From the NCBI GenBank assembly GCA_031264075.1, contig JAISEO010000053.1, forward strand, positions 1 through 32,339: DNA of 32,339 nucleotides, given 5' to 3'. The translations under genes and the position numbers were made by a program. The notes under the pieces are model-generated. The model was not told where the DNA came from, did no database searches, and saw nothing but the letters and a program-made list of their open reading frames with translations. Positions 1 to 32,339 of the stretch are shown here, piece after piece. This stretch comes from Coriobacteriales bacterium (GTDB lineage: Bacteria > Actinomycetota > Coriobacteriia > Coriobacteriales > UBA8131). The number at the start of each line of letters is the position of its first letter. Position 1 is the first letter of the stretch.

Positions 1-62
1 GTGTGTGCGGGACGACCTGTTGGTTTTTTTTTGGGTGTATATTTCTTATGTGTTGTGTCTGT

Positions 63-116
63 GGGGGAGGGGGTTTTTGACCCACGAACCCCAGTGGGAA
101 AAAAGCCCCGTCCCCC
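63..116 (+). promoter_or_regulatory. Long hairpin in the leader of the TrkA gene
   Basis: A G-rich arm (63-67, 69-73), a T-run (74-78) and CCCAC (81-85) face GTGGG (94-98), an A-run (99-104) and a C-rich arm (106-109, 112-116), with only one- or two-base bulges. The structure ends just before the Shine-Dalgarno sequence (about 119-124). It could be an upstream terminator or attenuator, or a translation-modulating leader. Its role is inferred; only the complementarity is seen. Confidence 0.5.
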
Positions 117-129
117 CGAAGGAGTTGAG

Positions 130-810
130 ATGCAAATCGTTATAAACGGCGGCGGTAAGATTGGCGAGGAACTGGCCAATACGATGTATGCAAAAGGTCA
201 TCAGGTGGCCGTCATCGAGATAAACAGGACCAAGGTGGAGAAGCTCAGCCAGCATGTTCCCCAACAGGTGCTGCTCGTTCACGGGGACGGCTGCGACTCC
301 GACTTTCAGCGTGACGCGGGCATTGAGGACGCAGACATCTTCGTTACGACCACCGGCGCCGACGACGTTAATATGGTTGCCTGCGAGATCGCCTCACTGG
401 TCTTTGCCGTGCCGCGGGCCATAGCGCGCGTTTCAAACCCCAAGAACAATCGCATCTTCAGACGCATGGGCATCGAGGTCGTCTCCTCCACGACGGTCAT
501 CTCGCGCCTCATAGAGATGGAGGTTACCGAGGGCGCCGTGCACGCGCTGCTCTCCATGACCCAGGGCGATCTGGTTGTTCTGGAGGTATCGCTTACGGCA
601 AAGCTTGCAAGCAAGGCGCCGGAGGGGAGGCGTGTCTCCGATATTTCCGGGCTTCTGCCGGACGAGAGCCTGCTCGTGGCCGTGGGGGATGGCAGCAGCC
701 TCCACATCGTCAAGGGCAGTACCATCCTGCATCCCGGCGACACGGTCATTGCCGTAGGCAATCAGGGGAGCGAAAACGAGATACGCGAGGCGCTGAGCAA
801 ACTCTGGTAG
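130..810 (+). CDS. trkA: TrkA/KtrA-type potassium uptake regulatory subunit
   Basis: Cytoplasmic nucleotide-binding (RCK) subunit that gates a TrkH/KtrB-type potassium channel. The ATG at 130 follows AAGGAG closely and begins exactly at the Rossmann strand; the reading frame open to position 1 upstream is leader sequence. The 226-residue product shows a G7-x-G9-x-x-G12 dinucleotide motif with acidic E30 at the end of strand 2 (RCK_N, about 1-118), followed by an RCK_C/TrkA-C ligand-binding domain (about 135-222). This length fits a single-unit TrkA/KtrA rather than the double-length enterobacterial TrkA. The membrane partner is not in view and probably lies upstream of the window. A long hairpin (63-116) occupies the leader. 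Confidence 0.9.
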   Translation: MQIVINGGGKIGEELANTMYAKGHQVAVIEINRTKVEKLSQHVPQQVLLVHGDGCDSDFQRDAGIEDADIFVTTTGADDVNMVACEIASLVFAVPRAIARVSNPKNNRIFRRMGIEVVSSTTVISRLIEMEVTEGAVHALLSMTQGDLVVLEVSLTAKLASKAPEGRRVSDISGLLPDESLLVAVGDGSSLHIVKGSTILHPGDTVIAVGNQGSENEIREALSKLW

Positions 811-837
811 GGGGATTTGCTATACTACTCATATCGA

Positions 838-912
838 GCGGGCGTTGCCAAGTGGTAAGGCCCAAGCTTCCCAAGCTTGTATTCGCGGGTTCGAGTCCCG
901 TCGCCCGCTCCA
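838..912 (+). tRNA. tRNA-Gly(CCC)
   Basis: A complete cloverleaf can be drawn. The acceptor arm is GCGGGCG (838-844) with CGCCCGC (902-908), discriminator T909 and an encoded CCA (910-912). The anticodon stem is CAAGC/GCTTG with loop TTCCCAA, placing anticodon CCC at 870-872. The T-arm carries GGTTCGAGTCC. It lies 27 bp after trkA. The T-arm is repeated in inverted orientation just downstream (938-954). Confidence 0.95.
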
Positions 913-954
913 ACCAGCAGAGTCCTCAAATTCTACAGACGGGACTCGAACCCG
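886..954. repeat. 17-nt inverted copy of the tRNA-Gly T-arm in the next gene's leader
   Basis: Bases 886-902, which cover the T-arm and first acceptor base of the tRNA, have an exact 17-nt reverse complement at 938-954. The second copy ends 11 nt before the ATG of the downstream RpiR-type gene and abuts its purine-rich ribosome-binding region. In a read-through transcript it could pair with the T-arm. It may equally be a relic of recombination at the tRNA 3' end. The repeat is seen; any function is inferred. Confidence 0.8.
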
Positions 955-965
955 AGAGGCGTCAC

Positions 966-1733
966 ATGGCACGCGACTTCTTTGAGGCGACACAGGGCGC
1001 GCTTGAGCGGCTCAACCAGACCGAGCGCAAGCTCTTCGACTACGTAGTCAAGCATATGGACAGCGTCAAGGACCTCTCCATCCAGCGCTTTGCCGCCGAA
1101 CGCTACCTCTCTACGACGACGATATTTCGCTTTACCCAAAAACTCGGCTTTACCGGCTACAGCGATTTCATTAACAGTCTGCTCGTGACCGAGCATCGCT
1201 CCCATACGGCTAACGTGCCCTTGGTACTCCGCAGCAAGGCTTACGCCGATGAGTATCTCAAGAACGTGATGGAGGCCGTTCGGGTCATGCCTGCCCAGAA
1301 GATAGCCCAGGTGCTTGAGGTGCTTGCGCGCAAGCCAAACGTCTACATCCTCTGCGATTCTGATGCCAACGACCTGGGGAGGTATTGCGAGAAGCTGTTC
1401 TTGGGGCTTGGCCGCAGGACCTACTTTCCGGAGGTGGCCTATCAGGTGGTGGCGCTCATGGATCTTGTCGAGAATGACGATCTGCTCATCGTTCTGTCGT
1501 ATTCAGGCGAGGAACCCGCGCTCATCGAGACCGTCGAGCGGCTCCTCTACGACAAGCGCCCCTTTCTGCTGTCCATAACGCGGGCCGATAACAACACGAT
1601 CCAGAACATGAGCGACGTCAACTTCTATATGTTTGCGGACGAGATAGAACTCAACGGCATCAATCTCACGTCGCAGCTTGCCATGCTGATGGTGCTTGAG
1701 CTGCTGGTCTACGAGAGTCTGGACGCCGAATAG
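966..1733 (+). CDS. MurR/RpiR-family transcriptional regulator
   Basis: 255-residue regulator. The N-terminal HTH_6 domain (about 1-77) contains the family-typical stretch DLSIQRFAAERYLSTTTIFR, and a SIS sugar-phosphate-type domain spans roughly 110-240. The ATG at 966 is the first plausible start; the open frame upstream runs into the tRNA gene. It precedes the agmatine genes in the same direction, so the likely role is control of that cluster. RpiR-type regulators are, as I recall, found with agmatine deiminase clusters in some lactobacilli, whereas enterococci use a LuxR-type AguR. The effector is not obvious from sequence, because SIS domains usually bind phosphosugars. Confidence 0.85.
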   Translation: MARDFFEATQGALERLNQTERKLFDYVVKHMDSVKDLSIQRFAAERYLSTTTIFRFTQKLGFTGYSDFINSLLVTEHRSHTANVPLVLRSKAYADEYLKNVMEAVRVMPAQKIAQVLEVLARKPNVYILCDSDANDLGRYCEKLFLGLGRRTYFPEVAYQVVALMDLVENDDLLIVLSYSGEEPALIETVERLLYDKRPFLLSITRADNNTIQNMSDVNFYMFADEIELNGINLTSQLAMLMVLELLVYESLDAE

Positions 1734-1893
1734 GGCGTAGCCGCTGCCTGTGGCCGCAGCCTCCCTGCTCTCGCGCCACGCCTCGGTGACGCCGCTCCGT
1801 AACATTATTAACGCAAGAGTAAAATCATTCACAATCATTACTACTGATACAAAAAACGGCCAGAGCCCTTCCTTGGCGCGCGTTGGCGTTGTA

Positions 1894-1922
1894 CATTGAC
1901 GAAGGAACATCCGTCATTGACG
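1894..1922 (+). promoter_or_regulatory. Direct repeat upstream of ptcA, candidate operator
   Basis: The octamer CATTGACG occurs at 1894-1901 and again at 1915-1922, a 21-bp period (two helical turns), in the 264-bp gap between the RpiR gene and ptcA. Each copy contains TTGACG, so one may also act as a -35 element, although no good -10 was found at ideal spacing. The RpiR-type protein next door is the natural candidate binder. Inference only. Confidence 0.35.
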
Positions 1923-1997
1923 TAAATCGTCAGCTGTGCCAGCCTGCGGCAGTGCTTCCTCAGCGGTATGAACAGTGTGAAGACAAGGAGAACCATC

Positions 1998-3002
1998 ATG
2001 GCCCGTATCAAGGATTACATCGACAGCACCCCGTTTACCAAGGAAGAGCTGCTCACCATCGTAGACCTCTCCCGTGCCATCAGGGATGCCATCCAGGCCG
2101 GTTACTACCCACCGCTTCTGAAGAACCGCACCTTGGGCATGATCTTTCAACAGAGCTCGACGCGCACCCGTGTTTCCTTTGAGACCGCCATGATGCAGCT
2201 TGGCGGGCACGCGCAGTACCTCGCCCCCGGGCAGATACAGCTGGGCGGACACGAGACGCTGGAGGACACGGCCAGGGTGCTCAGCCGTCTGGTGGACGTA
2301 CTCATGGCACGTGTTGACCGCCACAGCGACGTCGCGGATCTTGCCCGCTTTGCCACCGTGCCCGTCATCAACGGCATGAGCGATTACAACCATCCCACGC
2401 AGGAGCTGGGTGACCTCATCACCATCATAGATAACCTGCCCGAGGGCAAGCGGCTGGAGGACATACGGGTTAGCTTTGTGGGCGATGCCACCCAGGTCTG
2501 CGCCTCGCTCGGTTTCATCATCACAAAGATGGGCGCGCATTTTACGCAGTTTGGCCCGGTGGGCTATCAGTTGAGCGAGAAGTATCAGGACATCCTGCGC
2601 GCAAACTGCGCGGTAAGTGGCGGCAGCTTCACCATTACCGATGAGGCGGACCTGGGCTACCGCGATGCCGATTTTGTCTATACAGACGTCTGGTATGGCC
2701 TGTATGACGCTGAGCGGAGCGAGAACGAGTATCTGAGCGCGTTCATGCCTGCCTATCAGGTAACCAGCGCGGCCATGGAGATGGCGGCGCCGCACGCAAA
2801 GTTCCTGCACTGCCTGCCCGCCTCACGTGGTGTCGAGGTTACCAGCGAGGTGCTGGACGCGCCCTATTCCCTCGCTTTTGAGCAGGCGGGCAACCGGCTC
2901 ACCGCGATGCGGGGCATACTCGTGTACTTTACGCCGCCTGTCGTTTTGAATGCGGCGGCAGCCGATGAGGCAAAGGCGCGCATTGAGCGCCTCATGTCCT
3001 GA
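1998..3002 (+). CDS. ptcA: Putrescine carbamoyltransferase
   Basis: Converts N-carbamoylputrescine and phosphate to putrescine and carbamoyl phosphate in the agmatine deiminase pathway. The 334-residue product has the carbamoyl-phosphate site S53-S54-T-R-T-R58, the HPTQ motif near 131 and HCLPA near 269, all shared with ornithine carbamoyltransferases. In place of the ornithine-specific SMG loop it reads [10 protein letters not shown], which is the signature of putrescine carbamoyltransferases. The ATG at 1998 sits 7 nt after AAGGAG (1985-1990), whereas the upstream in-frame start at 1968 lacks one. The next gene is the antiporter, 94 bp downstream. Confidence 0.9.
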
Positions 3003-3096
3003 GCGGAGCCGGAAGAGCGCATTGTGTTGCGAGGCGCTGGCAAGGTGTTGGCGCTGGAGAAAAAAGGAAGGTCGAACAAGGAAGGGATGAGCGGGT

Positions 3097-4482
3097 ATGG
3101 AGAAAACGGGAAAGAAGAAGTTCAGGCTCTTTGACGCGGTGCTGGCCGCGGTCTGTATCATCTTGGTGGTGGAGGCAGCCGCACCGAGTGCCGCCATAGG
3201 CAACAGCCAGTATTTCTGGTGGCTGCTCATGTTAGTGGCGTTCTTTTTGCCGTATGGTCTGGTAAGCGCCGAGTTGGGCACCACCTATACCGGCGAGGGC
3301 GGCCTGTTTGACTGGGTTAATCGCGCCTTTGGACGCCGGTGGGGGAGCCGTGTGGCCTGGTACTACTGGGTCAACTTTGCGCTGTGGATGGCCTCGCTTG
3401 CCGTGCTCAGTATCAGCGTTATCGAGCAGGCCTTTAGCATCGAGATACCCCTCTACGTTGCGCTACCGGCAGAGCTCGCCTTTATCTGGATAGTGAGCTA
3501 CCTCTCCAACCACTCGGTGGCAGAAAGTGCGATACTCATCAACATCGCCACCATCTTCAAGATCCTCATCATGGTTGCACTCGGCGTGCTGGGCATCTAT
3601 TTTGCCCTCACCTTTGGGGCAGCCAACCCCATCACCTCGCCGGCCGACCTGCTCCCCAGCGCGGACGGTATCTCGTTCATCGGCATCATCATCTTCAACT
3701 TCCTCGGTTTTGAGGTGGTCACCACCTTTGCCGGCGAGATGGAGAACCCCAAAAAGCAGATTCCCAAGGCTCTGCTGCTCGGCGGCATCCTCGTGGCATT
3801 CTTCTACATCTTTGCGTCTTTTGGCATCGGCGTGGCCATCCCCCTGGACGAACTCACCGCCTCCGGCGGCCTGCTCGACAGCTTTGCCTTCTTCTTTGAC
3901 AACCTCGGCATTGCCTCTGTCTTCCTCATCATCGTTGCGCTCATGTTCATCTACACGCTCATCATCAACCTGCTCTCGTGGGCCCTCGGCGTCAACTACG
4001 TGGCCATGTACGCCGCCGACAGCAACGCGCTCCCCAAGGTGTTCAGCAGGCGTAAGAAGGGCACGGAGGATGTTCCCTTTGGCGCGAGTATGGTCAACGG
4101 TGTGGTTGCGAGTGTGCTCGTGTGCATAGCGCCACTCATCACGATGGTCACCGGCGACGAGGAGATATTCTGGAGCTTCTTTGCCCTGCAGATCATCACG
4201 CTGCTCGCCTCCTATCTCATCCTGTTTCCAGCCTTCCGCAAGCTCCGGCGTACCGACCCCAACGCGGAACGCCCCTTCAAGGTGGGCGGTGGCCCCGTGC
4301 TGCTCAACCTCATCACCTGGGTGCCCATGGTGCTGCTCGTGCTCTCGCTGTTCTTCTGCATCACCTGGCCTGAGGAGGAAGGCTGGGTGGTTGATTGGAC
4401 GCTGCTCGTTGGCGCGGTCGTGGCCGTGTTGGCCGGGGAGGTCATCGCTGCCGTTACCGGTCGTCAGAAAGACAGGGAATGA
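3097..4482 (+). CDS. aguD: APC-family amino acid/polyamine antiporter, probable agmatine:putrescine exchanger
   Basis: 461-residue integral membrane protein with about 12 hydrophobic segments starting at residue 12. It carries APC features such as GEGGLFDWVNRAFG after helix 2 and the stretch GFEVVTTFAGEMENP near 200, typical of the glutamate:GABA/polyamine antiporter branch. Its position between ptcA and aguA makes agmatine uptake in exchange for putrescine the most likely role. A GAAGGG-type ribosome binding site precedes the ATG. The gene symbol rests on context; the transported substrate cannot be read from sequence alone. Confidence 0.82.
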   Translation: MEKTGKKKFRLFDAVLAAVCIILVVEAAAPSAAIGNSQYFWWLLMLVAFFLPYGLVSAELGTTYTGEGGLFDWVNRAFGRRWGSRVAWYYWVNFALWMASLAVLSISVIEQAFSIEIPLYVALPAELAFIWIVSYLSNHSVAESAILINIATIFKILIMVALGVLGIYFALTFGAANPITSPADLLPSADGISFIGIIIFNFLGFEVVTTFAGEMENPKKQIPKALLLGGILVAFFYIFASFGIGVAIPLDELTASGGLLDSFAFFFDNLGIASVFLIIVALMFIYTLIINLLSWALGVNYVAMYAADSNALPKVFSRRKKGTEDVPFGASMVNGVVASVLVCIAPLITMVTGDEEIFWSFFALQIITLLASYLILFPAFRKLRRTDPNAERPFKVGGGPVLLNLITWVPMVLLVLSLFFCITWPEEEGWVVDWTLLVGAVVAVLAGEVIAAVTGRQKDRE

Positions 4483-4513
4483 GCGCCTGTGCAAGCAGAC
4501 TGCTTTCTGCCTG

Positions 4514-4528
4514 CCCGGACAGTCCGGG
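4514..4528. promoter_or_regulatory. Perfect 7-bp inverted repeat between aguD and aguA
   Basis: CCCGGAC, one A, then GTCCGGG. It lies in the 176-bp gap before aguA. It could be a protein-binding palindrome or a small mRNA hairpin; there is no T-run, so it is not a convincing terminator. Confidence 0.35.
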
Positions 4529-4658
4529 TAGCCTGCCAGTCCGCTGCCGAGCTTTGCCTGCCCGGGCAACCGCTCACCTCACAAGATTCGCCCCAATTCC
4601 GCAGGCTGACCAGCCACCTGCAAACCGATGGATACTCCTGTAGAGGAAAGGAACCCTC

Positions 4659-5753
4659 ATGAAACGCCTCACATCAACTCCTGCTTCTGACGGCTTTCAC
4701 ATGCCCGGCGAGTTTGAACCGCACGCGGGCTGCTGGATGCTCTGGCCCGAGCGCCCTGACAACTGGCGCCTGGGTGCCAAGCCGGCGCAGGCGGCCTTTG
4801 TGGAGGTGGCCCGCGCAATCAGCCGATTCGAGCCGCTGACCGTGGGCGTGAGCGCCGCGCAGTACGACAACGCCGTCAACCTGCTGCCAGACGCGGTGCG
4901 GGTCGTCGAGCTCTCCAACAACGATTCGTGGGTGCGCGACTGCGGCCCCACCTTCGTGCGCAACGACGCCACCCGTGAGATCCGAGCGGTTGACTGGGTA
5001 TTCAACGCCTGGGGCGGTCTCTATGACGGGCTCTACTTTCCGTGGGATAAGGACGACGAGGTTGCGCGCAAGATATGCGAGATAGAGCGCGTGGCGAGCT
5101 ACCGTGCCGAGGGTTTTGTGCTTGAGGGCGGCTCCATTCACAGCGACGGCGAGGGCACGCTGTACACCACCGAAGAATGCCTGCTGTCTCCGGGGCGCAA
5201 CCCGGAGCTCACCAAGGAACAGATAGAGGAGAAGCTCGGCAGCTATCTGGGCATCGAGAAGATAATCTGGCTCAAGGGTGGCATCTATCTGGATGAGACC
5301 AACGGCCACGTGGACAATATCTGCTGTGTGGCACAGCCCGGCACGGTGCTCCTGGCCTGGACCGACGACGAAAACGACCCGCAGTACGCAATCAGCAAGG
5401 AGAACTACGACATCCTCAAGGGCTCCACTGATGCGCGCGGCCGCGAGATACAGGTGATAAAGCTCCCGCTGCCTGCGCCCATATGCATAACCGCCGAGGA
5501 GAGCCAGGGCGTCGACGCCGTAGATGGAACGCTGCCCCGCTGTGAGGGAGACCGGCTGGCGGCATCCTACGTCAACTTCTACACTGCCAACGGAGGTCTC
5601 GTTGTACCGTCCTTTGACGACCCTAACGACGAGGTGGCTGTCGAAGTGCTGCAAGGCGTCTTTCCCGGCAGGGAGGTGGCAGTGGTGCCTGCGCGCGAGA
5701 TACTGCTCGGCGGCGGCAACATTCACTGCATTACCCAGCAGCAACCAGCTTAA
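4659..5753 (+). CDS. aguA: Agmatine deiminase
   Basis: Hydrolyses agmatine to N-carbamoylputrescine and ammonia, the first step of the pathway whose second step is encoded by ptcA upstream. The 364 residues match the family length. Visible signatures are [12 protein letters not shown] (about 87-98), [27 protein letters not shown] and the C-terminal [12 protein letters not shown] with the catalytic nucleophile at C357, the same number as in characterised enterococcal agmatine deiminase. The ribosome binding site AGAGGAAAGGAA precedes the ATG. No carbamate kinase (aguC) follows, so ATP recovery from carbamoyl phosphate must use an enzyme elsewhere, or the carbamoyl phosphate is used otherwise. 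Confidence 0.95.
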
Positions 5754-6116
5754 ACGGGCGTCTTGCCAGGCCGGCCAAGGAGAACTCCCGGCTGGGCTAT
5801 CCTATCGCAGCTTTGGCTGAGTCCTTCAGGCTCTTCTGATTCGATCTTTCGTGGCTTGCTCCGGAGCAGGCCTCAAGGCTTGCTTTGAGGGGGCACGCTA
5901 TTTCAGTCATCTTCAGAGGCAAAACCAGTGGCTCGGTGTATACTGTTCCTAATGGCAATCAAGCCAACGGAGGTAGTCAGGATAGCAGGCCACGACAGCA
6001 GACCACGTTAGTAAAATCGAGGCACAACAGCGGAACCATACGACCCCGTCCAAGCCGTATTCTCTCCTGTTTCTGCCCGGCTTCACCGATCAGCTTCATA
6101 CGATGAGGAGGACATC
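5754..6116. other. Gene-free stretch between aguA and the flavin oxidoreductase
   Basis: No convincing coding frame. There is an imperfect hairpin around 5871-5890 (CCTCAAG / CTTTGAGG) without a T-run, and a possible -10 TATACT at 5939-5944 without a good -35. The short open frame at 5885-6106 shows no conserved motif and low-complexity composition, so it is not called. Confidence 0.5.
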
Positions 6117-8066
6117 ATGGAGAGGACACATCCCAATCTCTGCAAGCCCATCACCCTGGGCAACACGACGTTTCGCAATCGTATGTTCGGAGCGCCGCTG
6201 GGTGCCACGGACATCACCGCCGACTTCAGCCTGGGGCCGCGGAGCCTGGGCTTCTACGAGCTTAGGGCCAAGGGCGGCGCGGCCAACGTGACCGTGAGCG
6301 AGCTGGTCGTCCATCCCCCAACCGACGCGTCGCATATGCTGCACATCGGCCTGGATGTTCCCGGTCAGCTGGCGAGCTTTACCTATACGGCAGACGCCAT
6401 CCGCCGCCACGGGGCCGTGCCGAGCATCGAACTCTCGCACTCCGGGCAGTACGCGGGCACCTATCTGCTCGACAAGAACAAGAAGGCGGGCCTCAACCAG
6501 TGGGGAGCAAGCGACGGCGTGCGCCCCGACGGCATCCCCGTCAAGGCCCTGAGCACAGAGCAACTCGCCGACATCGTCCGGGCCTATGGTGAGGCGGCGG
6601 CGCTCGCCAAGCGTGCCGGCTTTGGCATGATAATGGTGCACGGCGGCCACGGATGGCTCATCAACCAGTTCCTCTCCCCGTATTTCAATAAGCGGGAAGA
6701 CGAATACGGCGGCTCGTTTGCGCACCGCACGCGTCTGGCGCGAGAGGTGCTGCTCAGTGTGCGCGAGGCCGTGGGCCCGGGCTTTCCGCTGGAGTTTCGC
6801 ATGAGCGGCTCCGAGCTGTTCGAGGGCGGCTATGACCTTGAGGAGGGCTGGCGCATAGCCCAGGCGGTGGAGGACATCGTAGACCTCATTCATGTTTCTG
6901 CGGGCTCCTATCAGTTTGGCTTTGCCATCACGCATCCCTCGATGTTCAAGGACCACGGCCTCAACGTGTACCTCGCCGAGGAGATAAAGAAGCACGTGAG
7001 CATCCCTGTGGCGACCATCGGGGCGCTCTCCGACCCGGACCAGATGGAGGAGATCATCCGCTCAGGCAAGGCCGACATCGTCTACATGGCGCGCGGCATG
7101 CTTGCCGACCCGGAATTTGCCAACAAGGTCATGGCTAACCGCACTGACGAGTGCATTCGCTGCCTACGCTGCTACGTGTGCATGGCCGAGCGGCCCGTGA
7201 CCCAGACGCGAAGGTGCGCCATCAACCCGCGCGTGGGGCGCGAGCACGAGACGATGTATATCGGCCCCGCCCAGCACCCTCGCAAGGTGCTGGTAGCCGG
7301 CGGGGGTATCGCGGGCATGGTGGCCGCCGTAACCGCCGCCGACCGGGGACACCGCGTTGTGCTCTGCGAGAAGAGCGACGCCCTGGGCGGCATCCTTAAG
7401 AGCGAGCAGGCCCTGCCCTTCAAATACGATATGTATCTGCTGGGGCAGAGCTATGCCCTCCTCATGGAGCGGAAGGGTGTAGACATACGCCTGAATACCG
7501 AGGTCACGGCCGAATATGCCGAGGCGGAAGGTGCTGATGCGCTCATAGTGGCCGTTGGCTCCGAACCCATCGTGCCGCCGCTGCCGGGCATCGACGGCGA
7601 GCAGGTTGTGCTCGTCAACGACTATTACCTGAGCGAGGACGTCGTAGGCCAGCGGGTCGTGGTACTCGGCGGGGGCCTCTCGGGGAGCGAGTGCGCCCTG
7701 CACCTCAAACAGGAAGGCAGGGACGTCACCCTCGTTGAGATGCGCAACGAGATGGCCCTTGATGCCAACATCCGCAACCGTCCCATCCTGCTTGCCGAGC
7801 TTGCAAAGGCCGAGGTCGATGAGCGGCCTTCCTGCAGGGGGCTCGAGATTACGGACGAGGGTCTGGTGTGTGAGGACGAAGTCGGCAACAGGCTGCTCTT
7901 GGAGGCCGACACGATAATCTGTGCCGTAGGGCAGCGGCCGCGCACGGCAGCGGTGGACACGCTGCGCGATGCGGCCCCCTTCGTGCGCGTCATCGGCGAT
8001 GCCGTGCGGGCCTCCACCATCACCAATGCGGTGTACGAGGGCTTTTACGCTGCGCTGGATATATAG
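6117..8066 (+). CDS. NADH:flavin oxidoreductase (2,4-dienoyl-CoA / 2-enoate reductase-like)
   Basis: 649-residue three-domain enzyme. An Old Yellow Enzyme FMN TIM barrel (about 1-335) contains H175-G-G-H178-G and QFLSPYFNKREDEYGGS. A [4Fe-4S] segment follows, then an FAD/NAD(P)H module with two Rossmann motifs (GGGIAG near 394, GGGLSG near 517). The cysteines are C346, C349, C352, C355 and C367; the C355-x11-C367 spacing matches FadH-type enzymes but the leading part is more cysteine-rich. This family reduces activated C=C bonds, for example enoates, dienoyl-CoAs and bile-acid or cinnamate-type substrates, and is strongly expanded in Coriobacteriia and Clostridia, often for anaerobic respiration-like metabolism. 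The substrate cannot be inferred. The ATG at 6117 follows GATGAGGAGGAC. Confidence 0.88.
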   Translation: MERTHPNLCKPITLGNTTFRNRMFGAPLGATDITADFSLGPRSLGFYELRAKGGAANVTVSELVVHPPTDASHMLHIGLDVPGQLASFTYTADAIRRHGAVPSIELSHSGQYAGTYLLDKNKKAGLNQWGASDGVRPDGIPVKALSTEQLADIVRAYGEAAALAKRAGFGMIMVHGGHGWLINQFLSPYFNKREDEYGGSFAHRTRLAREVLLSVREAVGPGFPLEFRMSGSELFEGGYDLEEGWRIAQAVEDIVDLIHVSAGSYQFGFAITHPSMFKDHGLNVYLAEEIKKHVSIPVATIGALSDPDQMEEIIRSGKADIVYMARGMLADPEFANKVMANRTDECIRCLRCYVCMAERPVTQTRRCAINPRVGREHETMYIGPAQHPRKVLVAGGGIAGMVAAVTAADRGHRVVLCEKSDALGGILKSEQALPFKYDMYLLGQSYALLMERKGVDIRLNTEVTAEYAEAEGADALIVAVGSEPIVPPLPGIDGEQVVLVNDYYLSEDVVGQRVVVLGGGLSGSECALHLKQEGRDVTLVEMRNEMALDANIRNRPILLAELAKAEVDERPSCRGLEITDEGLVCEDEVGNRLLLEADTIICAVGQRPRTAAVDTLRDAAPFVRVIGDAVRASTITNAVYEGFYAALDI

Positions 8067-8168
8067 GCCTCACTGTCTAACACCCTTGTAAGCTTGTTGA
8101 TACGATAGGCCTTTCGATCATCGAGCCCTGTTTGCGCGCGCGTTGCTCACAGCGCTTCAAAATACCGC

Positions 8169-8197
8169 TTGACATACCCAGTAAAGTCAGCTAAACT
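8169..8197 (+). promoter_or_regulatory. Sigma70-type promoter of the surface-protein operon
   Basis: TTGACA at 8169-8174, a 17-bp spacer and TAAACT at 8192-8197. It is the best promoter match upstream of the 8566 gene. Transcription would start near 8204 and give a leader of about 360 nt. Confidence 0.6.
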
Positions 8198-8203
8198 TAT
8201 AAA

Positions 8204-8565
8204 ATTGCTATAAAAAGCAAGGAACGATTGAGACAGCTGAAGGAGAACATGCGGGGAATGGCGGCAAGCACAACGCTGTGCGCGAACCGCAAACCGCGAA
8301 CCGCAAACGCACTGTTCCCTTGATGCTCAGAAGATGGAGGAGGTTGATATATGTTGCACGCACCACGTGCATGGCTCTGTAAGCCGTGCGCTATACGCAT
8401 TCAGGCAACACAGTGTCTGCGAATGTATCAGACGGCCCGTTAACCGTCAACTGAAAGCGGGCCGTCTACGCAACCCGAGTGGGCTGCCCTCTCATTATAA
8501 CAATCTTCCAGGGTAGTCCGCCTTCAATCTTGAGTTATCGATTTGATTTGATTGAAAGGACTTAC
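8204..8565 (+). promoter_or_regulatory. Long structured leader of the surface operon
   Basis: The 499-bp gap 8067-8565 holds no convincing gene. Beyond the promoter it contains a perfect tandem duplication of 14 bp (CGCGAACCGCAAAC at 8281-8294 and 8295-8308). Three successive hairpins follow: TGCACG/CGTGCA (8355-8371), ATAC(gc)ATTC/GAATGTAT (8393-8428, with ACAC/GTGT inside), and a perfect 10-bp stem AGACGGCCCG/CGGGCCGTCT (8430-8467). None is followed by a T-run, so simple termination is unlikely. The layout resembles a regulatory RNA leader, but I do not recognise a known riboswitch class. Confidence 0.45.
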
Positions 8566-11265
8566 ATGATGACCCAGATTCATCCTATTACAGAACCAAG
8601 ACCTGCGCGAAACGTGGTGGCCACCGTGCCATACGCTGCGGCACACGGTCCTGGCACACACACTACTTCATCCAAAACCCACTATGGCAGCTTGTTGGCC
8701 GACCCTCGCCGGATCCTCGCCCTGGCGCTTGCACTCCTGCTGGCACTGCAGTTGACAGGCATCGCAGCCCTGGCAGGCACCCAGGCCCACGCCGCTGATC
8801 CACAGGAGATCGTCGGGCTGCCAACAGCCCCAGCGCCCTATGCCTGGAGCCGCACAGCCGTTGAGACGACGGGCGACTTCTTTGCCGACACCTATAACGG
8901 TGTAGGCGCCGGCAGTGTGTTTGAGGATGTCACCGTAGACAGGCTGGCAGACATTCTCAGTGCCGCCGGTGACTATTATGTTGTCTTTGCCAACCCCAAC
9001 ACTGCCTCCGGGCAGGTTATTCTGGCAGACATCAACGCACAGGCCAAGGCTGCTGGCATCACCAGGATCTACCACTTCAATCCGGTGGTGGACAACTTCC
9101 GTTTGGACATCACCTCTACCGACCCTGCAATCAGGGATATCACCAGCGGCAGCTGGTCCACCGGCATCACCGGTGGGGCGGAGGGCACCAGCTTTGCCAC
9201 TATTCCCCATTCCATTGGCGGTATTTACACCTACATCAAATCCCTGCTGCCCGTCTACTATGCGGACAATAACACGGCAGAGGATCAGGCGACCAGGGCG
9301 GTCTTTGATGGCTACACCTCGCAGCAGACCCTGCTTTTTCGGTTTCATAAGGACAACCACACCGATCTTCCTGCTGCGGCCAGCATAGACGCCACCTACC
9401 TGTTTGGCGAGGCAGACGGCACGGTAAGCTACAGTGAGACGGCCGAGGCCGCAAAGATTGCCCCGGTGTTCCAGGGCAGCTCGGGTTCTGTGCCTGCCGA
9501 TACGCGTAGCGAGTACCAATTCATCACCAGAGGCTTTGCCGCCACCGGTGCCAGTCCGGCCATCAGTGCTGCCGATTATCCCGATGGCGCAGGCTTCAAT
9601 CTTGACTCTGTCACCTTTGAGGAAGTGTTCAACCTCCTCAACTCGTCAGGCGAGCACAGCTTCTACTTCTTTGCCTTCGGCTGCGGTGACACCAAGGCGC
9701 TCATTGCCAAGGCAGCGTTGGCCGCCAAGGCAAACGGTACCACGTTGTATCTGGTGGATGGCTCACTTGGCGGATCGATACGCTACAAGGGCGGCAGTGA
9801 TATCGACGTGCTGTCAAGCAGCACCTCCAACGCCTGGCTTAACATCCGCCTGGGCAATAGTACTGATCCAACATCTGCCCAGAAGCAACTCAGCTACCTC
9901 TATGGCGAACTGGTCAACGGCTACTTTGGCGACGGTTTCATCACGCAGAACAGTTTTGCAAAGGCCTCAAACAACATCCAGTATTATGTCAACGGCGACA
10001 TCGGCAATCCTGACGCGCTCACCAACGGCTTCAAGCAGGACGGTGCCACCAGGCCTTACGCGCCGCGTTTGCAGTATCCCATCCTGCTCACCTACAACAA
10101 GGCCTATGTGGAGCCGGTGACACTCGACACCACGGCAATCAAGGTCACGAAGAACCAGGACGGCGTTGTTACGGGAGTGACCGAGTACATGGGCAGCGTA
10201 GCCAAGCAGGATTCCAGCTATAACACCGATGCATTCACCCCCTATGTCAACGTTACCAATCCGCAGTATCTGGCCGCACAGAGGGCAACGCAGCAACTGG
10301 CAACCGAAGAGTTCACCACCCTGGGCACGCCCACTATCACCAGTGACGACCCAAACGGCCTGCCGGTCATCGGCGTAGCGCTCCATGCCAATACCGGTAC
10401 CTGGGTGCCAACGCCGAGCAGCTTCAGCTACCAGTGGTTCTCGTTTGATGATCCCATCAGCGACGCAACCGGGGCCAGCTATATTCCCGTCATTGAGGAC
10501 TATTGCAATGAGATAAGCGTCAAGGTTACCGCTCACCTCAGCGGCTACGAGGATGCCACGGTGCAGTCCGACTTTGTTCAACCGGAGCCCGCAGAATACA
10601 GCGATGCCACCGTGTACTTTGAGGGTGCGTCAGAGGCTGTGGTTGGTGCTGAGGTAGAGTACGAGCTTGGCCTGGGCAACATTGCCGGTCCTGCTGCCTT
10701 TGAAGCAACTGTCACGGCCAGCGATGAGTTGCAGCTCAAGTCTGTTGTAGCTCTGGACGACGAGTGGATAGCTGCCGTGATAGCCACAGACAGCGACAAC
10801 ACCAAAAAAATCGTCTTTGGGCCTCGGGTCTCGGATCCTGAAGCGAGCCTGTACGCAGCTGCACCACAGCTCAAACTCGTGTATACCGCAACAGCCGCTG
10901 GCTCGGCAACCGTCACGCTGCAAAGTGTGCGTGCTGCCGCCATAACCGGCTTCGTGGATAACATCGCCCAGGTTGTCTGGGCACCCGTTGACGCACCGCA
11001 GGGAGACAAGGCGGTTATCACCACCACGGTTGAAGAGGCCCAGAGCAGCTCTGAGCGTTTTGACTTTAACCAGGACGACGAAGTCGACCTTCTCGACCTC
11101 GCCTTTGCCAAGGCCTATTATGGCGCCTCTGCCGAAGTTGGCGGAGACCTCTGGGATGTTGCTCTGGAGCACGGCATTGATGTGGATGAGAGCGGCGAGA
11201 TCGATGTTGCCGACCTCATTATCATCATCAACAATATCTACGGCCTCCAGGAAAACGGTGCCTGA
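8566..11265 (+). CDS. Secreted protein with thioredoxin-like, Ig-like, cohesin-like and dockerin domains
   Basis: 899 residues, not recognised as a named protein. An unusually long N-region precedes a signal-peptide core (about 47-72) with a likely AHA-type cleavage near 76. Next comes a thioredoxin-like domain lacking its cysteine (AGDYYVVFANPNTASGQ near 134), then a second with a CxxT site at C373-G-D-T376. An Ig-like domain (583-675), a cohesin-like beta-sandwich (about 678-815) and a C-terminal type I dockerin (833-892) follow. The dockerin has two calcium loops: D833-x-N-x-D-x3-D-x2-D, and D872-x-D-x-S-x3-D-x2-D. There is no membrane anchor. The stop overlaps the next gene's ATG (TGATG), so translation is probably coupled to the cohesin-like anchor. 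ATGs at 8566 and 8569 are both compatible with GAAAGGA. Confidence 0.75.
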   Translation: MMTQIHPITEPRPARNVVATVPYAAAHGPGTHTTSSKTHYGSLLADPRRILALALALLLALQLTGIAALAGTQAHAADPQEIVGLPTAPAPYAWSRTAVETTGDFFADTYNGVGAGSVFEDVTVDRLADILSAAGDYYVVFANPNTASGQVILADINAQAKAAGITRIYHFNPVVDNFRLDITSTDPAIRDITSGSWSTGITGGAEGTSFATIPHSIGGIYTYIKSLLPVYYADNNTAEDQATRAVFDGYTSQQTLLFRFHKDNHTDLPAAASIDATYLFGEADGTVSYSETAEAAKIAPVFQGSSGSVPADTRSEYQFITRGFAATGASPAISAADYPDGAGFNLDSVTFEEVFNLLNSSGEHSFYFFAFGCGDTKALIAKAALAAKANGTTLYLVDGSLGGSIRYKGGSDIDVLSSSTSNAWLNIRLGNSTDPTSAQKQLSYLYGELVNGYFGDGFITQNSFAKASNNIQYYVNGDIGNPDALTNGFKQDGATRPYAPRLQYPILLTYNKAYVEPVTLDTTAIKVTKNQDGVVTGVTEYMGSVAKQDSSYNTDAFTPYVNVTNPQYLAAQRATQQLATEEFTTLGTPTITSDDPNGLPVIGVALHANTGTWVPTPSSFSYQWFSFDDPISDATGASYIPVIEDYCNEISVKVTAHLSGYEDATVQSDFVQPEPAEYSDATVYFEGASEAVVGAEVEYELGLGNIAGPAAFEATVTASDELQLKSVVALDDEWIAAVIATDSDNTKKIVFGPRVSDPEASLYAAAPQLKLVYTATAAGSATVTLQSVRAAAITGFVDNIAQVVWAPVDAPQGDKAVITTTVEEAQSSSERFDFNQDDEVDLLDLAFAKAYYGASAEVGGDLWDVALEHGIDVDESGEIDVADLIIIINNIYGLQENGA
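10312..10590 (+). repeat. Ig-like domain segment duplicated at 12468-12746
   Basis: A 93-codon segment is present here in the dockerin protein and again, same length and orientation, at 12468-12746 in the membrane-anchored paralogue. Long runs of identical DNA, two of them about 30 bp each, show recent duplication or gene conversion. The domain follows the first protein's thioredoxin-like pair but precedes that of the second, so it has been shuffled as a module. Each copy keeps one cysteine (YCNEIS / WCNEIS). Confidence 0.85.
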
Positions 11266-12143
11266 TGCGTCTCACTCCACAACGACGTATCACCCGCTTG
11301 TATGGGCTGGCGCTGAGCCTGGCGCTGGCCCTGGCTCTGGCGTGCGCGGCACCTGTTGCCGCGCACGCCGTGGAGGTGCCGGACGGTGTTGCCGAGGTGA
11401 GCATACCGATTGTTCTGGTAACCGGCAGTGAAGCTATCGCCGGTGCCGAGTTGGAGTTCAGCTTCTCAAACGGGCTGGAATACGTCAGGTACCAACCGGC
11501 AGACGGCATCGAGAACCCGGTGTCCAATGCACAGGGAGGCACCCAGCACCTTGGGTTCTTTTCGCTTGACAACAGGTATGTTCCCACCGATGAGAGGCTG
11601 AGTTTTGGCAGTCTGATATTCAACTATACGGGGGTCGAGCCTCAGAGTATCTCAGTCACTGAGATTGCACTGCACACCAGGACCGGTGCTGGCACAAACA
11701 CGGAGGTCGTGAGCCAAAAGACCACCAATGCTGTCACCATCCCCGTGACCCGCGCCAGCGTAGCAGGCGGGAGCGACTCCGGTGCAGATGGTGCCACAGG
11801 CGATCCTTCACCATCCACTCTTCCTGCTGGCGGTACACAGACACCGGCAGTTGGCAGCGGGGCAGCGGCGGGCGAGACGGATGCCGTTGAGCTGGATGCC
11901 GATGACGGGGCAGGCGTGTCCGGCTCCGCCTTGGCATCCCGAGGACAGGCTGTCAATACCGCAATCCCCGACGCAGATGCCCCGCTGTCTGGGGGAGGAC
12001 TGCCTGGAGGCTCAGAACAGTTACCGCTTGTAGTGGGAACAGTGCTCATAGCCGCGGTTATTGCCGCAGGGGTTCTGTACTACGTCTTCTCCCGGAAAAA
12101 GGAACGCAAGGGTGAAGAAGCCCAAAGTCAGCAGCAGGCCTGA
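11265..12143 (+). CDS. Membrane-anchored cohesin-like surface protein
   Basis: 292 residues. An N-terminal signal peptide (core about 13-28) is followed by a cohesin-like beta-sandwich (about 35-160), with the typical flow VSIPIVLVTGSEAIAGAELEF, a GLEYV segment and LSFGSLIFNYTG. A Gly/Ser/Ala/Asp-rich linker (about 165-255) leads to a transmembrane helix (about 257-277) and a Lys/Arg-rich cytoplasmic tail. There is no LPXTG motif. The ATG overlaps the stop of the upstream dockerin gene. Cohesins bind dockerins, so this protein is a plausible cell-surface dock for its neighbour, and the linker would span the wall. The cohesin call is by pattern and needs a profile search; the binding is inferred. 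Confidence 0.72.
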   Translation: MRLTPQRRITRLYGLALSLALALALACAAPVAAHAVEVPDGVAEVSIPIVLVTGSEAIAGAELEFSFSNGLEYVRYQPADGIENPVSNAQGGTQHLGFFSLDNRYVPTDERLSFGSLIFNYTGVEPQSISVTEIALHTRTGAGTNTEVVSQKTTNAVTIPVTRASVAGGSDSGADGATGDPSPSTLPAGGTQTPAVGSGAAAGETDAVELDADDGAGVSGSALASRGQAVNTAIPDADAPLSGGGLPGGSEQLPLVVGTVLIAAVIAAGVLYYVFSRKKERKGEEAQSQQQA

Positions 12144-12168
12144 CCGAGGCTTGACCCGGACTGACTCA

Positions 12169-12203
12169 GGGGAGGCGCGCGTTCTGACCAAGGGCGCCTC
12201 CCC
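12169..12203 (+). terminator. Intercistronic hairpin, possible partial terminator
   Basis: Perfect 10-bp GC-rich stem GGGGAGGCGC/GCGCCTCCCC with a 15-nt loop, in the 87-bp gap between the cohesin-like and thioredoxin-like membrane proteins. It is followed only by GGTTTGG, so it is not a strong intrinsic terminator. It may attenuate read-through or protect mRNA ends, setting different levels for the two halves of the operon. Confidence 0.5.
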
Positions 12204-12230
12204 GGTTTGGCAGAAACAGGGAACAGTAAC

Positions 12231-14822
12231 ATGAGAAAGGTTGCGAAGATTTTGCAAGGGACAGAAGACAGCAGGCGAAAGCCTCAACCGCGTCAACGGT
12301 TTGGCGTGCGCAGAGCCGCTGTGATTGCCCTGGCGGTCATGATGGTTCTTTCGACCGTGGGCGCACCGCTTGCTTCGGCCAGGCCTGTGTATGCCGAGGC
12401 CGAGATACCGCCAGGCGTGAGCGCGGACGAGGGCAGGGATCCCATAACCGTAGCGGCCCTAAGTAGCTTCACCACCCTTGGCACGCCCACTCTCACCAGT
12501 GACGACCCAAAGGGCCTGCCGGTCATCGGTGTTGCGCTGCGCGCTCTCCCCGGCACCTGGCTACCTGAGCCGAGCAGCTTCAGCTACCAGTGGTTCTCGT
12601 ATGAAGAGCCAATCAGCGGCGCAACCGGGGCCGCCTATGTGCCTGTTATTGATGACTGGTGCAATGAGATAAGCGTCAAGGTTACCGCTCATCGTAGCGG
12701 CTACGAGGATGCCACGGTACAGTCCGGCTTTGTCCAACCGGAGCCCTTCGAGGACGACGGCGGTACCGGTAACGGTGACACGGGCAAGGGCGATGACGGC
12801 ACGGGCCATACAGGCGATGATGACGGTGGCGCTGGTGATAACACCGGCGATAAAGACGATGAAGGTGATGAGGACAGCAGCGATTTTCGCAGCACCTATT
12901 ATCCCTGGGCCGTGCACGCTGCCACCGGCAACTATCTCCAGGACAACTACGATGAGGTTCCCGCAGTGCACAGCTTTGAATCGGTAACACAGGAGCGACT
13001 GCTTGATATTCTCAGCAGCGCGGGCGATTACTACCTCGTTTTTGGTGGGCCGAGCAGAGTGAGTTCTCAAAGGATCCTGCCCCTGATAAACCAGCAGGCC
13101 CAAAGCGCCGGTATCACCAGGATATATCACTTTGATCCTCTGATTGACGGATATCAGGCTGATATCACTGTTCCTGACAGCCCGTACCGGACTTCTCAGT
13201 CCATCAGCGCGCTCTGGGATCGTATCACCGCCCTTTTGCCCACCGGCGAACCCCTGGCGAGCTATGACCTCACCGATACCCTGTTCTTCAGGTATCACGC
13301 AAACCCGCAGAACCTCGGGAGCCGCGGCGCGATACCAGCTTTCTACCGCTTTACCGCCGCACAGGCACAGGCCTTTGACGAGGCCAGCGAGAGGTCTGCC
13401 ATTGACCGGGTGTTCAGGAACGGCAGCACCGTTGTGCTCTCAAGCGTGCGCACAGACCTGCAGTTCTTCAACAGGGTGTACAATGCCTCGGCCACTCTGG
13501 TCAACTCCCGGATGCCCGAGCAGGACTACAAGGTCGATGCTGCGTCCATCACACTGTTTGACGGCCTCACAGAATCAAACTTCAAACTGCATCAGATAAG
13601 CTTTGCGGAACTGCAGAACCTGTACAACACTCCCGGCGAGCACATCATTTTCTTCGGTGCCAGCTGGTGCCATAACACGCAGGCCATTATCGGTACCGTG
13701 GCCGCCGAGGCAGCCAGAAACCCAAACATCAGCACTGTGTATGTCTACGACACCACGCTGGGCAATCAAGTAAGCTTTGGTACCGGCGCAAACAACGACA
13801 GGGCCACGGCCTATTCCAGCGTTTTCAACACCCGCAACGGTGCCAAGGACGGGCCCGCCGGAAACAACAATCTCAGCTACGTATACGGAGAGGCTGTGCG
13901 GCCCCTGGGCAGCTTTCTCAGTGAGAACAACACCAATAAAACCGGCTCGATAGAGTTTTACGCCAATGGCGATCTCAGCGGGACAAGCCCGGTGAGTTCT
14001 GTGTTGCCCTGGAATGCCACGGGCCTGACCCCGGCAGCCAGCATCAACGCCATTCGTTTGCAGTTGCCGTTTCTCGTGGCTTATGACAAGGACTCAGGCA
14101 GCAGCAACAAGGCGGTTCGGCAATGGCTCCACCAACAAACCAGCGCGGCCAATGAGGGCAAATACCTGGAGTACATGCTCGAGCTGGCCTGGGTGCGTGC
14201 GGGAGGATGCACATCTGCCGCTGAGGCCGCTGCCAAAGGAGTGACGGCTGCCTATGAGAGCACGAGGGTCTTCCGAAACGGCGGCATTACCAACGACGAA
14301 GGCCTGACTATCGCTCAGGCGGGTGCCCGGGCAATCGCCCAGGTCAACCATGTTCTGCAGGTCAGCGGCAAAGAGGATACTACCGGGGAGAGTGACAAGG
14401 GAGAGTCTGGCGTAGAGGAGCCAGGCTCAGGGTCAGAGAACGCACCGGCTGCTACGCCTGAGGCAACTCCCAACCCTGGCTCAGCGGCTGCAATACCCAT
14501 TACCTTCAGGCAGGGCGCAGGCACTTCTTCGGCAGCTACGACCCGTACAGCTTCTGCAGCCCTCGCCGACGGGGACACAGGCTCTGAATCGTCCAACAGG
14601 GCAACAGGAACAAGACAGGCATCGCTGGGGATTCCCGAGGCGGCAACGCCGCTCGGCGATGTGTCTGCTGCGTCGTCAAGCGCCGGCACTACGGACTTCA
14701 GGCTGCCGTTGGCGGTAGCTTTATTGCTGACAGCCCTGGCTGTATTTGCCGCAATCGGCATCAAGACCGGTTTTATTGCGAGGCCAGTGCCCAAGAAGAT
14801 ACAAGAAGAAGGAGGTGCCTGA
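12231..14822 (+). CDS. Membrane-anchored surface protein with tandem thioredoxin-like domains
   Basis: 863 residues, paralogous to the thioredoxin-like part of the 8566 product. Signal peptide core about 28-45; Ig-like domain 80-172; a very acidic Gly/Asp/Thr linker (about 175-218). A thioredoxin-like domain without the active cysteine follows (AGDYYLVFGGPSRVSSQ near 265), then a second with FFGASWCHNT, nucleophile C480 in a CxxT site. A low-complexity linker (about 715-820) precedes a C-terminal membrane helix (about 825-848) and a short basic tail. The ATG at 12231 begins just before the positively charged signal-peptide start; the in-frame TTG 24 bp upstream is not needed. Probable role is extracytoplasmic thiol-disulfide chemistry or thiol binding. 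The substrate is unknown. Confidence 0.78.
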   Translation: MRKVAKILQGTEDSRRKPQPRQRFGVRRAAVIALAVMMVLSTVGAPLASARPVYAEAEIPPGVSADEGRDPITVAALSSFTTLGTPTLTSDDPKGLPVIGVALRALPGTWLPEPSSFSYQWFSYEEPISGATGAAYVPVIDDWCNEISVKVTAHRSGYEDATVQSGFVQPEPFEDDGGTGNGDTGKGDDGTGHTGDDDGGAGDNTGDKDDEGDEDSSDFRSTYYPWAVHAATGNYLQDNYDEVPAVHSFESVTQERLLDILSSAGDYYLVFGGPSRVSSQRILPLINQQAQSAGITRIYHFDPLIDGYQADITVPDSPYRTSQSISALWDRITALLPTGEPLASYDLTDTLFFRYHANPQNLGSRGAIPAFYRFTAAQAQAFDEASERSAIDRVFRNGSTVVLSSVRTDLQFFNRVYNASATLVNSRMPEQDYKVDAASITLFDGLTESNFKLHQISFAELQNLYNTPGEHIIFFGASWCHNTQAIIGTVAAEAARNPNISTVYVYDTTLGNQVSFGTGANNDRATAYSSVFNTRNGAKDGPAGNNNLSYVYGEAVRPLGSFLSENNTNKTGSIEFYANGDLSGTSPVSSVLPWNATGLTPAASINAIRLQLPFLVAYDKDSGSSNKAVRQWLHQQTSAANEGKYLEYMLELAWVRAGGCTSAAEAAAKGVTAAYESTRVFRNGGITNDEGLTIAQAGARAIAQVNHVLQVSGKEDTTGESDKGESGVEEPGSGSENAPAATPEATPNPGSAAAIPITFRQGAGTSSAATTRTASAALADGDTGSESSNRATGTRQASLGIPEAATPLGDVSAASSSAGTTDFRLPLAVALLLTALAVFAAIGIKTGFIARPVPKKIQEEGGA

Positions 14823-14823
14823 C

Positions 14824-16386
14824 GTGGGTTTTGAGGATGAAGTATCAGATCTCGGCTTTGATATCATATCCGCCAGCGCCCTGCTGGCTGTTGTCGCAAT
14901 CTTTCTTTTTATATTCCTGCTGAGGACCAAGCTGAAGCTGGGCTTTACCAAGACTGTTTTGGGCGCAATGATAGTCGGCGTTGGCATTGGCCTTCTGTTC
15001 AGCGGTCACGTTGAGTGGATCAGGCCAATCGGCACAATCTATATATCAGTCTTAACGGCGATAGTTGCGCCGCTGATTATAGTCTCCATTCTCAGCAGCA
15101 TTACCTCGCTGGGTTCGCTTGCAAAACTCAGGGGCATCGGCACACGTTCGGTGTTCTGGCTGCTCGTTACCACGGCACTGTCAATTGTCCTGGCCCTGGC
15201 ATTTGGCCTGCTCTTTGATTTGGGCCGCGGCGGCGAAGTGGCGGCAGAAGGCTTCAATACCGAGATTTACGAGAACACCATCGTGCCCATAACCAAGGTC
15301 ATCACCGACCTCTTTCCCAGTAACATCGTCAACGACATAGGCCAGGGACATATTATCCCCATGATCCTGTTTACTGTCCTGATTGCGGTTTCGTATGTGC
15401 TGGTGGCAGCAAAGCACAGAGAAAAGGTCGAGCCCTTCAAAAACCTTGTCGAAGCCCTGAGACTGATCGTATTCAAGGCCGTTGAGTTCATTATCGAGCT
15501 GACACCCTATGCGGTTGTAGGCTTGGTTGCGGTAAGTATCGGCACCAAGTTTACGAGCGGCCTGCTGTGGTCGTTGGGCCTGATGCTGCTCGTCTCCTTT
15601 GTTGTCTTTGCCCTTGACATCTGGGTGATAGGCGGTGTTCTGGTCAGGGTCTTTGCCGACCTCAATCCGCTCAGGTTCTTCAGAAAAATCATCCCGGCCC
15701 AAATCGTGGCCTTCTCCACCCAGGCCAGCGCCGGCACCTTGCCGGTGACGACCAGGGTCTTGCAGGAGGAGGTTGGGGTCGGCAGCGAGGTGGCCAACTT
15801 TACAGCGCCGCTGGGCACGACTATCGGCATGCCGGGCTGTGCGGGTATCTGGCCCATACTGACGGCGATTTACGGCATCAACGCCCTGGGTATCAGCTAC
15901 GGCCCGGTGGATTATGTGATCCTGGCAGCTGTCTGCCTGCTTGTCTCACTGGGCACGGCTGGGGTGCCCGGCACGGCAACTATCACCACCACGACGGTCT
16001 TGGCCGCCGTTGGCCTCCCGCTGGAGATACTGGTAATCACGATTCCCATAGCTGCCATTGCCGATACCGGGCGCACAGCCACCAACGTCAGTGCCGCGAT
16101 GATTGCCAGTGCAATCGTTGCCCGCCAGGTAAACGACCTCCATGAGGAGGTATTCAACAGGCCCGAGGCCCGAGGGGCAAGTCTCAGCCCTGCTTTAGAT
16201 ACTACTGGCACACTGCGGGAGGAAGCACTCCGGCCAAACGCAGCACAGACACAGAGTGTGGGCGAGGGAGCATCATTACTAGAAAGGGAAGATGACCATG
16301 CAAGTAAAGATCAGGCCGCAGTTTTCCAGAGCCGTCACAGCCTTGGCGATGTTTGTAGCTCTGGCATTGGTATTGCTGAGCTTTAG
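14824..16386 (+). CDS. DAACS-family symporter resembling L-cystine transporter TcyP
   Basis: 520-residue polytopic membrane protein. GTG at 14824 lies 7-8 nt after a strong AAGGAGGT that itself sits in the end of the previous gene. Conserved DAACS segments are seen: IVAPLIIVSILSSI, LNPLRFFRKIIPAQ, AFSTQASAGTLPVT, APLGTTIGMPGCAGIWPI and AIADTGRTATNVSAAM. The GCAG segment in place of the usual GxxxNMDGTA, and PLRFFRK, point to the TcyP (cystine) branch rather than DctA/GltP, so cystine is the favoured substrate but dicarboxylate is possible. A hydrophilic tail of about 75 residues overlaps the next gene by 89 nt. Confidence 0.8.
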   Translation: MGFEDEVSDLGFDIISASALLAVVAIFLFIFLLRTKLKLGFTKTVLGAMIVGVGIGLLFSGHVEWIRPIGTIYISVLTAIVAPLIIVSILSSITSLGSLAKLRGIGTRSVFWLLVTTALSIVLALAFGLLFDLGRGGEVAAEGFNTEIYENTIVPITKVITDLFPSNIVNDIGQGHIIPMILFTVLIAVSYVLVAAKHREKVEPFKNLVEALRLIVFKAVEFIIELTPYAVVGLVAVSIGTKFTSGLLWSLGLMLLVSFVVFALDIWVIGGVLVRVFADLNPLRFFRKIIPAQIVAFSTQASAGTLPVTTRVLQEEVGVGSEVANFTAPLGTTIGMPGCAGIWPILTAIYGINALGISYGPVDYVILAAVCLLVSLGTAGVPGTATITTTTVLAAVGLPLEILVITIPIAAIADTGRTATNVSAAMIASAIVARQVNDLHEEVFNRPEARGASLSPALDTTGTLREEALRPNAAQTQSVGEGASLLEREDDHASKDQAAVFQSRHSLGDVCSSGIGIAEL

Positions 16387-17215
16387 TTTTCCGCATCTGG
16401 GCTATGCCTTCAACGGGTATTTGGAGGACTGCGATTTTGACGCCTACGACGATGAGACGCATGCGCCGGTACCGTGGTACGGCTTTGACGAGACCAAAGG
16501 CGACGTAGTTCCCGCAGACTGGGATGGCGTTGCCGGCTCATACGTGTTTAAGGCACCGCCTGCCTCGACCGATGCCCCGGACAACACGGCCAACAGTCCG
16601 GCCGCGGATAGCCCACCTTCAAACTCTACGCAAGGCAACGCAGCTGTAGTCTCCCCTGACGACAGCACCAACAATGCCGAAGCGGCAGAAGCTCTGGAGG
16701 CTGCCGGCCCAGAGGGTTCTACAGAGGCTGCGATAGCCAATACTCCCACTCCGTTGGCGAGCCTCTCTCCCGCTGCTGCGGCAATCGTAGCTGTCAAAGG
16801 AACGCTGGACGTTGCTCCACAGAGCGGTGCTGTCTATGCTCCAGGGTCTGAAGTCATCATAAAAGGGGACGGCTTTGCTGGCAGCGTCGAAGAGCTGGAT
16901 CTGCGCCTCGGCTCCGAGAATCCGCAGGCATTGGCAAAGGTGTCAACAACCGTAGACGGCGCCTTTGAGGCCACCGTAAAGCTCCCCGAAAGGCTTGAGC
17001 CAGGCAAACACGACATCATAGTCTATTACGAGGACAGCCCGATTGTTAAACGGACGATTGACGTGGTTGAAGCTGCGCCCGGATCCGCACCTGCAGGCGA
17101 TAGTCTGTTTGTCGGAAGCATCCTCCTCGCAAGTCTGGCTATCGTAGGCGCTGGCGCCCTGTTGGGCTGGCGTGTCACCAAAAAGAAGCGTCTGAGCGAT
17201 CGCGCCAAAGCCTGA
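16298..17215 (+). CDS. Membrane-anchored surface protein with Ig/IPT-like domain
   Basis: 305 residues. Signal peptide core about 12-32; a short region rich in Asp/Tyr (NGYLEDCDFDAYDDE); a long Ala/Ser/Pro/Thr linker (about 85-165). A beta-rich domain of about 90 residues follows (LDVAPQSGAVYAPGSEVIIK through VKRTIDVVE), then a C-terminal membrane helix (about 269-290) and a Lys/Arg tail. ATG 16298 has better spacing (8 nt) to AAAGGGA than ATG 16292 (2 nt). It lies inside the end of the transporter frame, so the two are coupled. I do not recognise the family; it shares the anchor architecture of the other proteins of this operon. Confidence 0.75.
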   Translation: MQVKIRPQFSRAVTALAMFVALALVLLSFSFPHLGYAFNGYLEDCDFDAYDDETHAPVPWYGFDETKGDVVPADWDGVAGSYVFKAPPASTDAPDNTANSPAADSPPSNSTQGNAAVVSPDDSTNNAEAAEALEAAGPEGSTEAAIANTPTPLASLSPAAAAIVAVKGTLDVAPQSGAVYAPGSEVIIKGDGFAGSVEELDLRLGSENPQALAKVSTTVDGAFEATVKLPERLEPGKHDIIVYYEDSPIVKRTIDVVEAAPGSAPAGDSLFVGSILLASLAIVGAGALLGWRVTKKKRLSDRAKA

Positions 17216-17351
17216 ATGACACGACGAAGAGGCCCTCTGCCAACATTGGAATGATCAGGTCTTTCCTGAGCGCAATCGAATGCTTTGGGAGACACGATTC
17301 CCTGCCATGAAAGGAAGGTGAGGCATGGAGTCCTTTGAACTGGGACTGTTT

Positions 17352-17517
17352 ATCCAGTAACTTCTCCCCCGTGAAGGGAGCGACAGAACTGCTCCGCCGT
17401 CATGCCGTGGCAGGTGATATTTCAATCCACGCTCCCTGTGAGGGGAGCGACGATGCTTTCCAACTCCGAGTTCATCGTGATGCTATTTCAATCCACGCTC
17501 CCTGTGAGGGGAGCGAC
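17352..17517 (-). CRISPR. Orphan CRISPR mini-array, type I-C-like repeats
   Basis: Two identical 33-bp repeats (17419-17451 and 17485-17517) are preceded by a degenerate third (17352-17384). Spacers are 34 nt (17385-17418) and 33 nt (17452-17484). Read on the minus strand the repeat begins GTCGCTCCCCTCAC and ends GGATTGAAAT, as in type I-C arrays. The degenerate copy has lost precisely the 3' half in this reading, as leader-distal terminal repeats do, so transcription should run leftward with the leader to the right of 17517. No cas genes are in the window. The flanks (17216-17351 and 17518-17599) show nothing else. Confidence 0.88.
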
Positions 17518-17599
17518 CCAGGATGGCGCAAGGCTTACCAATACCTGGATATTTTACTGGATGCCTCTCACACGCATCACAATGGGATAAACTGAACCC

Positions 17600-17992
17600 A
17601 TGAGAAAACCCGATGTGATAGTCCCACCGAACCACCCCAATCCGCCAGAGCCTCACGAGATTGAGGCCGCATGGATACTCGCCAGGCATTACAGCACAGC
17701 AGTGGAGTTTCTTGTTCCCATAGATGGCTATGGGATAAAAACTCCGGACTTTGTGATGGACGGTGTATTGTGGGAATTGAAGAGCCCTCTCGGAAAATCA
17801 AGAAACACCATAGGAAACCAGTTCATGAAAGCGTCCCGGCAGTCACGTCATATCATCATTGATGCCCAGCGTACCCGGATTGACGACGATACGATTATAA
17901 CGCGCATAAGATTAGAGATGGTCAAAAACCGGAAGATCAAGAAGGTTCTCATCATCAAAAAGAGCCAAAAGGTGGTAGAAATCTCCAGTTGA
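17600..17992 (+). CDS. Stand-alone PD-(D/E)XK nuclease-like protein related to CdiA C-terminal toxins
   Basis: 130 residues. The motif GIKTPDFVMDG...LWELKSP gives a PD-(D/E)XK-type catalytic triad D50, E59 and K61. It is followed by a helix with Asn/Gln and HIIIDAQRTRI, the arrangement seen in the CdiA-CT tRNA-nuclease domains of contact-dependent inhibition toxins. No secretion or delivery domain is present and no obvious immunity gene follows, so a solitary small nuclease, a cassette remnant or a defence nuclease are all possible. The ribosome binding site is weak (GGGAT). An intrinsic terminator (18121-18155) lies downstream. It diverges from the neighbouring CRISPR array. Confidence 0.65.
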   Translation: MRKPDVIVPPNHPNPPEPHEIEAAWILARHYSTAVEFLVPIDGYGIKTPDFVMDGVLWELKSPLGKSRNTIGNQFMKASRQSRHIIIDAQRTRIDDDTIITRIRLEMVKNRKIKKVLIIKKSQKVVEISS

Positions 17993-18120
17993 GTATGGTA
18001 GTATGGTTACTTACAGGGAGACCGGGCGTAACGGATGTTTCGTCAAAGGAGTACCCTGAACCTGGGGAAAGGCCGGGCAGCGGACGCGCTGTCAAAGGAG
18101 CATTCCCTGATAAGCACAAC

Positions 18121-18155
18121 GCCCCTTTGGCCAAGAGCCACAGGGGCTTTGCTTT
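18121..18155 (+). terminator. Rho-independent terminator
   Basis: GCCCCT (18121-18126) pairs with AGGGGC (18142-18147) and TGGC with GCCA inside; TTTGCTTT follows. It would end transcripts of the 17600 nuclease gene. The stretch 17993-18196 otherwise shows no gene. Confidence 0.7.
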
Positions 18156-18196
18156 AAATGCCGTCATGCTGGGTTGGTGCTGGTTGTTCCCGATAA

Positions 18197-18430
18197 ACGT
18201 TCAACCCATCTGAAGACACTTCCAAGGCGTATGCTTATCGACTGCTTCCTCGAGATGAAATCCTTGCACAGGAAGATTATCGATGGGACGTAGAGAACAA
18301 TTTTTCCATTGTCTATTCTGATCAAGAAGTCAAACGAACTTTGGAAGGAATCATCAGCCGGTTGCTTCTTGGTGGGACAGAAGATATGACCGATAGCGAT
18401 AGCGAATCGGTCGGAGCCTCCTTGATGTAA
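18197..18430 (+). pseudogene. Gene fragment of unknown family
   Basis: A frame open for 77 codons with no start codon in a sensible place. It reads as well-formed protein from about 18215 to 18375 (for example AYAYRLLPRDEILAQEDYRW) and then runs into the inverted-repeat element and a stop. It is probably the 3' part of a gene whose beginning is lost. I do not recognise the family. Confidence 0.35.
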
Positions 18431-18752
18431 AGTCGTGGGTTAGGCGATAATCGGTTTGCCATACAAACCCGGTAAGTCGCTTACCACATACAATTAAGGA
18501 GGCTCCATGCGTTATTTTACCAGTATCGGCATCGATATCCGGGCTGCCATTCGGTAGCGCGCTGTCGAGTTGGTACAGGTACGTTCTGCTCAACCCAGAA
18601 ATCTCGTAGTCTATCACCTTTGAGTATATGAACGATTCAACGTCTGAGTCCCTTTGACACGAGAACTCCTGAAGTTGCCTTTCAAGGAGTTCTCGTGGGT
18701 ATCCGCTGATGATCAGCTCTCGCAAGGATTGTAACTCAGGCTGATGAGTCAC
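18354..18752 (-). pseudogene. Truncated GNAT-family acetyltransferase, probable toxin remnant
   Basis: The GTG at 18752 overlaps the end of the small upstream gene. Residues 1-65 look like the start of a GNAT acetyltransferase (LQEFSCQRDSDVESFIYSKVI followed by LSRTYLY). After about 18557 the frame continues into unrelated sequence through the 94-bp inverted-repeat element, so most of the acetyl-CoA-binding core is missing. GNAT toxins of type II systems acetylate charged tRNAs. Here the protein is very likely inactive. The toxin interpretation is inferred from the tight coupling with the upstream antitoxin-like gene. Confidence 0.55.
18413..18506. repeat. 94-bp element with perfect 11-bp terminal inverted repeats
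   Basis: GGAGCCTCCTT (18413-18423) and AAGGAGGCTCC (18496-18506) are exact inverted copies around 72 bp. The interior can fold (GTAAG...CTTAC at 18472-18484). The right arm is also a strong ribosome binding site directly before ATG 18507, which opens MRYFTSIGIDI, reminiscent of the start of IS110-family transposases, but breaks off after 16 codons. It could be a MITE, an insertion-sequence end or a structured RNA element. No clear target duplication was found. Confidence 0.5.
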
Positions 18753-18921
18753 GTTTGTACTTTCGCTCCAAAGCCAGCATGAACTTTTTGGGGTCGCCCC
18801 AAGGCGTTACCCGTCTGGCCGGCTTTGAGGGATGGGCGTCCTCATGCTCAATGGCGGCAATCAACCTGTCTGCTGCCTCATCGTCGAGATAAATCGTCCT
18901 GCCAATACTTTCTGTTGCCAT
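18736..18921 (-). CDS. Small antitoxin-like protein
   Basis: 61 residues beginning MATESIGRTIYLDDEAADRLIAA-like, compatible with a ribbon-helix-helix strand (GRTIYL) and helix, then a basic tail. A strong AAAGGAGG precedes the ATG at 18921. It overlaps the downstream GNAT-like frame by 17 nt, the usual antitoxin-toxin arrangement. A palindrome upstream (18953-18963) could be its operator. Family assignment is tentative. Confidence 0.55.
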   Translation of the reverse strand: MATESIGRTIYLDDEAADRLIAAIEHEDAHPSKPARRVTPWGDPKKFMLALERKYKRDSSA

Positions 18922-18952
18922 AAGCGACCTCCTTTCTGTTTTTTGACTATTC

Positions 18953-18963
18953 TGATATTATCA
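18953..18963. promoter_or_regulatory. Palindrome upstream of the antitoxin-like gene
   Basis: TGATA-T-TATCA, a perfect 11-nt palindrome 31 bp before the start of the minus-strand antitoxin-like gene, in an AT-rich promoter-like stretch. Autorepression by the antitoxin would fit. Inferred. Confidence 0.35.
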
Positions 18964-19124
18964 CTTCTATCAAGCTGGCAATTACCAGAACTGCCGATCA
19001 TTTCCATCATTTTGATTCCTGGTCAAAGGGCAATTCTGCCACGTGCAGCTACAAACTGCTATCGAAGCGCTGTTCAATCGAACCCCCCGTGTTGCCTCAA
19101 AATAGAAAGTAGCTGAAATGCCCC

Positions 19125-19171
19125 TTGACTTCCCAAAAAGATTGCCTACAATTAAATAGCGTACAATTAAA
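19125..19171 (+). promoter_or_regulatory. Promoter of the peroxidase gene with two OhrR-type boxes
   Basis: -35 TTGACT (19125-19130), a 16-bp spacer and -10 TACAAT (19147-19152). The -10 is the start of TACAATTAAA (19147-19156), which recurs at 19162-19171, a 15-bp period. The known Bacillus OhrR operator, as I recall it, is TACAATTAAATTGTA; each copy here matches 12 of 15. An OhrR-type regulator is encoded just downstream, so peroxide-inducible control of this operon is well supported. Confidence 0.75.
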
Positions 19172-19185
19172 AAGGAGGTTCGGAA

Positions 19186-19665
19186 ATGTCGATCTACGAT
19201 TTCACGGTCAAGGACACACAGGACAACGACGTCTCGCTCTCGCAGTATAAGGGCAAGGTGCTGCTCATCGTCAATACTGCTACCAAGTGTGGGTTTACCC
19301 CGCAATACGCTGAGCTGCAGAAGCTCTATGAAAGGTACCGGGAGAGCGGCTTTGAGATCCTGGACTTTCCCTGTAACCAATTTGGGAGCCAGGCACCAGG
19401 TACGGCAGAAGAGATTGGTGCCTTCTGTACCGGGCGCTTCGGCATCACTTTTAAGCAATTTGCCAAAATCGACGTTAACGGTGCCAACGAGAGCCCGCTC
19501 TACACGTGGCTCAAGGCGCAGAAAGGCGGCTTGGGAGGCAGGAACATCAAGTGGAATTTTTCCAAGTTTCTTGTTGACGGCAGCGGTAAGGTCGTCGGTC
19601 GCTACGGCTCCACCAAGACACCCGAGGCGCTGGACAAGGAGATCGCGAGGCTGTTGGGCGTGTAG
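19186..19665 (+). CDS. Glutathione peroxidase family thiol peroxidase
   Basis: 159 residues, the usual length for bacterial enzymes. The peroxidatic cysteine is C35 in TATKCGFT, with the family motif FPCNQFG (Q65) and the KWNFSKFLV tryptophan segment near 126. C81 in GAFC sits where thioredoxin-dependent members carry the resolving cysteine, so it probably reduces organic and hydrogen peroxides with thioredoxin rather than glutathione. The ribosome binding site AAAGGAGG is strong. It is followed by the OhrR-type regulator gene and preceded by matching operators. Confidence 0.93.
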   Translation: MSIYDFTVKDTQDNDVSLSQYKGKVLLIVNTATKCGFTPQYAELQKLYERYRESGFEILDFPCNQFGSQAPGTAEEIGAFCTGRFGITFKQFAKIDVNGANESPLYTWLKAQKGGLGGRNIKWNFSKFLVDGSGKVVGRYGSTKTPEALDKEIARLLGV

Positions 19666-19808
19666 CTTGCGGCATGTCTGTGACGCTACTCACTTTCCAG
19701 ACAGCGCTAAAATAAATCCAACGCACAGCATCAGCATAACGCTTAGAGGCAGCCATGATACCCCGCATACGAATACCTCACACGCCGCACACGAAAGGAG
19801 AGCTGCCC

Positions 19809-20231
19809 ATGAAATACGAAGTCCTCAAACTGGAGAACCAACTCTGCTTTCCGCTGTACGCCGCTTCTAAAGAGGTGGTCAAGCGCTACCGGCCCTATCT
19901 TGATGAGATAGGGCTGACCTACACGCAGTACATCACGATGATGGTGCTCTGGGAACACAAGACCGTCAACGTCAAGACACTCGGCAGCTTCCTGCACCTT
20001 GACTCGGGAACCCTCACGCCGCTCTTGAAGAAACTTGAGGCAAAGGGCTACCTTACGCGCAAACGCTCAGACACAGACGAGCGTAAACTGGAGATCCGCA
20101 TCACAGAGGGCGGCGAGGCGCTCAACGAGCGCGCACAGACTATCCCCACGCAACTGGCATCCTGCCTCAATCTCAGCAGCGAGGAGGTGGCCACCCTCTA
20201 CGGGCTGTTATACAAGATGCTTGAGGGATAG
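19809..20231 (+). CDS. ohrR: OhrR-type organic peroxide sensor (MarR family)
   Basis: 140-residue winged-helix regulator. The N-terminal LKLENQLCFPLYAASKE places the redox-sensing cysteine at C13, matching C15 of Bacillus OhrR, with the partner tyrosine region following (Y30, Y37-type positions). HTH and wing are seen in LDSGTLTPLLKKLEAKGYLTRKRSDTDERK. ATG 19809 follows GAAAGGAG and gives the standard N-terminus; the upstream in-frame ATG at 19755 would add an unlikely 18-residue extension. It is probably cotranscribed with the peroxidase and represses both through the boxes at 19147-19171, releasing on cysteine oxidation. Confidence 0.9.
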   Translation: MKYEVLKLENQLCFPLYAASKEVVKRYRPYLDEIGLTYTQYITMMVLWEHKTVNVKTLGSFLHLDSGTLTPLLKKLEAKGYLTRKRSDTDERKLEIRITEGGEALNERAQTIPTQLASCLNLSSEEVATLYGLLYKMLEG

Positions 20232-20310
20232 GGGATGTTGCTTCGGAGGATTATTGAGAGTACTTGGGTCAACCTTTCACTCTCAAGTGCTGAGATTGTT
20301 CTTGAGATTG

Positions 20311-20625
20311 TCAAACGATATGCCGCCAGTCGCGTCTGGAATAGAGCACCCTGGCTACGTCTACCGACTTGGTTTTATTATCAACGGTATAAAAAGCTAG
20401 GTAGTTTTTGATTATCACTTTTCTGAACCCTGCCAGTGCCAGCGCCTCATCCTGGACTAACGGATGAATCTCCGGCATGGTCGAGAGCTTTTTGAGAGCT
20501 GATTCGATTATTCCCAACATATTCTCTGCTGCTCCAGGTGCCGACAAATCGCTGGAGATGTAGCGAATGATGCCTCTGATGTCACGTTCAGCCAACTCCG
20601 AAAGATTGACCTTATAGCGTTCCAT
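20311..20625 (-). CDS. RelE/ParE-superfamily toxin
   Basis: 104 residues with the RelE/ParE plan: VNLSELAERDIRGIIRYIS at the N-terminus, a central helix, then FRKVIIKNYLAFYTVDNKTKSVDVARVLYSRRDW. The spread of R/K, Y and the C-terminal RVLYSRRDW is typical of this family. It overlaps the 3' end of the antitoxin gene by 14 nt. Whether it cuts mRNA (RelE) or poisons gyrase (ParE) cannot be told; the C-terminus RRDW resembles ribosome-dependent and ParE members alike. Confidence 0.85.
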   Translation of the reverse strand: MERYKVNLSELAERDIRGIIRYISSDLSAPGAAENMLGIIESALKKLSTMPEIHPLVQDEALALAGFRKVIIKNYLAFYTVDNKTKSVDVARVLYSRRDWRHIV

Positions 20626-20884
20626 CTGCCAAGTCCTGCCTTATGTTGGACATTGCATCATGCAAGGGCTTCTTTCTTCCTGCCCTGATGCTGGCCTGAC
20701 CATCTGCCAGGAGTTGATACAGCTCCTTCTTGCCGGTCAGATCCTCAAAAACGTCAATGCTCATCACAGCAAGGTCGCCTCGGCCATTCTTGGTTATGAA
20801 CACAGGCTCGCCAGTATCGTGGCAGACAGTAGAGACCTCGTTATAATGATTGCGCAGATCGGTGCTCGATTTAATCAATGGCAT
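20612..20884 (-). CDS. Phd/YefM-family antitoxin
   Basis: 90 residues starting MPLIKSSTDLRNHYNEVS, with EPVFITKNGRGDLAVMSIDVFEDL, the standard Phd/YefM N-terminal DNA-binding fold. ATG 20884 follows GAGGAGGT; the in-frame start 15 bp upstream would bury this site. It neutralises and represses the RelE/ParE toxin encoded behind it. The upstream gap (20885-21064) holds paired motifs, ATATTCTA twice and CTAGCAT twice, that may be operators and serve the divergent second toxin-antitoxin operon. Confidence 0.88.
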   Translation of the reverse strand: MPLIKSSTDLRNHYNEVSTVCHDTGEPVFITKNGRGDLAVMSIDVFEDLTGKKELYQLLADGQASIRAGRKKPLHDAMSNIRQDLADGTL

Positions 20885-21064
20885 GGTGTACCTCCTCACA
20901 TATTCTAAAGATATTCTAGCATAATTACTCTAGCATGTCTAAGCAAAACAACCTGAACTATCAGAGGCTTCTCCTTTCCAAAATAATTGGAACGCTGCCA
21001 CTCTTTGTATTACACGAGTGGTACAATACAGCCGAAAGAAAAATCACAGTCAGGAGCAGGCATC

Positions 21065-21283
21065 ATGTCAACAGTAAACACTTCAATACGAATGAGCGAA
21101 GCGCTCTTTGGTCGGGTCAAAGAGGAGGCTGCCTTCAACGGTGTCTCGCTCAATGCCTTTATCGTGGATCTATTGACGGAAAAGATCCAAGATGAAGAAG
21201 ATTACCATGACGCAATGAGTGTGCTCAAAGAGAATAACCAGAGTATCTCCAGAGAAGAAATCCTCAAAAAGTATGTCTCGTAA
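21065..21283 (+). CDS. Ribbon-helix-helix antitoxin
   Basis: 72 residues: VNTSIRMSEALFGRVKEEAA is a ribbon strand plus helix, then GVSLNAFIVDLLTEKI gives the second helix, and an acidic tail binds the toxin. AGGAG lies about 8 nt before the ATG. It overlaps the toxin gene by 11 nt and diverges from the Phd/YefM operon on the other strand. Confidence 0.8.
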   Translation: MSTVNTSIRMSEALFGRVKEEAAFNGVSLNAFIVDLLTEKIQDEEDYHDAMSVLKENNQSISREEILKKYVS

Positions 21284-21548
21284 ATACAGCTGGAGCTTTG
21301 ACGAGAAAGCAGAGAAGCAATTTCGCAAGCTTGATACACCCATTCAGGTAAGAATCCTCAAATGGATGGAATCAAATATTCAAGGCTGCGAGAATCCTCG
21401 ACTGTTTGGCAAGGCGTTGGAAGGGGAATATGAGAATCTGTGGCGTTACAGAATTGGAAAGTATTGTCTTGTCGCGGACATCAAGGAGGGGATTTTCAAG
21501 GTGTTGGTGGTTAAGGTTGGCAAAAGAAGTGATGTTTACCGTAGGTAG
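21273..21548 (+). CDS. RelE-type toxin
   Basis: 91 residues: YSWSFDEKAEKQFRKLD, PRLFGKALEGEYENLWRYRIGKYCLVADIKEG and VLVVKVGKRSDVYRR are the standard RelE pattern, including the conserved R-Y-R-I-G-K-Y core and C-terminal K-R-x-x-V-Y-R. The start ATG 21273 lies inside the antitoxin end. It is predicted to be a ribosome-dependent mRNA interferase. The gap 21549-21646 contains no recognisable terminator. Confidence 0.88.
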   Translation: MSRKYSWSFDEKAEKQFRKLDTPIQVRILKWMESNIQGCENPRLFGKALEGEYENLWRYRIGKYCLVADIKEGIFKVLVVKVGKRSDVYRR

Positions 21549-21646
21549 AACGAACTCTTTAGAATGCGAGACACCCAGCTAGAACGCAGCAGTACTGGCA
21601 TTGTATTGCAAAGAGCTCCGGGAGTTATATTGCGTTGCGATATACG

Positions 21647-22630
21647 CTATGAGACGCGGTTGATGGGCACCTCTCCTGCCGCCACGCGGGCGATATTCTC
21701 CCATACGATTCTGTGTGCGCGGTGGAACATGCCCTCGGTTATGCCGCCGATGTGCGGCGAGAAGACGATGCGGCCTGTAATGGCCTCGGGTAGATTCAGA
21801 AGGGGATGGTCAGCGGTAACCGGCTCGGGATACAGGGTGTCAAGGCCAGCCGCTGCGATGTGTCCTGAGGAAAGCGCGGTAGCAAGCGCCTCCTGATTGA
21901 CGATCTCGCCACGTGCGGTGTTGATGAGGATGGAGCCGCGCTTCATGGCTGCGAGGAAGGACTCGTTCACCATGCCTCGCGTAGCATCGGTCACCGGCAC
22001 GTGGATACTGACGATGTCGCTTGCGGGCAGCAGATCGCACAGAGGCTCGAAGTGGGCGCCGAGCCGCTTCTCCTCATCAAACGAAAGCGGCGTCCGTTTA
22101 TAATACGCCAAGGTGCAGCCCCAGTTGGCAAGCCGGTCCATCGTTGAGCGTGCAATATCACCGGCACCGATGAAGCCAATGGAGCAATCACCCAGCTCCC
22201 GTATGCCCTCAACCATCAGCCGCTCCTTTGTCTGTATCTGCTGGCCGCAGCGCACCGCAGCGTCGCCATTGACCACATCGCGCAGGCAGGCGAGCATGAG
22301 GAGTATCGTCTGTTCGGCAACCGCCCCGGCATTCACACCCCTGCAGTTACAGACTGGCACACCACAGATGCGTGCGGCCTTCAAATCTATGGCATGGTAG
22401 GCCACTCCCTCGGAATGAATGAGTCTGAGGTGAGCCATAGACTCAATAAGCTGGGCGGAGACGGGGCTGATTGCGTCTGCCATGATGAAGTCGGCATCTG
22501 CCGCCAGCCTGAGTATCTCCTCATCGCTTGTGCCACGCTGAGCGACGACGCGCTCGACCTCCTGAGTTATCTCAAGCGCGGGCAGATACTTGTTGACACG
22601 CGCCTCATCACCAATGACCAATAGCTTCAT
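21647..22630 (-). CDS. D-2-hydroxyacid dehydrogenase
   Basis: 327 residues. NAD(P)-binding GFIGAGDIARSTMDRLANWG lies in the middle. Catalytic residues appear in NTARGEIVN (Arg), DTLYPEP (Glu) and SPHIGG (His), in the family order. The end of strand 2 reads YYKRTP, with no acidic residue where NAD-preferring members have one, suggesting NADP(H). The ATG at 22630 follows AAGGGAG and starts the first beta strand (MKLLVIGD); the in-frame start 33 bp upstream is rejected. The physiological 2-oxoacid is unknown. Confidence 0.87.
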   Translation of the reverse strand: MKLLVIGDEARVNKYLPALEITQEVERVVAQRGTSDEEILRLAADADFIMADAISPVSAQLIESMAHLRLIHSEGVAYHAIDLKAARICGVPVCNCRGVNAGAVAEQTILLMLACLRDVVNGDAAVRCGQQIQTKERLMVEGIRELGDCSIGFIGAGDIARSTMDRLANWGCTLAYYKRTPLSFDEEKRLGAHFEPLCDLLPASDIVSIHVPVTDATRGMVNESFLAAMKRGSILINTARGEIVNQEALATALSSGHIAAAGLDTLYPEPVTADHPLLNLPEAITGRIVFSPHIGGITEGMFHRAHRIVWENIARVAAGEVPINRVS

Positions 22631-22771
22631 CTGGCTCTCCCTTCTGTAGTTTAAGGCCGACATACGTGCTCCTTCTTCGCCAAACCAACATAGGGCAACT
22701 CACTCAATCTTGACCCTACAGCAGGTTCTTCGGCAGAGAGAAAGGGAGAAAGGCGAAACTCTATCCCTCTT

Positions 22772-23950
22772 CTACCCCATCACCCTCCCGATGAGCTTCA
22801 GCCCTGCGCCAAACCAGAACGGTTCGAGGCGCTTTCTCACCTCGGTGAGTTCTGTGGGAATCCTGATATGCTGCGGGCATTTGCTCTCGCATGCTCCGCA
22901 CTGCACGCAGTTGCTAACGCGCATGCCCTGCGAATGGAGCGCGTCGGTGCTCGTGAGGTATTGCGTCATCCCTGTGACAAAGTCGTTTGCGTAGCTTGCG
23001 TTGTACGCCGCGAAGCAGCCGGGGATATTGACATTCTTAGGGCAGGGCATACAGTAGTTACAGCCCGTGCACGGCACCTTGTAGCTTTCCTCAAAGACGG
23101 CCCTGACCTTGTCGAAGACTGCAAGCTCTTCCTCTGTGAGCGAGCCCAGGTCTGTGGCCTCGGCGGTCTTGATATTGTCGGTGAGCTGTTCGGGCGCGTT
23201 CATTCCCGAGAGCACGAGGGTCACCTCGGGCTGGCTCCAGAGCCATCGCAGGGCCCAGGCAGCAGGGGTGATGCCAGGGTTAGCCTCATAAAAGAGCTTT
23301 ACGGCCTTCGGGGGAAGACCATTCGCGAGCTTGCCGCCCAGCAATGGCTCCATGATGACTACCGGCAGGCCCTTTTCGTGAGCCCTGAGCAGACCGGCGC
23401 GTCCCGCCTGATAATTCTCGTTCATGTAGTTGTACTGAATCTGGCACAGTTCCCACGGGTAGAGCTCGAGCAATTCCAAAAACGCCGCCTGGCTGCCGTG
23501 GAAGGAAAACCCGACATGGCGGATCTCTCCCGTGGCCTTTTTTCTGGCGAGCCATTCCTCCAGACCGATGGCTGCCACCGCGTCCCAGGCCGCAACATCG
23601 GACACGTTGTGAATCAGATAGTAGTCGAGGTAGCTTGTTTTCAGTCGTTTGAGCTGCTCGTTGAAGAAGCGGTCGAAGTCCTCAGGACGCTTACATCTGC
23701 TATGGGGCAGCTTCGTTGCTATAAAGACCTGCTCCCGCACCTTGTTTTCGTGCAGAATCCTGCCGAGCGTGTCTTCGCTTCCCGTATAGACATAGGCGGT
23801 GTCAAAGTAGTTTACACCCTGCTTGATTGCGTCGAGCACCAAGCCTTCGCTTTTAGCGTAGTCAATGCTGATTCCGCGTGGAAACCGCATACAGCCAAAT
23901 CCCAGCGCAGACAGCGCAGTGCCCGATTGTGGATCATCACGGTAGTGCAT
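22772..23950 (-). CDS. Aldo/keto reductase with C-terminal ferredoxin-like Fe-S segment
   Basis: 392 residues. The AKR barrel carries the tetrad D50, Y55, K80 and H114 (NYFDTAYVY, ATKLP, LIHN). The C-terminal domain has cysteines C294-x2-C297-x2-C300-x2-C303 and a classical C348-x2-C351-x2-C354-x3-C358-P, so one or two [4Fe-4S] clusters are expected. This AKR-ferredoxin fusion is common in anaerobes. The start has a strong GGAGGAGGAG. It lies 10 bp behind an ArsR-type regulator gene on the same strand, so the two are probably one operon. Confidence 0.9.
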   Translation of the reverse strand: MHYRDDPQSGTALSALGFGCMRFPRGISIDYAKSEGLVLDAIKQGVNYFDTAYVYTGSEDTLGRILHENKVREQVFIATKLPHSRCKRPEDFDRFFNEQLKRLKTSYLDYYLIHNVSDVAAWDAVAAIGLEEWLARKKATGEIRHVGFSFHGSQAAFLELLELYPWELCQIQYNYMNENYQAGRAGLLRAHEKGLPVVIMEPLLGGKLANGLPPKAVKLFYEANPGITPAAWALRWLWSQPEVTLVLSGMNAPEQLTDNIKTAEATDLGSLTEEELAVFDKVRAVFEESYKVPCTGCNYCMPCPKNVNIPGCFAAYNASYANDFVTGMTQYLTSTDALHSQGMRVSNCVQCGACESKCPQHIRIPTELTEVRKRLEPFWFGAGLKLIGRVMG

Positions 23951-23960
23951 GCTCCTCCTC

Positions 23961-24494
23961 CTACCCTTTTGCGTTTCGTGAAGGACTTGCTTCCTCCACC
24001 TGTCTCGCTCTCTTTGTTGCCTTCGCCCGTCCAGTCCGTCCAGCTTGCTTCGCTTTCTCAGAATGCTCCGTCTGCCCCACCTCTGCTATTTGCTTCGTCT
24101 TGCTCGCTCTGCCCGCCCTACCTCTTCCCTTCTCAGCTTCTGCTTGCACTGGGTACTCACACCGCTTGCGTAGTTCCTCGATATGGTTGACGAGTGACAC
24201 GAGCTCACCCCAGGCCCCGCCGAGTTTCAGGTGATAGAAGTTCATCGTGCCCTGTCTGCGAAGCCCAATGACCTCAGCGTCGAGCAGGATCCTGATGTGA
24301 TGCGACACGGCGGGGCGGGAGAGGTGCGTCTTTTCGGTAATCTCGCCCACGCGCATACCCCCGTCGCAGCCAGTACCGGCGAGCACGGCGACTATAGTCT
24401 GTCGCGTCTCGTCGCCAAGCGCAATCAGCAGCCTGCGACAGCTTGCAAATTGCTCAAGCATCATCCTGCTGTCTGTGCCATACACGCATCCCAT
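23961..24494 (-). CDS. ArsR-family transcriptional regulator with long basic tail
   Basis: 177 residues. The winged helix spans about 12-105 (RRLLIALGDETRQTIVAVL, then HLSRPAVSHHIRILLDAEVIGL and NFYHL). No CVC metal motif is seen at the recognition helix; there are scattered cysteines (C3, C19, C44). After about residue 115 comes a 60-residue Lys/Arg/Ala-rich low-complexity tail unlike the family norm of about 100-120 residues. It likely controls the downstream aldo/keto reductase and perhaps the divergent racemase. The upstream ATG is preferred because GAGGTGG precedes it; M11-M12 offers an internal alternative. Confidence 0.8.
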   Translation of the reverse strand: MGCVYGTDSRMMLEQFASCRRLLIALGDETRQTIVAVLAGTGCDGGMRVGEITEKTHLSRPAVSHHIRILLDAEVIGLRRQGTMNFYHLKLGGAWGELVSLVNHIEELRKRCEYPVQAEAEKGRGRAGRASKTKQIAEVGQTEHSEKAKQAGRTGRAKATKRARQVEEASPSRNAKG

Positions 24495-24633
24495 GGGGCC
24501 ACCTCATCTCCTTCACCGTTCTCTCGTGTGTCGGTTTGCTCATGCCTCACGTATCAGTTCAACCTCGGTTCGACCTTAGCTGCAAGGCTTACCATTATAA
24601 GGCCTGCAAAGTAGTATATCTGATTAAAGGTTC

Positions 24634-24737
24634 AAACGTTCGTTTATTTGGACTATTGTATATCAGATTCGATACTCTGTGATGTGGAACGGGACAAATG
24701 CGGCCAAAAAATAAACAATGTCAATCTTATAAGATTG
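24634..24737. promoter_or_regulatory. Two palindromes in the divergent ArsR/racemase promoter region
   Basis: The 312-bp gap 24495-24806 has no gene. It holds AAACG-TT-CGTTT (24634-24645), beside a possible minus-strand -10 TATACT, and a perfect 16-bp palindrome CAATCTTATAAGATTG (24722-24737). Two overlapping -10-like TATGAT (24742-24747 and 24747-24752) follow for the racemase gene. The placement suits operators for the ArsR protein and possibly a second regulator. Confidence 0.5.
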
Positions 24738-24806
24738 CTGCTATGATATGATACGATGTGCAGTACCCAGGTACACGAAGAAACATCGGAAGAGAAAGGT
24801 AGCAGC

Positions 24807-25508
24807 ATGGCTTTGAAACCGGCAATAGGAGTTATCGGCGGGTTAGGCCCCCAGGCCTCCGCGCTGTTGTATCAGCTGCTCGTGGACAGGGCTCGCTACC
24901 ATACGGACCTGCGAGACACGGCGGACTATCCGCGAATCGTGCTGGTGTCCACGTCCATCCCCAATTATCTCTCCACGGGCGAGGCAACCGATCCGGCCAT
25001 CATGGCCCAGGTCATAGGCCTGGTGCAGGAGGAGGTCAGGGTATTGGAGCAGGCAGGCTCCATCGTCATCGGCATCGCCTGTAATACCGCGCATCTGGCC
25101 CTTGACGCACTGCAGGCGGTTACCTCGGTGCCCTTCCTCTCCATCATGGATCTGATGCAGGATGCCGCACGGCCCTTCAAGCGCCCCGGGTTGCTCTCTA
25201 CCCGCCTCACCAAGCAGACGGGCCTCTACGACACCGTACATCCCGCCCTCTTCGTGCCCGACGACAGCGTTCTGGAGCAGGCGGAGACCTGGGTCTTCAA
25301 GCTTCTCGACGGTTCCCTCACGCCAGAGGACGCTGAGGAGTTCCATCGCTTTGTTGAGGACTATCAGAAGACCAACGAGCTGGACGCCGTGTTATTGGCG
25401 TGCACGGAACTGCCTGTCGTCTATGGCCCTGCGAATAGGCCTTCAATCGTCTCGACGCTCGATGTTCTTGCCGACGGCCTGCTCAGTTACTATTACCGTC
25501 ACGTTTGA
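24807..25508 (+). CDS. Aspartate/glutamate racemase family protein
   Basis: 233 residues with the two-cysteine acid/base pair of the family: C92 in IACNTAH and C199 in ACTELP, plus the N-terminal GVIGGLGPQAS loop. This makes a D-aspartate or D-glutamate racemase (or hydantoin-like relative) likely. The segment after the second strand reads GLLSTRLTKQTGLY. ATG 24807 follows AGAAAGG; the in-frame start at 24756 has no ribosome binding site. An MFS transporter follows after 106 bp. Confidence 0.87.
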   Translation: MALKPAIGVIGGLGPQASALLYQLLVDRARYHTDLRDTADYPRIVLVSTSIPNYLSTGEATDPAIMAQVIGLVQEEVRVLEQAGSIVIGIACNTAHLALDALQAVTSVPFLSIMDLMQDAARPFKRPGLLSTRLTKQTGLYDTVHPALFVPDDSVLEQAETWVFKLLDGSLTPEDAEEFHRFVEDYQKTNELDAVLLACTELPVVYGPANRPSIVSTLDVLADGLLSYYYRHV

Positions 25509-25614
25509 GTGCCGGCTCGCCGTACCCCATGCCCCAGGCTTTCCTGCGTACCACCGCAAATGAAACTCAACTGACCCAAGCTCTATCTACCTGCCCGTCG
25601 CTCCGGAGGTCCCC

Positions 25615-27081
25615 ATGCCCATAACCAAAAGAGATTCCTTCCTGCTCATCCTGACCATCGTCGTCATTGAGTTTGTCAGCGGCTACCTGCAGGGCTTCTA
25701 CGAGCCCCTGCTACCCAAGTTTGCCTCCGAGCTCGACATCGACGCGTCCAACCTCAGCCTCTTTAATGTGCTGCCCACGGCCGTCGGTGCGCTGTTCGTG
25801 CCCTTCTTCACGCGGCTCGGCGACATCCGGGGCTATCGCAAGATACTGCGCATCGCCATCTCCACGGTTTTTCTGGCGAGCATCGCCGTGCTTGCGGGCG
25901 TGGCCATGGACTCCTGGCTCCTGGTATGCGTGGGCCGCACCTTCTTTGGTGCCGTGCCCGTGTGGCTGCCGCTGCACATCGCCCTCGTGCACGCCAAGAC
26001 ACGCGGGGAGCGGGCAACCAAGGCGGTCAGCGCCATCGTCGCCACGGTTACGGTGGGCACGGTCTTCGGTACGGCCACCTCGGGGCCGCTGTACGAGCTC
26101 TTTGCGCAGAATCTCACCACCACCGTAGCGCTTATTCCTGTGCTGACCTTTTTGGCGGTGCTGCTGGTCTTCTTTGTCATGCCGGAGTTTGTGAGCGGCG
26201 CACATCCGTATATCGACGTGCGCGGGTTCGTGCTCCTGGCTGCCGTGATGTTCCTCGCCATCTTTGGATTCGTGGAGATCGTTGAGGGAGGCCTGGACAC
26301 CGCCATTGGCTCGGTGCTGCTCATAGCGGCCCTCATCATCGGCATCTTCTGGTTTCGCTTTGAGAAGAAGCAGGAATACCCTGCCATTGATGTGCGCCTG
26401 CTGCTCAGCCGCTCCATGGCACCGCTCTATGTGGCCGCCATCTGCATGGGAGCGGTGTTCTTTGGCTTCCTCTCGCCCATCGCCACCTACCTCGCCCACG
26501 CGCCCGAGGCGGGCTTTGGCTTTGGCTTTGAGCCGCTCTTTCAGTCGGCGGCGCAGACGGCCATCCTCTTCTGCACGGTCGTCGCGGCCGTTCTCGTGCC
26601 CTTCATTCTCAAAAGGCTCTCTCCCAAAACCGCCCTGGCCACGGGCTTCGTGCTCGGCATCATCGGCTTTGTGCAATTTGCGCTGCTGCCCGACTCCCTC
26701 CCGCAGCTCGTGGCCTTCATCGTCCTCATCGGACTCGGCATCGGCATCATCAATGCAGCCATTCCCGTGCTCATCCCCGAGCGGGCCCCACAGGACCAAC
26801 GCGGCATCGCCACCGGCCTCTATAACTCCTCGCAGACCCTCGGCGGAGCACTCGGCGGCGGGCTGTTCCTCTCGCTTTTGAAGATAGGCAGCCTGGAGGG
26901 GGTGGACTCGGCGCTCGCCATTACCAAAGTGGGCTATACTAGCGTGTGGTTTGCCTGTGCTGCTTTCTTCGTCATAGGTCTCGTCGTCGTTGTGGTCTTT
27001 CTTGCCAAAGTCAAACGACCGTATGAGCAAACAGACGAAGAGAAGCCCTTGGAGCCGACAGAGCGCGAAGAGATGGAGTAG
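25615..27081 (+). CDS. MFS transporter
   Basis: 488 residues, with roughly 12-14 membrane helices and the MFS loop motif RLGDIRGYRK between helices 2 and 3. A ribosome binding site GGAGGT precedes ATG 25615. The second half contains GLGIGIINAAIPVLIPE, similar to drug/proton antiporters (DHA2-like). The substrate is unknown; the racemase upstream or the flavoprotein downstream could be functional partners. A hairpin without T-run (27087-27109) lies before the next gene. Confidence 0.88.
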   Translation: MPITKRDSFLLILTIVVIEFVSGYLQGFYEPLLPKFASELDIDASNLSLFNVLPTAVGALFVPFFTRLGDIRGYRKILRIAISTVFLASIAVLAGVAMDSWLLVCVGRTFFGAVPVWLPLHIALVHAKTRGERATKAVSAIVATVTVGTVFGTATSGPLYELFAQNLTTTVALIPVLTFLAVLLVFFVMPEFVSGAHPYIDVRGFVLLAAVMFLAIFGFVEIVEGGLDTAIGSVLLIAALIIGIFWFRFEKKQEYPAIDVRLLLSRSMAPLYVAAICMGAVFFGFLSPIATYLAHAPEAGFGFGFEPLFQSAAQTAILFCTVVAAVLVPFILKRLSPKTALATGFVLGIIGFVQFALLPDSLPQLVAFIVLIGLGIGIINAAIPVLIPERAPQDQRGIATGLYNSSQTLGGALGGGLFLSLLKIGSLEGVDSALAITKVGYTSVWFACAAFFVIGLVVVVVFLAKVKRPYEQTDEEKPLEPTEREEME

Positions 27082-27186
27082 GAGCAGCCCTGGCCAAAAA
27101 AGGCAGGGCGGGAGAAGAACAAGGCAACCAGACACCGGCCCAGAGGCCAAAGCGAGAAATCAACCCAAAAGTAGGAGGGTTACACC

Positions 27187-28539
27187 ATGAAGAAGATAGC
27201 AATCATCGGCGGCGGAGCGGCAGGCAGTGGGGCGGTCTGGCAGCTGTATAAGAAGCTCGGTGCCGAGGTCGAGGTCACGGTCTTTGAGCGCAGGGAGCAC
27301 GTGGGAGGCCGCGCCTGGGATCTCAGCTTTGCCGGCTGCCATATGGAGGTCGGCGGCGTACTCTTTCACTCCACCGGACAGATAACCACGGAAATGATGG
27401 AGTATACGGGCTGCAAAGAGGCCCAACCCTCGCTTTCCATCGACGGCAAGGACGAGACCTACGCGTTTTGGACGGACAGGGGCTTTCCCATCGTTGTGCA
27501 TACCTCGCTCTTCTCCATGGCCTTTGGCATCCTGAGGCACGTGGGTATTCCCAGCGCGCTCAGGGTAACCAACAGGGCTGTCAAGATGGCCGAGCAGTAC
27601 GAAGGCGTCTACAAAGAGCTCAGGGAGCACGCACCCTTTGCCACGCCCCAGGCGCTCTTTGGTGAGCTGGGGCTGCTCGAACCCACGCACATCTCCACGG
27701 CTGACTACTTCAGGCAGATAAAGGTCAATGACCGCATGACCTATGACGTGGTGGAGGCCATCACGCACAATATGTACAACCAGGGCGCGGAGATGAATGC
27801 CCTGGCCTCGCTCGTGGGCCTTGCCGGTGCGGGCCTGGCTGGCGGGCATCTGTACGTTGTCGAGGGAGGCAACTGGACGCTCTACGACAAGATGATTAAG
27901 AAGACCGGTACGCGGCTGCTCGCGGACACCAAGGTGGAGAAGATTCTCATCACCAGCACACCGGAGGGGCCGCGCCCCTTTGCCTACAGCCTGCTTGCCG
28001 ATGATGGCGAGAGTTTTGAGGCCGACGCGGTCATACTGGCCGCCCCTCCCGCGCTGGCCGATCTCAGCATAGAGCTTGACGGGGAGCCCTTTGAGCTTAC
28101 GGCCTATCCCTATCAGGAGGTGCAGACCACGCTGGTGGTAGGCGAGCTTAACCCGGAGTACTTCGGCCAGAAGCCCGGCGCGCATATGCCCAGCACCATC
28201 TTTACGGCATCCAGCGCGCCTGCTCCCTTCAAGTCCATCGGCACCACCGGCTGGTCGCCAGACTACAACAGCCGCATCTATAAGATATTCAGCGCGGATC
28301 ACGTCATGACGGAGGCGGAGTTACACGAGATATTCACCAATATCCTCGATACTCACGTGCTGGTCTGGCGCGGCGCCTATCCCGTACTCACGCCAAACAT
28401 CGATCACCTGCCCTTTGAGCTTAACCGGGGCCTTTATTTTGCCAATGCCCTGGAGACCGTTGCCGGCTCCCTTGAGGTGGAAACGGTTGGCGGGGTCAAC
28501 GCGGCCAATTGCTGTGTGGAGTATCTGGCTGTGGCGTAG
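27187..28539 (+). CDS. FAD-dependent oxidase resembling eukaryotic prenylcysteine oxidase
   Basis: 450 residues. The N-terminal FAD motif IAIIGGGAAGSGAVWQL, then VTVFERREHVGGRAWD and MEVGGVLFH. Segments along the whole length recall prenylcysteine oxidase PCYOX1 rather than ordinary amine oxidases: the GAEMNALASLVGLAGAG-type centre followed by VVEGGN, the LVVGELNPEYF strand, IYKIFSADHVMTEAEL, and the C-terminal AYPVLTP with LYFANALETVAGSLE. PCYOX1 cleaves the thioether of prenylcysteine to cysteine, aldehyde and hydrogen peroxide. There is no signal peptide, so the bacterial protein is cytoplasmic. The substrate is inferred only from resemblance. The start follows GGAGGGT. Confidence 0.72.
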   Translation: MKKIAIIGGGAAGSGAVWQLYKKLGAEVEVTVFERREHVGGRAWDLSFAGCHMEVGGVLFHSTGQITTEMMEYTGCKEAQPSLSIDGKDETYAFWTDRGFPIVVHTSLFSMAFGILRHVGIPSALRVTNRAVKMAEQYEGVYKELREHAPFATPQALFGELGLLEPTHISTADYFRQIKVNDRMTYDVVEAITHNMYNQGAEMNALASLVGLAGAGLAGGHLYVVEGGNWTLYDKMIKKTGTRLLADTKVEKILITSTPEGPRPFAYSLLADDGESFEADAVILAAPPALADLSIELDGEPFELTAYPYQEVQTTLVVGELNPEYFGQKPGAHMPSTIFTASSAPAPFKSIGTTGWSPDYNSRIYKIFSADHVMTEAELHEIFTNILDTHVLVWRGAYPVLTPNIDHLPFELNRGLYFANALETVAGSLEVETVGGVNAANCCVEYLAVA

Positions 28540-28553
28540 ACTTGTAAAGATGA

Positions 28554-28670
28554 CATACGATATACCCGGTAGGCTCCCTGGATTCCACCATCTACAATGC
28601 CGACGGGTTTATCTGGATGTATTCGCCGGAAGAAATCAACTATGACTTTGAAGCTGGTGGTGGTGAGTAG
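28554..28670 (+). pseudogene. Short gene remnant related to the one at 30467-30763
   Basis: A frame without a start reads VGSLDSTIYNADGFIWMY and then an acidic end and stop. The same VGS...T-I-x-NADGF pattern occurs in the longer remnant at 30467-30763, on the other side of the AAA ATPase gene. It is probably the C-terminal end of a lost surface or lipoprotein-like gene. The rest of the gap, 28671-28928, shows no gene. Confidence 0.45.
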
Positions 28671-28928
28671 GAGCTGAGGGAAGACCACTTCCGTAGGGGA
28701 CGGCGTCCTTGATGTCCCGCCACAGCTGAATCTCCCCTGTCAGCCCTGTCTCATGCCGCAAGGTATTTCTTTCGCTGGTTCTTGAAGATAATCACCGGTG
28801 GCCATCCTAGCCGCAAGAGTATGAGGTTTAAGAGCAGTCTCCCTTCCCCGTTATCTCAGAGCATATCGAGGTGTCCGGGCTGTTCAAGCTGTGGCTGGCA
28901 TCCTTTGTTTATCTCTACGCCTCTATTA

Positions 28929-29043
28929 CTGCCAAAATGGTGTTACGCAGAGCGGAAGTATCTGCCAAAATAGTGTTGAAGAGTCCCTATCAATCTGCCA
29001 TAATGGTGTACGTACACCTCAAATGTACTAACGATTTGGTGTT
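28929..29043 (+). repeat. Four direct repeats at exact 33-bp spacing before the AAA ATPase gene
   Basis: CTGCCAAAATGGTGTT (28929-28944), CTGCCAAAATAGTGTT (28962-28977), CTGCCATAATGGTGTA (28995-29010) and a degenerate CTAACGATTTGGTGTT (29028-29043). Starts are 33 bp apart each time, about three helical turns, while the 17 bp between them differ. The last copy ends 37 bp before the ATG. This looks like an array of binding sites rather than a coding repeat, because stops fall within it in all frames needed. Confidence 0.8.
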
Positions 29044-29080
29044 TGCCTGGTAAACTGCCTGGTAAAAGTAGTGCTAAAGG

Positions 29081-30391
29081 ATGGTAAGAGTGAAGCGGAA
29101 ACTCTATAAACAGCTGTTGGATTGGAAGATGCGTGGCAGCATAAAGCCCCTGATGCTCATCGGTGCCAGGCAAGTCGGAAAAACTTGGTTAATCAGGGAG
29201 TTCTGCAAGAGGGAGTTTGGCGATTATCTGGAAATCAACCTCTTTAACCGTCCGGACATCATCGATCTGTTCAGCGAAGACATTGCAGTGGAATTGAAGA
29301 TCGCAAGGCTCAGCTTGTATCTTGGGCGCTCTATTGACTTTGAGAGCACCGTGTTGTTCTTTGACGAGATACAGGAATCTGAAGACGCGGTCTTTCTTTT
29401 GAAATACTTTGCAGAATCAGAGGTGCCTTACAAGATAATCTGCGCCGGTTCGCTCCTCGGGGTTAAAATCAATCGCTTCAGCAAGCCTTTTCCCGTGGGC
29501 CAGGTCGAGAAACTCCATCTGTACCCCCTGGATTTTGAGGAGTTCATGATTGCATCGGGCGAGGAGCTTCTTGTGGAGGAGATTCGCGCCTGTTATGACA
29601 GTGACAGGCACATGCCGGATCCGCTACACGGTATCTGCCTTGAGCGTTACCGGTCATATCTCTGTGTTGGCGGTATGCCGGCAGCGGTAAGCGACTTTGT
29701 TGCCAAAGGCAAGGATGTGTTGCGTTTTGACGCCAGGATCCTCACCGATATTCGTACGGACTATCTGAGTGATATGACCAGGCACATCCGTGCTCCCATA
29801 GAAAGTACTCGTATCGAGGCAATATATACTTCTCTGCCTTCTCAGCTGGCAAACCAGAGCGGTAAGTTCCAATACGCAAAGGTCAGACAGGGGGCAAAAA
29901 ACCGTGAATACTATTCTGCCCTCGATTGGCTGGTATCCAGCGAGATGGTATTTCTCTGCCCACAGGTCACCTTACCCAGCAAGCCCTTGCGCGGGTTTGA
30001 GCGCGAGGGCTTTTTCAAGGTCTTTTTGAACGACTGTGGTCTGCTGTGCAATGCACTGGGCGTGTTGTTCCCGGATATCATGCTCAACCGCGACCTGCCC
30101 TTTAAGGGGATTATCGCTGAGAATTATGTTGCCACCCAGCTTGTTGCCAGTGGACATGCCCTCTTTTATTGGCATAGCGGCAACGAGGCGGAGGTAGATT
30201 TTCTGAGAGAGGTGCCCGAGGGCGTTGTCCCCCTTGAGGTCAAATCCGGTGATAACAAGCGCTCGGCCAGCCTGCGATCCTATGTGCAAACGTACAAGCC
30301 CCCCTATTCAATCAGACTGACCGCAAGGAACTTTGGTTATACAAACAAGATAAAGTCCGTGCCCCTCTACGCTGCGTTTTGTATCGCATAA
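29081..30391 (+). CDS. AAA ATPase with DUF4143-type C-terminal domain
   Basis: 436 residues. Walker A G28-A-R-Q-V-G-K34-T35 and Walker B VLFFD95-E96 lie in the N-terminal AAA_14 domain, with a sensor-like AGSLLG following near 137. The C-terminal part carries AEVDFL (about 369) and VPLEVKSGDN (about 387-395), the restriction-endonuclease-like PD-(D/E)XK signature usual in DUF4143 proteins. The cellular role of the family is unclear; such genes are scattered as accessory genes in gut anaerobes. The start is ATG 29081, with GTG 29090 an alternative with better spacing to AAAGGATGG. Four 33-bp-phased repeats precede it. Confidence 0.85.
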   Translation: MVRVKRKLYKQLLDWKMRGSIKPLMLIGARQVGKTWLIREFCKREFGDYLEINLFNRPDIIDLFSEDIAVELKIARLSLYLGRSIDFESTVLFFDEIQESEDAVFLLKYFAESEVPYKIICAGSLLGVKINRFSKPFPVGQVEKLHLYPLDFEEFMIASGEELLVEEIRACYDSDRHMPDPLHGICLERYRSYLCVGGMPAAVSDFVAKGKDVLRFDARILTDIRTDYLSDMTRHIRAPIESTRIEAIYTSLPSQLANQSGKFQYAKVRQGAKNREYYSALDWLVSSEMVFLCPQVTLPSKPLRGFEREGFFKVFLNDCGLLCNALGVLFPDIMLNRDLPFKGIIAENYVATQLVASGHALFYWHSGNEAEVDFLREVPEGVVPLEVKSGDNKRSASLRSYVQTYKPPYSIRLTARNFGYTNKIKSVPLYAAFCIA

Positions 30392-30466
30392 GGAACTCAT
30401 TCATATGACGATTCTTTTGCCTTTGCCACTGTCTTTGGTAGAGCTCCTTCTTCTTGGCGCGCCTGA

Positions 30467-30763
30467 AATCAGAACACCACTCTTATCGTAGGACTTTTCA
30501 GGTACAGCGGAGCTGGAAACTGGAATATTAATCTGGTTGGTTCGAACTCAGCAGGAACAACGATTTTTAACGCCGACGGGTTTCTGTACTCTCTGCTTTT
30601 GGGAGCGAACAACGGAGATCCTGTGATCATCGTCACCTACAAGATGAAAGAGGTCACGGGCTGCACGACCATGCAACAGCTTTACGCCAAAATCCAAAAT
30701 GAAACCAGTACGGCTTACGATGCTAACGAGGGCTATCGCGTTTACCATCTTGTCAGACCCTGA
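30467..30763 (+). pseudogene. Gene remnant, C-terminal part of an unknown protein
   Basis: A frame of 98 codons lacking a start reads as coherent protein: LIVGLFRYSGAGNWNINLVG, then TTIFNADGFLYS, VIIVTYKMKEVTG and a normal end at TGA 30761. The beta-rich pattern and NADGF match the shorter remnant at 28554-28670. The missing N-terminus and in-frame stop upstream (30464) mark it as broken. The 196 bp from 30764 to 30959 hold nothing recognisable. Confidence 0.5.
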
Positions 30764-30959
30764 TTGAACAGCATCCCTGAAACACTATCTGGCGAATAGA
30801 CAGACCCTTTCTTTTGTCCAGCTCAAGGCCGCAGAACTGTTGTTGGAATATTGTCCGTTTGTTGCTCTGTATGCAGAAATAATCCGCTCTCTGAACTGTC
30901 ACTCTTGGGTGTGCTTTCCAGCACATACGCCCGCGCGATGGCCGCAGGACACCGGCCTT

Positions 30960-31298
30960 CTATACCTGCTCTTCCAGATGCAGCTTGTCATGGGGAGAGC
31001 GGCCTTGGGTGTGTTGGAGCAGGGCGAATTCGTCGTATTCTTCGATGCCCAGCGATGCGAGTATCTGGTTGATGTTCTGGCGGTTGGGCGGCACAAGGCG
31101 GTCGCGCACCCAGGCAAGGGACTGCCGTTCGTCGAGATTGTAGGTGCCCTGTTGGATGTAGAGCGCCAGCGACAGGGGAGTGTCTTCCCAGTTGCGCTCG
31201 GGGTTGATCTCCAGGTGCCAGGCAGCGGTTTCCGGCGCATAGCTCAACGTGCCAAAGTCCACGCCGGCGTCATCGGTTATCAAGTAGTTCCTGAGCAC
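30960..31298 (-). CDS. Partner protein of the HipA-like kinase
   Basis: 112 residues starting from GTG 31298 with AAAGGATGAG before it. It reads MLRNYLITDDAGVDFGTLSY, then ALYIQQGTYNLDE and RLVPPNRQNINQILASLGIEEYDEFALL. I recall similar small proteins beside short HipA-like kinases in Clostridia, but no named family comes to mind. It overlaps the kinase gene by 29 nt, so the two form one unit. It could be an antitoxin-like or substrate-recruiting subunit, by analogy with the separate small subunit of HipBST systems. Confidence 0.6.
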   Translation of the reverse strand: MLRNYLITDDAGVDFGTLSYAPETAAWHLEINPERNWEDTPLSLALYIQQGTYNLDERQSLAWVRDRLVPPNRQNINQILASLGIEEYDEFALLQHTQGRSPHDKLHLEEQV

Positions 31299-32076
31299 GT
31301 CTCATCCTTTGTACCAGGAGTTCCAGGATCTTTTCCCTGTGCCATGAGGGAAAGTCCTCGTCTTCCCCAAAGACCTTGAATAACGCCTCACTGAGTTCCT
31401 CCTTGCTGAGTGTGGGCACGCGCAGGCAGGCGTCTTCGATCAGCACGAGATTGTCCTCCAGATAGCGGGTACCAAAGTCGCTGTTGGTGATGTAGTTCGT
31501 CAGTACATCAAAGGCCAGTATCTCCTTCTTTCGATTAGTGAGGGGCGCAAAGAACGAGACACCATTATCAAAGAGCGGGGCCAGCTCCAGCCCGCCATTC
31601 TTGATGAACTCCAGGTTATTGCAATGCCGGTCACGGTTGTAGATGAGATAGTCAAAGAGCAGCATCTCGTCGGCGCGCTGGCCAAAGCCGCTACGTCGCA
31701 AGAACTCCAGACGTGTCTCGCCTGGCAACTTCTGGGTCTCATACACCCGCTCAAAGGGCACCTTGGACATGCCAGCAGGCAGGAAGTCGGCGGCCTTCTG
31801 CACAAAGGTGGTGTACTCACGCCCGTTGTGAACAAGACGCGCCTTAAGCACCTCGCTGTCCAGTACGTCAAAGCCCAGGAGCATGCCCACGCGCGACGCG
31901 AGATATTCATACACGCTCTCAAAGCCCACAAAGCCGCGCTCGTCGTCATAGTTTGAGAGCTTGAGATAGTACGTGATGCCTTCAATCTCACAGGACGCCT
32001 TCAGGTAAGCCCCGCCGCTGGTATAGCTCGTGAGATTACGTTCCCAATACACATCTGTAAGATCGATGACATCCAT
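31270..32076 (-). CDS. Short HipA-like serine/threonine kinase
   Basis: 268 residues. Kinase-type motifs are seen at LFDYLIYNRDRHCNN (N147-x-D149 catalytic loop) and APLFDNG (D170-N171, metal binding), with a candidate ATP lysine at K39 in YYLKLSN. It lacks the N-terminal subdomain of full-length HipA (about 440 residues). The start ATG 32076 begins the conserved IDLTDVYWERNLTS and has a TACAAT -10 only 8 nt upstream, so its mRNA may be leaderless; the GTG at 32109 would be an alternative. HipA kinases phosphorylate targets such as glutamyl-tRNA synthetase in persistence toxin-antitoxin systems. The target here is unknown and no HipB-type HTH gene is adjacent. Confidence 0.78.
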   Translation of the reverse strand: MDVIDLTDVYWERNLTSYTSGGAYLKASCEIEGITYYLKLSNYDDERGFVGFESVYEYLASRVGMLLGFDVLDSEVLKARLVHNGREYTTFVQKAADFLPAGMSKVPFERVYETQKLPGETRLEFLRRSGFGQRADEMLLFDYLIYNRDRHCNNLEFIKNGGLELAPLFDNGVSFFAPLTNRKKEILAFDVLTNYITNSDFGTRYLEDNLVLIEDACLRVPTLSKEELSEALFKVFGEDEDFPSWHREKILELLVQRMRRAQELLDNR

Positions 32077-32084
32077 AGCTAGGG

Positions 32085-32090
32085 ATTGTA
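32085..32090 (-). promoter_or_regulatory. Candidate -10 element for a leaderless HipA-like mRNA
   Basis: TACAAT on the minus strand ends 8 nt before the ATG at 32076, and no Shine-Dalgarno is visible there. The -35 region is weak. Leaderless transcripts are common in Actinomycetota, but this is inferred. Confidence 0.4.
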
Positions 32091-32267
32091 GCAGATACGG
32101 GTGTTGCACCGTGCTGGCTCTTGTTTGCCATCGATCTTCCTGACCAAATCAACAAAGACAAATTCTTGTTGTCGTTGCTCGCCCTCCGCAATGCAATAAC
32201 AAAAACTCTGGCACCTATGCCTGCCTCGCCTGTGTTCGGAGCACGTATGGGTATACAGATATTATCA

Positions 32268-32297
32268 TTGGACGCTTTACATCTGCTCGGTTATAAT
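32268..32297 (+). promoter_or_regulatory. Rightward promoter at the window edge
   Basis: TTGGAC (32268-32273), an 18-bp spacer and a perfect TATAAT (32292-32297). It points out of the window, so a gene probably begins just beyond 32339. Confidence 0.6.
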
Positions 32298-32339
32298 TAC
32301 GTACAACAAAAGGGGCCACGACAAGCCCGAAAAGCCATA

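Follow-up and report, generated by a model that had tools for sequence, protein, structure and literature searches.

The window, the whole stretch of 32,339 nucleotides that was analysed, belongs to a termite-gut bacterium of the Coriobacteriales with a draft genome of 2.18 Mb. It carries an operon-like run of five genes in the order TrxDoc, Coh, TrxTM, SDF symporter and TIG protein:

8566..11265, + strand: TrxDoc, with a signal segment, two putative Trx-fold repeats, an Ig-like domain, a cohesin-like domain and a dockerin, without a C-terminal anchor
11265..12143, + strand: Coh, with a signal segment, a single cohesin-fold domain, a low-complexity stalk, a C-terminal TM segment and a basic tail
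12231..14822, + strand: TrxTM, with a signal segment, an Ig-like domain, two putative Trx-fold repeats and a C-terminal TM segment
14824..16386, + strand: SDF (DAACS) symporter, TcyP-like (PF00375, E = 1e-92; aligned with E. coli TcyP, GltP, DctA and SstT)
16292..17215, + strand: TIG-domain surface protein, with an N-terminal EDCDxDxYDD motif and a C-terminal TM segment

A preliminary description had listed a secreted dockerin protein, an anchored cohesin-like protein, an anchored Trx-like paralogue, a symporter and an anchored surface protein, all of which were confirmed, with the start of TrxDoc corrected to 8566. The translational coupling of TrxDoc and Coh also held, as TGA at 11263-11265 overlaps ATG at 11265-11267. 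Coh, TrxTM and the TIG protein each have a hydrophobic segment at both termini, TrxDoc has one at the N-terminus only, and no LPxTG motif was found in these four proteins. All five genes occur in the same order in two other Coriobacteriales genomes and one Clostridiales Family XIII genome, which answers a check set beforehand, and the core order Trx-SDF-TIG is kept in 15 of 15 relatives with the core (14/14 related loci and G762). Because the gene order is conserved, a chance neighbourhood is untenable and was ruled out for the core genes.

Three modules bear on how TrxDoc may be held at the surface:

10618..11010, + strand: cohesin-like (C. perfringens X82-type) domain before the dockerin (Foldseek 2vo8, 2jh2, 2w1n; boundaries approximate)
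11059..11238, + strand: dockerin (PF00404), with two duplicated calcium loops, DFNQDDEVDLLD and DVDESGEIDVAD
11358..11762, + strand: cohesin-fold domain of Coh (AF2 model and Foldseek)

Profile searches had been suggested for both partners. PF00404 matched residues 832-891 of TrxDoc at 24.2 bits (curated gathering cutoff, 22.9) with two calcium loops present; both loops are conserved across relatives, and the subfamily signature YY...W lies between them. This is the sole dockerin in the genome, in which no dockerin-bearing glycoside hydrolases were found. The domain preceding it aligned with 2vo8 at a TM-score of 0.79 by target length and 2.7 A (Foldseek). Coh had no match to PF00963 or to any other model in a Pfam/NCBIfam search of 11265-12143, and a PDB sequence search returned nothing useful. 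The cohesin fold on which the preliminary description depended was nevertheless predicted: the AlphaFold2 model of 11358-11762 (pLDDT 79, pTM 0.72, from an alignment of only 5 sequences) has the nine-strand beta-sandwich of cohesins, and ranks 1-27 of its Foldseek matches were all cohesins (best E 5.7e-6), including 2xdh and 2jh2. Genome-wide, cohesin profiles found only Coh (a single domain) and one C4 match, and no scaffoldin with several cohesins; a 2057-aa CWB2 protein carries a cohesin match.

Relatives of Coh are invisible to Pfam and adjoin a dockerin gene in 14 of the 15 loci examined. Anchors and dockerin cargos varied among these 15 loci, and a recognised glycoside hydrolase was never the cargo. 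The docked cargo is not always purely Trx-like, because the docked protein of locus L028 is a peptidase fusion. In a parallel operon of genome G012, the corresponding positions are taken by pairs of transcobalamin-like (DUF4430/SQHop) receptors, of which one is docked and the other anchored. Phylogeny confounds the mirror-tree correlation (r = 0.85), which was not taken as proof. Cohesin and dockerin form a separable cassette. "Mini-cellulosome", the name first given to the complex, is a poor label because Coh has one cohesin domain and its relatives privately anchor unrelated proteins.

Single cysteines mark the three remaining surface proteins:

9682..9684, + strand: Cys373 of TrxDoc (GCGDT), the sole Cys of its Trx repeats
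13668..13670, + strand: Cys480 of TrxTM (WCHNT), invariant
16430..16432, + strand: Cys47 of the TIG protein, its sole Cys, at a position kept in 16 homologues

That the repeats are thioredoxin-like is suggested by a model of moderate quality and by a short match to TlpA/TrxC/CcmG in a profile comparison (probability 74%). As in the thioredoxin/TlpA family, the predicted beta-alpha order fits thioredoxin, the W-C position is present and an invariant Pro occupies the cis-Pro-like position beside the invariant Cys. Unlike that family, Thr replaces the resolving Cys, the first repeat is free of Cys, and Pfam and PDB sequence searches with the repeats gave no match; no Trx was among the Foldseek matches listed for the multidomain TrxDoc model. 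In all close homologues the active-site motif, WCHNT or GCGDT, has one invariant Cys and is never CxxC, so that TrxTM, TrxDoc and their close members lack the motif of thioredoxin oxidoreductases. The TIG domain of the last protein is a weak match (E = 0.0013, below cutoff).

The symporter gene is the genome's sole SDF gene, and its product carries this TM7 segment:

15817..15846, + strand: TM7 motif TTIGMPGCAG, with a one-residue Cys insertion as in E. coli TcyP (ATIGQNGCAG)

In the alignment, this insertion is absent from GltP, DctA and SstT. The SDF/DAACS fold, the GCAG insertion and TM8 GRTA.N are shared with the E. coli cystine symporter TcyP/YdjN (PMC4383340), whereas identity is 27%, TM7 reads GMPG rather than GQNG, and the window operon adds surface Trx-like and TIG proteins. 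The closest solved match, 9bgz ("Aspartate transporter"), was rejected as substrate evidence; it comes from work on ion coupling by ancestral reconstruction (PMC12668577).

Upstream of TrxDoc lies a candidate leader region:

8169..8197, + strand: sigma-70-like promoter TTGACA-17-TAAACT (10/12 consensus matches)
8351..8443, + strand: candidate leader peptide MLHAPRAWLCKPCAIRIQATQCLRMYQTAR, with 3 Cys, behind GGAGG
8430..8519, + strand: two stable hairpins in the leader, at 8430-8467 and 8481-8519, without a U-run

The promoter is weak evidence alone because the scan finds 7 against 3.6 expected. The peptide is kept in locus L026 as MVCEPRAWLCTPCQMCVHTMNRFRLRMRWTAR, with an in-frame 6-nt gap, and changes between the two within PRAWLCxPC are mostly third-position. 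A DNA search found the leader as a single copy in the genome and present in L026, which ruled out a repeated element. The fold z-score was -3.9 for 8335-8530, and an Rfam search of the leader found no family, neither riboswitch nor T-box. A control scan gave about 0.11 ORFs with such Cys richness per 500 nt, after which Cys richness alone was dropped as proof of cysteine control in the window. Candidate attenuator features of this leader are the 3 Cys, the conserved peptide and the stable hairpins, with no terminator.

Cysteine links also occur among relatives. Cys-codon-rich leaders with 7-11 Cys lie upstream of the core in six loci (L034-L037, L039 and L077), which belong to rumen and gut Lachnospiraceae/Eubacterium. 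On either strand of the five rumen loci (167 kb scanned), no RBS-preceded short ORF other than the leaders has 7 or more Cys; near-perfect promoters and intrinsic terminators accompany 3/3 leaders tested. L027-L033 and L038 have no clear Cys-rich leader, and the T-box in L032 was rejected as a regulator of the module since it precedes tyrS. Downstream of the core in Lachnospiraceae/Eubacterium lie genes for an Rrf2 regulator of CymR/IscR-like type, for glutamate-cysteine ligase and for C-S lyases (cystathionine gamma-lyase-type and PatB), and G762 has MetNIQ-type genes and a gene for a PatB-like PLP enzyme nearby; Cys genes are not found at every locus. The leader peptides and adjoining Cys-metabolism genes of relatives lend strong independent support to the earlier proposal of a cystine-type importer. 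Cysteine-responsive leader-peptide attenuators are represented by mycobacterial poly-Cys uORFs (as cited in PMC9031893) and by uORFC-8-2 upstream of cysS (PMC8632094); see also PMC1262725. The present leaders resemble them in placing a Cys-codon-rich uORF before a Cys-related operon, with a terminator in Lachnospiraceae; they differ in their new gene target and in a tandem second CCSIRCC block, and in the window version having 3 Cys and no terminator.

Together, the operon is probably a cysteine-starvation uptake module in which a private cohesin anchor would retain a second surface thiol protein without a covalent bond. The SDF and Trx-like genes of genome G803, described below, also count in favour of this reading. 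The TrxTM/SDF/TIG core would display single-cysteine Trx-fold and TIG proteins beside the TcyP-like symporter; the lone thiol may trap cystine or cysteine mixed disulfides by forming a short-lived mixed disulfide with them, or may just bind them, and the cysteine-containing ligand would then pass to the importer. The Trx-like gene may have been duplicated in termite-gut Coriobacteriales, the extra copy being secreted with a dockerin instead of a membrane anchor, and the translationally coupled, membrane-anchored, single-cohesin Coh would keep TrxDoc at the surface. Against this, the cohesin-like domain adjoining the dockerin in TrxDoc could compete for it, the window leader has only 3 Cys and no terminator, several related loci have no clear Cys-rich leader, the docked protein of L028 is a peptidase fusion, the thioredoxin assignment is moderate, and the SDF tree, with its long branches, did not place TcyP.

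Reduction of extracellular disulfides or cystine by a surface complex before uptake, as first proposed, appears unlikely. The repeats have a cis-Pro-like position, two partner proteins with one invariant Cys each could form a relay, and genome G803 places an SDF gene and a WCHNS Trx-like lipoprotein beside a true TlpA (WCSPC) and a 4Fe-4S membrane protein. However, the resolving Cys is missing in every close homologue, which leaves the reductase reading unsupported, and the window operon has neither a CxxC protein nor a membrane electron donor. Somewhat less doubtful is that the putative Trx-fold proteins are non-redox receptors that bind ligands like substrate-binding proteins, their conserved Cys being only structural or ligand-contacting; the Cys-free first repeat, the G012 receptor pairs and the substrate-binding proteins of ABC type that are reported to carry dockerins in ANME archaea (PMC9012536) are consistent with this, but the invariant Cys and Thr at WCHNT are what thiol chemistry would conserve.

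Ordinary uptake of acidic amino acids or dicarboxylates, with the surface proteins as accessories and with cysteine links that are specific to Lachnospiraceae, would accord with GltP/DctA as the best NCBIfam matches of SDF, with the TM8 arginine and aspartate that bind aspartate in GltPh (PMC12668577) and with loci that have no Cys genes nearby. We regard it as very improbable: the TM8 residues are also kept in TcyP, which alone shares the TM7 Cys insertion, SDF differs from GltPh at the sodium-site positions N310, D312 and D405, and relatives have Cys leaders. It also seems rather improbable that the dockerin pairs with its neighbouring X82-like domain or with another cohesin (e.g., G000:C4), leaving Coh unrelated to TrxDoc retention. 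The presence of that X82-like domain and the cohesin match of the CWB2 protein speak for it; against it are the stop-start overlap of the two genes and the near-constant adjacency of Coh-family and dockerin genes while cargos and anchors differ.

Like the cellulosomes of C. thermocellum and R. flavefaciens, the system predicted here combines cohesin-dockerin modules with an anchoring cohesin at the cell surface; unlike them, it has one recognised cohesin per anchor, no repeat scaffoldin, and neither a CBM nor a recognised glycoside hydrolase as cargo at any of the loci examined. Non-cellulosomal modules (Peer 2009, as cited in PMC9012536) come closer, as TrxDoc has a domain like the C. perfringens X82 cohesins (2vo8/2jh2) and the Coh model matches 2jh2 and archaeal 2xdh, whereas here the cargo-dockerin is systematically gene-paired with a private single-cohesin anchor, and a thiol protein is the cargo beside an importer. 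The ANME system likewise places dockerins on nutrient-uptake receptors, but is archaeal, of ABC type and served by multi-cohesin scaffoldins. Chances are about even that Coh represents a divergent, previously unrecognised cohesin subfamily, a private one-cargo surface clip beside dockerin cargo in gut Clostridia and Coriobacteriia, plugged repeatedly into nutrient-acquisition modules and here holding a monothiol Trx-fold cysteine trap next to a dedicated importer that is under cysteine attenuators in its relatives. Cohesin-dockerin pairing would then have shifted from polysaccharide machines to small-molecule scavenging, offering a simple route to swap surface cargo without covalent anchoring, and one-to-one pairs would be useful building blocks. 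In the Trx-SDF-TIG core, rumen and gut bacteria may have a cyst(e)ine acquisition module, apparently uncharacterised so far, with ready-made and testable Cys attenuators.

The 32 kb contig of the window belongs to a draft genome of 2.18 Mb, and five plus-strand genes lie in succession at 8566-17215, with a candidate leader ORF ahead of them:

8351-8443, plus strand: candidate leader ORF, 30 aa with 3 Cys, conserved in L026 (a relative's locus with all five genes in order)
8566-11265, plus strand: TrxDoc, secreted thioredoxin (Trx)-like protein, 899 aa, with a C-terminal Dockerin_1 domain above the Pfam cutoff
11265-12143, plus strand: Coh, membrane-anchored cohesin-fold protein (fold predicted)
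12231-14822, plus strand: TrxTM, anchored Trx-like paralogue
14824-16386, plus strand: SDF, TcyP-like symporter
16292-17215, plus strand: TIG, anchored TIG-domain protein

The TrxDoc stop codon overlaps the Coh start (TGATG at 11263-11267), and the TrxDoc dockerin is the only Dockerin_1 in the genome. Coh, TrxTM and TIG alike have N-terminal and C-terminal hydrophobic segments with a basic tail after the latter, TrxDoc has an N-terminal segment only, and the LPxTG motif is absent from all four. The nearest operon-bearing relative, of the same genus, is the Coriobacteriales MAG Gx481_bin10; from MAG names and background knowledge, we take the termite gut to be the source of these MAGs. In this relative, but not in the window, NiFe hydrogenase subunits are encoded 5' of the operon (L026:1606-4949). 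Elsewhere in the window, two 37-nt direct repeats 66 nt apart (ATTTCAATCCACGCTCCCTGTGAGGGGAGCGAC; 17415-17517) resemble a short type I-C CRISPR remnant, a tandem amino acid permease and peptidyl-arginine/agmatine deiminase family gene (1968-5753) follow a probable carbamoyltransferase (by eye), and a Prenylcysteine lyase family protein (27187-28539; PF07156, E = 1.4e-46) is encoded about 10 kb from the cysteine-type importer. Known enzymes of this family release cysteine.

Coh had no Pfam or NCBIfam match, and a search of the window's genome with the Pfam cohesin model did not recover it. The AlphaFold2 model of its domain, built on a 5-sequence alignment, is a nine-strand sandwich (pLDDT 79, pTM 0.72). 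Only cohesins occupy its first 27 Foldseek ranks, with a best E of 5.7e-6 and TM-scores of at most 0.69, and they include type I cellulosomal cohesins, archaeal non-cellulosomal 2xdh and C. perfringens 2jh2. The predicted TrxDoc model was built on 16 sequences and has a pLDDT of 66 over its whole length and of mostly about 75-94 towards the C-terminus. It shows a cohesin-like module of the C. perfringens X82 type directly N-terminal to the dockerin (match to 2vo8 at 2.7 A, with a TM-score of 0.79 by target). These models and matches thus bear out the preliminary description, which had placed cohesin-like domains in both proteins. A second cohesin match in the genome (L041, G000:C4:26606-26998) lies within a 2057-aa cell-wall-binding (CWB2) protein.

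We gathered Coh-family proteins with profile A2 and examined 15 loci. These proteins are short surface anchors of TM type (window, L026-L028, L046, L060, L112) or SLH-repeat type (L113, L114 and L117-L120 by Pfam; L116 by likeness to L114), and in 14 of the 15 loci (exception, L115) the adjacent gene encodes a dockerin-terminated protein, these dockerins having in common two loops with YY...W between. The cargo is Trx-like in the window, L026 and L027, Trx plus M1 peptidase in L028, nitrilase-type CN_hydrolase in L046, and transcobalamin-like (DUF4430/SQHop/FIVAR) in genome G012, where a TM-anchored paralogue and a DUF4430 protein are also encoded and the layout parallels that of the window; further cargo comprises BD-FAE-type, BspA-like LRR, M14 peptidase and NAGPA/metallophosphoesterase domains. 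No glycoside hydrolase catalytic domain was recognised above cutoff among the cargo of these loci. Adjacency and varied cargo support a cognate pairing of Coh-family and dockerin proteins, and argue against a clip that is in itself specific to redox functions. The G012 locus (L060, G012:C48:6000-19977), with Coh, docked and anchored transcobalamin-like paralogues, the DUF4430 protein and a membrane protein, is possibly a cobalamin uptake operon using the same clip. In a same-family relative (L042 and L043, G023:C1:8000-46000), about 14 genes in a row encode dockerin-bearing surface proteins (BspA-type LRR, PKD; those scanned include no glycoside hydrolase). They adjoin genes for two TM-anchored cohesins and for a dockerin-bearing scaffoldin with 3 cohesins, and the whole is a surface array of cellulosome-like type in a member of Coriobacteriia. 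Cohesins and dockerins outside cellulosomes are already known, among them dockerins on archaeal substrate-binding proteins (PMC9012536 and references therein).

The Trx-like proteins each contain two homologous repeats (profile probability 96.7), the second with W-C-H-N-T (G-C-G-D-T in TrxDoc) and, as in thioredoxin, an invariant Pro ahead of a strand. Thr replaces the resolving Cys in all 18 aligned members, and in most clostridial members the WCHNT Cys is the sole Cys of the mature protein. TIG has one mature Cys, inside a conserved EDCDxDGYDD motif and kept in position in 16/16 homologues. One invariant thiol on each of two exported partners invites a mixed-disulfide relay, but non-redox binding would fit too. 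In the distant G803 locus (L076:2620-7770), an SDF and a WCHNS Trx-like lipoprotein are accompanied by a 4Fe-4S membrane protein and a true TlpA (WCSPC), so other genomes may have a form of the system that reduces. This locus, which also encodes a small surface protein with VSIPMC at its end, is possibly an extracytoplasmic thiol-reduction branch of the module. TrxDoc and TrxTM share 76% identity in their Ig-like domain (10300-10602 and 12456-12767), which contains a conserved Cys, and far less, 34-52%, in their Trx repeats; this difference suggests domain exchange or gene conversion.

In the TM7 substrate motif the symporter reads GMPGCAG and E. coli TcyP GQNGCAG, both with a Cys inserted as one extra residue that GltP, DctA and SstT lack in the alignment; TcyP/YdjN is a known cystine importer (PMC4383340). 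The symporter is 27% identical to TcyP and 22-25% to the other three, and the SDF tree places it neither firmly with TcyP nor firmly apart from it. Among the SDF tails of the window (16340-16386), L027-L029, L031 and L032, several have a Cys near the C-terminus, e.g., GAGCRI and GACKIEF.

In six relatives' loci (L034-L037, L039, L077), the Trx gene is preceded by a short ORF that has a ribosome site and encodes 7-11 cysteines (e.g., MKFVSQAILNRCCCVCVTMCRCCRMACCCCQNF...), and on both strands of the five rumen loci the five such ORFs with at least 7 Cys are the five leaders of these loci. TTGACA-17-TATAAT-type promoters lie before the three leaders analysed (12/12 matches in L034 and L077, 11/12 in L037), terminator hairpins with U-runs lie 3' of them (L034, L037, L077), and a second conserved block, encoding EKFCCSIRCC, directly precedes the Trx gene. 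The arrangement matches that on record for ribosome-mediated cysteine attenuation of other genes (PMC8632094, PMC9031893, PMC1262725). The next genes in the rumen loci encode an Rrf2 regulator closest to IscR/CymR, glutamate-cysteine ligase, an EgtC-like amidotransferase, a cystathionine gamma-lyase-type enzyme and PatB C-S lyase, and those in genome G762 a PatB-like PLP enzyme, a LysR-like gene (by eye) and a MetNIQ-type ABC system. The window's leader ORF conserves PRAWLCxPC...LRMxxTAR with L026, with mostly third-position changes in the PRAWLCxPC part, and stable hairpins lie 3' of it. Since its Cys content, taken alone, is not significant and no terminator was found, cysteine control in the window itself is a suggestion only.

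Scanning genome contigs with TrxTM gave 14 loci, and in all 14, plus G762, Trx, SDF and TIG follow in this order on one strand. This core module is carried by Coriobacteriales, Family XIII, Lachnospiraceae, Anaerocolumna, [Clostridium] fimetarium and Eubacterium, and is wider in distribution than the docking pair, which lies 5' of the core only in L026, L027 and L028 among the relatives' loci; the Coh profile had no match in the 11 other genomes. Clear Trx matches occurred in 2 of 400 sampled Coriobacteriia-class genomes and 2 of 392 genomes of the order of [C.] fimetarium, with distant matches in G803 and G532. This patchy distribution suggests that the core module spread horizontally.

In the literature searched, with partial coverage, we found no description of the core module, its Cys attenuators or paired private cohesin anchors. 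The analysis shows the genes, their predicted folds and order and, in relatives, the regulatory layout, and we infer docking, substrate and thiol transfer as follows: under cysteine limitation, the cell would most likely display TrxTM and TIG in its membrane and retain secreted TrxDoc on Coh, and cystine or cysteine mixed disulfides would thereby be concentrated at the SDF importer.

Follow-up and report, generated by a model that had tools for sequence, protein, structure and literature searches.

Phased direct repeats at the probable promoters of DUF4143 ATPase genes, with a step that follows the protein clade and a word that follows the gene

The window analysed here, a stretch of 32,339 nucleotides from a Coriobacteriales bacterium, carries a set of short direct repeats immediately in front of a gene for a DUF4143 ATPase. 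The question raised by this locus is whether the repeats are a peculiarity of one gene or part of a wider pattern, and which protein would read them. A first-pass annotation made from the letters alone had described three nearly identical 16-bp motifs and a degraded fourth with a step of 33 bp. Recounting confirmed this description (16, 15, 14 and 11 of 16 matches), and the start-to-start step of the four units is exactly 33 bp. The three-copy score at 33 bp was 42/48, compared with a maximum of 33 in 500 dinucleotide shuffles of positions 28800-29080, in each of which the best of all spacings from 17 to 60 was taken. Chance or low complexity as the origin of the array was rejected by the shuffle tests, spacing controls and control regions.

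Random occurrence of the motif elsewhere in the genome was among the outcomes that the first-pass annotation had named as speaking against its reading. With up to two mismatches, the 16-mer occurred at three places in the 2.18-Mb genome, all in the window array; at three mismatches the matches were near background (26 in total, vs 17 for the reversed control pattern). Matches with up to two mismatches were present in 27 of 32 relatives' genomes and, among the matches listed, none lay within 200 bp of another except the window's three. When two units of the window word were sought in viral contigs, none were found. Unit 4 is similar to units of the homologues L118/L277 (56% identical) and L276 (66%). 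Elsewhere in the window, at about 12701-13060, a 33-bp periodic repeat lies in a long coding frame and has no relation to the promoter arrays.

The distance from the array to the gene depends on the start codon. Unit 4 ends 37 bp ahead of ATG 29081, as the first-pass annotation had stated, but GTG 29090 appears to be the more likely start because homologues begin with (M/V)KRK and AAAGGA fits as a ribosome-binding site; the array would then end about 46 bp before the start codon. A promoter-like pair overlaps the third unit (Table 1), although TTGAAG-17-CATAAT is not above chance, with 2 such matches found and 1.5 expected in the region.

Table 1. Features of the repeat array and the ATPase gene in the window (positions of the whole stretch).
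Feature	Position	Strand	Basis or remark
Repeat unit 1	28929..28944	+	16/16, reference unit
Repeat unit 2	28962..28977	+	15/16 matches to unit 1
Promoter-like pair TTGAAG-17-CATAAT, TG before second hexamer	28976..29004	+	second hexamer within unit 3
Repeat unit 3	28995..29010	+	14/16; an A-to-T difference gives the CATAAT of the -10-like box
Repeat unit 4	29028..29043	+	degraded, 11/16 matches to unit 1
Possible fifth unit	29060..29075	+	very degraded, 9/16, 32 bp after unit 4; weak
Ribosome-binding-site-like AAAGGA	29076..29081	+	sequence and homologue starts; ahead of GTG 29090
AAA_14-DUF4143 ATPase gene (PADLOC PDC-S01)	29081..30391	+	Pfam and PADLOC models; probable start GTG 29090
AAA_14 ATPase domain, residues 22-156	29144..29548	+	domain match, alignment
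Winged-helix-like region, residues 239-316	29795..30028	+	read from predicted secondary structure
PD-(D/E)XK-like nuclease motif E371, D373, E386, K388	30191..30244	+	alignment of 81 proteins
Clade of the window gene			class A, 32/33 bp step

Both domains of the window ATPase scored over the curated Pfam cut-offs (AAA_14, 77.1 bits with a cut-off of 27; DUF4143, 104.3 bits with a cut-off of 28.1), and the PADLOC PDC-S01 models matched residues 4-435 with an E-value of 2.7e-137. The passages of the PDC study covered here (NAR 2026, PMC12988326) rank PDC-S01 fourth in abundance among prokaryotic defence systems, counting 9,986 cases in archaea and 29,494 in bacteria, and state that most PDC candidates still await validation. 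We suspect the ATPase-nuclease, a phage-defence candidate, to be an anti-virus protein. In an alignment of 81 proteins, made up of the window ATPase and 80 of 99 usable loci (L185 and L204 contain stops in the matched stretch), Walker A residues G28, G33 and K34 and the Walker B pair D95-E96 are invariant. K388 of the nuclease-like motif is also invariant, and E371, D373 and E386 are each at least 90% conserved. An AlphaFold2 model built on this alignment (pLDDT 93.2, pTM 0.92) predicts an AAA+ core, a helical lid, a winged-helix-like region (predicted helices 239-256, 265-268 and 274-286; strands 290-296 and 307-316) and a C-terminal part with the conserved nuclease residues. ARAGORN called a tRNA-Glu at 29978-30067 (+) within the ATPase coding sequence, which is probably a false positive.

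Searched by sequence, the solved structures included no convincing relative of the ATPase (best E 0.014). The top structural matches of the model were the archaeal ATPases 2qen (Z 15.9) and 2fna (Z 15.1, rmsd 4.6, 275 aligned), together with CED-4 (4m9s; Z 15.0, rmsd 4.9, 273 aligned); plant NLRs such as RPP1 (Z 14.1) were also matched, as was Avs5 (Z 11.1). Origin-bound Orc1/Cdc6 (2qby) ranked below 2qen and 2fna, with Z 11.5 and an rmsd of 9.6 over 256 residues. The genome of the window has 15 DUF4143 matches, 12 of them with a full-length gene. Of 60 genomes from the family and order (G000 to G059), 57 have DUF4143 genes, with up to 24 per genome.

The upstream scan of other DUF4143 ATPase genes proposed in the first-pass annotation revealed 33-bp phasing far more generally than had been guessed, whereas the exact word was not common to distant homologues. 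In the window's own genome, clear arrays were found at 7 of the 12 full-length genes, at 33 bp for L003, L004, L005, L006 and L008 and at 22/23 bp for L007 and L011; L013, which passes the array test with a 9-bp unit (z 4.9), was left out of this count. A short DUF4143 remnant in the same genome (L015, C50; a 106-aa frame) has repeated CGCATATGGTA-like words in front of it, and this array has perhaps outlived its gene. Relatives in the family and order supplied 89 further loci, giving 104 in all and 98 testable after the exclusion of L012, L014, L015 and L046 (no recognisable Walker motif) and of L054 and L060 (too short). Upstream regions of 57/98 beat all 100 shuffles, compared with 1/98 for coding stretches of the same genes, and the best shifts concentrated at 23 bp (16 loci), 32 bp (12) and 33 bp (11). 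The region upstream of L086 holds 44-bp tandem repeats and a GC-rich palindrome, unlike the phased arrays.

An independent sample comprised 80 named loci from many phyla and 21 viral loci. Upstream regions beat all 200 shuffles in 23/80 named and 10/20 viral cases, and 32 of these 33 significant regions were at 32, 33, 64 or 66 bp; the L132 array at 64 bp looks like coding sequence. Control regions were significant in 1/80 (named) and 0/21 (viral) cases for coding sequence, 4/76 and 0/21 for downstream sequence and 2/77 and 0/19 for far-upstream sequence, none of them at 32, 33, 64 or 66 bp. A focused test of the same named and viral genes detected 32/33-bp repeats in 49/100, as against one each at 27/28 bp and 37/38 bp, and other genes of these loci had 32/33-bp repeats in 3/133 cases. 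About half of the tested DUF4143 ATPase genes have no detectable array. Among six named records that we checked, clear 33-bp arrays are present in Segatella copri DSM 18205 (at a plasmid gene), in Collinsella aerofaciens and on one phage contig, and Bacteroides thetaiotaomicron has one at 66 bp. Parabacteroides distasonis has a weaker array, for which 2/200 shuffles reach the overall best and 0/200 do so at 32/33 bp, and in the Fusobacterium vincentii record an array was sought and none found. The window array is one case of a widespread promoter-repeat pattern of DUF4143 ATPases in bacteria and archaea.

The arrays fall into two spacing classes. A phylum-wide sample for the shorter step, gathered with four class B proteins (33 loci, L256 and L259 left out), had 16/31 significant regions, mostly at 23 bp, and 0/31 significant coding controls. 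In the combined set, an array of 2 to 8 units was found in 129/231 regions: 80 of class A (46 at 33 bp, 34 at 32 bp) and 49 of class B (41 at 23 bp, 8 at 22 bp). Roughly one helical turn separates the steps of the two classes. When spacing class was placed on a 224-protein tree, it required 7 changes, while 500 shuffles gave a mean of 38.5 and a minimum of 31, and the deep clades contained 74 A/3 B and 45 B/3 A. The near-duplicates L235, L219, L212, L213 and L215 were left out of this tree; the multi-phylum, class B and combined-set counts include such duplicates. Six loci break the rule; most of their arrays are weak, but those of L261 and L094, at 33 bp within the other clade, are strong. 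Spacing and ATPase tree agree in samples that span the window's relatives, Bacillota, Bacteroidota, Spirochaetota, one archaeon, viral contigs and plasmids; a step that tracks the protein and not the host is expected if the protein sets the step.

As read from the sequences, the arrays appear to sit at or over the promoter of their own gene. The median gap between last unit and start codon is 43 bp in class A and 47 bp in class B. Between these two points, an exact TATAAT is present in 15/80 class A regions (3.8 expected) and 12/49 class B regions (1.3 expected), often in the last unit or no more than about 30 bp beyond it. By eye, the last unit itself includes TATAAT in L092, L240 and L193. 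On the P. distasonis plasmid the last unit continues into TATCTTTG, which we take to resemble the Bacteroidota -7 box.

The repeated word behaves quite differently from the step. Only 2 of 46 same-genome pairs had similar words, with a mean of 5.72 vs 5.11 for shuffled units, whereas the word was common to 7 of 13 cross-genome pairs with proteins at least 60% identical. Both the nearest orthologue of the window gene (L276, 66%) and the 56% homologue L277/L118 carry a related word with the 33-bp step. Among proteins less than about 50% identical, words were shared at close to background level, and the overall Spearman correlation between word similarity and protein identity was weak (0.13 and 0.10). 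In 33 loci, 72 word matches fell in the arrays and none in coding sequence, in the 1500 bp downstream or in the 1500 bp further upstream. The word of another array had two exact matches, both in its own array, plus one match with three mismatches.

A single universal word did not emerge. Class A has only a loose core, roughly nTnC, an A-tract and GTGTAA, resembling nTnCAAAAAnGTGTAA, with 34/65 loci above the 95% null; the class B core is weaker (16/39 loci). Relative to the gene, the common core can lie on either strand. Some words recur across phyla, such as TCTCCAA in Bacillota and Bacteroidota, and when single words were placed on the tree by parsimony they clustered no more than mildly (17/43 words). 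Dyad symmetry at p ≤ 0.05 was found in 14/66 class A arrays but in 3/39 class B arrays, so it is no general rule. In L296 (Collinsella aerofaciens), L217 and L119, each 33-bp class A unit resembles a complete dyad made up of two inverted half-sites, so that a unit may bind a dimer. We also looked for covariation between motif and protein; the winged-helix residues 239-316 gave no excess (31/60 permutations reached the value), and a small, unexpected excess in residues 161-238 (0/60 permutations) is confounded by relatedness.

We consider it likely that the array is a self-carried operator, on which an oligomer of the ATPase would bind cooperatively along one DNA face and control its own gene. 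The first-pass annotation had already guessed that the repeats may be the operator of the ATPase; the phasing at homologues favours an operator, with the ATPase as its presumed binder. The protein, with its AAA+ core, lid, winged-helix-like region and PD-(D/E)XK part, would recognise a word of about 16 bp that is specific to its gene. Several subunits would bind next to one another on the same face, since the words are spaced about three (32/33 bp) or two (22/23 bp) helical turns apart, and the array step would reflect the geometry of the oligomer. Because the units appear to lie at the -35/-10 region, occupancy would most likely repress transcription of the gene itself. Such repression might keep a dangerous nuclease scarce until the ATP state or, presumably, an infection cue changes the oligomer, and the array possibly has a role in holding the nuclease inactive. 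Self-recognition seems the best explanation for a single-gene system that has its own word and a clade-fixed step and recurs in different phyla, on plasmids and on viral contigs. A more specific version, which is conceivable but doubtful, makes the array a private address: a STAND/Orc-like ATPase would form a one-sided oligomer on its own array with a clade-specific step fixed by the protein, its resting state would silence the gene and hold the nuclease inactive, infection would free the active nuclease, and private words would keep co-resident paralogues apart.

The alternative closest to the operator is that the array is primarily a platform on which the ATPase-nuclease is loaded or assembled, as in Orc1/Cdc6 or a filament, with transcription control being secondary. 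The structural matches to Orc1/Cdc6 and STAND oligomers, the presence of up to 8 units in one array and a phasing compatible with a polymer all agree with this. The units, though, end at the promoter and TATAAT exceeds expectation in or just after the last one, which fits an operator, and we regard a platform as unlikely. Binding by a host regulator encoded elsewhere would accord with the covariation analysis, in which shared motifs could not be linked to the winged-helix region. Against it, the spacing follows the ATPase tree across phyla, an archaeon, viral contigs and plasmids, and arrays in one genome have so few words in common that one factor could hardly read all of them; this makes a host regulator improbable.

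Other readings seem much more remote. We give very little weight to the idea that the repeats mark the termini or the origin of a mobile element, as terminal repeats or iterons would. The genes are indeed numerous (15 DUF4143 matches in the genome) and occur on plasmids and viral contigs, but in the 33 loci the word was found neither downstream nor in the rest of the flanks; terminal repeats were rejected on this ground, the word being confined to the array region. The first-pass term "iteron" likewise finds no support in its replication sense, as AAA_14 and DUF4143 were the only domains found in the gene and neither is of the Rep type. It is equally improbable that the nuclease domain cuts at the repeats, as a self-target or a self-limiting switch: the PD-(D/E)XK residues are conserved and the word occurs only beside the gene, yet multi-unit arrays persist in many loci. 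Least credible of all is an array that is transcribed and acts as RNA, like CRISPR or a riboswitch. It has the appearance of repeat and spacer (16 + 17), but in the loci inspected the units lie at or upstream of promoter-like boxes, and the spacing is locked near whole helical turns in two clades. A known RNA family was rejected, with no Rfam family in 28500-30700.

The surroundings of the window gene contain further elements. The adjoining ORF at 31270-32109 (-) has a weak HipA_C match below the Pfam cut-off and matches PADLOC PDC-M03A (E 1.5e-12), and is a second, possibly partial, defence candidate. A HipA-family gene also lies near the ATPase copy on the B. thetaiotaomicron plasmid (L294). 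The 12-mer GCCGACGGGTTT occurs at 28599-28610 and 30572-30583, flanking the ATPase gene in stretches without long ORFs; the two copies are perhaps remnants of an interrupted region.

In the open-access literature on DUF4143, AAA_14, COG1373 and PDC-S01 we found no report of these promoter arrays. A predictable DNA site that a gene carries itself would provide a direct way to study a defence candidate that is very common and uncharacterised. It offers an assay for what these ATPases bind and how they are switched, as well as a check on gene starts and intactness. The rule that spacing follows the clade and the word follows the gene can be tested on thousands of loci, and the fixed step predicts the geometry of the oligomer on DNA.

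Several known systems share single features with the arrays. CRISPR repeats are about 23-50 bp long with cas genes nearby, whereas the window unit is 16 bp and no cas gene was found among the window ORFs given to Pfam. Plasmid iterons, too, are direct repeats in phase that lie next to a gene for a DNA-binding protein; the present genes have no Rep-type domain, include chromosomal and viral-contig copies, and have a spacing that follows the ATPase clade. Orc1/Cdc6 initiators have DNA-repeat sites near the initiator gene and, like the ATPase as predicted, combine AAA+ with a winged helix, but here a nuclease domain is fused, the words are gene-specific and lie on the promoter, and there is no sign of an origin. 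The predicted arrangement of AAA+ and winged helix also resembles that of STAND ATPases. Classical STAND members have a C-terminal sensor, in place of which the window ATPase has a nuclease domain, together with a DNA array at the promoter. By model match the window gene is a member of PDC-S01, with its layout of ATPase and PD-(D/E)XK; upstream arrays are not mentioned in the passages of the PDC-S01 study covered here (PMC12988326). A close parallel is RptR, as described in the parts of its report considered here: three direct repeats lie in the defence promoter of type I restriction-modification islands, two of them over the -10 box, and the repressor that binds them is encoded in the island (NAR 2025, PMC12255303). 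RptR thus demonstrates that a repressor can have its site on direct repeats over the promoter of a defence system. RptR is a small, separate, dimeric repressor that reads a 6-bp palindrome in 9-bp repeats, whereas here the presumed binder is the ATPase-nuclease itself, the units are about 16 bp with steps of whole helical turns, and the word varies from gene to gene.
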